From the NCBI GenBank assembly GCA_021801125.1, contig JAJYYI010000102.1, positions 1-46,659 on the forward strand: a DNA stretch of 46,659 nt, given 5' to 3'. Both the position numbers and the translations under genes were made by a program. The notes under the pieces are model-generated. The model searched no databases. It was not told the DNA's origin and worked only from the letters and a program-made list of their open reading frames with translations. Origin of the DNA: Deltaproteobacteria bacterium (GTDB lineage: Bacteria; Desulfobacterota; Binatia; Binatales; Binataceae). Shown here piece by piece: positions 1-46,659 of the stretch (position 1 is the stretch's first letter; each line of letters begins with the position of its first letter).

Positions 1-81
1 GGCTGCGGCGTGCGAGTTGAAATCGCAGTACGGACACTTCGAACGGCAATATGGGATATGTACGTACAGTGAGAACGCCAC
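1..81 (-). CDS. hemW: HemW-like radical SAM protein, N-terminus only (cut by window edge)
   Basis: Reading the minus strand from a GTG at 81 gives 27 codons that run off the left edge. They contain the radical SAM signature CxxxCxxC as CRSKCPYC, preceded by LYVHIPY and followed by DFNS. This is the hallmark N-terminus of the HemN/HemW family, where the cysteines hold a 4Fe-4S cluster. Because the signature begins about 10 residues from the start, it resembles HemW (haem chaperone, often called coproporphyrinogen oxidase-like) rather than HemN, which has a longer leader. An in-frame TAG lies five codons upstream of a stretch without ATG, so the GTG is the best start; no strong ribosome site is visible. 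It is the last visible member of the minus-strand cluster, 213 nt after the dCMP deaminase. Confidence 0.85.
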   Translation of the reverse strand, partial: MAFSLYVHIPYCRSKCPYCDFNSHAAA

Positions 82-294
82 CGATAAACCGTTAGCGCGC
101 TATCGCCTCGCCCGCTTCGCCGGCGCGCCGGCGCCGTTGCCGGCGACGGCGGCGCCCCGCTCCAACTGGGAACCCGGAGAAGCAATCCTCTGGTGGCGGC
201 GATTTCCCTTTTCCATTGCCCCTCGCTCGCGCGCTTACGCGGAGTGGGAAGAGAAGATGAGCGGGCTGGCTATCAAGTTCAGCGCGTCGGATTC

Positions 295-762
295 CTAATT
301 CGTCTCGGGCTGTGGCAGCGTAACGCGCACGAGCTTGATACGGTCGTAGGCGATTAACTCCGCGATCGTATTAAGCTTGTATTCGGTCTCGTAGTAAATC
401 GTCCGAAGGCGCGTGTTGACCAACACCTTCAGGCAGTGAACGCAGGGCGTGTGGGTGACATAGATGTCCGCGCCGGCGATCATCACGCCGTTTTTGGCCG
501 CTTGGGAGATAGCGTTCATCTCCGCATGGATGCTTCTGTAGCAGTTAAGCTCGACCTCGCCCGCCGGAGTGCGTGACTCGTAAATCAAGCACCCCACGTC
601 GGTGCAGTGCGGGAAACCAGCCGGCGCGCCGTTGTAGCCAGTGGCCAGGATGCTGCGCTCGCGCACGATGACCGCGCCCACTTTGGCTCGGAGGCACGTG
701 GAACGCTCCGCCACGACGCGAGTGATGGTCATGAAATATTGGTCCCAACTCGGACGCTCCAT
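295..762 (-). CDS. Deoxycytidylate (dCMP) deaminase family protein
   Basis: A 155-residue zinc-dependent deaminase. HAE at residues 79-81 supplies the zinc histidine and catalytic glutamate, and PCVHC at 106-110 supplies the two zinc cysteines. The N-terminal VGAVIV and TGYNGAP segments and an extra Cys/His-rich stretch (PHCTDVGC, about 51-58) are typical of dCMP deaminase/ComEB proteins, which convert dCMP to dUMP for thymidylate synthesis. Length matches the family. It lies 94 nt downstream of the M50 protease gene on the same strand and could share its transcript. No odd features; whether the substrate is dCMP or another deoxycytidine compound cannot be told from sequence alone. Confidence 0.9.
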   Translation of the reverse strand: MERPSWDQYFMTITRVVAERSTCLRAKVGAVIVRERSILATGYNGAPAGFPHCTDVGCLIYESRTPAGEVELNCYRSIHAEMNAISQAAKNGVMIAGADIYVTHTPCVHCLKVLVNTRLRTIYYETEYKLNTIAELIAYDRIKLVRVTLPQPETN

Positions 763-856
763 TTGTTAGTGTCGCCCCCGCGTCACTGGAGCGTCGTCCC
801 GTACAAACGACAGCCGACCGCCTGGCGCTGCGGCCGCGCGGCGTATTGGCCCGCAG

Positions 857-1906
857 CTACATCGAGTGGAGCAGCGGCAGCGCATGTGCCCCGTGTGAGA
901 CAATTTCGTAGACTCGCTCGGCGGAACCTCCCGGCTCCGGCATGCTCAATGAAAATGGCACCGGGCTCAGCGTAATAATGAAGAGCACTATCGTAAGCCA
1001 AGCCAAAACTCGCCGCCCGGGATTAAGCGGAGTCTCCTGGTCGACCGCTCGGGGATGGCTGAGGCCCAAGAAAAGCAGCAGAAAACCCCACATCAGCCAG
1101 CCGTCCCAGTGCGGCAAGCCTAGCAGATGCTGCCCTCCGACAACTACGAAGCAGAGCAATACGAAGAGCCGCGATATCATCGCGTGGTTGCGCCCGAACA
1201 GCGCGTACACCACGTGACCGCCGTCAAGTTGGCCGACCGGCAGCAAGTTCAGCGACGTGATGAACAGCCCCAACCATCCGGCAAACGCTATAGGGTGGAG
1301 GTTGATCATCACCGAGTTCGGATCGACCCCTAGAAAATGGCGCGTCAGATACGAGAACAGCAAAGAGTCTCCCAACTCCAGGCCACCGAGGCTTTTATCC
1401 AACGGCGTTACGTCAGAAAGCCTCAGCCCGACGTAGACCGCAATGATCGCCGGAATCATTCCCGCCCACGGGCCGGCGGCGCCTACGTCAAACATCACGC
1501 GGCGTGACTGAGGCGGTGTCTTCATCCGGATGAAGGCGCCGAAGGTGCCGACCATGAACAGCGACGGAAACGGGACCGGAATGAAATACGGCAGGCTGGT
1601 GTTAACGCGATGGTAGCGGGCCGTCACGTAATGCCCTAGTTCGTGGCACAGTAGTATCATCATCAGCGCCAGCGAAAACGGCAGCCCCATCGAAAGCTCC
1701 CGCAGGCTCGACAACGGGTGCTCAGCCCCGGCCAAGTATGCCCCCGCCATCGTGGTGGTGAGCAGCGTCAGCAAAAACAAGACGAGGTTGAGAGGAGGGA
1801 TCGGCTTCCACAACTCGGTTTCGTCTGAGCGAGCTTGGGTACGTTGTTCAGGTGTGAAGCGCGGAATTTCCGTCAGAACGGGGGGCGAAAATTTCTCTTC
1901 GTTCAT
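857..1906 (-). CDS. Site-2 protease family membrane metalloprotease (M50)
   Basis: A 349-residue polytopic membrane protein. The zinc motif HELGH (88-92) sits inside a hydrophobic helix, and the second metal motif LLPVGQLDGGH (221-231) follows about 130 residues later, the arrangement of S2P/M50 intramembrane proteases. Further hydrophobic segments lie around residues 40-58, 145-160, 205-225 and 250-320. There is no PDZ domain, so this is not RseP; it belongs to the plain 'site-2 protease family' type found in many bacteria and plant chloroplasts (EGY1-like), whose substrates are mostly unknown. The start overlaps the stop of the SAM hydrolase gene by 4 nt (ATGA), implying translational coupling. 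Confidence 0.88.
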   Translation of the reverse strand: MNEEKFSPPVLTEIPRFTPEQRTQARSDETELWKPIPPLNLVLFLLTLLTTTMAGAYLAGAEHPLSSLRELSMGLPFSLALMMILLCHELGHYVTARYHRVNTSLPYFIPVPFPSLFMVGTFGAFIRMKTPPQSRRVMFDVGAAGPWAGMIPAIIAVYVGLRLSDVTPLDKSLGGLELGDSLLFSYLTRHFLGVDPNSVMINLHPIAFAGWLGLFITSLNLLPVGQLDGGHVVYALFGRNHAMISRLFVLLCFVVVGGQHLLGLPHWDGWLMWGFLLLFLGLSHPRAVDQETPLNPGRRVLAWLTIVLFIITLSPVPFSLSMPEPGGSAERVYEIVSHGAHALPLLHSM

Positions 1907-2715
1907 CGAACTACGTTAACCTCGACCGCGGTCCCTACTCGGGCGCGGAAGCGTCGCGCGGCGCTGCCATCGCGCACGGCGATCTCCAGCAACTCAAAGC
2001 TGCCAAACAACGCAAGTCCGCTGCCTGCGCCGCCCTCGGCGTAGGCGCGGACCATTTTCACGCGCGCTCTCGAGCCGATCTTAATCGAAACCCGGTGACC
2101 GGGAAAGCGCGTTAAGAAGCGGGCGAACTGATCGCGCGTGATGTTGCTTATGAGATTCCCGAAGTGATCGACATAGATGACGGCGCCGCACAGCTTCTCC
2201 CCACGCCGCTCGGGTGTCGCCAGGTTTAGGCGGCAAAGATCGGTTGCGGCGGGCCCGAGGGCCCGAATTGCCACGCCGCGCCATAGGTAAGCCGCCGCCG
2301 GCGCGAATATGTCGCGGCCGTGGAAGGTGTCGCTGACCGGTTCCAGGCGATAGCGCGGGGCGGTGAGTTCCACCGCGCGCTTGATTTTGGCCTGCTCGGC
2401 GGCAAGCCAGAGAACCCCGTTATCCGGGCCCACCAGACGCGCGCCGGCCTCAGTCTCTATAGCCACGGCCCGCCGCGCGCTTCCAACCCCCGGGTCCACG
2501 ACGGCCAGGAAGATCGTGCGTCGTGGAAAAAATCGCCATGACTCGCGCAGCGCAAGAGCCCCGGCGCCCACGGACTGCGGCGGGACTTCGTGGGTCAGGT
2601 CGATGACCTGCGCGGACGCCGCGATGCGGGCAATCACCCCCTTCATTACGCCGACGTAGTGGTCGCGCGTGCCGAAGTCGCTAAGTAAGGCGATTGGCGC
2701 CCTTGCGTTTCGCAT
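1903..2715 (-). CDS. S-adenosylmethionine hydrolase (DUF62 / SAM hydroxide adenosyltransferase)
   Basis: About 270 residues. The N-terminus IALLSDFGTRDHYVGVMKG, the LTHEVPP segment, VVDPGVGS, GPDNGVLW and the C-terminal HFGNLISNI are the conserved blocks of the DUF62 family, in which an Asp/Arg/His set activates water to split SAM into adenosine and methionine; the halogenase relatives are far rarer. I place the start at the ATG at 2715 because the protein core begins seven residues later; a further in-frame ATG at 2739 would add eight residues. Both starts lie inside the end of the upstream deoxyhypusine-synthase-like gene, and the stop overlaps the M50 start by 4 nt, so the three genes look like one translationally linked unit. 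Confidence 0.88.
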   Translation of the reverse strand: MRNARAPIALLSDFGTRDHYVGVMKGVIARIAASAQVIDLTHEVPPQSVGAGALALRESWRFFPRRTIFLAVVDPGVGSARRAVAIETEAGARLVGPDNGVLWLAAEQAKIKRAVELTAPRYRLEPVSDTFHGRDIFAPAAAYLWRGVAIRALGPAATDLCRLNLATPERRGEKLCGAVIYVDHFGNLISNITRDQFARFLTRFPGHRVSIKIGSRARVKMVRAYAEGGAGSGLALFGSFELLEIAVRDGSAARRFRARVGTAVEVNVVR

Positions 2716-3757
2716 CGCGTTTGTCGAGTCGATGTGCAACTTGTGGTCCGTGGTCGTGACTCGCGTTGGTGAGCTGCGGACCGGCCCCGCCGCGTCTTTT
2801 CCCTAAGCGCTCCGACGGCCCGATTTCCTCGCCGATCGCGGCGCAGAGCAAGGGGAACATGAGTTCGTGATGGCCGGTTAGCAATATACCCTGTCCACCG
2901 CCTGCTGTGGGACGCTCGACCACGTTCACGCGCGGCCGATAGTGGCGAACGAAGTCCATGTCGGCGGCCGTGAAATTGTCCACCTTGGCGCCGAGATTTC
3001 GCGCGAGGTTGAGCGCTTTGAGAAACACCTCCGGCATGATCACGGCGGAGCCCAGATTAAGCACTACGCCGCGCGCGAGCCGGCTCACCACCGCCGTCAA
3101 GCGATGGAAATCATTCATGCTGGCTTGGCCGATCGCCGCTCCATCGGCCTGCGGATGCATATGAACGATATCGGCGCCGAGCGCAACGTGGACGGTGACC
3201 GGAACGCCCTGCTCGTACGCGCAGGCGAGCACGCTGCTCTCGCGATGCTTAAGGCGACGGCGCGAAATTTCGCGGCCAACCACCTCGCCCAACCCCGTGC
3301 CTTCATGCGCCGCGCTCGCCGCCGCTTGACTCAAAAATGAGCCCGTCTCATCCGCCATCCCAAATCGACCTTCGGCGAGCCCGGCGCCGACGTCTTCAGA
3401 CGTGCGGCCGGCCAGAGCCAGTTCGAAATCGTGGATCATGAAGGCGCCGTTGCATCCTATCGCGCTTAGGATTTTGTCGCGCACGAGTTCGCAGATTAGC
3501 GGACCTAGGCCGGTTTTTATAGGATGCGCTCCGCTCAAAAGAAGAAACACGCGGCCGCTTCGGCGGGCGCGGGCGATTTTCTGCGCTAAAACCCTAAGGT
3601 CGCGCGCCGCATAAATGTTCGGCAGGGCGTCGAGAAAATCCCGCACGCTCGCCCCTGCCGCCAGCGGGCGCGCAAGCTGCTCGCGCCTAACCAGCCGCGA
3701 CAAGGTCGCGAGCTTTTCAACGCGCGCGTTGCGCGGATTGATTGAAGTAAACTTCAT
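2681..3757 (-). CDS. Deoxyhypusine-synthase-like protein
   Basis: About 358 residues. The segments GAHPIKTGLGPLI, GCNGAFMIHDFELAL, RTSEDVGAGL, FGMADETGSF, HMHPQADGAAIG, NLGSAVIMPEVFLKALN and RPRVNVVERPT match the bacterial deoxyhypusine-synthase-like family, which keeps the NAD-binding Rossmann core of deoxyhypusine synthase. The C-terminus after GHHELMFPLL is a basic, low-complexity tail; I cannot see the usual C-terminal active-site segment carrying the catalytic lysine of the eukaryotic enzyme. Bacteria lack eIF5A, so the substrate is unknown; polyamine chemistry such as homospermidine formation is a family-level guess. Start chosen at the ATG at 3757, which has GGAAAG five bases upstream. 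Its end overlaps the SAM hydrolase gene by 35 nt. Confidence 0.75.
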   Translation of the reverse strand: MKFTSINPRNARVEKLATLSRLVRREQLARPLAAGASVRDFLDALPNIYAARDLRVLAQKIARARRSGRVFLLLSGAHPIKTGLGPLICELVRDKILSAIGCNGAFMIHDFELALAGRTSEDVGAGLAEGRFGMADETGSFLSQAAASAAHEGTGLGEVVGREISRRRLKHRESSVLACAYEQGVPVTVHVALGADIVHMHPQADGAAIGQASMNDFHRLTAVVSRLARGVVLNLGSAVIMPEVFLKALNLARNLGAKVDNFTAADMDFVRHYRPRVNVVERPTAGGGQGILLTGHHELMFPLLCAAIGEEIGPSERLGKRRGGAGPQLTNASHDHGPQVAHRLDKRDAKRKGANRLT

Positions 3758-3769
3758 GTCGCTTTCCAA

Positions 3770-4184
3770 GCCGGCAGACAGCCGGCACGTTTCTGTCGCA
3801 CCTCAGCAAGGCTAGTGCCTAGCGCAATTCGCGCGCAGATCTTACGCGTATCGGCATAGACATCCGACACGCCAGGGTCACGCGCGCTCGGCTTGGGCGG
3901 GGGCTGGGGCGTCGTGATAGCTGTACGGCCTGGTTACGGCGCGCGAGCAGGACCTCGTAGCGCGCAATTTGTCGACAACTAAGGCCTAAGGCACGCAACG
4001 CATGGCCCAGCCTCGCCCCGCCTATGCCGGCTATCGCCAGGAATGGCGCGAGATTGTTGCCGCGGCCGTCAGCCGGTAAGGCCAGAGAGCTATGCGGCCT
4101 GAACGGCCCGAGTAAAACGGAGTGACTCGGTGCAAAACCGCAAGCTTGGCATCGGGGGCGCGAGACATTAGACTTCAGGTTAGG
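3770..4184. other. Intergenic region without a supported gene
   Basis: This stretch separates the divergent deoxyhypusine-synthase-like and LysM genes, so both promoters should lie here. An open frame on the minus strand (3819-4439) has arginine/proline-rich, database-unlike composition and runs into the LysM gene, so I treat it as a shadow. I looked for RNase P, SRP and 6S RNA landmarks and saw none. Confidence 0.5.
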
Positions 4185-5207
4185 ATGGGCTGTGTTTGCA
4201 CGAGCAGCGGGGCTCATACGCCGGGCGTGACCCGCTTGGCAGTGATTGGGGTTTTGCTGACTCTTCTGGCGGTGCCGTTGCGTGCGGAGCCTCCGGTTCT
4301 GACCGAAGAAAATCTGGCGCCCGCTCGGACCGCGCCGTCCGCTGCGGCAGGCGAGCGGTCGCCTGCGCCGAGGCCGGTGAACACCCCTGCGGCAAAGCCG
4401 GAGCTTGCCAAACCGCCCGCGGACCATCAGGAAACTCACGCCGCCGCGCCGCCAGGCCCGCAGAGCATGACGGATTTCTCGTACGTGATACGGTCGGGCG
4501 ATTCGTTGTCTTCGATTGCAGCGCTATTCCACATCGAGACCGCTGACCTGCTGCGAGTCAATCATGTTACCCCGGAAACGGTGCTCCAGGTAGGCCAATC
4601 GCTACGCATCCCGAATCCTTTCGCCGCGCAGGTGCGCCAGCTCACGGAAGAGGTAGGGGAACTCCAGCGTGATTTGAGACAGGCGCGAAGCAAGATCAGC
4701 TCGCTTGACAAGGAAATCCACGCCACCGACGCCCGCAACAGCGAGTTGGTGAGCTTCAACCGCGCGCTACAGCACGATGTCCGCGTTCTTCCGTGGTGGC
4801 GTACCGCAACCATCAGCGCGACCGTGGTCAGCGCGGCGATGTTCATCATTTCATTGTTGGCGGTCCTGGAATGGCGCCGCCTTCGGACGCGTGTCTTTGC
4901 GCTGGTTGAGGCGAACGAATCGCTCCGCCGGTTGGATCATAAATACCGCCTTCTGTTGGCTAAGGCTGAGCTTCGCTTGCAGCAGATTTATGGTCGCCGG
5001 CGAGGCGTGGATCCCTCCTCAGCGCAGGCGGGAAAGACGCCTGAAGAATTCGAGTTGGAGCAATACAGTCAGGAACTCAAGCAAACCCTGGAAGCTGAAC
5101 TTGTGCGGCTGGGCCTGGCGCCGCCGGGGAACTACAAGCGCTCGCGCCTGCGTGAGATTCTGGCCGGGTCGGGCGCCTCGGAGGCCACCCGGTATAGTCG
5201 AAGATAG
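4185..5207 (+). CDS. LysM-domain protein with coiled coil and one membrane anchor
   Basis: About 340 residues. A hydrophobic N-terminal signal segment (TRLAVIGVLLTLLAVPLRA) is followed by a proline/alanine-rich linker, then one LysM peptidoglycan-binding module beginning YVIRSGDSLSSIAALF and ending QVGQSLRIPNPF. Next comes a charged coiled coil (about 60 residues), a transmembrane helix (ISATVVSAAMFIISLLAVLEW), and a charged helical cytoplasmic tail. The layout suggests a cell-envelope protein that touches peptidoglycan outside and something else inside. I chose the ATG at 4185, preceded by AGGTTAGG; a GTG at 4227 would give a cleaner signal peptide and is a fair alternative. Not recognised as a named protein. 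Confidence 0.75.
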   Translation: MGCVCTSSGAHTPGVTRLAVIGVLLTLLAVPLRAEPPVLTEENLAPARTAPSAAAGERSPAPRPVNTPAAKPELAKPPADHQETHAAAPPGPQSMTDFSYVIRSGDSLSSIAALFHIETADLLRVNHVTPETVLQVGQSLRIPNPFAAQVRQLTEEVGELQRDLRQARSKISSLDKEIHATDARNSELVSFNRALQHDVRVLPWWRTATISATVVSAAMFIISLLAVLEWRRLRTRVFALVEANESLRRLDHKYRLLLAKAELRLQQIYGRRRGVDPSSAQAGKTPEEFELEQYSQELKQTLEAELVRLGLAPPGNYKRSRLREILAGSGASEATRYSRR

Positions 5208-5638
5208 CCCGCGAACAGCATCGGTTTGATGGCACGCGGCACATCTTAAATCAAGCCGGTTGCCACGGGTCCTTTTGGTCCCAGCGCTCTGTTAAGTTCG
5301 CGTATGAACTTCTTGGCCAGTGCGCGCGGCGATCCGGCCAATGCCTTTTTGCCACTGAAATCAGTTTTCGGATAGGTTGATGAGGTGCTTGCCCGCTGCG
5401 CGCTGTATACTGCTGACGTTGAGCGTGTGCGTCCCTTTCCTGAAGAGCATATCCGGAAAGCAGGCGAAGCAGCCGGCGGTCTAACTCGTCTTCCAGCTTG
5501 CCGAAGCGAATGTTCCTATCATAACGACGCTATGTTTCTGTGGCAGATGGGGTAAAGGCACGGTCGCGCGTGAAGCTTAACGAAAGCAAAAGGGCAGAGA
5601 CTCTAGCCCCATAAAGAGTCCGAGGTTGGGCTGGAGGG
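5208..5638. other. Intergenic region without a supported gene
   Basis: No open frame longer than a few dozen codons shows protein-like composition, and I see no tRNA, clear terminator or repeat. It presumably carries the promoter of the following gene. Short partial frames such as one beginning near 5303 end too soon to support a gene. Confidence 0.45.
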
Positions 5639-6640
5639 ATGCTGAACGCAGGTCGCGAACGCTCGACACGCAAGAGCGCGGTGGCTTCTCAATTTGAAGT
5701 TTCATCGTTTCGGTCCGCTCCGACTTCCGCCTGGGGTCTGTTGACTCGCGCCTTAGCTGCAAGCGGAAAATCGCACGGTCGGTCGGCATGGCGTGCACGC
5801 CCGCATCGGTGTGATCCGTCGCTCGCCGCTTCGCAGCGGGCTTGGTGCTGGCTCGCCTTGGTCTTTCTTTGCGTTTGGCTGTGGCAGGGTTGCTCGTTCG
5901 ACCAGACGCACCTTAAGTTTTGGTCGAAAAAGTCGTCGGGGCCGCCACCTGCCAATGAGGAACAGTCGCGGGCGCCCGAACCGGCATCCGAGGGCAACTC
6001 TTTTTCCGTCCATATTGAGTATGCCGAGAAGCGAGATTTTCTGCGCTCGTTGACGGTTTTCGAGTATCAGAGGGCGCAGCTTTTGATGGCGAAACGCTCT
6101 TCTGACGGTCATACGCGCTCGCTCGTGCGCTTTAGTGGTGGCACCATGATATGGCGAATCGAGCCCAAGCCGGTCAAGCGAACGCTGTTATCGCGTGCCT
6201 CTCCGTTCTCGGTTCTGTCGGATATTCCTGTGGCAAACGTCAACGGCGAGTTGCGTGTCGAGACCGTTGCTTATGGCAAGCTGCCGCGCGGGTTGATCCA
6301 AAGTCTGCCCGAGTCAGGTCCGCCGGATCCGTTGGAGACGGGCGAGTATTACATGGTCAAGGTCGAGCGGGCGTTCGGCGTGACCAGCTTCCAGGTCGTT
6401 AGGCTTGACCCCGGCGGCGAGATCGTGGTCTACGATGCCGATCCGCGCGCCGGTGACAGTTACGAGCTTTGCTGCGACGTCTCCTCCGGCTTTTTGGCCG
6501 CGCCAGGCTTCACGCAGAACGAGCAGCACAATGCCGGGGAGACGGAACCCGGGGAGGGCGAGAAGCCGGCCACCGACAGAGACCGTGAAGGTTCGTCGAC
6601 CCTCCCGAGCTCCACGGCGGTGCCGGCGGGTGGCCCTTAG
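5639..6640 (+). CDS. Putative lipoprotein of unknown function
   Basis: A 333-residue frame. Residues around 70-88 form a hydrophobic segment ending LWQGC, a lipobox-like site where the cysteine would be lipidated after signal peptidase II cleavage. The sequence after it is an acidic, extracytoplasmic-looking domain without a recognised motif, ending in a low-complexity Glu/Gly/Pro tail. The roughly 70 residues before the signal segment are unusually long and Ser/Arg-rich. The true start is probably further in, for example at an in-frame TTG near 5738, but no good ATG exists there; GGAGGG abuts the 5639 ATG with no spacer. It follows the LysM gene on the same strand, both envelope-related. Confidence 0.55.
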   Translation: MLNAGRERSTRKSAVASQFEVSSFRSAPTSAWGLLTRALAASGKSHGRSAWRARPHRCDPSLAASQRAWCWLALVFLCVWLWQGCSFDQTHLKFWSKKSSGPPPANEEQSRAPEPASEGNSFSVHIEYAEKRDFLRSLTVFEYQRAQLLMAKRSSDGHTRSLVRFSGGTMIWRIEPKPVKRTLLSRASPFSVLSDIPVANVNGELRVETVAYGKLPRGLIQSLPESGPPDPLETGEYYMVKVERAFGVTSFQVVRLDPGGEIVVYDADPRAGDSYELCCDVSSGFLAAPGFTQNEQHNAGETEPGEGEKPATDRDREGSSTLPSSTAVPAGGP

Positions 6641-6710
6641 CGCGTACGCTCGGCGCGCGCGTTCGCTAAGCCATCCGCATCCCGCTGCGTAAGAGGCGCG
6701 CAGAACGAGC

Positions 6711-8291
6711 CTAGATTTTCAGGAAAAGGTCGCGCGCGCTCTCGGCTACTAAATTGGAAACCGAGGTTGTTTTATCTGCCAATTGGGTCAGGGTCGAGAT
6801 CCGGTTAGCCCCCGAATCGACCAGCACCGCGAAGAGCGTGAAGTCAAGGTCGTGCTTGACCTGCTGGAAATGAGCAAGCCATTGCGGGCTAACCTCGCAT
6901 TCTCCGTCGGTGATCAAGACGAGGTCAGCGCGCTTGAGCGCCTTGTCTTGAAGCAAGGCCATCGCTGCTGTCAGCGGCGCTTCGAAATCGGTGCCACCGC
7001 CCGGGAAGTACTCGGCCAAATCGAGGACCTTTTTTAGAGCAGGTTCGTAGTGCCGTTCGCGGTTGAGGTGGAAGATGCGCAAGCTCTGCGGTCCGGCCGA
7101 GAAGAGCACGGCGCGAAACAGCCGGCGTCGGCGCCGCGCGATGTCCAATAGCGTGAGCGTGAGCGCCTTTGCCCAGAGTTCCTTCTCGCCGGTCATCGAC
7201 GAGCTGACGTCGAGGCAGACGATCATCGGACCTTTGCCCTTTTCCTCGTCCTGACGCAAATGGTATTGCAGCAAAGTGCCCTCGAGCAGCCGGCGCTTGA
7301 ACTCGGTGCGCAGCGCGCCATTGCTGAGCGCCAGCAGTTCGGTCGGGATGAGCCGAGCGACCTCGGCGCCGCGGGTGATGTCGTAGGTTTCCGCCGCACC
7401 ACGGTCCAGAAAGTCGCGCCTGATCGCGCGCGTAACCTGCTTAAAGCGGCCCACCAGGCGTGCTAATTTCCCGAGCTTGGGATTTTTCGCCAACCTGCGC
7501 CCAAGTTCGAGGCGCTCGGCCGCCGAGAGCCTGGTGGCGGAGCTGAACTCCAGGCCCACGTGGTAGGCGTCCTCAGCGACCTGCTCGATCTTTTTAGCCA
7601 GTTCGGCGCTTTCCAGCTCTAGCCGGCCGAGCTCGGCCCGTCGGACCTGCTGGAGCGCTGCTTCCAAACGGCGAGCTTTCTGGTTGAGGCGAGCCTCGCT
7701 GACCTGGGCGGCGCGCTCGGCGGCCTGCTCAAGGGCTCGCGCGTTTTGCTTGGTCGCGGCCTGTTCGTCCGGCTGCGCCTGCTCGGCAATCTCGTGTGCG
7801 TTTTTCAGCGCGGTGGCCCACTCATCCACCTCGTCTTCCTGACGTTCCAGGTCCCAAAGCTCTAGCATATCGCGCCGATTGACTAGCCGTTCGCTGCGAA
7901 TCAGTTCCAGCGTCTGTTGACTCAGCACGAGCGCCGCGATCGCCGCCTTATCCTCCTCGAGCACCGTGCGCTCGCGCAACGCGGCGAAGGCAGGCGAGGT
8001 CAACAGGCGTTGCAATATCATGCGGTTGAGCGCAGCGCTCGGTCTTGTCTCGGCCGGATCGCGCCAAGCCACGTTGTACTTGAACAGAGCGCAGAACAGG
8101 TCTTGAGTGAGCGCGGCGAAATGGGGTATCAGGTTAGCGCCGGAGTCGAGCAGACCGGATGCGCTGGGAGCTTGTTCCACAATCTGACGCCACGCGCCGC
8201 GGTCGTAGACGTCGCTCTCAATCCATGCGTCAAGCTGCGCTACCGCCGGAATATAGGGCCGCTTGTTCCGCTTATTTTTACGTCCTACCAC
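6711..8291 (-). CDS. VWA-domain protein (ViaA/CoxE-like)
   Basis: 526 residues. The C-terminal third is a von Willebrand A domain with a complete metal-binding MIDAS site: DVSSS, a threonine in GGGTDFEAPL, and the aspartate in ITDGEC. The middle is a long charged helical region rich in Ala/Glu/Arg (about 150-280), probably a coiled coil. The architecture, helical N-terminal part then VWA, resembles ViaA and CoxE-type proteins that act with MoxR/RavA AAA+ ATPases as chaperones for metal enzymes. No MoxR gene is in this window, so the partner would be elsewhere. It is transcribed divergently from hrcA. Confidence 0.75.
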   Translation of the reverse strand: MVGRKNKRNKRPYIPAVAQLDAWIESDVYDRGAWRQIVEQAPSASGLLDSGANLIPHFAALTQDLFCALFKYNVAWRDPAETRPSAALNRMILQRLLTSPAFAALRERTVLEEDKAAIAALVLSQQTLELIRSERLVNRRDMLELWDLERQEDEVDEWATALKNAHEIAEQAQPDEQAATKQNARALEQAAERAAQVSEARLNQKARRLEAALQQVRRAELGRLELESAELAKKIEQVAEDAYHVGLEFSSATRLSAAERLELGRRLAKNPKLGKLARLVGRFKQVTRAIRRDFLDRGAAETYDITRGAEVARLIPTELLALSNGALRTEFKRRLLEGTLLQYHLRQDEEKGKGPMIVCLDVSSSMTGEKELWAKALTLTLLDIARRRRRLFRAVLFSAGPQSLRIFHLNRERHYEPALKKVLDLAEYFPGGGTDFEAPLTAAMALLQDKALKRADLVLITDGECEVSPQWLAHFQQVKHDLDFTLFAVLVDSGANRISTLTQLADKTTSVSNLVAESARDLFLKI

Positions 8292-8511
8292 TGCGATTTG
8301 TCGCTTGACCTCTGCCCTCTTGGGCGCCGTATTGACCGTCGGCTTTCGTTGTTCCGTCGGCCGTCGGACTGTTTGTTCGAAGGTCGCTGGCTCACCATTG
8401 GCTGCGGGCTTCGCGTGACTTGAATAGTGGGGTCAACATGGGGCAAAATCTCGCCTGAATAAATCTTGTACGGCGGTTGAAAACCCGCTAACCAAAGAGC
8501 TAGCCCGTAAG

Positions 8512-8536
8512 GGTCGTCGGCGCGGCGCCGACGACC
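8512..8536. promoter_or_regulatory. Perfect 12-bp inverted repeat just upstream of hrcA
   Basis: GGTCGTCGGCGC is followed, after a single central G, by its exact complement, 24 nt before the hrcA ATG. It does not match the CIRCE operator. It could be an operator, a leader hairpin in the hrcA mRNA or a terminator without a U-tract; the position favours a role in hrcA expression. Confidence 0.45.
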
Positions 8537-8560
8537 TCAACGGAAGGGCAGCTTGGTGTC

Positions 8561-9604
8561 ATGGCGATTCCGTATCCGCGCCCGGAACTGGAACGGCGCC
8601 AGCGGGCGCTGCTCAGGGCGATCGTACAGGAATTTATCGATACCGCCCAGGCGGTAAGCTCGCGGCGGATCGCGCAAAATTACATGCTCGGGATTCGGCC
8701 TGCGACGGTCCGAAACATGATGGCTGGCCTGGAGCAGGATGGATATCTCTATCAACCGCATACCTCGGCCGGCAGAATCCCCACCGCCAAGGCGTTCCGC
8801 TATTTTGTCGATACGTTGACGCCGAGTCCCGAGGTGGGGATGCGCGAGCGAGCGCAAATCGAATTCCATTACTCCGACCGCGCCCGCGATCCGGCCCAAC
8901 TCGTGCGCGACACGTCGCGTCTGCTCACTTCGCTCACCGGCCATACCGCGGTCGCGACCGGCCCTTGCTTCGACTCGATGACGCTCGAGCGAGTCGAACT
9001 GGTTTGCCTGCGGGCCTGCCAGGTGACGGCTGTGCTGGTGCGCGTCGGATCTGCCGTGCGGGACTGCGTTCTCGAAACCTCGCGTCCTTACAGCCAAAGC
9101 GAGCTTAACCAGATCAGCGACTTCACGACGTCGCTGGTCAAGGGCTGCACCCTTGACCAGGCCAAGGCCAGACTGAGCCGCGCCTTGCGAGAGCTGAACG
9201 GCAACACTCATCCTTTGGTGCGCGACGCTTTGCAACTCGGTACGGCGCTGTTCGCCAGCCCCGAATCCGACGCGGTCTATGTTCAAGGCAGCGCACGAGT
9301 GCTTGACCAGCCGGAGTTCGTGGAGCGAAAGAAGGCGCAGGAGTTGCTGGAAGCGCTCGAAGACCGCGCCGCATTGGCCAACGCCCTAGGCCACATTGTG
9401 GACCAGGGCAATCCCAGCGTGGCAATAGGAGATGAGAACGCCGACGCTCGCTTCAGTGACTTTAGCGTCGTTGCGGCGGCGTACGCCAGCGGCGGTGTGC
9501 GAATCGGAAATCTTGCCGTGATTGGCCCCCTGCGGATGGACTACCGGCGCGTGATTGCGTTGGTTGACTACACGGCACGGGTGCTCTCCCGGGTATGGAA
9601 CTAG
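8561..9604 (+). CDS. hrcA: Heat-inducible transcription repressor HrcA
   Basis: 347 residues, the usual HrcA length. The N-terminal winged helix (residues about 8-75) shows VSSRRIAQ, IRPATVRNMMAGLEQDGYLYQPHTSAGRIPT and AFRYFVD, the characteristic HrcA blocks; the C-terminal half is the GAF-like inserted/dimerisation region ending in GGVRIGNLAVIGPLRMDYRRV. HrcA represses chaperone operons by binding CIRCE, with GroEL as co-factor. It heads a grpE-dnaK-dnaJ block, which supports the call. I could not find a canonical CIRCE element upstream of it or of the downstream genes; a 12-bp inverted repeat lies immediately upstream. Confidence 0.95.
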   Translation: MAIPYPRPELERRQRALLRAIVQEFIDTAQAVSSRRIAQNYMLGIRPATVRNMMAGLEQDGYLYQPHTSAGRIPTAKAFRYFVDTLTPSPEVGMRERAQIEFHYSDRARDPAQLVRDTSRLLTSLTGHTAVATGPCFDSMTLERVELVCLRACQVTAVLVRVGSAVRDCVLETSRPYSQSELNQISDFTTSLVKGCTLDQAKARLSRALRELNGNTHPLVRDALQLGTALFASPESDAVYVQGSARVLDQPEFVERKKAQELLEALEDRAALANALGHIVDQGNPSVAIGDENADARFSDFSVVAAAYASGGVRIGNLAVIGPLRMDYRRVIALVDYTARVLSRVWN

Positions 9605-9725
9605 CGCGAGATTGATACGGGCCGCGTGGACGCGCATGCGCATGCCCGCATAATTAGGGCGGAGTGCTCGGGGCGCGTTTCCACGTTTTGACGTACACCC
9701 TTTGCGCTAAGCGCAATCCGGCCTT

Positions 9726-9754
9726 GGCCTCTCGCCTTCGGGTGATTCGAGGCC
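9726..9754 (+). terminator. Stable UUCG hairpin downstream of hrcA
   Basis: GGCCTC-TCGCC pairs with GGTGA-(TTC bulge)-GAGGCC around a TTCG tetraloop, an exceptionally stable loop type. It lies about 120 nt after the hrcA stop and before the grpE promoter. There is no U-tract, so termination is uncertain; it could also be a processing or attenuation structure. Confidence 0.35.
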
Positions 9755-9868
9755 AGCGCAGCCGCTTCTCGCCGACGGAGGCGGTCCTTGGGAACCGTAG
9801 CGGTTCGCTCACGCTATTGCGCGCGCCGTGCCAAAGCGCGCGTGATGTGGCGCTCGGCGCCGCGCGAG

Positions 9869-9923
9869 AGCACGATACGCTTGTGCTTCGGCGCTTGGGC
9901 GGTCAGCATATGATGCTTATATT
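9869..9923 (+). promoter_or_regulatory. Candidate grpE promoter with operator-like repeats
   Basis: TTGGGC (9895-9900) and TATATT (9918-9923) are 17 bp apart, a sigma-70-like promoter about 40 nt before the grpE ATG. Just upstream is AGCAC-N9-GTGCT (9869-9887), which contains the inner core of CIRCE half-sites but with shorter spacing, and the promoter spacer contains AGCAT-ATG-ATGCT (9905-9917). These are visual matches only; either repeat could be an HrcA site. Confidence 0.35.
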
Positions 9924-9962
9924 ACACGACGTATTTAGGAACCCTGGCAACGAACGAATACA

Positions 9963-10631
9963 ATGACGGATAAGAGAAAGCAACCACAAGGCGTCGATTG
10001 TTCATCTGCTATCGGCAGGCCCTCCGAGGCCGTTGAAATGGAAGCCTCCAAGACCGGAGAAAACAGCGAACAGGAGGAGCTGCGGGCGCGTCTTGAGCAA
10101 GTGGAACGCGAGCTGGCCGAGCTTAAGGACAAATACCTGCGACTGCTGGCTGAGAACGAGAATGCGCGTAAGCGGATGCGCCAGCAGGCTGAGGAGAATG
10201 TGCGGCTGGAGCGTGAGCGGATGCTGCGCGAGCTTTTGCCGGTGGTTGACAACCTTGAGCGAACGGTAACAGCTGCCCGTGGCGGTGGCAACGGCAAGCC
10301 GATTATCGAAGGCGCCGAGTTGGTGCTTCGCTCGATGATGGACTTTCTGCGCGGTTTCGGCGTCATTCAGGTCACCGCGAAAGGGGAGCGCTTCGATCCC
10401 GCGTTACATGAAGCCTTGGACCACGTCGAGACCGCCGCGCATGAGCCGGACACCGTGGTCAGCGAGCTTCATCCCGGCTATAAGATCGGCGACCGGATCC
10501 TTCGTCCGGCGCGCGTGACGGTCGCCAAGGCGCCGGCGACGCGAAGCGCCGGAGGCAAGGGCAAAGAGGCGGAAGCCGAAACGGAATGGGCTAAGAACAA
10601 GGCCAACGGCGAGGACGAGGAGCTGTCCTAG
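9963..10631 (+). CDS. grpE: Nucleotide exchange factor GrpE
   Basis: 222 residues. A variable charged N-terminus leads into the long coiled coil (about 35-90, with ELKDKYLRLLAENENARKR), then the C-terminal beta domain with LLPVVDNLERT, FDPALHEAL and VVSELHPGYKIGDRILRPARVTVAK, all signature blocks of GrpE. GrpE releases ADP from DnaK. The tail after VAKAP is an extra 35-residue charged extension, common in GC-rich genomes. It sits between hrcA and dnaK, the standard order. No strong Shine-Dalgarno sequence is visible before the ATG. Confidence 0.95.
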   Translation: MTDKRKQPQGVDCSSAIGRPSEAVEMEASKTGENSEQEELRARLEQVERELAELKDKYLRLLAENENARKRMRQQAEENVRLERERMLRELLPVVDNLERTVTAARGGGNGKPIIEGAELVLRSMMDFLRGFGVIQVTAKGERFDPALHEALDHVETAAHEPDTVVSELHPGYKIGDRILRPARVTVAKAPATRSAGGKGKEAEAETEWAKNKANGEDEELS

Positions 10632-10964
10632 CGGCGCATAGCGGGGTACGCGTCGGGGAATGCGCGCTATCGATTTTGCTTTGCCAATCATTGGGCTTGA
10701 TAAGCCGAGTGGCCTATAGCTTTAACTTAAAAACACGGATTGAAAATTGCCGCTTCGTGGTTAACTTTTCAGTGAGCGTCGCGGCGGGCGGAATGCCGCG
10801 AGGGTGACGGCCCGAAAGTTGCCGTTTAAGGGTTTCATGATAGCAACGGGCTGGCGTCGCGACTGGGTGCGGCGTGACGTCGGGACTTCAACGGCGCGGA
10901 TACGCCGACGGTTCAAAGAAACGGAAAAATAGGCTCGTACAGTTCATAAAGAGGCATTTCACTG
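10632..10964. other. grpE-dnaK spacer, probable dnaK promoter region
   Basis: No gene seen in these 333 nt. TTGAAA (10740-10745) and TAACTT (10762-10767), 16 bp apart, are a plausible promoter for dnaK. The unusually long spacer implies that dnaK has its own promoter and does not rely on readthrough from grpE. No CIRCE repeat was found here. Confidence 0.35.
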
Positions 10965-12896
10965 ATGGCCAAGGTTATAGGAATCGATCTCGGGACCACT
11001 AACAGCTGCGTTGCAATCATGGAGGGTGGCGATCCGACCGTGATCGCCAACTCCGAGGGCAGTCGCACGACACCTTCGGTAGTAGCCTTTACCGAGTCTG
11101 GTGAGCGCTTGGTGGGACAGATCGCCAAGCGTCAAGCGGTCACCAATCCGGCCAACACCGTCTTTGCGGTGAAGCGTCTGATGGGCCGGCGCTACGAAGA
11201 TGCCGAGGTCCAGAGGGCGCTCAAGGTGTTGCCGTACAAGGTGGTTCGGCACGAAGACGGAGCGGCTTGGGTCGAGATCCGAGGAAAGAAATACAGCCCG
11301 CCCGAAATCTCTGCGTTCATCCTGCAGAAGATGAAGCAAACCGCCGAGGACTATTTGGGCGAAAAGGTTACTGACGCGGTCATAACAGTGCCGGCTTACT
11401 TCAATGACAGCCAGCGCCAGGCGACCAAAGACGCGGGGCGCATTGCGGGCCTCAACGTGCTCCGGATTATCAACGAGCCGACGGCCGCGTCGCTGGCCTA
11501 CGGGCTCGATAAAAAGAAGGACGAGAAAATCGCGGTCTTCGACCTTGGTGGCGGAACGTTCGACATCTCGATTCTTGAACTCGGCGAAGGGGTCTTCGAG
11601 GTCAAGGCCACCAACGGTGACACGTTCTTGGGCGGCGAAGATTTCGACCAGCGCGTGATCGACTATCTCGCCGACGAGTTCCGCAAAGATCAGGGAATCG
11701 ATCTGCGCAAGGATCGCATGGCCTTGCAGCGGCTCAAGGAGGCTGCGGAGAAGGCCAAATGCGAGCTTTCGACGGTTGCCGAGACAGAGATCAATCTTCC
11801 GTTTATCACGGCCGATCAGTCGGGCCCCAAGCATCTTGCGATTAAGTTGACGCGGGCGAAGCTCGAAGCGCTGTGCGCGGATCTGCTGGAGCGCCTTGAA
11901 CAGCCGTGCCTCACGGCGCTCAAGGACGCGGGGCTTTCTGCCGGCGACATAAACGAAGTGGTGTTGGTCGGCGGAATGACGCGGATGCCCGCGGTTCAGG
12001 CGCGCGTGCGGCAGCTTTTCGGCAAGGAAGGACATAAGGGTGTCAATCCTGATGAAGTCGTCGCGGTGGGCGCCGCGATCCAGGCCGGCGTGCTCAAGGG
12101 CGAGGTCAAGGATGTCCTGCTGCTCGACGTCACCCCGCTTTCCCTCGGCATTGAAACGCTGGGCGGCGTGTTCACCAAGCTCATCGACAAGAACACGACG
12201 ATTCCGACTCGCAAGAGCCAGATCTTCTCGACCGCTCAAGATAATCAGAATGCCGTGACGATTCGCGTCTACCAGGGCGAGCGCGAAATGGCGGCTGACA
12301 ACAAAATGCTCGGCCAGTTTGACTTGATCGGCATCCCGCCGGCGCCGCGCGGCGTGCCGCAGATCGAGGTTACGTTCGATATCGACGCCAACGGCATCCT
12401 GAACGTCGCGGCCAAGGATCAGGCGACCAACAAGGAGCAGTCGATTCGTATCACCGCTTCTTCCGGACTCAGCGAAGCGGAAATCAAACGGATGGTTTCC
12501 GATGCGGAAAAGCACGCCGCTGACGACCATCAGCGACGTCTGGCGGCCGAGGCGCGCAACAAGCTCGACAACCTCATTTACTCAACCGAAAGATCGCTTA
12601 AAGAGTATGGCGCGTCGCTCGATGAGCCGACGAAGAAGAATCTCGAGGAGGCTCTCGCGAGTGCGAAGGGCAAGCTGGAGTCAACTGACCCGGAGGAGCT
12701 GAATCGGGCTGCCGAAGCGCTGGCGTCCGCTTCGCATAAGCTGGCGGAAGCGATGTACAGCAAGGTTCGCCAGCAGGATCAGACGGGAGCCGGCGGCTCA
12801 ACGGGCGGGGGTTCTTCCGCTGACGGCGGGCCTGGTCGCGATGCGCAGGGCAAAGAGGATGTGGTTGATGCCGACTACAAAGAGGTCAAGAACTAG
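10965..12896 (+). CDS. dnaK: Molecular chaperone DnaK (Hsp70)
   Basis: 643 residues, the usual length. The nucleotide-binding domain begins [17 protein letters not shown] and has the phosphate loop [14 protein letters not shown] and [11 protein letters not shown]; the linker [19 protein letters not shown] leads to the substrate-binding beta sandwich and a helical lid. The C-terminus is Gly/Ser-rich and ends [12 protein letters not shown], typical of DnaK. It folds nascent and stress-damaged proteins with DnaJ and GrpE, whose genes flank it. The upstream AAAGAGG may be its ribosome site. A 523-residue antisense frame across this gene is a codon-bias artefact. Confidence 0.98.
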
Positions 12897-12912
12897 CGGC
12901 ATCGAGTAGTTC

Positions 12913-12943
12913 AACGGGGCGGCGCGTGGCGCGCCGCCCCGTT
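12913..12943 (+). terminator. Strong hairpin terminator after dnaK
   Basis: A perfect 14-bp GC-rich stem (AACGGGGCGGCGCG and its complement) closed by a TGG triloop begins 17 nt after the dnaK stop. The following bases are AT-rich but contain no long T run, so it may be an intrinsic terminator or an mRNA-stabilising 3' hairpin. It would separate dnaK expression from dnaJ. Confidence 0.7.
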
Positions 12944-13234
12944 ATCCATATAAGCGTCCGCAAAGTCATAAAGCGCCGGCCCGCCGTTGCAGAGCATTGT
13001 TCGCAGCAGAGTATCGCACGTAGCCGCGATTGTTGCCGTTAACAAGTCTCCGACAGCCAGGTATGCGTTCTATAGGCCGCATGGGCCGCTGGTGTTGGCG
13101 CGAGCGGGAGTGCGCCGGAAGGGTCTATCTTCGCTCCAGCGCGGGGCGGCCGCTAAACTCTTACCTGCGGGCCGCGAAGTCACGAGGATTCCCCTCGCGA
13201 CGGCAACAAGAATCGCCGATAGCGGCAACTGATT

Positions 13235-13264
13235 CTCATCTGAAGACGACACGTGTACTATAAT
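13235..13264 (+). promoter_or_regulatory. Candidate dnaJ promoter
   Basis: An exact TATAAT hexamer lies at 13259-13264, 38 nt before the dnaJ ATG. The -35 region at the expected distance (about 13235-13241) does not match TTGACA well, so only the -10 element is persuasive. Confidence 0.4.
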
Positions 13265-13302
13265 CGGCGGACATAAAGGCTGACGCTGCGTGGCATCTCC
13301 TC

Positions 13303-14439
13303 ATGAACGGCAAGAAACGAGATTATTACGAAGTGTTGGGCGTTAGCCGCGACGCCAACGAGGATGAGCTAAAGAAGGCTTATCGGCGGCTGGCCATTCA
13401 ACTTCATCCGGATCGCAACCCCGGCGACAAGCAGGCTGAAGAGCGCTTCAAAGAGATCAATGAAGCCTATCAGGTGCTCTCGGACGCCGAGAAGCGCGCT
13501 CAGTATGACCGTTACGGTCACGCGGCGTTCGAAGGGATGCGCGGAGCCGGCGGGTTCGGCGGATTTGGGGGCTTCGACTTCACGCAAGGGTTCGAGGAAG
13601 TCTTCTCCGATATCTTCGGTGACTTTTTCGGAGCGGGGCGCGGGGGAAGTCGCGCGCGGCGCGGCGAAGACCTGCGCTACGACCTGGAAATCGATTTTGA
13701 AGAAGCGGCGCGCGGTACGGAAAAGACCATCAAGCTCACCCGGTTCGTCACCTGCGAGACTTGCAAAGGTTCTCGCAGTGCGAGCCCTGGCGGCGTGCAA
13801 AACTGCCCCAACTGCCGCGGAAGCGGGCAGGTGCGGATGCAGCAGGGCTTTTTCTCAATCTCGACGACGTGCGGGCAATGCCGCGGCGAGGGCAAGATAA
13901 TCGTTGAGCCCTGTGCCGCATGCCACGGGCAAGGCCGAACGCGAAAGGTGCAGTCGCTGTCGGTGCGAATCCCGCCCGGCGTAGACACCGGCTCTCGCCT
14001 GAGGGTCGGCGGCGCCGGCGAGGCCGGGTTTCGCGGTGGCTCATCCGGCGATTTGTACGTTGTCATCCACGTTCGGGACCACCCGATATTTGTCCGCCAA
14101 GGGAATGACGTGATCGTCGAGGTGCCGGTCAGTTTCCCCCAGGCGGCCTTGGGAGCCGAGTTGGAAGTCCCCACGCTTGACGGCAAGGTCAAGGTGAAGG
14201 TTGCGGCCGGCACTCAATCCGGAAAAATCCTCCGTCTCAAAGGGAAGGGCGTGCCGGACTTGCACGGATACGGCCGCGGAGATCAGTTGGTCAAGGTCGT
14301 CGTCGAGACGCCGCGCCGCCTTACGGCCCGCCAGCGGGAACTGCTCGAGGAGTTTGCGCAGATTTCCGGCGAAGAGTTGCACCATCCGATGGCCAAGGGC
14401 TTCGTCGACAAAATCAAGGAAATGTTCGGCAACCCCTAA
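13303..14439 (+). CDS. dnaJ: Chaperone protein DnaJ (Hsp40)
   Basis: 378 residues with all parts of a type A J-protein: the J domain with the HPD motif (in LHPDRNPGD), a Gly/Phe-rich linker, the zinc-finger domain with four CxxCxGxG-like repeats ([32 protein letters not shown]) and two C-terminal beta domains. The first repeat reads GSR where GSG is usual, but all eight zinc cysteines are present. DnaJ delivers substrates to DnaK and stimulates its ATPase. It converges with hsdR, whose stop is only 43 nt away, so the two transcripts meet here. Confidence 0.97.
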
Positions 14440-14481
14440 TCCCCAGCTGCTCGGCGCTGGATTGGTGCCCTGCCGTCCGGC

Positions 14482-17400
14482 TCAGGCGGCGGCGCAGAGC
14501 AGTTCCGCCTGTTCGATCACGGTCTGGGTCGCCTTCTCCTGTTTGTCCGGCGGATAACCATACTTGCGCAGTATGCGTTTGACCATCACCCGAAGCTTGG
14601 CGCGGATTGACTCTCTGATCGTCCAATCGATCGAGGTGTTGCGGCGCACAGTATCGGCCAGCTCGCGGGCGATCTGCTTCAAGGTCTCGTCGCCGAGCAC
14701 CTTGACCGCGCTGTCGTTCACTTCGAGTGCCTCGTAGAAAGCCGCCTCTTCCTCGCTAAGCCCGAGATTCTCGCCGCGCCGCTGCGCCTCGCGCATCTCC
14801 TTGGCCAACGCGATTAGCTCCTCGATCACCCGCGCCGTCTCGATCAGCCGGTTCTGATATTTGCGGATTGCCTGGTCGAGCAATTCGGCGAATGAACGCG
14901 CCTGAACGACGCTTTTACGGCGGCGGGTCTTGATCTCGTCTCTCAGAAGGCGCGCCAAGAGTTCGACCGCGACGTTGCGTTGCGGCAGCCCCCGGACCTC
15001 CTCCAGAAAGCGGTCCGAGAGTATCGACAGGTCCGGCTTTTTCAGACCGGCCGCCGAGTAGATATCGATTACCCGGTCCGACGCGATCGCACGCGAGACG
15101 AGCTGGCGTATAGCGTGCTCAATTTTATCTGGCGGTTTTCCGCTGCCGCTTGAAAGTTTCACCAGTCCGGCGCGCACGGCCTGGAAGAAACCCACGTCTT
15201 CGCGAATCCGCAACGCCTCGTCGCTCGGAACCGCCAACGCGAAGGCTTTCGAAAGTTGCGTCACGGCATCCAGGAAGCGGCTCTTTCCGTCGTCCTGCGC
15301 GAGGATATGCTCCTGCGCGGCAGGGAGCAGGCCGAGCCGCTGGGCGGGCGTCCCCGACTTCCAGAGCGACCAATCGAAGCGGTGAAAGAGGCCGCAGCAG
15401 ACTTCGTATTTTTCAAGCATCGCGGCCACCGCCTGCCGCTGGTCGATCGCGGCGTCCCCTTTGCCGCCGCTCTCCGTGTAAGTGGCTAAAGCGCGTTTCA
15501 GCTGCTCGGCGAGCCCGAGGTAGTCGACGATCAGGCCGCCTGGCTTGTCCCTGAAGACCCGATTTACTCGCGCGATCGCTTGCATCAGACCATGCCCGCG
15601 CATCGGCTTGTCAACGTACATCGTATGCAGCGGCCCGGCGTCGAAGCCGGTGAGCCACATGTCCCGCACGATTACGATTTTCAGCGGATCGTTCGCGTCC
15701 TTGAACCGCTCGGCCAGTTTAAGCCGGCGTGCCTTATTCCGGACGTGGGGTTGCCATTCGGGCGGGTCCGAGGCGGAACCCGTCATGACAATCTTTATTG
15801 CTCCCCTGGTATCGTCAGGATCGTGCCAATCCGGCCGCAGCTTGACGATCGCGTTATATAGGTCAACGCAGATCCGCCGGCTCATGGCGACAACCAGGGC
15901 CTTGCCGTCCAGCGCCTCAAGCCGCGCTTCGAAGTGGTTCACCAAGTCGCGCGCGATCAGGTTTATCCGTCTTTCGGTTCCGACCAGAGCCTCAAGCGCC
16001 GCCCACTTGGTTTTAAGCTTCTCCTTGCGCTCGATCTCCTCACCCTCGGTGACCTCCTCGAATTCCGGATCGATCTTCGGCCGCTCCTCAGGCTTGAGCT
16101 CAAGCTTGGCGAGGCGGCTCTCATAGTAAATTGGCACGGTCGCGCCGTCTTCCACGGCGCGCTGGATATCGTAGATATCGATGTAGTCGCCGAAGACCGC
16201 GCGCGTGTTTTTGTCCGCAAGCTCGATCGGCGTTCCGGTAAATCCGATGAACGAGGCGTTCGGCAGCGCGTCGCGCATGTGTTTCGCGAAGCCGTCGATA
16301 AAATCGTACTGGCTACGATGCGCCTCGTCGGCAATCACAACGATATTGCGACGGTCGGAGAGCAACGGATGCCGATCGCCTTTTTCCCCGGGAAAGAACT
16401 TCTGGATAGTCGTAAAGACGATGCCGCCGGAAGCAACCTTGAGCATCTGCCGCAGCTCGGCCCGGCTGTTGGCCTGCACCGGCGCCTGCCGCAATAGATC
16501 GCTGCATCGCGAGAACGTGCCGAAAAGCTGGTCGTCAAGATCGTTGCGGTCGGTGAGCACAACGATCGTCGGGTTCTCCATCGCGGGATGGACTGCGAGC
16601 CGGCCCGCGTAAAACACCATCGTCAGGCTCTTGCCCGAGCCCTGCGTATGCCAGATCACGCCGCAACGCCGATCGCCGGTTGCGCGCGACGCCTCGATTG
16701 TCGCTTCGATAGCTTTGTTGACGGCGTGGAACTGATGATAGCCAGCGATCTTCTTGCTGACCTTGCCGGAACCTTCATCTTCGAAGGCCACAAAGTGGCG
16801 AATCAGGCTCAGGAAGCGACGCTTATCGAAGATGCCCTCGATGACCACCTGCAATTGCGGCACTGTGGCTGGCGCAAGGGATTCGCCGTCGATCGTGCGC
16901 CATGGCATGAAACGCTCGCGGTCGGAAGTCAGCGAGCCAACCCGTGCCTCCACGCCGTCGGAGACGATCATCAGCTCGTTGAACCGGAACAGCGACGGGA
17001 TTTCGTTCTTATAGGTCTGAAGCTGATTGAAGGCGCTCCAGATCGTGGCCTGTTCATCGGCCGGATTTTTGAGTTCGATTGTCGCGAGCGGCAGGCCATT
17101 TGCGAAGACCGCCACATCGGCGCGCCGCTCATGCCGGCCCTCAACGACTGTGAACTGATTCACGGCGAGCCAGTCGTTGTTGTCGGGCTCTTCGAAGTCG
17201 AGCAGGCGGACCTGGACCCCAGCGATCGATCCGTCTTCGCGCCGACGCTCGACTGTCACGCCCTCGGTCAGCATCCGATGGAACGCGCGATTGTTCTGAA
17301 CGAGGGACGGCGACTCAGTGCGCGTGAGTTTGCGGAAGGCCTCTTCGAGCAACTCGGGCGGCAGGGCGGGATTCAGCCGTTCGAGCGCCTCGCGCAGCCG

Positions 17401-17550
17401 CCGCGCGAGGATGACCTCGTGGTAGTCGTCCCGCTCGCCCTTCGGCTCGCCTGGGGCGATCTCGGAGCCAAACTGGACGAGGTAACCTAGGCCTGCCAGC
17501 CATTCAAACGCGGCGGCCTCAACATCGGATTCGGCTAGTGGCATAGGCAT
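14482..17550 (-). CDS. hsdR: Type I restriction enzyme R subunit (HsdR)
   Basis: 1022 residues, full family length. The N-terminal nuclease domain carries D145 and E159-x-K161 (in [10 protein letters not shown] and TIELKN) followed by Q/LQTYK, the PD-(D/E)xK site. The SF2 translocase has Walker A TQGSGKS (302-308), DEAH (408-411), FTGTP, and the late motifs [16 protein letters not shown] and QAIARVNR. A helical C-terminal domain follows. HsdR cuts unmodified DNA after translocation by the HsdM/HsdS complex. It starts 6 nt after HerA, and its own partners hsdS and hsdM are separated from it by SIR2 and HerA, an unusual spread of an hsd locus. Confidence 0.96.
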
Positions 17551-17556
17551 CGGAAG

Positions 17557-19764
17557 CTATTGGCTTTCGTCTGTTCCATCCGTTCCTGTCGCGTCAGCAA
17601 TTTGTTCCTTGCCTTCCCAGCGGGCGCAGATGCCCTCGAAGTCGGTGGTAGACACCGTGTCTGCAACCCAATGCTGGTAGAAACGCGGATCGCGGCTCTG
17701 CGGAAGTGGGTGCGCCTCCCGGATGCGGACGAGAGCAGGTGCGCGTACACACTCCCCCAAGACCAGCGCGGTTTGAGGAGCCAGCGCCGGCAGCTGATCG
17801 AGCAACGGCTCGTAGATGCCCGGGACGATTTGCTTAAAATACCGGAGGTCTTCTGGATTTTGCAGGCGATGTACGATGAAACTACTGCACTGAGAAAGGA
17901 CTGTCGTTGAAAGTTCGCTTGGACGTTGAGAGGCTACCAGTAAGCCGAGTCCGTACTTTCTCCCCTCGCGCGCGATCCGCTCAAAGACCGTTCGGGAGAT
18001 TGAGGGTTCGTCCCCGTGCCTCGTCTCTCCGATGTAGTTTTGCGCTTCCTCCAATACGAGAACAATCGGCAGGGAGCCTCGCTGGCTTTGGCCGCCGGAC
18101 TCCCCAAGACGCTGAAGAAACTCGAGAATCAGCCGTCCGATGAGGGCTGTCACGTTTTCAAGGACCTCGGCGGCAAGCAGGCTCAGGTCGATGATCACGA
18201 CATGAGAGCTGGAGCCGCCTTGGCGTTGACGATCGTAGAATGGCAACGCGCCTGACGGCACCGCGGCTTCGTCTGAGAGGGCCGGAGAGGGTGCGTCCGC
18301 GGAAGGCATTCCTACCATATCACGGAGAAATGTAGCGAGGCCGTGCCGAGGGTTGGGGAATGCGCCGTGAGTGGGGCCGAGGAGAAACTCGAAGCGGGTA
18401 TCCGCAAGCAATCTGTCGATTCGAAGAAGCATTGTGCCAGAGAAGTCACGGGCTCTTGCTCCGCCCGATTCTTCACGCCGAAGCACCTGTTCGAGGTGTC
18501 GCGTTCGGAAGCGAATTTTATCGAAAAAGGCTGGTGTATCTGCTGACAGTCCAGTCGATCTGGGCGGCGCGCCGAGGTTTACGCCCGTGAGGCTAGCTAA
18601 AACGGGATCGATCGCTTCGTCGATTTTTGCGCGCGCGTCAACGGGTAGCACTCTTGGATAAATGTCGTTGTCAACGTGTTGCGCGGCTTGTTGCTTGACT
18701 GTGGTGAGGGCGGTCTTCACAGCGTCTTTGGTAATGCCCAAAGCATTCCAAGCGTCATTGAAAGCGGCGTCCTCGATTCGGCTAAGCGCTCCTTCCGCCA
18801 AATCTCGGAGATCTTTTGAGGTTTTCTCATTACTGTCGGAAAGCGACCGTATCCGATTTAACTCACGGATCAACTCCTCGCGAAGCAATTGAGCGGGCGT
18901 GTGGTCGGCAGTTTCGTTTCGGGCTAGCCTTAGGGCCTCAAGGAGCACGGGGCGCTGGACTCCTTGTGATGCCCGGAACAACCGTACAAAATCCTCCGAG
19001 TTAAGAAACCAGTACGGGATCTTTAGTACGTGTTGACTCTCTGAAGGGTCGGATGGGATGTAGAGGATCTTCCGATCGGTGACGGTGGTCCATGTTCCGT
19101 TTGCCTCTTGCCGCTGAAACGCAGCCCGGTACTCGCCATTCGTGTCCAAAATCACGAAGTGCGTTCGTTGAATTTCATGGCGCTCGAGGATGGATTGAAT
19201 GAGACTTGCTATCGTGCAGGACTTGCCTGAGCCGGTACTGCCAAGAACCGCCGCGTGTTTTCCGAAAAAAGCATTTGGATCGATTTGGATCGGGTAGCCA
19301 TCGAAAACTGCCGACTCTCCAATTCCGATGCAAAAGCCGGGTTTGGCCGGGTTGGGAGGAGCCGGTGCGCTGGCGAGCGGCCGATCGAAAATAAGTTCCA
19401 AGTCCTGTCGGCTGGCGAGGCACACCGGGTTGTCCAGGACGGGAAAGACCGAAACCCCTTGGGTGAACGTATTACCGTCGAGGGTACCAATCAGCACCCC
19501 CTTCATTAAACGACGCGCAGATGGGAGGGCGACCATCGTGCGGTCTGCGCGAATCTCAGCCTCTTCAGCGAGAACAACTCGGGAGACCATGGCAACCAAG
19601 CGTCGCGCGCCAACTGGCAAGACTATGTAGGAATTGATCCGCCCAACCTCAAGTGGGCCTTCGTAGGTGGTCCGAGCAAGTGCCCTCAAGTCTTTGTCGA
19701 GTTCGACTGTCACCTGAGCCGTGTCAACCGCGATCACGCGGCCTATTTGAAAATCATCAGGCAT
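17557..19764 (-). CDS. HerA-like ATPase of a SIR2-HerA defence pair
   Basis: 735 residues from the ATG at 19764, chosen because an upstream extension would lie inside SIR2. An N-terminal HAS-barrel-like beta region (IGRVIAVDTAQVTVELD) leads to the FtsK/HerA ATPase: Walker A GSTGSGKS (about 175-182), then FVILDTNGEY, Walker B PIVLVLEEAQNYIG (from about 566) and ASQRPSELS (about 611-619). About 380 residues of largely helical sequence separate Walker A from Walker B, longer than in archaeal HerA. Family members form hexameric rings; with SIR2 they make an anti-phage complex. The start overlaps the SIR2 stop by 8 nt, so the two proteins should be made in coupled amounts. Confidence 0.9.
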   Translation of the reverse strand: MPDDFQIGRVIAVDTAQVTVELDKDLRALARTTYEGPLEVGRINSYIVLPVGARRLVAMVSRVVLAEEAEIRADRTMVALPSARRLMKGVLIGTLDGNTFTQGVSVFPVLDNPVCLASRQDLELIFDRPLASAPAPPNPAKPGFCIGIGESAVFDGYPIQIDPNAFFGKHAAVLGSTGSGKSCTIASLIQSILERHEIQRTHFVILDTNGEYRAAFQRQEANGTWTTVTDRKILYIPSDPSESQHVLKIPYWFLNSEDFVRLFRASQGVQRPVLLEALRLARNETADHTPAQLLREELIRELNRIRSLSDSNEKTSKDLRDLAEGALSRIEDAAFNDAWNALGITKDAVKTALTTVKQQAAQHVDNDIYPRVLPVDARAKIDEAIDPVLASLTGVNLGAPPRSTGLSADTPAFFDKIRFRTRHLEQVLRREESGGARARDFSGTMLLRIDRLLADTRFEFLLGPTHGAFPNPRHGLATFLRDMVGMPSADAPSPALSDEAAVPSGALPFYDRQRQGGSSSHVVIIDLSLLAAEVLENVTALIGRLILEFLQRLGESGGQSQRGSLPIVLVLEEAQNYIGETRHGDEPSISRTVFERIAREGRKYGLGLLVASQRPSELSTTVLSQCSSFIVHRLQNPEDLRYFKQIVPGIYEPLLDQLPALAPQTALVLGECVRAPALVRIREAHPLPQSRDPRFYQHWVADTVSTTDFEGICARWEGKEQIADATGTDGTDESQ

Positions 19765-21169
19765 TGGTCTCGTCTCCCCCGGCGAGCGCCCGGTGAGTTT
19801 CCATAATTTCGCGACGAATCGTCTCGTCGCGGAGATCGGGAAGCGCGCGGCGGACGAATCCGGTGAACGTTCCAAAGGTCGTCCCCGAAAAGATCCACAC
19901 TCTCGGATCCTTGCGGTCTCTGAGATGACGAACGAATTCGCTTTCGGGCTTCGGGTCAACGATCACCAAGGTGAAGCTAGGAATGGCCAGCGCCTGGCGG
20001 ACGATTGCGCAGATGTGATCATCACCAAATCCGTATCCGACCACGAAGAGAACGCATTGTGGCCTTACGATTGTTGTGGAGAACCGCCGCAAGAGCTCAG
20101 CATAGGGCATTCCTAAGCTCTCACCCCACTTTGCGGGAGTAGGGTAAATGACAAGTGGAGAATTACTTTGGGGCACGTCGCCGTATGCGCGGATCCCATA
20201 TGGATTATCCAGTTCACACTCCTCCGAAACCCATGTGATGGATCCGTGAAGTTTCAGAAGATGTATCACCCGGTCGAGGCGATGCACTCGTCCTTCGGTA
20301 GTTTCGGCCGGAAAATATAGGTCGTGGTCATAGGACTCAGGACGAAAGACGCGACGGACCGTACCGACAAAACCGTCTATTAAAACGACACCCTCTGCAT
20401 CAGCAGCGCGCTCAACCAAGGTGTCGTAGTTAAGAGTGAAAATACTCGCCCGCTTCAGGTTCAACGGTCGGGTCAGAATCTTTCGCAGGACGTCCTTGTA
20501 AGCCTCAAAAGCAGTGGCGGGCGACCCAGCTGTGGGCAATTGGCAAAGCTGTGCTAGGCCCGCGGTTGCTCGACGGAGACATTCGTCAATAGTAGCTGAT
20601 GTGAGAGCCACGCCTGGTGCGGCGTCGAGGCGCAGACGGCCGCCTTCCCTGGGCAAAGCGGCCCGCCAACGGTGGAGTTGAGAGAGCAGGTTTTCATAGT
20701 TTACGGGCAGCGGTTGTGGAGCGTTTGCGAGGGTTTTCCGTCGCGCGAGAATCTGCTCTCGTGTTACTGGTACGTTTGCAGCGCTGGAGCATGCGCGCGC
20801 GGCGGCTACGTAAAAGCACTTGATCCATTGGCGGACAACTGGCCTTTCCGCTCCAGCAATACCATCGTTGATGAGGCGCCTCTCGAGCTCCAGTGGCACC
20901 TCGCCTATCAACGGACCTCCGGCCTCCTTCGACGCACCGGCTCCGAGAAGGAACGACACCGTGTCGGCCTTGAGCAACGTTCCGACTCGAATGTGGAGGT
21001 CAGCTAGGCATTGCCTCCAGTCTTCGGTGAGTCGACGTTGACCATCCTCCTCCGAGGGTCGTTGCGAATGCCTGGCCCGAGTGTGCGCAATCTGATCCTC
21101 ACCGCCAATGACGAAGGACGCTTCGGAGAGTTCGGACCACGGATCGTCGATGTGGTCGCCATTGCTCAC
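19757..21169 (-). CDS. SIR2-family protein, probable NAD-consuming defence effector
   Basis: 470 residues beginning with GTG. Sirtuin-fold signatures are visible: SFLLGAGASKEAG (about 73-85) for NAD binding, FTLNYDTL with N247 and D249, KLHGS with the catalytic-type H308, and GYGFGDDHI (378-386). This is the SIR2_2 type found in bacterial immune systems, which typically degrade NAD+ instead of deacetylating proteins; no zinc-ribbon CxxC pairs of true sirtuins are present. The first ~60 residues look like an added acidic segment. The gene overlaps hsdS by 4 nt (GTGA) and HerA by 8 nt. Pairing with HerA matches the known SIR2-HerA anti-phage system; placement inside an hsd operon is the notable part. 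Confidence 0.88.
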   Translation of the reverse strand: MSNGDHIDDPWSELSEASFVIGGEDQIAHTRARHSQRPSEEDGQRRLTEDWRQCLADLHIRVGTLLKADTVSFLLGAGASKEAGGPLIGEVPLELERRLINDGIAGAERPVVRQWIKCFYVAAARACSSAANVPVTREQILARRKTLANAPQPLPVNYENLLSQLHRWRAALPREGGRLRLDAAPGVALTSATIDECLRRATAGLAQLCQLPTAGSPATAFEAYKDVLRKILTRPLNLKRASIFTLNYDTLVERAADAEGVVLIDGFVGTVRRVFRPESYDHDLYFPAETTEGRVHRLDRVIHLLKLHGSITWVSEECELDNPYGIRAYGDVPQSNSPLVIYPTPAKWGESLGMPYAELLRRFSTTIVRPQCVLFVVGYGFGDDHICAIVRQALAIPSFTLVIVDPKPESEFVRHLRDRKDPRVWIFSGTTFGTFTGFVRRALPDLRDETIRREIMETHRALAGGDETNA

Positions 21170-22431
21170 AAGTCGCGGTCTCCAACTGCGTCTATCCTTA
21201 GCGCTTCTGCAACCTGTCCTGAGGATTGTAGGCGGATCTCTCCCGAGATGAGCTTCGGCAGGAGCGCGTCGCGGATGGCGGCAAGTGTTCGCGATTCCCG
21301 GATATTCTCCTCGATTGACTGAATCAACGGCACCGTGTGGCGATCAAACACCGCCGCGACTGCGGCTGGCGGAAGCACTGTCTCGTATCTCGCCAAGTCG
21401 TGCCAGTTCGTTCGGGGCATCCTCGTGCCGTCGGCTAAAGCGCTTGCGTACTCGACAAGTTCTGTGCTGGACGCAAGGCAGATCGTGAAGGCCCCCCACT
21501 CGGAAGATTTCGGCCTGATCACCAGGATGTCGGTGGAACAGACCCCACTCTCGGGCGCGACGGCGACTTTGTGAAAGTACGGCCGAAGCTTGCCAAAAAG
21601 AACGTCGCCCGCGCTGAACCTAAACTTCCCGCTCTCCAGTCCATCTGACGTTCCCCAGCTGTCGAGGGCTATGCTTCTTTTCGGAATGTGCTCAAGGCCG
21701 ACGTAAACTGCTCCGTCTGGTATTTGCTCCGGCGAGACGCCGATTCGTGGATTGTCGGCAATCTCACCAAATGTTCCCGTGCGCCAGCCGCTTGGGATCT
21801 TGCCCAGTTCCGAGTCTTCGAAGGAGTCGGGGAAGAGGTCGTAGAGGTCGGCGGGGAGGCCGGGGAGCGATTGGCCGCGACGCCATCGGCCGTCCATCTT
21901 GGCGCGGACCGGCTCGAAATCGACGAACCACGACTTGAAGATCGCGCGCGCCATCGCCTCCAGCGTCTCGTTCATCCGCCGGTTCAGTTCGATCTTGTCG
22001 TCCAGCGCGCCGAGTATTGCGGCAATCGCGCGCTGCTCAACGGCGTCCGGGATAGAAATTGGAATGCGGCTGAGAATGTCCTGATTCAATAGCGGCTGAC
22101 CGGAGCCTGCGCGCCAGTTGTTCAGAGCAAGCGTGTTCAGCAAATAAAACAAGTACCGAGGGTCGTTGTCGCCAAGCGCCGTTGCACGAATCGCATTATC
22201 AGTTACCCAACACCGGTCCTTGGCAAAGTAGAGCGAGCCGCAGTAGCTGCCTACACGCCCGATAACAATTGTGGCCTCGTCAGCATTGGCTTCACTAGCA
22301 TAGCCGATGATTCCGTTAGAGCCGTAAACCGGATATGGATTGCCGCTGACGCGCGCCGGACTAGCCCTCCCATTTGCAAACTCGAGCACGCTGCCAAGCG
22401 TTGTTTGCAAAAGATTCCCCGTCATCCCCAA
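21166..22431 (-). CDS. hsdS: Type I restriction specificity subunit (HsdS)
   Basis: 421 residues with two target-recognition domains. The first begins about residue 10 and ends in IPISIPDAVEQRAIAAILGALDDKIELNRRMNETLEAMARAIFKSWFVDFEPVRAK, the central conserved helix; the second begins GKIPSGWRTGTFGEI and ends in the distal conserved helix (about 365-415, IRDALLPKLISGEIRL). HsdS sets the bipartite recognition site for both methylation and cleavage. It is complete and shows no frameshift, unlike hsdM. It lies 55 nt after the YgiT-type gene, and its stop is overlapped by the SIR2 start. Confidence 0.95.
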   Translation of the reverse strand: MGMTGNLLQTTLGSVLEFANGRASPARVSGNPYPVYGSNGIIGYASEANADEATIVIGRVGSYCGSLYFAKDRCWVTDNAIRATALGDNDPRYLFYLLNTLALNNWRAGSGQPLLNQDILSRIPISIPDAVEQRAIAAILGALDDKIELNRRMNETLEAMARAIFKSWFVDFEPVRAKMDGRWRRGQSLPGLPADLYDLFPDSFEDSELGKIPSGWRTGTFGEIADNPRIGVSPEQIPDGAVYVGLEHIPKRSIALDSWGTSDGLESGKFRFSAGDVLFGKLRPYFHKVAVAPESGVCSTDILVIRPKSSEWGAFTICLASSTELVEYASALADGTRMPRTNWHDLARYETVLPPAAVAAVFDRHTVPLIQSIEENIRESRTLAAIRDALLPKLISGEIRLQSSGQVAEALRIDAVGDRDL

Positions 22432-22485
22432 ATTCTCGCGCAGAAAGTGCTTGAGTAACGTCGCGGCGCGCGGAAATCTTAACCC

Positions 22486-22710
22486 TCACGCCGCGTAGCG
22501 CAGAATCTCGACTTCCGCGTGGCGGTCGGCGGCTTCCTGCGCTTTCGCATACACCTTCGCCGCGACCGCCTCATCGAGATAGTATTCGCCGCAGTTCTGG
22601 CAAATGTCCGCCGGTGTGCCTTTGACCAGCACGGTCGTCTCTCCGCGCGTGAGCGTCACGGTCAAGACTCCCGGCCGGGTCTCACCCGTCTTGCAGATTA
22701 CGCACTTCAT
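22486..22710 (-). CDS. YgiT-type zinc-finger protein (MqsA N-domain-like)
   Basis: 74 residues from the ATG at 22710 (an earlier in-frame ATG at 22758 would prepend non-family sequence). Two zinc-binding pairs, CVIC (3-6) and CQNC (37-40), flank a beta-rich stretch with VLVKGTPADIC, the signature of YgiT-type fingers. Such proteins usually serve as antitoxins next to a small RNase-type toxin, often DUF4258 or MqsR. No such toxin is adjacent here; the upstream neighbour is HEPN. It could be an orphan, or a regulator of this operon, but it has no DNA-binding HTH domain like full-length MqsA. Confidence 0.8.
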   Translation of the reverse strand: MKCVICKTGETRPGVLTVTLTRGETTVLVKGTPADICQNCGEYYLDEAVAAKVYAKAQEAADRHAEVEILRYAA

Positions 22711-22820
22711 CAGCTTCTCCGCGTTTTCAAATCCTCGCTCCAACGCACAAAGCCTCATGTCGCCAAGGCTGAGCTAGCCGGTAGCGTCCTTAGGCCCGCG
22801 CAAAAGGCTCTTTATTCCCG

Positions 22821-23174
22821 TCAAGAGCCATGGCAGGGCGCCCTAAGCCTGCTCAAAAGGCGCTCCACCGCCGGCTTCAACATCGGAATATCGTTGTTGA
22901 CCGCGTTCCAAACTATATCCGTGTCCACCTCGAAGTAACCGTGCACCAGAATGTTGCGCATGCCGATAATCTTGGACCATGGCACGTCGGGCCCAAGGGC
23001 GCGCACGCTCTCGGGCAGGGCGCGGGCTGCCTCGCCGATAAGCTGCAGATGCCAGAGGAACCAGACCTGCAACATTTCATCCTGCCGGAGAGCCGCCGCG
23101 CCGCGATTCCGGTAGCGCTCAATCGCGCTGATGGCTGACAGGATGTCCTCGATTCTCTCTTTCGGGTCCCTCAT
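22821..23174 (-). CDS. HEPN-domain toxin, HepT/DUF86 family
   Basis: 117 residues, all helical by composition. The HEPN ribonuclease motif R-x4-H appears as RNILVHGYF (R73, H78, Y80), the form found in DUF86/HepT toxins, which cleave RNA or tRNA. The start overlaps the stop of the MNT gene by 4 nt (ATGA), the standard arrangement with the antitoxin first. In characterised pairs the MNT partner inactivates HepT by adding AMP groups to the tyrosine of this motif, which is present. All key residues are intact, so the toxin looks functional. Confidence 0.88.
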
Positions 23175-23461
23175 ATCGGCATGGCTTCTCGAAAGACGCG
23201 CTCTCGCATACGAGCCTTGAGGCCGCGCCCGGTGACCACATCCACCCTGCGGCCGAGCATCTGCTCCAGGTCGTACTGGAGACCTCCCAGGTCAAAGAGG
23301 CTTCGACCTTCATCGAGCTCCACGAGGAAGTCGAGGTCGCTGGCCTCATCCGACTCGCCCCTGGCGACTGAACCGAAAATCCGCACGTTGCGGGCGCCGT
23401 GCTGGGCGCACACACGCAGAATTTCCTCGCGCTTTTCTTTCAGAAGTTGCTCAAATGTCAT
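23171..23461 (-). CDS. MNT-family nucleotidyltransferase antitoxin (MntA-like)
   Basis: 96 residues from the ATG at 23461. The minimal nucleotidyltransferase signature GSVARGE (30-36) with SDLDFLVE (D42 and D44 as metal ligands) and a third candidate Asp in RRVDVV (74) are present. Such proteins neutralise HEPN toxins by AMPylation. The start lies 11 nt inside the end of hsdM, and the end overlaps the HEPN gene, so the pair is inserted tightly between hsdM and hsdS. A longer frame upstream is a shadow of hsdM. Confidence 0.9.
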
Positions 23462-25021
23462 AGCCGAGTCCCCTGAGGTTTTTACGGACGCGTTCCTCAA
23501 GCTTGCGCCCCTCCGCCATCTGCTCGGCAAGCGTGCCGACGAGGCGACGCATCTTTTGGTCGAACGGCTCGCCGTCATCCTCGACCGCCTCGGCGCCGAC
23601 GTAGCGCCCCGGAGTCAGCACGTACCCGTGCGCGGCGATCTCCTCGACCGTCGCGCTTTTGCAGAAGCCCGCAACGTCCTTGTATTCGCCCGTGCCCTTC
23701 TCGCCGCGCCAGGCATGGTAGGTCGCGGCGATGCGCGCGATCTCCTCGTCGGTAAGCTCGCGATGCACCCGGTCGATCAGCATGCCCATCTTGCGCGCGT
23801 CGATAAAGAGCGTCTCGCTGCGCCGGTCGCGCAACGGGGTCCCCATGGGGCTTGCCCCATGGGGTGAAAGGCGCGGAGCATGCTTGTTGCGCGCGAGAAA
23901 CCACAGGCAGGCCGGAATCTGGGTCGCGTAAAAGAGCTGCGCAGGAAGCGCCACCATGCAATCGACCAGGTCGGCCTCGATGATCCGCTTGCGAATCTCG
24001 CCTTCGCCCGAGGTGTTGGACGACATGCTGCCGTTGGCCAGCACGAAGCCCGCAACCCCGTTGGGCGCGAGATGATGGATGATGTGCTGCACCCAGGCGA
24101 AGTTGGCATTGCCGGCGGGCGGCACGCCGTACTTCCATCGTACGTCGTCGCGCAGCCGCTCGCCGCCCCAGTCGCTCATGTTGAAAGGCGGATTGGCCAT
24201 CACGAAATCGGCCTTCAGGTCCTTGTGAAGGTCGCGATGGAAACTGTCGGCGTGCTCCGGGCCGAGATTAGCGTCGATGCCGCGAATGGCGAGGTTCATC
24301 TTGGCGAGCCGCCACGTAGTGGGGTTGGATTCCTGCCCGTAAATGCTCAGAGCCGTCTTTGCTTTGCCACCGTTACCATTCCCGCTGCGATGCGCTTCGA
24401 TGAACCTCACCGATTGCACGAACATCCCGCCCGCGCCGCAGCACGGATCGTAGACGCGGCCTTTGAACGGCTCGATCATCTCGACGACCAAGCGAACCAC
24501 GCATCGCGGGGTGTAGAACTGGCCGCCTTTCTTGCCCTCGGCGCTGGCGAACTGGCCAAGGAAGTATTCGTAGACGCGGCCGAGGATGTCTTTTGAGCGA
24601 TGCTCGGCGTCGCCCATGCTGATGGTGCCGATGAGATCGATAAGTTCGCCGAGCCGCTGCTTGTCGAGGGCGGGGCGGTTGTACTCCTTGGGCAGGACGC
24701 CCTTGAGCGAGGGGTTGTCGCGCTCGATCGCGACCATCGCGCCTCTTTCGGAACCCAGAAAACGTTCTCGGCGCGGTATTCGTCGGGATCTTCGGGGTCG
24801 GCGCCCTGGGCTTGCTGGGCGACCAGCGCGGCGTGCTTTTCCTCGAAAGCGTCGGAGATGTACTTGAGGAAGATAAGGCCAAGCACAACGTGCTTGTACT
24901 CGGCCGCGTCCATGTTGTTGCGCAGCTTATCGGCCGCCTGCCACAGCGTCTGCTCGAACCCGAGCGTCGCTCCGTTGTTACCGTTGTCGTTATTCGCCCT
25001 TCTTTTCCCGACGCGAACCAT
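23451..25021 (-). pseudogene. hsdM: Type I restriction methyltransferase (HsdM), interrupted by a frameshift
   Basis: The gene starts at the ATG at 25021 with AAAGGG upstream and encodes the HsdM N-terminal helical domain ([37 protein letters not shown]) up to [12 protein letters not shown] near 24735. The rest continues in another frame from 24737 ([13 protein letters not shown]), with SAM motif [10 protein letters not shown] and catalytic NPPF (residues 181-185 of that part) and a complete C-terminus. About 19 residues normally found between ARW and MVAIER are missing. The downstream frame has its own ATG preceded by AAAGAGG, so a separate protein lacking the N-terminal domain might be made by re-initiation. 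A sequencing error cannot explain the missing residues but could affect frame. Confidence 0.85.
23841..23864. repeat. Tandem palindrome inside hsdM
   Basis: CCCCATGGGG occurs twice, separated by CTTG; each copy is self-complementary and together they form a 10-bp stem with a 4-nt loop. It falls where HsdM proteins normally have a short loop before RDRR, and adds roughly 12 residues in frame (around [11 protein letters not shown]). It looks like a small palindromic repeat inserted into the gene. Confidence 0.7.
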
Positions 25022-25047
25022 TCCGAAACCCTTTCGATAAACGAGCG

Positions 25048-25446
25048 CTACACTGGTGGTTCATGGGCAGCGAGCGCGCCTGTGAGAAAATCGTAAATCG
25101 TTACAAGAGTATTTGGTGATTCCCTGTGCGGGTACGTATCGCCCACATCGTCGGCCGTTTTCTTTGCTAGCAACGCCGGCACCTGGAGACCAAAGAAGCA
25201 CGCCGAGTGTCGGTTGGTTCCGAACATGCGTTTCACTTCGTACTTCTTGTGGATCGCCGGGATTGTCGCTTTCGAGTACTCGCGAAACCGCTCCTCGAAG
25301 CTGAGGGTGCTCGGGTCGATGCGGTGAATGCTCGCGCCTCTGCGTTCAAACTCCCTTAGAAGAAATGGGACCGCTTCGATGCCTTTGTTACACGGACGGT
25401 CAAAGACTATTGCAGGGTCTGATGGATAAAATAAGATAAGTTCCAT
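25048..25446 (-). CDS. Hypothetical protein at the head of the defence operon
   Basis: 132 residues from the ATG at 25446; a longer frame to 25485 adds an unlikely leader. It ends 26 nt before hsdM on the same strand and so probably heads the operon. I do not recognise the family. It begins [19 protein letters not shown], suggesting a beta strand followed by a loop with a cysteine, continues with a charged helix, and contains [19 protein letters not shown], a hydrophobic/Cys segment. No signal peptide or HTH is visible. Codon composition appears less GC-rich than the housekeeping genes. It could be an operon-specific regulator or accessory defence component, but nothing in the sequence proves this. 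Confidence 0.55.
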
Positions 25447-25634
25447 AAAGCAAAACAATAGCAGAGGCTCACACCCGGTGTACACGGGGTCTGAAGCTAG
25501 ACTGCGACGCCTAGGGTCGGCTGGAGCACGGCTGGACGTGGCCTTTCAGGCCGAGAAGCCCGCCCGATGCTCTAAGAGGTGGAGACGAGCCAAACCGCCA
25601 GCGGTTGAAGGACTCAGACGGCGCGAGGCGACGG

Positions 25635-26489
25635 CTAAGGGAGGATCGGGCGGCCGGCGGCTTGGTACAGCGCGCGGCGCATCACATCAACGGGCGCCTG
25701 AACTTTGTTGAACAGTTCAAAGGCGAGCGCGCCCTGGTATAGCAGCATCCCGAGTCCGTCGGCGCATCGGCGGCCAAGCTTAAGCGCGGGCCGAAGAAAA
25801 ACCGTGGGCTTAGCCGCGTAGCTGAGATCGTAGAAAAAGCAGTCTTCAGCGGTCGCCGCGTAAGCCATCGGCGGGAAGCTCTGGTTTGTCGTATTCACCG
25901 AGGTTGCATTGATAACCAGGCCTTGCTCGCCCATAAAAGCGGGATCCCGCAGCGCGTCGAGCTTCAACGTTTCCACCTTTGCGCGCGCAAAGCGGCGCGC
26001 CAGAGCAACGGCTCGCTCATGAGTGCGATTAACCACGGTGACGCGGCCGGCCCCCAGTTTCAGGACCGCAAGGAGCGCCGCGGCTCCGCCCCCGCCCGCG
26101 CCGACAACCAGCACGCTTTTTCGCTTCAACGAAAGCCCGAGCTGCTTTAGGTCCAGATCGAGTCCGCGGGCGTCCGTGTTATCGCCGAGCAACCCTTGCG
26201 GCCGATTGACGATGCAGTTGACGGCGCCGAGAAAGCGCGCGTGCGGGCCGAGCTTGTCCACCAAGCGCGCCGCCTCGAATTTATGCGGCAGGGTGACATT
26301 GGCACCGACCATTCCCAGGGCGCGAATCGCGCGCACCGCCGTGGGTAATTCGCTCGGGGAAACGCGAAACGGCAGATAAACGCCCTTCAACTTGAGCGCG
26401 CCGTACGCCGCATTGTGCATCACGGGCGACAGCGAATGGCTGATTGGGTCACCGAATACTGCGGCCACGCGCGTGCCCACGTCTCTCAT
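25635..26489 (-). CDS. aroE: Shikimate dehydrogenase
   Basis: 284 residues. The substrate-binding half shows SLSPVMHNAAY and NVTLPHK with the catalytic lysine, then GDNTDARG with the catalytic aspartate; the NADP-binding half has VVGAGGGGAAALLA and NRTHERA; the C-terminal GLGMLLYQGALAFELF is typical. It reduces 3-dehydroshikimate to shikimate for aromatic amino acid synthesis. It lies 18 nt downstream of pyrE on the same strand, suggesting cotranscription. Length and motifs are normal. Confidence 0.95.
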   Translation of the reverse strand: MRDVGTRVAAVFGDPISHSLSPVMHNAAYGALKLKGVYLPFRVSPSELPTAVRAIRALGMVGANVTLPHKFEAARLVDKLGPHARFLGAVNCIVNRPQGLLGDNTDARGLDLDLKQLGLSLKRKSVLVVGAGGGGAAALLAVLKLGAGRVTVVNRTHERAVALARRFARAKVETLKLDALRDPAFMGEQGLVINATSVNTTNQSFPPMAYAATAEDCFFYDLSYAAKPTVFLRPALKLGRRCADGLGMLLYQGALAFELFNKVQAPVDVMRRALYQAAGRPILP

Positions 26490-26507
26490 GAGGTGGAGCC
26501 TTGGGTC

Positions 26508-27062
26508 CTAGCGCGCGCGGGCGCGCACTTCTTCGGCGGTGAAGAGGTAGATGTAAGTCAGGCCGGCTCGTGCGAAAGCCTCGCTTGCACCCTCACCTCG
26601 ATCGACCAGCGCGAAGGCGGTGCTCACGTGCGCCCCGGCCTCACGAACGGCATTGGCCGCGGCTATCGCAGAGGCACCGGTCGTAACCGTGTCGTCGATC
26701 ACTCCGGTCAAGCGGCTGGGCCTAAAAGCGCCCTCGATCTGCTGCTGAAGTCCGTGCGGCTTGCTTTCCTTGCGCACGAAAAATCCGGTGATGTCCACTC
26801 CGCGCCGATAGGCTGCGCCGATCACGGCGTCGGTTATCGGCAGCGCGCCCGCCGCCATGCCGCCGAGCTGCGCGATGCCCTGCGCGACCACCAGATCGAG
26901 CATCAGCTCGCCCGCCAGATAGGCCCCGCGTCCCAGGTAGAGCGTGCGCCGGCAGTCGATATAATATTTCGAGCTTCGTCCCGAAGCGAGCGTTAGCTCG
27001 CGTTCAAAGTACGATTCGCGGCTCAGAATTTCCAGCAGTGCTTCGCGTGTTGCTTGCTCCAT
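26508..27062 (-). CDS. pyrE: Orotate phosphoribosyltransferase
   Basis: About 184 residues. The PRPP-binding motif VIDDTVTTGASAIAA (around 115-130), the GGMAAGALPITDAV segment, YYIDCRRTLYL near the N-terminus and RKESKPHG match PyrE. It makes orotidine monophosphate in pyrimidine synthesis. I use the ATG at 27062 (MEQATREALLEIL); another in-frame ATG at 27074 adds four residues. It is divergent from the serine hydrolase and precedes aroE. Confidence 0.93.
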   Translation of the reverse strand: MEQATREALLEILSRESYFERELTLASGRSSKYYIDCRRTLYLGRGAYLAGELMLDLVVAQGIAQLGGMAAGALPITDAVIGAAYRRGVDITGFFVRKESKPHGLQQQIEGAFRPSRLTGVIDDTVTTGASAIAAANAVREAGAHVSTAFALVDRGEGASEAFARAGLTYIYLFTAEEVRARAR

Positions 27063-27300
27063 AACAAATTCCATAATTTAGGCTGCGGCGGGCGCGTACA
27101 CAACGGTTGTTTTCCTCGCTGGGGCTGCAGGGCAGGTCGGCGTGCCAACCATCGCCGCGTTCGCTCATATCGGATGCCCTGACGGATCAATATTCGCCGA
27201 AATTCAGCGTGACTCGCGCCTGCCAAAAGTGCAGCATGAAGAATCGGGGCTGAAGAGCACTTATTACCACACCACGATTATAGCGCAGGGGGGTATCAGT

Positions 27301-28470
27301 ATGGCGACGTTGGATCGAATCGATAAAGCGCTCAAGCAGGGCGCCGAGGACAAGAATGTTGCCGGGGTCGTCGCGACGGCGGCGACCAGGAAAGGCGAGA
27401 TTTATCGAGGGGCATTCGGCAAGCGCGATCTTTCGAAAGCTGCTGACATGACGACCGATACCGTATTCTGGATCGCTTCGATGACCAAGGCGGTCACTTC
27501 TGTCAGCGCAATGCAATTGGTGGAACAAGGCAAGCTTTCACTCGACGCGCCGCTCAGCAAGGTGCTGCCGGAGATGGAATCGGTCCAAGTGCTGGAGGGG
27601 TTCGGCGCTGATGGAGAGCCGCGGCTGCGCGCGCCGAAACGGCCGGTTACGCTGCGCAATCTGCTGACGCACACCGCGGGTTTTTCCTACGACATGTGGA
27701 ACCCCGACATCATCCGATATATGCAGTACGCCAAGGTGCCCGGCATTATCACATGCGAGAACGCGGCCCTGCGCACGCCGCTGGTTTTTGACCCTGGCGA
27801 CCGATGGGAGTACGGCATCAACGTCGACTGGGTCGGCAAGGCTGTCGAGGCCGCCAGCGGGAAGTCACTTGAAGTCTATTTTCGCGACCATATTTTCGGG
27901 CCGCTGGGTATGGAGGATACCCGCTTCGTGTTGACGCCCGAGCAGCGCTCTCGCCTTGCTTCGATCCATCAGCGCAAAGCGGACGGCTCGTTGGAGCCGA
28001 TTCCGTTTGAAGTCCCGCAGAAGCCCGAGTTCTTTATGGGCGGTGGCGGGCTCTACGGTACGGCTGGGGATTATCTGACCTTCCTGCAGATGTTCCTGCA
28101 CGGAGGCCGGTTCAAGGGAGCGCAGGTGCTGCGCGAGGAGACTGTGAGATTGATGGGCTCCAATCAGATCGGCAAGCTCAACGTCGGCGTGATGAAGACG
28201 GCGATACCCGACCTGTCGAACGACGTCGACCTCTTTCCGGGGATGGAGCTTAAATGGGGATTGGGTTTTCTCATCAACACTGAGAAACTGCCGACCGGGC
28301 GCAGCGCCGGAGGCTTGGCATGGGCGGGGCTGGCCAACACCTATTTTTGGATCGATCCGGTTCAGGGCGTGGCCGGCGTGTTCCTCGCTCATACGCTGCC
28401 CTTCGCCGACCCCGCGGCCCTGCAGCTCTTAGTGCAATTTGAGAGCGGTGTTTACGAGGCGCTAGCCTGA
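27301..28470 (+). CDS. Serine hydrolase, beta-lactamase/EstB family
   Basis: 389 residues from the ATG at 27301, chosen because it follows AGGGGGG at good spacing; the upstream extension to 27142 overlaps the pyrE promoter area and has no family features. The nucleophile motif SMTKA (S-x-x-K), LRNLLTHTAGFSYD, and the tyrosine in WEYGINVDWVGKAVE are those of class C beta-lactamase-like hydrolases. FMGGGGLYGTAGDYLTFLQM is another conserved block. No signal peptide is seen, so the enzyme is probably cytoplasmic and more likely an esterase (EstB-like, ester or lactone substrate) than a drug-resistance beta-lactamase. It is followed by asd. Confidence 0.9.
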   Translation: MATLDRIDKALKQGAEDKNVAGVVATAATRKGEIYRGAFGKRDLSKAADMTTDTVFWIASMTKAVTSVSAMQLVEQGKLSLDAPLSKVLPEMESVQVLEGFGADGEPRLRAPKRPVTLRNLLTHTAGFSYDMWNPDIIRYMQYAKVPGIITCENAALRTPLVFDPGDRWEYGINVDWVGKAVEAASGKSLEVYFRDHIFGPLGMEDTRFVLTPEQRSRLASIHQRKADGSLEPIPFEVPQKPEFFMGGGGLYGTAGDYLTFLQMFLHGGRFKGAQVLREETVRLMGSNQIGKLNVGVMKTAIPDLSNDVDLFPGMELKWGLGFLINTEKLPTGRSAGGLAWAGLANTYFWIDPVQGVAGVFLAHTLPFADPAALQLLVQFESGVYEALA

Positions 28471-28502
28471 GTTTAATTTACAGGTCAAGCGCGGACAAAC
28501 CT

Positions 28503-28545
28503 GCGACGCCGGCCACCTCGACGCAAGTGCGGTAGCCGGCGTCGC
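28503..28545 (+). terminator. Hairpin between the serine hydrolase and asd
   Basis: GCGACGCCGGC and its exact complement (28535-28545) form an 11-bp stem with a 21-nt loop that can itself pair CAC with GTG. It lies 33 nt after the hydrolase stop and 33 nt before the asd start. No U-tract follows; it could terminate the first gene or act as a leader structure of asd. Confidence 0.4.
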
Positions 28546-28578
28546 GGCCGCGCGGAGAATTTTTGCGGGCATGAATTC

Positions 28579-29667
28579 GTGAGTACGAAGAAGCTTCCAG
28601 TTGCGGTGGTCGGGGCCACGGGAATTGCGGGTCAGCAAGTGCTGAACGCGCTGGAAGATCATCCATTTTTCGAAGTTGCCGCCGTGGCTGCTTCCGAGCG
28701 GTCGGCAGGCAAGAGCTTCGAAGAAGCGATTACCGACGCCGAGAGCGGAATTCGGCGATGGTACGTCAGCGGTACGGAGCCGCCGGCGCGAACCCTGGCC
28801 TTGACGGTGCAGGACGCGCGACGGCTTAAGCTTGAGGGCGTGGCCTTGGTGTTCGCTGCGGTCGAGTCCGAGGCCGCGCGCGAGATCGAGCCGCTCTACG
28901 CCGCGAAAGCTCCGACGATCTCGACCGCCCGGCCCCATCGCACGGAGCCCGACGTGCCGCTGCTGATACCCGGGGTCAACCTCGACCATCTGGAATTGCT
29001 GGCCGAGCAGCGCAAGCGGCGCAAATGGAACGGCTTTCTGGTCACGCTTCCGAACTGCACCGCCACCGGCCTTGCGATAACGCTCAAAGCGCTTGACGAA
29101 CGACTCGGCGTCGAGGCGCTGGTGGTCACCACGATGCAAGGCATCTCGGGCGCCGGTCGCGACCTCGCGGCTTTGGACATCGTGGAGAACATCATTCCCT
29201 ATATCGCGCGGGAAGAAGAGCGCGTGGAAATCGAAACACGCAAAATTCTGGGTCGCCTCAGCGGCACCAAGATTGTCGAGCATCCGGTTACGGTGAGCGC
29301 CACATGCACTCGTGCCGGGGTGCTCGCCGGGCATACCGAAGCGGTTGCGGTTGCGCTCGCCAAGTCGTCCTCAATCGAGGCAGTGGCCGAGACGTTCGAC
29401 CGGTTTGGCGCCGAATTCACGGCGCTCGGCCTTCCCAGCTCACCTAAGCGTATGATCACCGTTCATCACGACCCGAGTCGCCCTCAGCCGCGTCTTGACC
29501 GCGACGCCGACGGAGGGATGACGACCTCGGTCGGCCGAATTAGGCCTGACCCGGTGATGCGAAATGGGGTGCGCTACCTGCTCGTGACCCATAACGCGCG
29601 CATGGGTGCGGGCAAAGGCGCAGTGCTGGCCGCGGAATACCTCAAGCACGCAGGCTATCTCGACTAG
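28579..29667 (+). CDS. asd: Aspartate-semialdehyde dehydrogenase, archaeal/fungal type
   Basis: 362 residues beginning with GTG. The NADP-binding motif VVGATGIAGQQVL is at the start; the catalytic cysteine is in LPNCTATGL, followed by TMQGISGAGR and a C-terminal VGRIRPDP segment. The motif set and length match the archaeal/fungal clade, not the classical bacterial Asd. It reduces aspartyl phosphate to the semialdehyde for lysine, threonine, methionine and diaminopimelate. Start is supported by the motif beginning about eight residues in. A bulged hairpin at 29697-29728 follows it. Confidence 0.93.
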   Translation: MSTKKLPVAVVGATGIAGQQVLNALEDHPFFEVAAVAASERSAGKSFEEAITDAESGIRRWYVSGTEPPARTLALTVQDARRLKLEGVALVFAAVESEAAREIEPLYAAKAPTISTARPHRTEPDVPLLIPGVNLDHLELLAEQRKRRKWNGFLVTLPNCTATGLAITLKALDERLGVEALVVTTMQGISGAGRDLAALDIVENIIPYIAREEERVEIETRKILGRLSGTKIVEHPVTVSATCTRAGVLAGHTEAVAVALAKSSSIEAVAETFDRFGAEFTALGLPSSPKRMITVHHDPSRPQPRLDRDADGGMTTSVGRIRPDPVMRNGVRYLLVTHNARMGAGKGAVLAAEYLKHAGYLD

Positions 29668-29980
29668 AGTCCCAAGGCCTTAGCCTGTTGCGGAGCGCTC
29701 TCGCGCTCGGAAGTTTTGCGCGAGGAGCAGAGTCGAGCCGCGCGAGTCCGTCTTGCACTCCCATTTTCGACCGAAAAGCCGTTGAAGAGAGCCGAGCCAG
29801 CGCCGTTGCATGGAAGAGGATAAGGCTGCGGCGTGCGCCTTTATAGCCGGGGTGAAACATCTTACGTCAAGACCCCGCCTGCCGGGATGAGGCGGCCCTT
29901 CACGAGCATCCCAGTCAACGCACGTTGAAGACCTCCGCAACCGCCCGCTGTCCGCATCCTTGACGGACCGCCGCTCAACG
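29668..29980. other. Intergenic region after asd
   Basis: Apart from a bulged 10-bp hairpin with an 11-nt loop (29697-29728), possibly the asd terminator, I see nothing supported here; the frames present have arginine/serine-rich composition and no family resemblance. Confidence 0.4.
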
Positions 29981-30714
29981 CTACAGTGCGGGACGGGGGT
30001 CCGATTCGGCAACGGCTTCTTCGACGCGGCGCGACGGAGGAGGCACGATGAAGAACAGGGGCGTCAGGAGGTAAACGACAAAAGCCACCTTTACGTTGAT
30101 CCACGCCGCGGCGACGCCGGTGAGGTAAGAGGCCGGCCCCACGAACGATTTAAGAATGATGTGAGGATCCTGATTGGGCATCAGAATCCGGCTTGATAAG
30201 ATTGCGAAGAATATAGGAGTGCAGCGCGATGAAAGCGACCGTGTTAGCGGCCATTACCGGGCCAAAAAGGCTCACGGCCAGGGGATTGCTCGAGTATTCG
30301 CCCATCAGGGCTGTCGGAAACGGAATGAACGACTGGAGCATCAGAAAGATGCTGTTCAGCCACACCATCCCGTACGTCGCATGGCGCGAGCCCGCAGATA
30401 TGATGATGGTTAAGCCAGAACTTGCATACGATCACGAAGCTTATGACCCAGCTGAGAAATTTGGGCACTTGGTCGAGCAGCCGATAGGCCAGCTCCTCGG
30501 CGCTGCGGGAATCTTTCAGCGATGGAACGCTGAGTTCGAGCACCAACAGTGTGACGACGATGGCGAAGACGCCGTCACTAAAGCCCTCGATCCGATTGAG
30601 ACGCAGTTCTTCTTGTTTGAAGTGCTTCAACACATCAACAGCTCCCGCGTTTCGCGGCGGTTTCCGGCGCTGCGTGACTGACCGAGAAGACGGCAGGCCC
30701 CGAAATTCGGTCAA
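29981..30714 (-). pseudogene. TMEM175-family potassium channel homologue, two frameshifts
   Basis: Three overlapping frames on the minus strand add up to one TMEM175 (DUF1211) protein. The first has RIEGFSDGVFAIVVTLLVLEL, including the FSD motif of the pore helix, through FWLNHHH; the second continues MVWLNSIFLMLQSFIPFPTALMGEY to LRNLIKPD; the third resumes MPNQDPHIILKSF and carries the last two membrane helices. Frame changes fall near 30395-30410 and near 30178. The functional relatives are lysosomal/bacterial potassium-selective channels. With both breaks the gene cannot make a full protein, unless they are assembly errors; a second decayed copy lies at 45167-45777. Confidence 0.75.
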
Positions 30715-31526
30715 CGCGCCGCTCTCGCGGCCGAAGAGATATCCGGTCTGCGCCGTTTAATCAATGTGCGGTCATACGGCGTCGACGATCAACTCTCGGC
30801 CTTACCGCCGAGCGTGGTCGGTCTATGTGCACTGGAATGGACGAGAGTAGCTTGCCCGTGGACCTGCGGGGATTGGTAGGGTTCGCTTTGCGAATACGTT
30901 CCATTGGGGAAGCCAGCCGAGTGCGGCCGAGCAAACTACGTGCTGTGGCCGCCCTAATCGTTATGTCTTACTAGGGCTCCAAAAAACCACAGAAGCAACG
31001 GACGGAGCCCTGGCGCCCTGCTTTCAAGGGGCGATCTGCTCTCGGGCCGAAAGCGCCGAGCCTTTGCCGGACGGTGGAGTAGCCTTTCGTTTGGACGTGT
31101 CCGATGATCCGGGCCCGTTGGTCCGCTGGGGCAATATCCGTGGATGTGCCCGCGAAGAAAACTTATCCGCAAGACGCTCGCGGGTGACATTCCATTAGGG
31201 CAACACGCTTGGCCATCAATTGGCACCCGGCGTGGTGGCGCCCAATTGTTTTCTATGCGAAGACCGAACGTTAGCAATAGGTCGCCGTCGGGCGGTCCAG
31301 CAACTCGATCATCCGCGTCGGCAGCAGCTCGTGAAATCTTTCCTTTTCACCGAGCGGTCCTGCCCGATTCGGGGCGAAACATTTCGGTGCTGCGCTGCAC
31401 CGCGGTGTCTGAGCATGGACCACCGGGCGCTGATTCCGACGACCCGCTATGGTCGCAACGACAGTGCTGGCCAGGCGCATCGACGACTCCTCCCTGAGGA
31501 TCGGATAAGATGAAAAACCGATGCCT
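30715..31526. other. Long stretch without a supported gene
   Basis: 812 nt. Frames of up to about 117 codons occur on both strands, but all have Arg/Ser/Pro-rich compositions expected from GC-rich noncoding DNA, and none shows a membrane segment, motif or ribosome site. It lies between a decayed channel gene and the small TauE gene, so it may be an eroded region. No repeats or tRNA genes were seen. Confidence 0.45.
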
Positions 31527-31889
31527 TTACTTTGGTAGAAAAAGCCTTATCGCTAGACCAACCAAGACCACGGCAAACAGCCGGCGCAACAATTCTCCTG
31601 ACAGCCGAATCGCCAGCTCGGCTCCAAGGAATGCGCCCGCTGCGATCCCCACGGCGATTATAGCTGCGTAACGGATGTCAAGCGCGCCGTCGCGCCAGTA
31701 AACCCATGCGCCCAGGATGCCCACTGGAGGAAGAAGCGCCCCTAGAGAAGTTCCGATGGCACAGCGAGTCGGCATGCCGACCAAAAAAATCAGGGCTGGA
31801 ACAATAACTACGCCGCCTGCAATGCCGAAGAAGCCGGCTAAGATCCCCGCTGCAAGCCCGATCGCCACTATAAGCAGGTATTCTCCCAT
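31527..31889 (-). CDS. Half-size TauE/SafE-type membrane transporter
   Basis: 120 residues, about half of the usual length of TauE/SafE sulfite/anion exporters. It holds LAGFFGIAGGVVIVPALIFLVGMPTRCAIGTSL, the conserved glycine-rich repeat of the family, and four hydrophobic helices. Because both ends look natural (start at MGEYLLIVAIGL, end RLFLPK), it is likely a genuine single-repeat protein working as a dimer, not a truncation. Substrates in this family include sulfite, sulfoacetate and other C1/C2 sulfur or organic anions. It lies near rhodanese and OsmC genes, which fits sulfur handling. Confidence 0.8.
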   Translation of the reverse strand: MGEYLLIVAIGLAAGILAGFFGIAGGVVIVPALIFLVGMPTRCAIGTSLGALLPPVGILGAWVYWRDGALDIRYAAIIAVGIAAGAFLGAELAIRLSGELLRRLFAVVLVGLAIRLFLPK

Positions 31890-32073
31890 ATCTCCATTTC
31901 CGTTTCGGTCCCAGCTCGGACGTCACGGGTTTCACCACTACCATCCGTGGCCCCCGTCCGCGCGCGAAGCAAGCGCCGGTTCACCGCTCAGCAGCTATCC
32001 GGCGGCATGGACAAGTGACCGCCGATCCACTTCATCGCACATTCGAGGTGGCTAGGCTCTGGTTCTTGCTATC

Positions 32074-33453
32074 CTATGGCCTAAAGGCGCGCACGGCTTT
32101 ATTGATTCCTTCAGAGATCATTGGATGAGGAAAGACCACCTCGGTGAGTTCCCCTGCGGTCAGGTGTCGATTCACCGCCAAAGTCAGCGGCGCGATTAGA
32201 TGAACTGCATCGAGACCAGCGACCTGGGCGCCTAGCAATCGGCTGGTGCCTAACTCGAAAATCATTTTGATAAAACCCTGGGTCTGATCGAAAATCTGGG
32301 CGCGGGAATCTACCTTGTATAAGTAACGTACGGCCTCCACGCTGCCGAAACGGTCGCGCGCTTGCGCTTCGGTGAGTCCGACCGTCGCCACCTCGGGCTC
32401 GGTGAACACGGTATGCGGAACGCTCTCGAAGTCCATCCGATCCACCGCCTGGTCGCCGGCCAGGATGCAATGTGCTGTGATGAGACTCTGGCGTACTGCG
32501 GAGTGAAAAAGCATGCTGCGCCCGTTTACGTCTCCAGGCGCATAAACCTGAGGATTCTCGGTTTGGAGACGGTCGTTGACAACCGGCGCCCCGACGGGGT
32601 TGAGTCCAAGAAGCTGGACGCCATCGGGGAGCACTACCTCGCGTCCGGTGGCCATAAGCACGGCGTCTCCCGACGTCTCTTGTTCGAGGCCGTGCTGGCG
32701 ATAGCGCACACGCAAACGAGCCCCGTGGTTCTCAATGCCGAAAACCTCGGCGCCGAGCTCAATTCGCACGCGGTCTGCGAGCGCGTTTTTCAGGAAGGCG
32801 GCGATCTCGGGGTCGAAACCCGGCAGCAACTGGTTAGTGTACTCCAGTACTACAACGCGTGAGCCAAGGTTCTCAAGCATGGAAGCCGTCTCAACGCCGA
32901 TATAACCGCCTCCTACCACCACCAGATCTTGCGGAAACGGCAGGTCAGCACCGAAGCGGAAAAGGTCGTGCGATGTTATCGCCAACTCGGCGCCGGGTAT
33001 TGGTAAACGATGAGGTCGTGAGCCGGTGGCAAGAATGAGATGACGGAAGTGATATCGTTGAACCCCGGATTGGTCGACGATTTCCGCCTCGCGTTCGTTG
33101 ACAATGCGTCCCAAGCCGGAGTGAAAGATTACTCGTGAGTCGCGAATCTCCTCGGTATGTTGGGCGTAACGAAGACGCTGCACGCGATCCTTATGGGCGA
33201 GTACGCCTTTCCAGTCTGCGTTCGGGATTGCTCCGTGAAGTCCGAATAGGGCATACCGCCGAGCTGTGCCGCGGAACAAACTTGCCTCGCGAACCGCTTT
33301 CGAGGGCACACAGCCCTCAGCCAAACAATCGCCGCCCAGGTTCCCAATGGGATCGGCCATTACCACCCGCTTATCGGCCCGGTCGAGAAAAAATGCGGCC
33401 GGATACCCCGCTCCTCCGGCCCCCAGGACCACAACGTCAACCTCGATAGCCAC
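32074..33453 (-). CDS. FAD-dependent pyridine nucleotide-disulfide oxidoreductase (dihydrolipoamide dehydrogenase-like)
   Basis: 459 residues from the GTG at 33453, which has CGGAGGA seven bases upstream; the longer ATG frame to 33570 is rejected for that reason. The FAD motif VVVLGAGGAGYPAAFFL, the redox-active pair in GGDCLAEGCVPSKA, the NAD motif VVVGGGYIGVETASML, VYAPGDVNG and the dimerisation domain with HPMISEGINKAVRAF are seen. The motif set resembles Lpd/mercuric-reductase relatives, but no 2-oxoacid dehydrogenase genes are near. The conserved HPxxxE histidine and glutamate of the C-terminus are present (HPMISE). A role in reducing a sulfur-containing disulfide in this thiol-stress region is an inference. 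Confidence 0.88.
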   Translation of the reverse strand: MAIEVDVVVLGAGGAGYPAAFFLDRADKRVVMADPIGNLGGDCLAEGCVPSKAVREASLFRGTARRYALFGLHGAIPNADWKGVLAHKDRVQRLRYAQHTEEIRDSRVIFHSGLGRIVNEREAEIVDQSGVQRYHFRHLILATGSRPHRLPIPGAELAITSHDLFRFGADLPFPQDLVVVGGGYIGVETASMLENLGSRVVVLEYTNQLLPGFDPEIAAFLKNALADRVRIELGAEVFGIENHGARLRVRYRQHGLEQETSGDAVLMATGREVVLPDGVQLLGLNPVGAPVVNDRLQTENPQVYAPGDVNGRSMLFHSAVRQSLITAHCILAGDQAVDRMDFESVPHTVFTEPEVATVGLTEAQARDRFGSVEAVRYLYKVDSRAQIFDQTQGFIKMIFELGTSRLLGAQVAGLDAVHLIAPLTLAVNRHLTAGELTEVVFPHPMISEGINKAVRAFRP

Positions 33454-33760
33454 AGTGTTTCCTCCGTAGACGCTCTTAGCGAGCGTGTCTTGGCCGCGAC
33501 TCCGCCCCTGCAAGGCCAATTTTCCGCAGGCTAGCTCTCGGCCTCTCGCGGCGCCGCGTGGCGCGGGCATCGCACCGTGCCAAATAGCCTGCGTGACTGT
33601 CTGCCGCCCGATCTCCTGAGTGCAGGTGGCCCGCTGGCGCAGCGTTGAAGGCCAGTTTCACAGCGTGATGTCCAAAGCTATCGCATTCTCGCCGCGCGTG
33701 CGTTAATCGACCGGCCCACGGCGCGCTAGCGCACCACAAATGCGGGGCAAGGCGCGACGT
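33454..33760. other. Intergenic region
   Basis: Holds the ribosome site and presumably the promoter of the oxidoreductase. A minus-strand frame (33476-33739) has no recognisable features, and no clear hairpin terminator or repeat was seen. Confidence 0.4.
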
Positions 33761-34105
33761 TTAGGCTCGCACGTCGACGAGCGCACGCATTCGCCGACCC
33801 AAAAGCCACGCGCAAACCAGGAAAATTATCGCCAGCAACACCGCCTCGACAATCGCCTGAAAGTGAAACCTGCCCGCAAGCGCCTCGTCGAAAATTCGCC
33901 AGTCGACGAAAGCAATAGGAACTCCCGAAAACAGAAGCGCCAGCATTGTTCCCAACGTTTTTATGATTCGAGCCTTTGGCGCTTTAGGTTCTTCGGACCT
34001 TGGACTACTCACCGAGCCGGCCTCCTCGATTTGAGCTTTCCTTTTGACGTTAGGATTAAGCTTCGCCCGGTTCGCGAGATTCGATTCCAGCCTCCGAACC
34101 AACAC
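33761..34105 (-). CDS. Small two-helix membrane protein, unknown
   Basis: 114 residues. After a charged N-terminus it has two hydrophobic segments (IIKTLGTMLALLFSGVPIAFV and FQAIVEAVLLAIIFLVCAWLLG). The start GTG directly follows the stop codon of the ArsR-rhodanese gene, suggesting coupled expression. I do not recognise the family. The charged C-terminal end RRMRALVDVRA is short. It may be an accessory membrane component of the sulfur-responsive unit; the true start could be later, as the first 40 residues are low in structure. Confidence 0.55.
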   Translation of the reverse strand: MLVRRLESNLANRAKLNPNVKRKAQIEEAGSVSSPRSEEPKAPKARIIKTLGTMLALLFSGVPIAFVDWRIFDEALAGRFHFQAIVEAVLLAIIFLVCAWLLGRRMRALVDVRA

Positions 34106-34867
34106 TCACGGCGCTCGGCTGGTGAAACTCGTTGCTTTAGCCACTACTTCCGGCCGATACCGGCCGACCGGCAGCCGGCGCGTGCCGTCGCCGTTGGGGG
34201 AGCTGCTCTCTACCGGCAGCCCGGCTGCCTGCCACTCGGGATAGCCATCCTCCAGGCGAAGTGCTTTGAATCCGCGCCGACGCAGAACGTGGACAGCCTC
34301 GTACGACATCACGCAGTACGGCCCCCGACAATAGGCCACGATCTCACGATCGCGAGGGATCTCGCTCAAGCGTTGCTCCAGTTGGCCGGGCGGCAGATTC
34401 ATCGCGCCGGGCAGATGACCAGCTAAAAATTCCTCGAGCGGGCGTACGTCGATCACAACCACGTCTTGCCTTTTTAACCGTTGTATCAGCTCGCGGCGCG
34501 ACACAGGTTTTAGATCATCGAGGTTCCGGAAGTGGTCCTGCAGGATCGCGCGCACCTGTCCCAAGCGACGCTCTGCGACCTTGCACAAGGTCTCGACCAA
34601 TGTCAGCACGAGCGCGTCGCTGAGCCGGTATAAAACCTGCCTCCCCCGGCGACGCGAAGTCACGAGGCCGGCGCGGTTTAGGCGCTGCAAGTGTTGGGAA
34701 ACGTTGGTCAGGCCGAGCCCGCTCGCGGTGGCCAAGCTCTCAACCGGCCGCTCGCCTTGCGCCAGCAGTTGGAGGAGAAGCAGACGATGGGCGTGCCCCA
34801 TAGCCTGCGCGACCGACGCAAACTGCGCGAACAGAAGAAAGCCCGCGTTGCTTTCACCTATTGACAT
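34106..34867 (-). CDS. ArsR-family regulator fused to a rhodanese domain
   Basis: 253 residues. The N-terminal winged helix (about 15-95) shows MGHAHRLLLLQLLAQGERPVESLA, GLTNVSQHLQRLNRAGLVTSRRRGRQVLYRLSD, an ArsR DNA-binding domain. The C-terminal rhodanese domain has VVIDVRPLEEFLAGHLPGAMNLP and the active loop YCRGPYC, with the persulfide-forming cysteine. Such fusions are thought to sense sulfane sulfur and repress adjacent genes. The ATG at 34867 is preceded by GGAGGTCGC. It is divergent from the DUF2892-OsmC-RND operon, so it most likely controls that operon. Confidence 0.92.
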   Translation of the reverse strand: MSIGESNAGFLLFAQFASVAQAMGHAHRLLLLQLLAQGERPVESLATASGLGLTNVSQHLQRLNRAGLVTSRRRGRQVLYRLSDALVLTLVETLCKVAERRLGQVRAILQDHFRNLDDLKPVSRRELIQRLKRQDVVVIDVRPLEEFLAGHLPGAMNLPPGQLEQRLSEIPRDREIVAYCRGPYCVMSYEAVHVLRRRGFKALRLEDGYPEWQAAGLPVESSSPNGDGTRRLPVGRYRPEVVAKATSFTSRAP

Positions 34868-34930
34868 GCGACCTCCATCGACCTACATTAATCCATAGAA
34901 TCATTGATAAAGCAAGTAATGGAGGATGTC
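34868..34930. promoter_or_regulatory. Divergent promoter/operator region for the ArsR-rhodanese regulon
   Basis: An AT-rich stretch lies between the two divergent genes, including ATTAATC near 34888-34894 and the small palindrome ATCA-T-TGAT (34901-34909). ArsR regulators typically bind such AT-rich imperfect palindromes between divergent genes. GGAGG at 34921-34925 is the ribosome site of the DUF2892 gene. The exact operator cannot be fixed by eye. Confidence 0.45.
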
Positions 34931-35167
34931 ATGTCGCTCGAAAATGCGGTTCGATTGCTCGCCGGCACGTTGGTGACCGTTGGTGTGCTGCTGACGTATT
35001 TTTTTAGCCCCTATTGGCTGCTGCTACCGCTCTTCGTGGGGCTGAATCTGATTCAGTCGGCCTTCACGAAGTTCTGTCCGGCTGAAATCGTGATGCGTCG
35101 GCTGGGCGTAGGCGCCAAGGCCGACAACCCGCATCCTGCGGGCCACGCCGCGGCGATGAACCGGTAA
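34931..35167 (+). CDS. DUF2892 (YgaP-like) inner membrane protein
   Basis: 78 residues from the ATG at 34931, selected for its GGAGG at five bases; an upstream TTG frame adds nine residues. It has two hydrophobic helices (VRLLAGTLVTVGVLLTYFF and WLLLPLFVGLNLIQSAFT) and the sequence FCPAEIVMRRLG, which is the conserved tail of DUF2892 proteins. In YgaP this module is fused to a rhodanese; here it is separate but adjacent to an ArsR-rhodanese gene. Its function is unknown, but the family is strongly linked to sulfane sulfur metabolism. Confidence 0.88.
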   Translation: MSLENAVRLLAGTLVTVGVLLTYFFSPYWLLLPLFVGLNLIQSAFTKFCPAEIVMRRLGVGAKADNPHPAGHAAAMNR

Positions 35168-35178
35168 CGGGCGGGGCG

Positions 35179-35613
35179 ATGCAGAACCTGCCTCACATCT
35201 ATTTGGTGGAAGCCGTCGCTCGAGCCGAGGGAAATATTTCGCTCGCGACGCCCAATGTGATGCCGTTGGAAAGCGCTCCGCCTGCGGAGTTCGGAGGGCC
35301 CGGCACTTTTTGGTCGCCTGAAACGCTGCTCACGGCCGCCGTGGCGGACTGTTTCGTCCTTACCTTCCGCGCCGTGGCGCGCGCCTCGGCCCTGCGCTGG
35401 CTCGGCCTCAAGTGCGAGGTGGAGGGAAAGCTTGAGCGCAAGGACGGAATTTTGCGGTTCACGGAATTCGTCATTCACGCGCGGTTGACCGCGGAGCCGG
35501 GAACGAATGAGGAAAAAGCTCGCGCTGCGCTTGAGAAGGCTGAGAAGACGTGTCTGGTAAGCAATTCTCTGAGCGCCGCGCGAAGACTCGATGCGCAGGT
35601 GATCGTGTCCTGA
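35179..35613 (+). CDS. OsmC-family peroxidase/thiol protein
   Basis: 144 residues. The two redox cysteines of OsmC/Ohr proteins appear in VADCFVLTFRAVARAS and EKTCLVSNSL, at normal spacing. The N-terminal GGPGTFWSPETLLTAA segment is the conserved OsmC active-site helix region. The family reduces organic hydroperoxides and, in some members, reacts with sulfane sulfur/persulfides. It is 11 nt after the DUF2892 gene and 70 nt before the TolC frame, in an operon under the ArsR-rhodanese regulator by inference. Confidence 0.9.
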   Translation: MQNLPHIYLVEAVARAEGNISLATPNVMPLESAPPAEFGGPGTFWSPETLLTAAVADCFVLTFRAVARASALRWLGLKCEVEGKLERKDGILRFTEFVIHARLTAEPGTNEEKARAALEKAEKTCLVSNSLSAARRLDAQVIVS

Positions 35614-35683
35614 CGCGTTTTGGCAGAGCGGGGTGCCATGCATGCGTGGGGAAGGGGATGTCGTGCAACCTGGCTGGCGCAGG

Positions 35684-37042
35684 ATGGTGCAGCGGGCGAT
35701 TGTGCTGGCGATGGGTATCGGGAGTGTTGCCGGCGTGGCGTGCGCGCAGGGCCCTGACGCGCGCCCGCCGGCGCGCCGCGTGATGCTGTCCGAAGCGCTT
35801 CGGATAGCGAGCGAGCACAACAGATTTCTCAAGGCGGCGAGTCTTAAACGCCGCGGTGCTGCCGACCAGGTGACTGTGGCCCGCGCGGCCTTGCTGCCCA
35901 GGCTCGACGCGATCGAAAACTACTCCTATACCGATAACCCTCCGCTGGTATTCTCCAACCTCCTGGCGCAACAGGAGTTCACCGCCGCCGATTTCGCGCT
36001 GAGTCGACTGAACTTTCCCGCCGCGTTGTCCAACTTCCAGAGCCAGATCATGATGTCGCAGACACTTTTTGCGGGCGGCGGCCTGTGGGCGGCCTTCAAG
36101 GCTGCCGGATATCAAGCCGACGCGGAAGCGTGGGAGACGTCGCGGGTTCGCCAGGAGATGGAATTTTCGGTGATCCAGGCCTACTACCGCGCGTTGTTGG
36201 CTGAGCAGGAGACCGAGGTGATCAAGCGCGCGTTAGCCGCCGCCCAAGCGCATCGAGATCAAGCTCAGCACATGTTGAAACAAGGGATGGTAGTCAGTGC
36301 CGATCTGCTGCGCAGCCAGGTGGTGGTCGGCGCGCTTCAGCAGCAATATACGAGCGCGCAAAGTTTGATCGAAATCACGCGCGCGCAACTTTCCGATACG
36401 CTCGGCGTGGACGAGAGGCTCGCTCCGCAAGGGGCGCAAATGCCGCGCGCTTTGAAATCGCGCGATCTGGCCGATTTGAAGGACACCGCGCTCAAGCAGC
36501 GGCCCGAAGTGAAAATTGCCTACGACAGGGTGAAGGCGGCGGAGCAGGGGGTCAAGGTTGCTCGGTCCGGTTATCTGCCGACGGTCTCGTTGGCGACGGC
36601 CTATGAAAACGATTCTCAAGAGTTGGTCCGGGCCGGAAACAACTATTCCGTCTTCGTCTTTGCCCGGTTTAATCTGTTCAATGGGGCTGCGACACAAGCC
36701 AAAGTCGACGCGGCGCAGTCCGAGCTCGAACGCGCCGTCGTGCTCCGCGCGCAGCTTCTGCAGGATATCGCGGTGGAGGTCGAGCGCGCTTACCGTACGC
36801 TGGAGGCTGCCCGAGAGAATCTCAGCGTCGCGCAACGAGACCGTGCTTACGCGGCTGACGCGTTGAGAATTTTGGAGAATCGCTACGCCGCCGGGCTCGC
36901 CACAAACATCGACGTGCTCGACGCGCAGGCGTCGCTCCGTTCGGCGGAATCCCGCTCGGTGCGCGCGACCGTCGAGGTGGCGGTCGACTTCGGTGTGCTT
37001 GATCTCGCCGTGGGGCGAGCGCCGTCCGGAGTTGAGCAATAA
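35684..37042 (+). CDS. TolC-family outer membrane efflux protein
   Basis: About 452 residues from the ATG at 35684, chosen since a signal peptide follows (RAIVLAMGIGSVAGVACAQ); the longer frame to 35633 has an unlikely leader. Two repeated coiled-coil halves are visible: MLSEALRIASEHNRFLKAASLKRRGAADQ, AYYRALLAEQETEVIKRALAAAQAHRDQA, and the repeat KTAYDR-like VKIAYDRVKAAEQGVKVARSGYLPTVSL. This is the trimeric channel through the outer membrane that accepts an RND pump. Its stop TAA directly adjoins the adaptor ATG, so the three pump genes form one operon. Confidence 0.9.
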   Translation: MVQRAIVLAMGIGSVAGVACAQGPDARPPARRVMLSEALRIASEHNRFLKAASLKRRGAADQVTVARAALLPRLDAIENYSYTDNPPLVFSNLLAQQEFTAADFALSRLNFPAALSNFQSQIMMSQTLFAGGGLWAAFKAAGYQADAEAWETSRVRQEMEFSVIQAYYRALLAEQETEVIKRALAAAQAHRDQAQHMLKQGMVVSADLLRSQVVVGALQQQYTSAQSLIEITRAQLSDTLGVDERLAPQGAQMPRALKSRDLADLKDTALKQRPEVKIAYDRVKAAEQGVKVARSGYLPTVSLATAYENDSQELVRAGNNYSVFVFARFNLFNGAATQAKVDAAQSELERAVVLRAQLLQDIAVEVERAYRTLEAARENLSVAQRDRAYAADALRILENRYAAGLATNIDVLDAQASLRSAESRSVRATVEVAVDFGVLDLAVGRAPSGVEQ

Positions 37043-38128
37043 ATGAGCGCGACAGCGGGTCGTTCTTATCTGGTACGTCTCGCCGGCGTCTTGGGGGCTT
37101 GCGCGGCTGCGGCGCTGGTCGCCGCGTATCTCCTCTCCGGTCAGAAGATCAGTCCCGGCTTGGTCGCGGACGGCGGTCGGGGAGTGGGAGACGCGCCGGT
37201 TGCCACGGTCGAACTTCAGTCGGTGCCAATCCGTCGCGAGGTTGTTGGTCAGGTCGAATCGCGCTCCGCGATCGAAGTAGCGAGTCGAGTCGCGGCGTCG
37301 ATCAAGGAGATCACCGTTCGTGCCGGCGATGTGGTGCGGCCGGGCCAACTGCTGGTGAGACTCGACGCCGCCGATCTGCAGGCCGCGGTTCAACAGGCGC
37401 AGGGACGGCTGTCCGCCGCGCGGGCCGAATACGCCCGCGCTTCCGCTGATGAACAGCGTTTTCGTTCGCTCCTGGCTGTCGGTTCGGTGACGCCTCGTGA
37501 GTTTGAGCAAGTCCAAGCGGGATACCGTTCGGCTTCGGCTAGCGTGAGCCAGGCCGAGGCCGGGGTTGCCGCGGCGCGCGCGAATTTGAAATACGCCGAG
37601 GTGCGGTCGGCGGTCGCGGGAATCGTTCAAGAGCGGCTGGCGGAGCCCGGGGATCTCGCGATGCCGGGCAAGCCCCTGGTGAGGCTCTACGATGAGCGGG
37701 CGCTCAGAGCTTCACTTCAGGCGCCGGAAAGATTGGGCGGTCATGTGAAAGTGGGCATGCCACTCGTGGTTCGAGTCGATGCGGTCGGGGCTGAACTGTT
37801 CGTGCCGGTCAGCGAGATCGTGCCCGCCGCCGATCCGGCAACGCGCAGTTTCATCGTGCGCGCCGACCTGCCGCCTGACCGCAGGTTGCGGCCCGGAATG
37901 TTTGCGCGCGCTACCCTCGCGGTCGGACAACAAGGCATCCTTACCGTGCCGTGGTCGGCGGTGGAGGAGGTGGGTCAGCTTGCCGCGGTCCGCGTGGTCG
38001 GCGCCAGCGGCGTGCAACTGCGTCAAGTCGCGCTCGGGCGCAGGTTCGATGACCGCGTCGAAATACTGGCCGGGCTCAACCAAGGTGAGCACGTCCTGGT
38101 CGGCTCGTTACCTGCGTTGCGTCAGTGA
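37043..38128 (+). CDS. RND efflux periplasmic adaptor subunit
   Basis: 361 residues. A hydrophobic N-terminal anchor (RLAGVLGACAAAALVAAYLL) is followed by a lipoyl/barrel-sandwich region (SRVAASIKEITVRAGDVVRPGQLLVRLD), a coiled-coil hairpin (AAVQQAQGRLSAARAEYARAS ... SVSQAEAGVAAARANL), the closing barrel segment YAEVRSAVAGIVQERLAEPGDL and a membrane-proximal domain. It bridges the inner membrane pump and TolC. It starts at the base after the tolC stop, and overlaps the pump gene by 4 nt (GTGA). Confidence 0.93.
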   Translation: MSATAGRSYLVRLAGVLGACAAAALVAAYLLSGQKISPGLVADGGRGVGDAPVATVELQSVPIRREVVGQVESRSAIEVASRVAASIKEITVRAGDVVRPGQLLVRLDAADLQAAVQQAQGRLSAARAEYARASADEQRFRSLLAVGSVTPREFEQVQAGYRSASASVSQAEAGVAAARANLKYAEVRSAVAGIVQERLAEPGDLAMPGKPLVRLYDERALRASLQAPERLGGHVKVGMPLVVRVDAVGAELFVPVSEIVPAADPATRSFIVRADLPPDRRLRPGMFARATLAVGQQGILTVPWSAVEEVGQLAAVRVVGASGVQLRQVALGRRFDDRVEILAGLNQGEHVLVGSLPALRQ

Positions 38129-41100
38129 AGGGCGAGAACACACCGGTAGAACTAGGCTTAACCGCCCGGATCGTCGACCTTTTTCTGGGCTCCAATCTGT
38201 CGTTGCTTCTGCTGCTGGCGTCGCTGGCGGCGGGTGCGGTGGCGCTCGCGGTAACTCCGCGTGAAGAAGATCCGCAGATTTCGGTGCCGATGGCCGACAT
38301 CATCGTTCAGATGCCTGGTGCCGGCGCCAAGGAAATCGAGAATCTCGTCACCATAAATCTCGAAAAGCGCCTATGGGAGATGGACGGCGTCCGTCACATC
38401 TACTCGGTGTCGCGGCCGGGCACGGCGCTGGTTACGGTGCGGTTTCAGGTGGGGTACGACCGCACGAAGGCCTTGGTCGAGATTTACAACAAACTTGAGT
38501 CCAATCGCGACGCCATACCGCCTGGCGTGACCGGCTGGATTATCAAACCGGTCGGCATCGACGACGTACCGATTCTAACCCTGACGCTGTACAGCGCGGC
38601 TGAGGACGACGCGCATCTGCGGCGAATAGCCGATGAGATCCTGTATCGAATGCAGGAGGTGCCAGACACCGGACGCTCGTTTGTCGTGGGCGGTCGGCCT
38701 CGCCAGATGCGGGTGATGCTCGACCCGCAAAGACTCGCCGGCCACGATCTTACGGTGCTGGAGGTGGAGCGTGCGCTGCGCGGAGCCAACGTCAACCTAC
38801 GCGTCGGCACGTTTGCCCGCGACAATCAGGAGTTCGTCATGGAGAGCGGTCCGTTTTTGACTAGCGCCGCGGACCTGCGCGAACTCGTGATAGCGGCGCG
38901 GGGCGGGCGGCCGGTTTATTTGCGCGAGGTAGCGCGAGTGATCGACGGGCCCGCTGAGGCGGAGACCTACGTGAACCTCGGCTTCGGACCGGCGCGCCGG
39001 TTCCTGCTCGAGGAGCCGGGTCAGCTCAAGCCGATCGCGCTGGGCGACGGCGGAAGGATTTACCCGGCCGTGACGATCGCTTTCGCCAAGCGCCAGGGTA
39101 CGAACGCCGTGGCGGTGGCGGAAGGGCTGCTGCACAAATTCGAAAGTTTGCGGCCGGTGGCTATACCCTCAGATGTCAGCGTGTTGGTCACGCGCAATTA
39201 CGGCGAGACTGCGAACGAGAAGGTTAATGAGCTGGTGCGCGAACTCATGATCGCCGTTGCGATCATCATCGTGCTGCTCGCCTTCTCGCTCGGCGTCAGA
39301 GAGGCCTTCATCGTGGCGATCGCGGTTCCGGTCACGCTCTCGATCACGCTTCTGGGGAATCTGATGGCCGGCTATACGATCAACCGCGTTACGTTGTTCG
39401 CGCTGATTCTCTCGTTGGGGCTGCTGGTCGACGACCCGATCGTCGACGTCGAGAATATTCACCGCCATTTTAAGTTGCGCACGCACCCGCCGCGTGAGGC
39501 GACGTTGATCGCCGTGGATGAAGTACGGCCGCCGACTATCTTGGCCACCTTCACGGTCATCGTCTCGTTCATCCCGATGCTCTTCGTTACGGGCATGATG
39601 GGGCCGTACATGCGGCCCATGCCGCTCAACGTACCGTTGGCGATGCTCATGTCGCTGATAGTGGCGTTCACCATCACCCCTTGGGCTGCTTATCATTTGC
39701 TCAAGCGCGAATATGACGAGCCGGATTCCGAAGCTGCGCCTGAAGGAGGTGCGATACGAACCTGGTACGCGCGACTCTTGAAGCCGCTTCTCGAAAGCCG
39801 CCGGCGGGCGCGCCTATTCTTATTCGCGATCGGCGGCATGTTCGTGCTCTCCGTCTTGCTCGTGCTGCTCGGATTGGTTCCGGTCAAGATGCTGCCGTTC
39901 GACAACAAGAACGAGCTGGACCTGGTGATCAATATGCCGGAGAACACGCCGCTGGAGGCCACCAACGCGGTTGCGCTTGATTTCGCAAAGCTCCTGGGTC
40001 GCGTGTCCGAGGTGACCGATTACGAGACCTATGTCGGCAGCAGCTCGCCGTTCGACTTCAACGGAATGGTCCGACATTATTATATGCGCGGCGAGCCCTG
40101 GCAGGCCGACATCCGCATCAATCTGGCGCCCAAGCAGTACCGCGCGCAGCCTTCTCACAGTATCGCGCTTCGGCTTCACCCCGAGATAGATGCGATCGCG
40201 CGGCGCGACCATGTGCGGCTGGCGAAATTAATCGAGACTCCGCCGGGGCCTCCGGTGCTGGCCTCCGTCGTCGCGGAAATTTACGGGCCGCCCGGCGCCG
40301 AGTATGAGGGGCTGATTTCGTACGGCAAGACGCTGCGCGAAGTGTTTGCGCACACCGCTGGAATGGTGGCGGCGGATGACTTCTCGATCGCCGCGGCGCC
40401 CCGCCTCAATTTCATCATTGACCGGCAGAAGGCCTCGCTCAACGGGATTACCACCGCCGACGCGGCGCAGACGCTGGCGACGGCTCTCGGCGGACAAGTT
40501 GCAGGTACGGTCCATATCCCGTCGGAGCGTGCGCCGCTGCTCATCGAGCTTCGCTTGCCCCGCGCGGAGCGTTCGGCGCTTGAGAGCCTGATGGCGGTGA
40601 AGGTGCGCAGCTCAACGGCTAGGTTGGTGCCGCTCGGCGAGCTAGGTGAGACCGAACAGACCAAGGATGAGCAGCCCATCTATCATAAGGACCTGCGGCG
40701 CGTCGCGATGGTCATGGCGGGGACCGCGGGAATTAGCCCGGTCAATGAGGTCTTGTGGCTTCAGCAGCACACCGCGAGGACGGTGCCCGCGGGTTACTCG
40801 GTGGTCTGGACTGGAGAAGGCGAATGGCACATCACGGTCCAGGTCTTCCGCGACTTGGGTATCGCCTTTGCCGCGGCTCTCTTCTTCATTTACGTGCTTT
40901 TGGTCGGTCAGACCGGGTCGATGGTCATGCCGCTCATCATAATGACTTCGATTCCGCTCACGATGGTCGGAATCATGCCCGGGTTTTTCCTTCTCAACCT
41001 GCTGACCAATCGGCCGGTGGCGGGTTACAGCGACCCGACGTTCTTCACCGCCACGGCGATGATCGGCATGATCGCGCTTGCCGGAATCGTGGTGCGCAAC

Positions 41101-41382
41101 TCGATTATTCTTATCGATTTCATCCATCGCGGGCTGGAGCAGGGTTTGTCGCTCGAGGCTGCGGTTTTGGAAGCGGGGGCAGTTCGTCTAAGGCCGATCG
41201 TGCTCACGGCAAGCGCGGCCATGCTCGGTTCGGTGGTGATCACCTTCGACCCGATCTTCTCCGGTCTCGCCTGGTCCTTTATCTTCGGCATCTTTGCTTC
41301 GACCGCGTTCACGTTGGTCGTGATTCCGCTCATCTACTATCTCGTCTACAGCAAAGAGCCGCGCCGGGGGCATGAGTCGTAG
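38125..41382 (+). CDS. RND efflux transporter permease (AcrB/HAE family)
   Basis: 1085 residues, starting with GTG overlapping the adaptor stop. Twelve membrane helices are expected; the proton-relay aspartates are in LGLLVDDPIVDVENIHRH of TM4, as in AcrB. In TM10 the usual lysine is replaced by arginine (GIVVRNSIILIDFI), as in some divergent RND pumps. Periplasmic pore domains contain typical GVRHIYSVSRPGTALVTVRF and GAGAKEIENLV segments. The substrate is unknown; cotranscription with OsmC and control by a rhodanese regulator hint at an oxidised thiol, sulfur or drug compound rather than a metal (no metal-binding triad was seen). Confidence 0.93.
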   Translation: MKGENTPVELGLTARIVDLFLGSNLSLLLLLASLAAGAVALAVTPREEDPQISVPMADIIVQMPGAGAKEIENLVTINLEKRLWEMDGVRHIYSVSRPGTALVTVRFQVGYDRTKALVEIYNKLESNRDAIPPGVTGWIIKPVGIDDVPILTLTLYSAAEDDAHLRRIADEILYRMQEVPDTGRSFVVGGRPRQMRVMLDPQRLAGHDLTVLEVERALRGANVNLRVGTFARDNQEFVMESGPFLTSAADLRELVIAARGGRPVYLREVARVIDGPAEAETYVNLGFGPARRFLLEEPGQLKPIALGDGGRIYPAVTIAFAKRQGTNAVAVAEGLLHKFESLRPVAIPSDVSVLVTRNYGETANEKVNELVRELMIAVAIIIVLLAFSLGVREAFIVAIAVPVTLSITLLGNLMAGYTINRVTLFALILSLGLLVDDPIVDVENIHRHFKLRTHPPREATLIAVDEVRPPTILATFTVIVSFIPMLFVTGMMGPYMRPMPLNVPLAMLMSLIVAFTITPWAAYHLLKREYDEPDSEAAPEGGAIRTWYARLLKPLLESRRRARLFLFAIGGMFVLSVLLVLLGLVPVKMLPFDNKNELDLVINMPENTPLEATNAVALDFAKLLGRVSEVTDYETYVGSSSPFDFNGMVRHYYMRGEPWQADIRINLAPKQYRAQPSHSIALRLHPEIDAIARRDHVRLAKLIETPPGPPVLASVVAEIYGPPGAEYEGLISYGKTLREVFAHTAGMVAADDFSIAAAPRLNFIIDRQKASLNGITTADAAQTLATALGGQVAGTVHIPSERAPLLIELRLPRAERSALESLMAVKVRSSTARLVPLGELGETEQTKDEQPIYHKDLRRVAMVMAGTAGISPVNEVLWLQQHTARTVPAGYSVVWTGEGEWHITVQVFRDLGIAFAAALFFIYVLLVGQTGSMVMPLIIMTSIPLTMVGIMPGFFLLNLLTNRPVAGYSDPTFFTATAMIGMIALAGIVVRNSIILIDFIHRGLEQGLSLEAAVLEAGAVRLRPIVLTASAAMLGSVVITFDPIFSGLAWSFIFGIFASTAFTLVVIPLIYYLVYSKEPRRGHES

Positions 41383-41526
41383 GCTATTGCAAGAAACTTC
41401 GCGATGGGTTTTTGCCGTGCGCACTGCTTCGATTAAGCGCAAAGTCGCCGCGGTGATTAGTATCGCATAGGATGGTGAGAGCGCTCATTTCTTTGCGCGA
41501 AGCGAATTCGCAGGCATGGGGATATC

Positions 41527-42135
41527 ATGAAACAACATCACTCTGCTTCTTCTCGCCATGATCGGCATGGAGCACGGCAGCCCGAGCGTTTCAACGTGGA
41601 GAAGGCCGCGCTCATGGACGATCCTCAGAGATTCGAGTACCTGCCTCCCAGCCACATCATCAGTCTTCTGAAGCTCGCTCCTGGGATGCTGGTGGTTGAC
41701 TATGGCACCGGCACCGGGACGTACGCGATACAGATCGCCTCGGCCCATCCCGAAGTAACGGTGGTCGCGTACGACGAACAGCCTCAGATGCTTGAGCATC
41801 TGCGGGCCAAGCCGCAAGCGAAACTCTCCAATATTCGAATCGCGCTTCCAGAGCAGGTAACCGAGTTCCTGGGTCGCGCCGACCGCGTGCTGGCACTCAA
41901 CGTCCTTCATGAACTTGGCGACGAAGCGCTAAAGGAGATGCGGGAACTGCTTGCGGCAGACGGAATAGCGCTGGTGATCGACTGGAACGCCGAGATCGAG
42001 CGACCGTATGGTCCGCCGCGTGAGCATACCTACGCACTTTCGCAAGCGGTGGAGCGGATGGAGACCGCGGGTTTCTCGATAGAGCGGCTGCCCGCTTTGC
42101 GATACCATTTTGTGTTCCGCGCGATGCGTCGATAG
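41527..42135 (+). CDS. Class I SAM-dependent methyltransferase
   Basis: 202 residues. Motif I VVDYGTGTGTYAIQIA and the acidic VAYDE at the end of strand 2 bind SAM; VLALNVLHELGD and ALVIDWNAE are the later motifs. The N-terminus is histidine-rich (MKQHHSASSRHDRHG), a possible metal-binding tail. Substrate unknown; methyltransferases of this small type often occur beside sulfide or arsenic detoxification genes. It is 145 nt after the RND gene, so it may or may not be in that operon. Confidence 0.85.
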   Translation: MKQHHSASSRHDRHGARQPERFNVEKAALMDDPQRFEYLPPSHIISLLKLAPGMLVVDYGTGTGTYAIQIASAHPEVTVVAYDEQPQMLEHLRAKPQAKLSNIRIALPEQVTEFLGRADRVLALNVLHELGDEALKEMRELLAADGIALVIDWNAEIERPYGPPREHTYALSQAVERMETAGFSIERLPALRYHFVFRAMRR

Positions 42136-42492
42136 GGACGTGTTTCGCCGCCGTCACGACAGCCAGCGCAATCGCGCGTGGTCCGAAAGTTTTCGCCGCT
42201 CAACGCCGTGTAAGAGTGAATTTGTAGACCGCTAGGCTCGGCACGATCAGGGAGCAGCGATTCCGTTCAACCGCGAGACCGCATGTCGTGGTCACCCGAC
42301 GCTCTTGACCTCGGTCTCGCAGCCGGGCCGATTTGACGCTCCCGCAGATAGCCACGGTACCGCCGCGCCTGCTCCGCGGTTTTTGGGACCGCTGAGCTTC
42401 CCTCCACGTTTTGAGCTGACCTTGGTAGTTCATGCTGATCCGCCTTGAACCGCTGTCAGATGCTGTGCGAGACTACGCTTTGCGATGGGGAC
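42136..42492. other. Intergenic region with a 9-bp inverted repeat
   Basis: GCGAGACCG (42273-42281) and its exact complement CGGTCTCGC (42312-42320) are separated by 30 nt. A minus-strand frame (42200-42433, 77 codons) has a weak AAGGCGG upstream but Arg/Ser-rich composition and no recognised feature. The ligase promoter should be here; none is clear. Confidence 0.4.
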
Positions 42493-44055
42493 ATGACCCA
42501 GGAGGTTGCGGACGTGGGCCAGCTTGGGGCGCTTGTTCAATCACTTGATAGAGCCGCAAGTGAATACGCTTCGCGGCCAGCCGTGGCCGGCCGAGATGTC
42601 AATCTGACATTCGCGCAAGTCTCTGAAGTAGCCGAAGCGCTCGCCAGGACTCTGAAACAGAGCGGCGTTAAGCCCAACGAGCCTGTTCTGGTTCGCGCTT
42701 CCAATAATGCTGCCGACTTCGCGGCGTTTTTCGGCGTGTGGCGGGCTCGCGGCGTGGTGGTGCCGCTTCATCGCTTGTCGCCGCCGGACGCGGTCGCGCA
42801 AGTGCAACGCAAGGCCCGAGCGCGCGTTGAGGTTGATATCGAGGATGTGGTCGCTTCGCCGGAAAAATGGGTTCGGCCGGCGACTGCGGCGAGCAACAAC
42901 GAGGTATCGCCTGAGCGGCCGATCCTGGAAGGTGCCGCGTTCGTTATCTTCACTTCTGGATCCACGGGCGTGCCAAAGGGCGTGGTTCTTTCCCATGCGG
43001 CGTTTCGCGGCAAGCTTGGTGCCAACCAAAGCGTCCTACGGTTTTCCCAATTAGATAGGACGTTGCTAGTTCTCAACGATACCTTCAGCTTCGGCATATG
43101 GGTGGGATTGCTCACGCTGCTGTCAGGCGGGCTGCTCATCATTGAAAAGCGTTTTGACGCTAACCGCTTTGTCGAAACTCTTGTGGCTGACGAAATCTCC
43201 TGCGTTGGCGTAGTGCCCACCATGGGGCGTTTGTTGTTCGCGACGTTGGATGACGAGCGTCTACATGAGGGAAAAAGAGCGCTTCAAAAGGCTGGCCGCT
43301 TGCGCCGAATGCTGATCGGCGGAGAAACGCTAGGCGCTGAACTTTCGCGAAAACTCCGCGATCTTATAGAGCCCGCGCCGCTCTATGACATATATGGGTT
43401 AACCGAGACCTCAACCAGCGATTTTTTCTTGCTGCCAGCCGACTATGCGGTGCATCCTGATTCGATCGGCCGAGCGGCGCCGGGCGTTCAGTTTCGCATC
43501 GCGGATGATCGCGGCCGCGAAATTCGATCCGGCGAAGTGGGCGAGCTGCTGATTCGCAGCCCCTACCTGATGTCCGGATACTTGCATGACCCAGCCCTTA
43601 CTGAAGCTGCGTTTTATGACAAATGGTTCCGAACCGGTGACCTCGCAAGTGTGTCGCCGGACGGGTTCGTCTCGCTGGCCGGGAGAATTAAGGAGGTAAT
43701 CGTACGCGGCGGCGTCAAAGTCACACCCGGCGAGATTGAACAGGCGGCAGGTGCTTATCCCGGGGTCGTGAGCGCCGTAGCGGTCGGTGTCGAGGATGCT
43801 GTTTTCGGGCAACGGATTCACGTTCTGCTAGTGCCGTCGCCGCGCGCGCTGATTGAGATTAACGACGTTGTGGATTTTGTCGAGCGCCGCCTCGACAAGT
43901 TCAAGTGGCCTGACGCTTACTACGCAAGCTCCGAACTGCCTACCGGACGAACTGGCAAGCTGGACCGCGGCACGCTTCGAGAGATCATACTGTCCGGCGC
44001 GCTCAAACCCGTGGGTATCGGGCGTCGCGGCGCAAGCGGCAACCCGAAAGGATAA
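42493..44055 (+). CDS. AMP-dependent acyl/aryl-CoA ligase (benzoate-CoA ligase-like)
   Basis: About 520 residues from the ATG at 42493. The adenylation motifs are all present: VIFTSGSTGVPKGVVLSH (P-loop), YGLTETSTSDFFLL, FRTGDLA, GRIKEVIVRGGVKVTPGEIE and the catalytic-lysine motif PTGRTGKLDR. This activates a carboxylic acid as its CoA thioester. Substrate is uncertain; the sequence resembles the benzoate-CoA ligase clade in overall motif spelling but substrate pocket residues were not analysed. Six nt separate it from an enoyl-CoA hydratase gene, implying one operon for CoA-linked acid degradation or modification. Confidence 0.88.
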   Translation: MTQEVADVGQLGALVQSLDRAASEYASRPAVAGRDVNLTFAQVSEVAEALARTLKQSGVKPNEPVLVRASNNAADFAAFFGVWRARGVVVPLHRLSPPDAVAQVQRKARARVEVDIEDVVASPEKWVRPATAASNNEVSPERPILEGAAFVIFTSGSTGVPKGVVLSHAAFRGKLGANQSVLRFSQLDRTLLVLNDTFSFGIWVGLLTLLSGGLLIIEKRFDANRFVETLVADEISCVGVVPTMGRLLFATLDDERLHEGKRALQKAGRLRRMLIGGETLGAELSRKLRDLIEPAPLYDIYGLTETSTSDFFLLPADYAVHPDSIGRAAPGVQFRIADDRGREIRSGEVGELLIRSPYLMSGYLHDPALTEAAFYDKWFRTGDLASVSPDGFVSLAGRIKEVIVRGGVKVTPGEIEQAAGAYPGVVSAVAVGVEDAVFGQRIHVLLVPSPRALIEINDVVDFVERRLDKFKWPDAYYASSELPTGRTGKLDRGTLREIILSGALKPVGIGRRGASGNPKG

Positions 44056-44060
44056 TCGTC

Positions 44061-44897
44061 ATGAGCATCAGCGAGACTCAATCAGCGTTCGAAAATATTC
44101 GGCTCGACCGGCGCGGTCACGTCCTGCATATCGAACTCAGCCGCCCCGAGCGCTTAAACGCGTTGTCACGCGCGACGCTTCTCGAGCTGAATCGGGCGAT
44201 GGATGAGGCCGAGGGCGACGCGAATATCCGAGCGATCGTAATCAGCGGCGCGGGCCGGGCTTTTTCATCCGGTTTCGACCTGAAGGATCAGGCCCAAGAG
44301 CAGCCCAGCGGCGCCGAAGTCTGGCGGCGGAGACTTGCGCTTTCGTTTAACACCACGATGCGCTTCTGGCGCTGCCCAAAGCCGACCGTCGCCGCGGTGC
44401 ATGGGGCGTGTCTTGCGGGGGCGTTTGAACTTGCGCTGGCTTGCGACATCACGATCGCCGCGGAGGGCGCCATATTCGGCGAACCGGAGCTTAAGTTCGG
44501 CGCGGGAATCGTGACGATGCTGCTACCGTGGGTGACCGGGCCCAAGCAGGCGAAGCACACGATTCTTTGCGGTCTGGACAACATCAGCGCGGCCGAGGCG
44601 CTGCGACTCGGATTCGTCAGTCAAGTGGTACCAGCCGGGACCCATGTTGAGGCCGCGCTTCGGATAGCGGCCGACATCGCGGCGATCGATCCTGAACTCG
44701 TAATGGAAACCAAGAAGGCGATTAACCGATGCTACGAAATTCAGGGAATCGAGACGGCGCTGAAAGCGGCCGTCGATACCGATTTACTGATCGAATCCCA
44801 CGGGTCGCCAGACAAGAAAGAATTCATGACTATGGCCCGCCAGCACGGCCTAAAGGCCGCGCTGGCTTGGCGCGACTCTCGCTTCAATTCAGAATAG
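44061..44897 (+). CDS. Enoyl-CoA hydratase/isomerase family protein
   Basis: 278 residues of the crotonase fold. VISGAGRAFSSGFDLKDQ forms the first oxyanion-hole region, AAVHGACLAGAFELALACD the second, and IFGEPELKFG contains the usual catalytic glutamate position. It begins 6 nt after the acyl-CoA ligase stop, with AAGGA eight bases upstream of the ATG. Together they would activate and hydrate an unsaturated acid. Exact substrate unknown. Confidence 0.92.
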   Translation: MSISETQSAFENIRLDRRGHVLHIELSRPERLNALSRATLLELNRAMDEAEGDANIRAIVISGAGRAFSSGFDLKDQAQEQPSGAEVWRRRLALSFNTTMRFWRCPKPTVAAVHGACLAGAFELALACDITIAAEGAIFGEPELKFGAGIVTMLLPWVTGPKQAKHTILCGLDNISAAEALRLGFVSQVVPAGTHVEAALRIAADIAAIDPELVMETKKAINRCYEIQGIETALKAAVDTDLLIESHGSPDKKEFMTMARQHGLKAALAWRDSRFNSE

Positions 44898-45166
44898 TTG
44901 CTGCCGCGGCGGATGTGGTGGTGTCACCGCCGCCCTGCCGATTTGCATTCGCGGCGCGCTGCGCGAGCGCTTGGCGCGAAAGACGCGCTAATTTGTGCGG
45001 TTTGCGCTTCGGCCAGACGACGCGAAGATTGAGCGGAGCGGCCAAATCCTAGAACGCACGATCGAAGGCCTGCGCAGCCACAGCTTTCAGCACCGCGGGC
45101 AAGCCGGAGTTTCCAATCCGCGAGCCTACCAACCGCGTGATGAGAAACGCGGCCAAAGTTGGATGT

Positions 45167-45777
45167 TCATTTCTCCACCGAGGGTGCGAGAAGGCCACCA
45201 AGGCTTATCAGGGTGAAATAGAGCGGGATCGCGGCGTAAATCGCTATGGCCAGAGGAGGCAACACAAGCGAGCATAGCGTTCCGACGAGATAAAACGTCG
45301 GGCCGAGCAGCGATATACGCACGCGCCGGCGGCGCTCGGCCTGCGGGGTTTCCCGTTCATGAGCTGCCCGGGCAGGGAGGCGTAACGGCGCGTGAACCAG
45401 AAAGAGATTCCCGCCAGGCAACATACCGCTCCATAGAAAGCCGTAGCGACAGGCTGGTTTGGATGATGCCCAAACAGGGCCATGGGGAAGGGGATGAAGG
45501 CGAGCCAAAAACGGAACAAGTTGTTCACCCATAGCAGCGGCCGGTCCACGCGCTCCAGATCGTGCACGAAATTATGAGGAGTTTTCTACCATACCGCGCA
45601 GACGAGGAAACTGATCACATTGGCGAGGAAACTGGGAGCTAAAACAAGATGTGCCGCCAGCATCTCGCGGCTAATTGCGGTGGTTTTCATCGGCGGCGCG
45701 TGTATTTCGAGAACGAGCGGCGTGATCACAATCGCGATCACGCCGCCGCTGAAGGATTCAAACCTATTTTTCGGCAT
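45167..45777 (-). pseudogene. Second TMEM175-type channel gene, stop codon and frameshift
   Basis: The first part reads NRFESFSGGVIAIVITPLVLEIHAPP and ends at a TAG at 45586-45588; the same frame continues FVHDLERVDRPLLWVNNLFRFWLAFIPFPMALFGHHPNQPVA. A frame change around 45370-45410 leads to the last helices (ISLLGPTFYLVGTLCSLVLPPLAIAIYAAIPLYF). The FSD motif is FSG here, another sign of decay. It resembles the broken copy at 29981-30714 in order of segments, but the proteins differ, so they are diverged paralogues, not a recent duplication. Confidence 0.7.
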
Positions 45778-46284
45778 AGCCCAATCCTCTCTGCCCTTAG
45801 TCCGCTTCAGTTTTGCGTCGAGGCCACGGGCCGCGCCAACTCGCGCCGGATGACGATGCGCGAAGGTTGGCCACTTGATGAAGGAAGAAGCGGGCTACGC
45901 AGGAGATGGTGCAGAGTGCGGCTTCGAATTTGGGAGTGTCTTGGCGGATGCGTCGCGCCGCCAGTCAAGCGGCTTCGTCATGCTGGGCCAGCTCCGTGAC
46001 AAAGGAATCCGGATCAAGCTTGCGTGGGTCGTAGATGTTTCATTTTCTTCAATTTCCATCGATTCTTGAGCGGAATGTCGGATCGACCCGAATCGCGCTC
46101 ATCATGAATAACAGGATGCGGACTGGTGCGACCGCCCTTTCGTAGAGCTTTTCTACCCAGACGCGAAAGCGATCGGCGCCTTGCCGCAATTTCATACGTG
46201 GTCGGGAGCCGATGCTTGGCAAAGATGGTCGCTTTTTTTTCGCGAACGCAGGTTTGCCAGGGCCCACGAGGCTTGGGGTTTAGG
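45778..46284. other. Region without a supported gene next to a tRNA fragment
   Basis: A minus-strand frame (46049-46267) encodes 72 residues with a central Leu/Ile-rich stretch but no recognisable family; it may be a remnant. Nothing else could be supported. Confidence 0.4.
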
Positions 46285-46328
46285 TGGCGTCCCCGACGGG
46301 ATTTGAACCCGTGTTACCGGCGTGAAAG
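46285..46328 (-). tRNA. 3' half of a tRNA-Glu gene (attachment-site remnant)
   Basis: On the minus strand, the sequence from the anticodon loop (CTTTCAC, anticodon TTC) through the anticodon-stem half GCCGG, variable loop, T arm (ACGGG-TTCAAAT-CCCGT), acceptor strand CGGGGAC, discriminator G and CCA matches bacterial tRNA-Glu. The 5' half is absent: upstream bases do not form the D arm or the opposite acceptor strand. This is what is left at one end after an integrase inserts an element at the anticodon loop and supplies its own 3' half to the intact tRNA at the other end. Confidence 0.85.
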
Positions 46329-46351
46329 GTCGAAGTAGTATTGTCTCCCCA

Positions 46352-46521
46352 TGTCCATTTAGTAGTAAAATCGCGGCTTTTTCGCTTGCTCCATGTCCAG
46401 CAAGCGCGCTATTGTCCGCCAGTGTCCAGCGTGGTGGCTGTCAAATTGGCTGTCAAACTTCCGGCGCCTCGAAGCAGCCGGCCGGCGATAGTCAGTCACG
46501 CTGGCTGTCACGTGGCTGTCA
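46352..46521 (+). repeat. Clustered direct repeats beside the tRNA fragment
   Basis: TGTCCA occurs at 46352, 46394 and 46423 (TGTCCG at 46413), and TGGCTGTCA at 46435, 46447, 46502 and 46513. The second set is arranged in two pairs, with starts 11-12 bp apart, about one helical turn. Short direct repeats of this kind beside an attachment core are typical arm-type sites for a tyrosine integrase and its accessory proteins. Confidence 0.7.
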
Positions 46522-46553
46522 GATACTCAGTCGAGTCTATGGGGGGAGACGCT

Positions 46554-46659
46554 ATGAGCAACGACGATTATCAAGTCGATCAGCTCGCCGAACTATATTT
46601 CGCCGATTGTGAAGAACATCGCGAGCCTGTAGGGCCGCGGTCGTTCACCGCGTGGTTGT
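46554..46659 (+). CDS. Partial ORF at the right edge, first gene of an integrated element
   Basis: An ATG at 46554 preceded by GGGGGGAG opens a frame that runs off the window: it begins MSNDDYQVDQLAELYFADC and continues for 35 codons. The strong ribosome site and acidic, protein-like composition support it. I do not recognise the family. It lies just inside the tRNA-linked boundary, where small excisionase or cargo genes are common, but no HTH is visible in the part present. Confidence 0.55.
   Translation, partial: MSNDDYQVDQLAELYFADCEEHREPVGPRSFTAWL

Follow-up and report, generated by a model that had tools for sequence, protein, structure and literature searches.

The window analysed here is the whole of contig C13 (46,659 bp), from a 3.5-Mb draft genome (G000) in 150 contigs that is 96% complete with 4.2% contamination, and the draft assembly holds no sequence to the right of position 46659. 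Near this end an enoyl-CoA hydratase gene (44061-44897) precedes a 1.4-kb flank (44898-46284) that has no clear gene and is single-copy in the genome at E ≤ 0.001. Then follows, on the minus strand, the 3′ half of a tRNA-Glu(TTC) gene (46285-46329). This 45-bp core begins with the final base of the 5′ anticodon stem and ends with CCA (minus-strand sequence CCTTTCACGCCGGTAACACGGGTTCAAATCCCGTCGGGGACGCCA), and its similarity to intact tRNA-Glu drops sharply at the anticodon stem. Since only half a gene is present, it is as expected that neither ARAGORN nor Rfam at gathering scores called a tRNA in the window; a 43-bp stretch of the core was found once in the window versus 0.00 times in 100 shuffles (up to 3 mismatches). 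A plasmid search gave 48 records, none covering 80% of the query, and the 20 listed cover 13-14% of it, the tRNA part. On the far side of the core, a presumed island ORF starts at 46554 (46554-46658, plus strand). GGGGGGA lies upstream of the start, where the initial annotation saw a strong ribosome site, but just 35 codons fit before the contig ends, and the best matches of the ORF in 16 other loci compared, the C50 locus described below included, had E values of 0.14 or worse. Elsewhere in the window, HsdR is encoded at 14482-17550 (TIGR00348, 630 bits), with a weak MAD5 specificity-subunit match nearby (21166-22431; 21.6 bits vs a cut-off of 400).

Between the half gene and this ORF lie two classes of direct repeat, all on the plus strand. 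The more conspicuous is TGGCTGTCA, whose copies start at 46435, 46447, 46502 and 46513. Four copies in 87 bp is far above chance, and the window as a whole contains 5, where shuffles average 0.27 and never exceed 2, which bears out the fourfold repeat reported from the initial reading. The copies make up an arm-type pair TGGCTGTCA-N3-TGGCTGTCA at 46435-46455 and a second one, TGGCTGTCA-N2-TGGCTGTCA, at 46502-46521; the right ends of two complete related elements (G004 and G016, see below) have no such second pair. The other class has the form GTCC-N6-GTCC and is a candidate excisionase or accessory site. It is represented by GTCTCCCCATGTCC (46343-46356, with one mismatch), which adjoins the core, and by GTCCGCCAGTGTCC (46414-46427), which ends 7 bp before the first arm pair, with a single TGTCCA half-site (46394-46399) between the two. 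The three TGTCCA copies of the initial annotation are thus present (46352, 46394 and 46423) but not striking on their own, the hexamer being common (17 in the window, 12.15 expected, 17 reached by 7 of 100 shuffles), and the hexamer counts for more only where it forms part of the GTCC-N6-GTCC repeats found in related right-end sites.

An intact tRNA-Glu and an integrase on a second contig

The initial annotation predicted a second copy of the core within an intact tRNA-Glu gene and an integrase next to it. Both are found on contig C50. The assembly contains one other copy of the core when up to 3 mismatches are allowed, at C50:6570-6614, identical at 45 of 45 positions and located within an intact tRNA-Glu (C50:6537-6614, ARAGORN). 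A tyrosine integrase gene (C50:6715-7866, minus strand; PF00589 1.1e-29, PF14659 1.2e-12, phrog_1 2.1e-79) is convergent with the tRNA gene at a distance of 100 bp, and between the integrase stop and the tRNA lies TGGCTGTCAAACTGGCTGTCA, an arm pair of the same kind as at window 46435-46455 (C50:6688-6708). No second integrase match was obtained from this genome at E ≤ 1e-40. Beside the integrase gene a small protein is encoded (C50:7847-8710). The genes before the tRNA read, from their translations, as murC, murB, ftsQ, ftsA, ftsZ and a JAB-domain gene, with a family match for the JAB domain only. The order on C50 is therefore tRNA, integrase, island, and that on C13 is island, tRNA 3′ half, chromosome; the displaced fragment has the same polarity as the tRNA, and the repeat-bearing non-tRNA sequence is on its 5′ side (window minus strand), which is the required orientation.

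On this evidence, and on that of the same geometry in relatives, the region is very probably the integrase-distal end (attR) of a genomic island inserted into tRNA-Glu(TTC) by a tyrosine integrase. We infer that C50 and C13 carry the two ends of a single island, which would measure at least 28.6 kb (C50 6615-34885 plus C13 46330-46659, the gap uncounted). The earlier proposal of an element running rightward from about 46330 is supported by the partner and by the end repeats; its two ends are nevertheless on separate contigs, and since neither C13 nor C50 shares its last 120 bp with any other contig of the assembly, so that the two are not joined by end overlap, the joining middle of the island is unseen. 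With a 150-contig draft and 4.2% contamination, it could be that the two contigs come from different strains or organisms binned together. We regard this as very unlikely, because both contigs resemble the same-genus genome G001: the FtsZ of C50 is 82% identical to that of G001, and C13 has six DNA blocks matching it at 73-83%, five of them colinear.

The presumed island on C50 carries a primase-like protein and a BREX-like defence set, after which pieces related to the first module recur. The BREX-like set (L003:14222-19998 and L004:121-9111, both on C50) shares with BREX defence islands BrxL, which scores above curated cut-offs, a PglZ-domain protein, which is above the Pfam cut-off and below the BREX-specific ones, and a PglXI-like methylase. 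It differs in that the large ATPase falls far below the BrxC model (17 bits vs a cut-off of 400, with a low-scoring DUF6079 match) and that two small neighbouring proteins match no model. A PHROG scan of nine island proteins gave matches for the integrase and the primase-like protein only. The gene pieces on the two sides of the set (L003:11807-13525 vs L004:12348-14807) are 53-92% identical over 39-81 residues, as if two islands had been stacked or a module duplicated. As the island carries a defence set of this kind, its ends tell what may move along with it.

Relatives of the integrase and the two repeat classes

At E ≤ 1e-40 the integrase had 14 matches in 10 of the 41 genomes of the family. 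Seven make up a near group, namely that of C50 and six at 48-58% identity (G004, G012, G016a and G053a-c). By ARAGORN, four of the seven have a tRNA neighbour, namely Glu(TTC) in G000, Arg(TCG) in G004, Glu(CTC) in G016a and Arg(CCT) in G012; the three relatives among these are 48-51% identical to the C50 integrase and all have the TGGCTGTCA pair. The repeat is at most 75 bp from the match end and in the expected orientation in G000, G004, G012 and G053c (where the second copy has one mismatch), adjoins the tRNA at 1.1 kb from the integrase match in G016a, and is in the opposite orientation in G053b. G053a is without a pair of its own in place, and its nearest copies, 319-332 bp off and in the opposite orientation, seem to belong to G053c on the same contig. 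In the seven remaining matches (32-43% identical) the repeat is absent within 400 bp. In an integrase tree, the seven rows labelled as motif carriers, G053a counted among them despite a nearest repeat that seems to belong to G053c, need 2 changes, and none of 500 shuffles was as low. They are no strict clade: G043a, which has a different repeat, falls among them, and the bootstrap does not settle the matter.

Scanning IMG/VR with the integrase returned 60 stretches with the pattern, none of them relatives, and scanning GTDB returned 34 stretches with 4 relatives, the best 38% identical. Among the 10 matches listed from 3184 phage records, identity was 34-38% (Thermus and Mycobacterium phages and one faecal phage).

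Two complete 13-kb elements show both ends on a single contig. In G004 (C8 28463-41647) the tRNA-Arg gene occupies 41573-41647 and the core recurs over 44 bp at 28463-28506; in G016 (C7 67505-80743) the gene is tRNA-Glu(CTC), at 80669-80743, and the core recurs over 42 bp at 67505-67546. Both elements are bounded on either side by a core copy together with a single arm pair. In an alignment, the gap between the distal core and the arm pair is 105 bp in G004, 94 bp in G016 and 105 bp in the window. This bears on whether the fragment might be what is left of a decayed tRNA gene, unconnected with any mobile element, as one could suppose from the presence of half a tRNA only and from the gene-poor flank (44898-46284). 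Arm repeats spaced as in complete elements, 0 differences over 45 bp and the sharp loss of similarity at the anticodon stem all argue otherwise, and together with the C50 partner the conserved attR anatomy stands so strongly against decay that we give it hardly any credence.

The pattern TGGCTGTCA-N2-5-TGGCTGTCA was surveyed in all 41 family genomes and occurs at 29 sites in 14 of them, while a reversed-pattern control gave 0. An intact tRNA lies within 80 bp on one side of nine pairs (Glu-TTC 2, Glu-CTC 2, Arg-TCG 2, Arg-CCT, Phe and Thr), and one more has a tRNA-Glu(CTC) 3′ half on that side. For nine pairs, both window pairs included, a tRNA T-arm of the right polarity is found on the other side, 125-149 bp away, the distance for the window's second pair being 203 bp; the remaining 10 have no tRNA sequence in the expected place by a loose T-arm pattern. 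Five of the pairs are in this genome, two on C13, one on C50, one on C45 (6227-6248, L109), about 60 bp from an intact tRNA-Thr, and one on C53 (20288-20309, L115), so that the motif is not unique to the tRNA-Glu island. The C45 and C53 pairs are probably island remnants, without a further integrase match at E ≤ 1e-40.

The second repeat, GTCC-N6-GTCC (10 bp start to start, one mismatch allowed), was defined on three right ends with two copies each. In eight further right-end-type sites, decayed ones included, it gave 14 matches in seven sites (1.20 on average in shuffles, with 14 reached in 0 of 2000), only L101 lacking it, and other GTCC spacings in the range 7-15 gave 0 to 3 matches in the same sites. 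The test set omits the G016 near-copies L111 and L114, the short L103a, and L089, L094, L106 and L115, whose side is unknown. As one test site, L116, is identical to the derivation site L102 at 110 of 125 positions, the count was also made without it and came to 12 matches in seven sites, six of them with a match (0 of 2000 shuffles). Taken by themselves, the four unknown-side segments gave 2 matches, both in one segment, a number reached by 113 of 2000 shuffles. GTCC-N7-GTCC (11 bp start to start) had 1 match in 13 full-length right-end segments. At left ends, the repeat was found at 0 of 10 sites on the tRNA side and once (G004) on the integrase side. Measured from the arm pair, most copies sit at -21, about -40, -81 or about -92, at intervals close to full turns of the helix. 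By eye, the test site L097 (G013:C80:3445-3465) has its right-end-type array beside an apparent 5′ half of tRNA-Arg(CCT), which rather than a 3′ half would mean a reversed insertion polarity.

The chromosomal flank and tRNA-Glu as an insertion site

The genes of the window from 29.0 kb to the enoyl-CoA hydratase are partly colinear with contig C24 of G001. Beyond the hydratase, G001 continues into different chromosomal genes, with the tRNA-Glu core absent within 17 kb, and much of that stretch matches contigs C35 and C82 of our own genome. Synteny by this comparison thus breaks within the 1.4 kb between hydratase and core. An empty site was not found, as none of the tRNA-Glu surroundings in nine relatives has the window flank in place; some pairs of them have a downstream gene in common, but none is common to all. 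One possible exception, which we did not count, is a methyltransferase gene of G015 that is about 50% identical to window 41527-42135 and lies 6.7 kb from tRNA-Glu in the opposite orientation. The AMP-binding gene of the window had no match at E ≤ 1e-80 in eight relatives and is uninformative as a flank marker at that threshold. In G001, by eye, a TGACAGCCA repeat comes after tRNA-Glu, and transposase-like and other genes then extend to the contig end; TGACAGCCA also follows tRNA-Glu in G006, G015 and G016. An apparent tRNA-Leu 3′ fragment, again read by eye, lies 0.7 kb after the tRNA-Glu of G001 near another TGACAGCCA (L037:3430-3500) and is perhaps a second island end.

The synteny break so near the core and the TGACAGCCA repeat after tRNA-Glu in four genomes could mean that the fragment is the attR of another island than that of C50, with islands arranged in tandem in tRNA-Glu or with a rearrangement having moved the attR. 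The related gene pieces that bracket the BREX-like set, as in stacked islands, would fit as well. However, the assembly has no third core copy within 3 mismatches and the genome a single integrase match at E ≤ 1e-40, and we consider it rather improbable that the fragment belongs to a different island; the far end of the C50 island remains the preferred reading. The best substitute for an uninterrupted site is offered by G045, where an orphan 3′ half of tRNA-Glu(TTC) is accompanied by the same arms. Its flank, starting some 250 bp outward, is 91% identical over 6,655 bp to DNA of the same-genus G007 that starts 2.6 kb downstream of an intact tRNA-Glu; the intact tRNA-Glu of G045 was not found in the G045 genome, and the comparison lends indirect support.

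The locus looks like an insertion hot spot, with two copies of the tRNA-Glu(TTC) 3′ half present in 5 of the 41 genomes. Both are inside intact tRNAs in G041, one is intact and one a 3′ half in G013, and G053 has a 3′ half and a copy truncated at a contig end. In G005 a single contig has both, separated by 7.4 kb, and the distal copy adjoins a different integrase (PF00589, 3.3e-29). This whole 7.4-kb element (G005:C15 194614-202058, L152), which has its integrase at the distal end, also encodes a DUF3854 protein of 772 aa and a small protein with a treble-clef match below threshold.

Proposed insertion mechanism and related systems

From the arrangement of the two ends one can presume that strand exchange by the integrase took place around the anticodon loop, within the 45-bp core. 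The tRNA at the integrase end, on C50, would have been restored by the 3′ half that the island brought with it, and the original 3′ half would have been pushed to the island's other end, in the window. With its 3′ half supplied by the island, tRNA-Glu would stay functional in the host, and the island may still be mobile. In the attP site of phage lambda, the P arm has arm-type and Xis sites, and the P′ arm is next to int. The island resembles it in having arm-type repeats on both sides and another class of direct repeat nearly restricted to the integrase-distal arm; it differs in the sequences, in the 10-bp spacing of the second repeat and in its tRNA core, and its excisionase-like sites are candidates. 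The TGGCTGTCA pairs would be the arm-type sites bound by the integrase, since they are at both ends and go with the integrase group across tRNA targets, and GTCC-N6-GTCC would be the probable site for an excisionase or other direction-setting accessory protein, since it is almost confined to the integrase-distal end, as are the lambda Xis sites.

The element is a further case of a well-known kind of island, and the principle is textbook. The signature of a tRNA with a displaced fragment, and the crossover subsite in the anticodon loop, are described for genomic islands in the Islander paper (PMC4383910). As in the tRNA-gene islands catalogued there, the present case has an intact tRNA, a 3′ fragment in the same orientation and a tyrosine integrase; unlike in them, the two ends are on separate contigs. 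Integrases with arm sites are described in PMC8138268; with the arm-binding-domain tyrosine recombinases presented there the C50 integrase shares SAM-like and catalytic domains (PF14659, PF00589) and repeats near the recombination sites. What was read by eye as half a tRNA is now an island end with a tested partner, and the arm pair with the distal GTCC repeat marks the ends of related islands, decayed ones included.

It is conceivable, though we hold it with some doubt, that one integrase group keeps a fixed att chassis while its core is swapped among at least tRNA-Glu(TTC), Glu(CTC), Arg(TCG) and Arg(CCT), and perhaps Thr and Phe. By chassis we mean the TGGCTGTCA pairs at both ends, with GTCC-N6-GTCC at roughly turn-spaced positions at the distal end. 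If so, the chassis would be a signature by which even decayed islands can be found, and the islands would form a natural series showing how an integrase changes its target without changing its arm and excision sites.

Other integrases have, by eye, paired repeats of their own, GGTTAGCAAA-like at tRNA-SeC (L063, L066) and TGGTGCCAA at tRNA-Glu in G005 (L152), which suggests one arm motif per integrase group.
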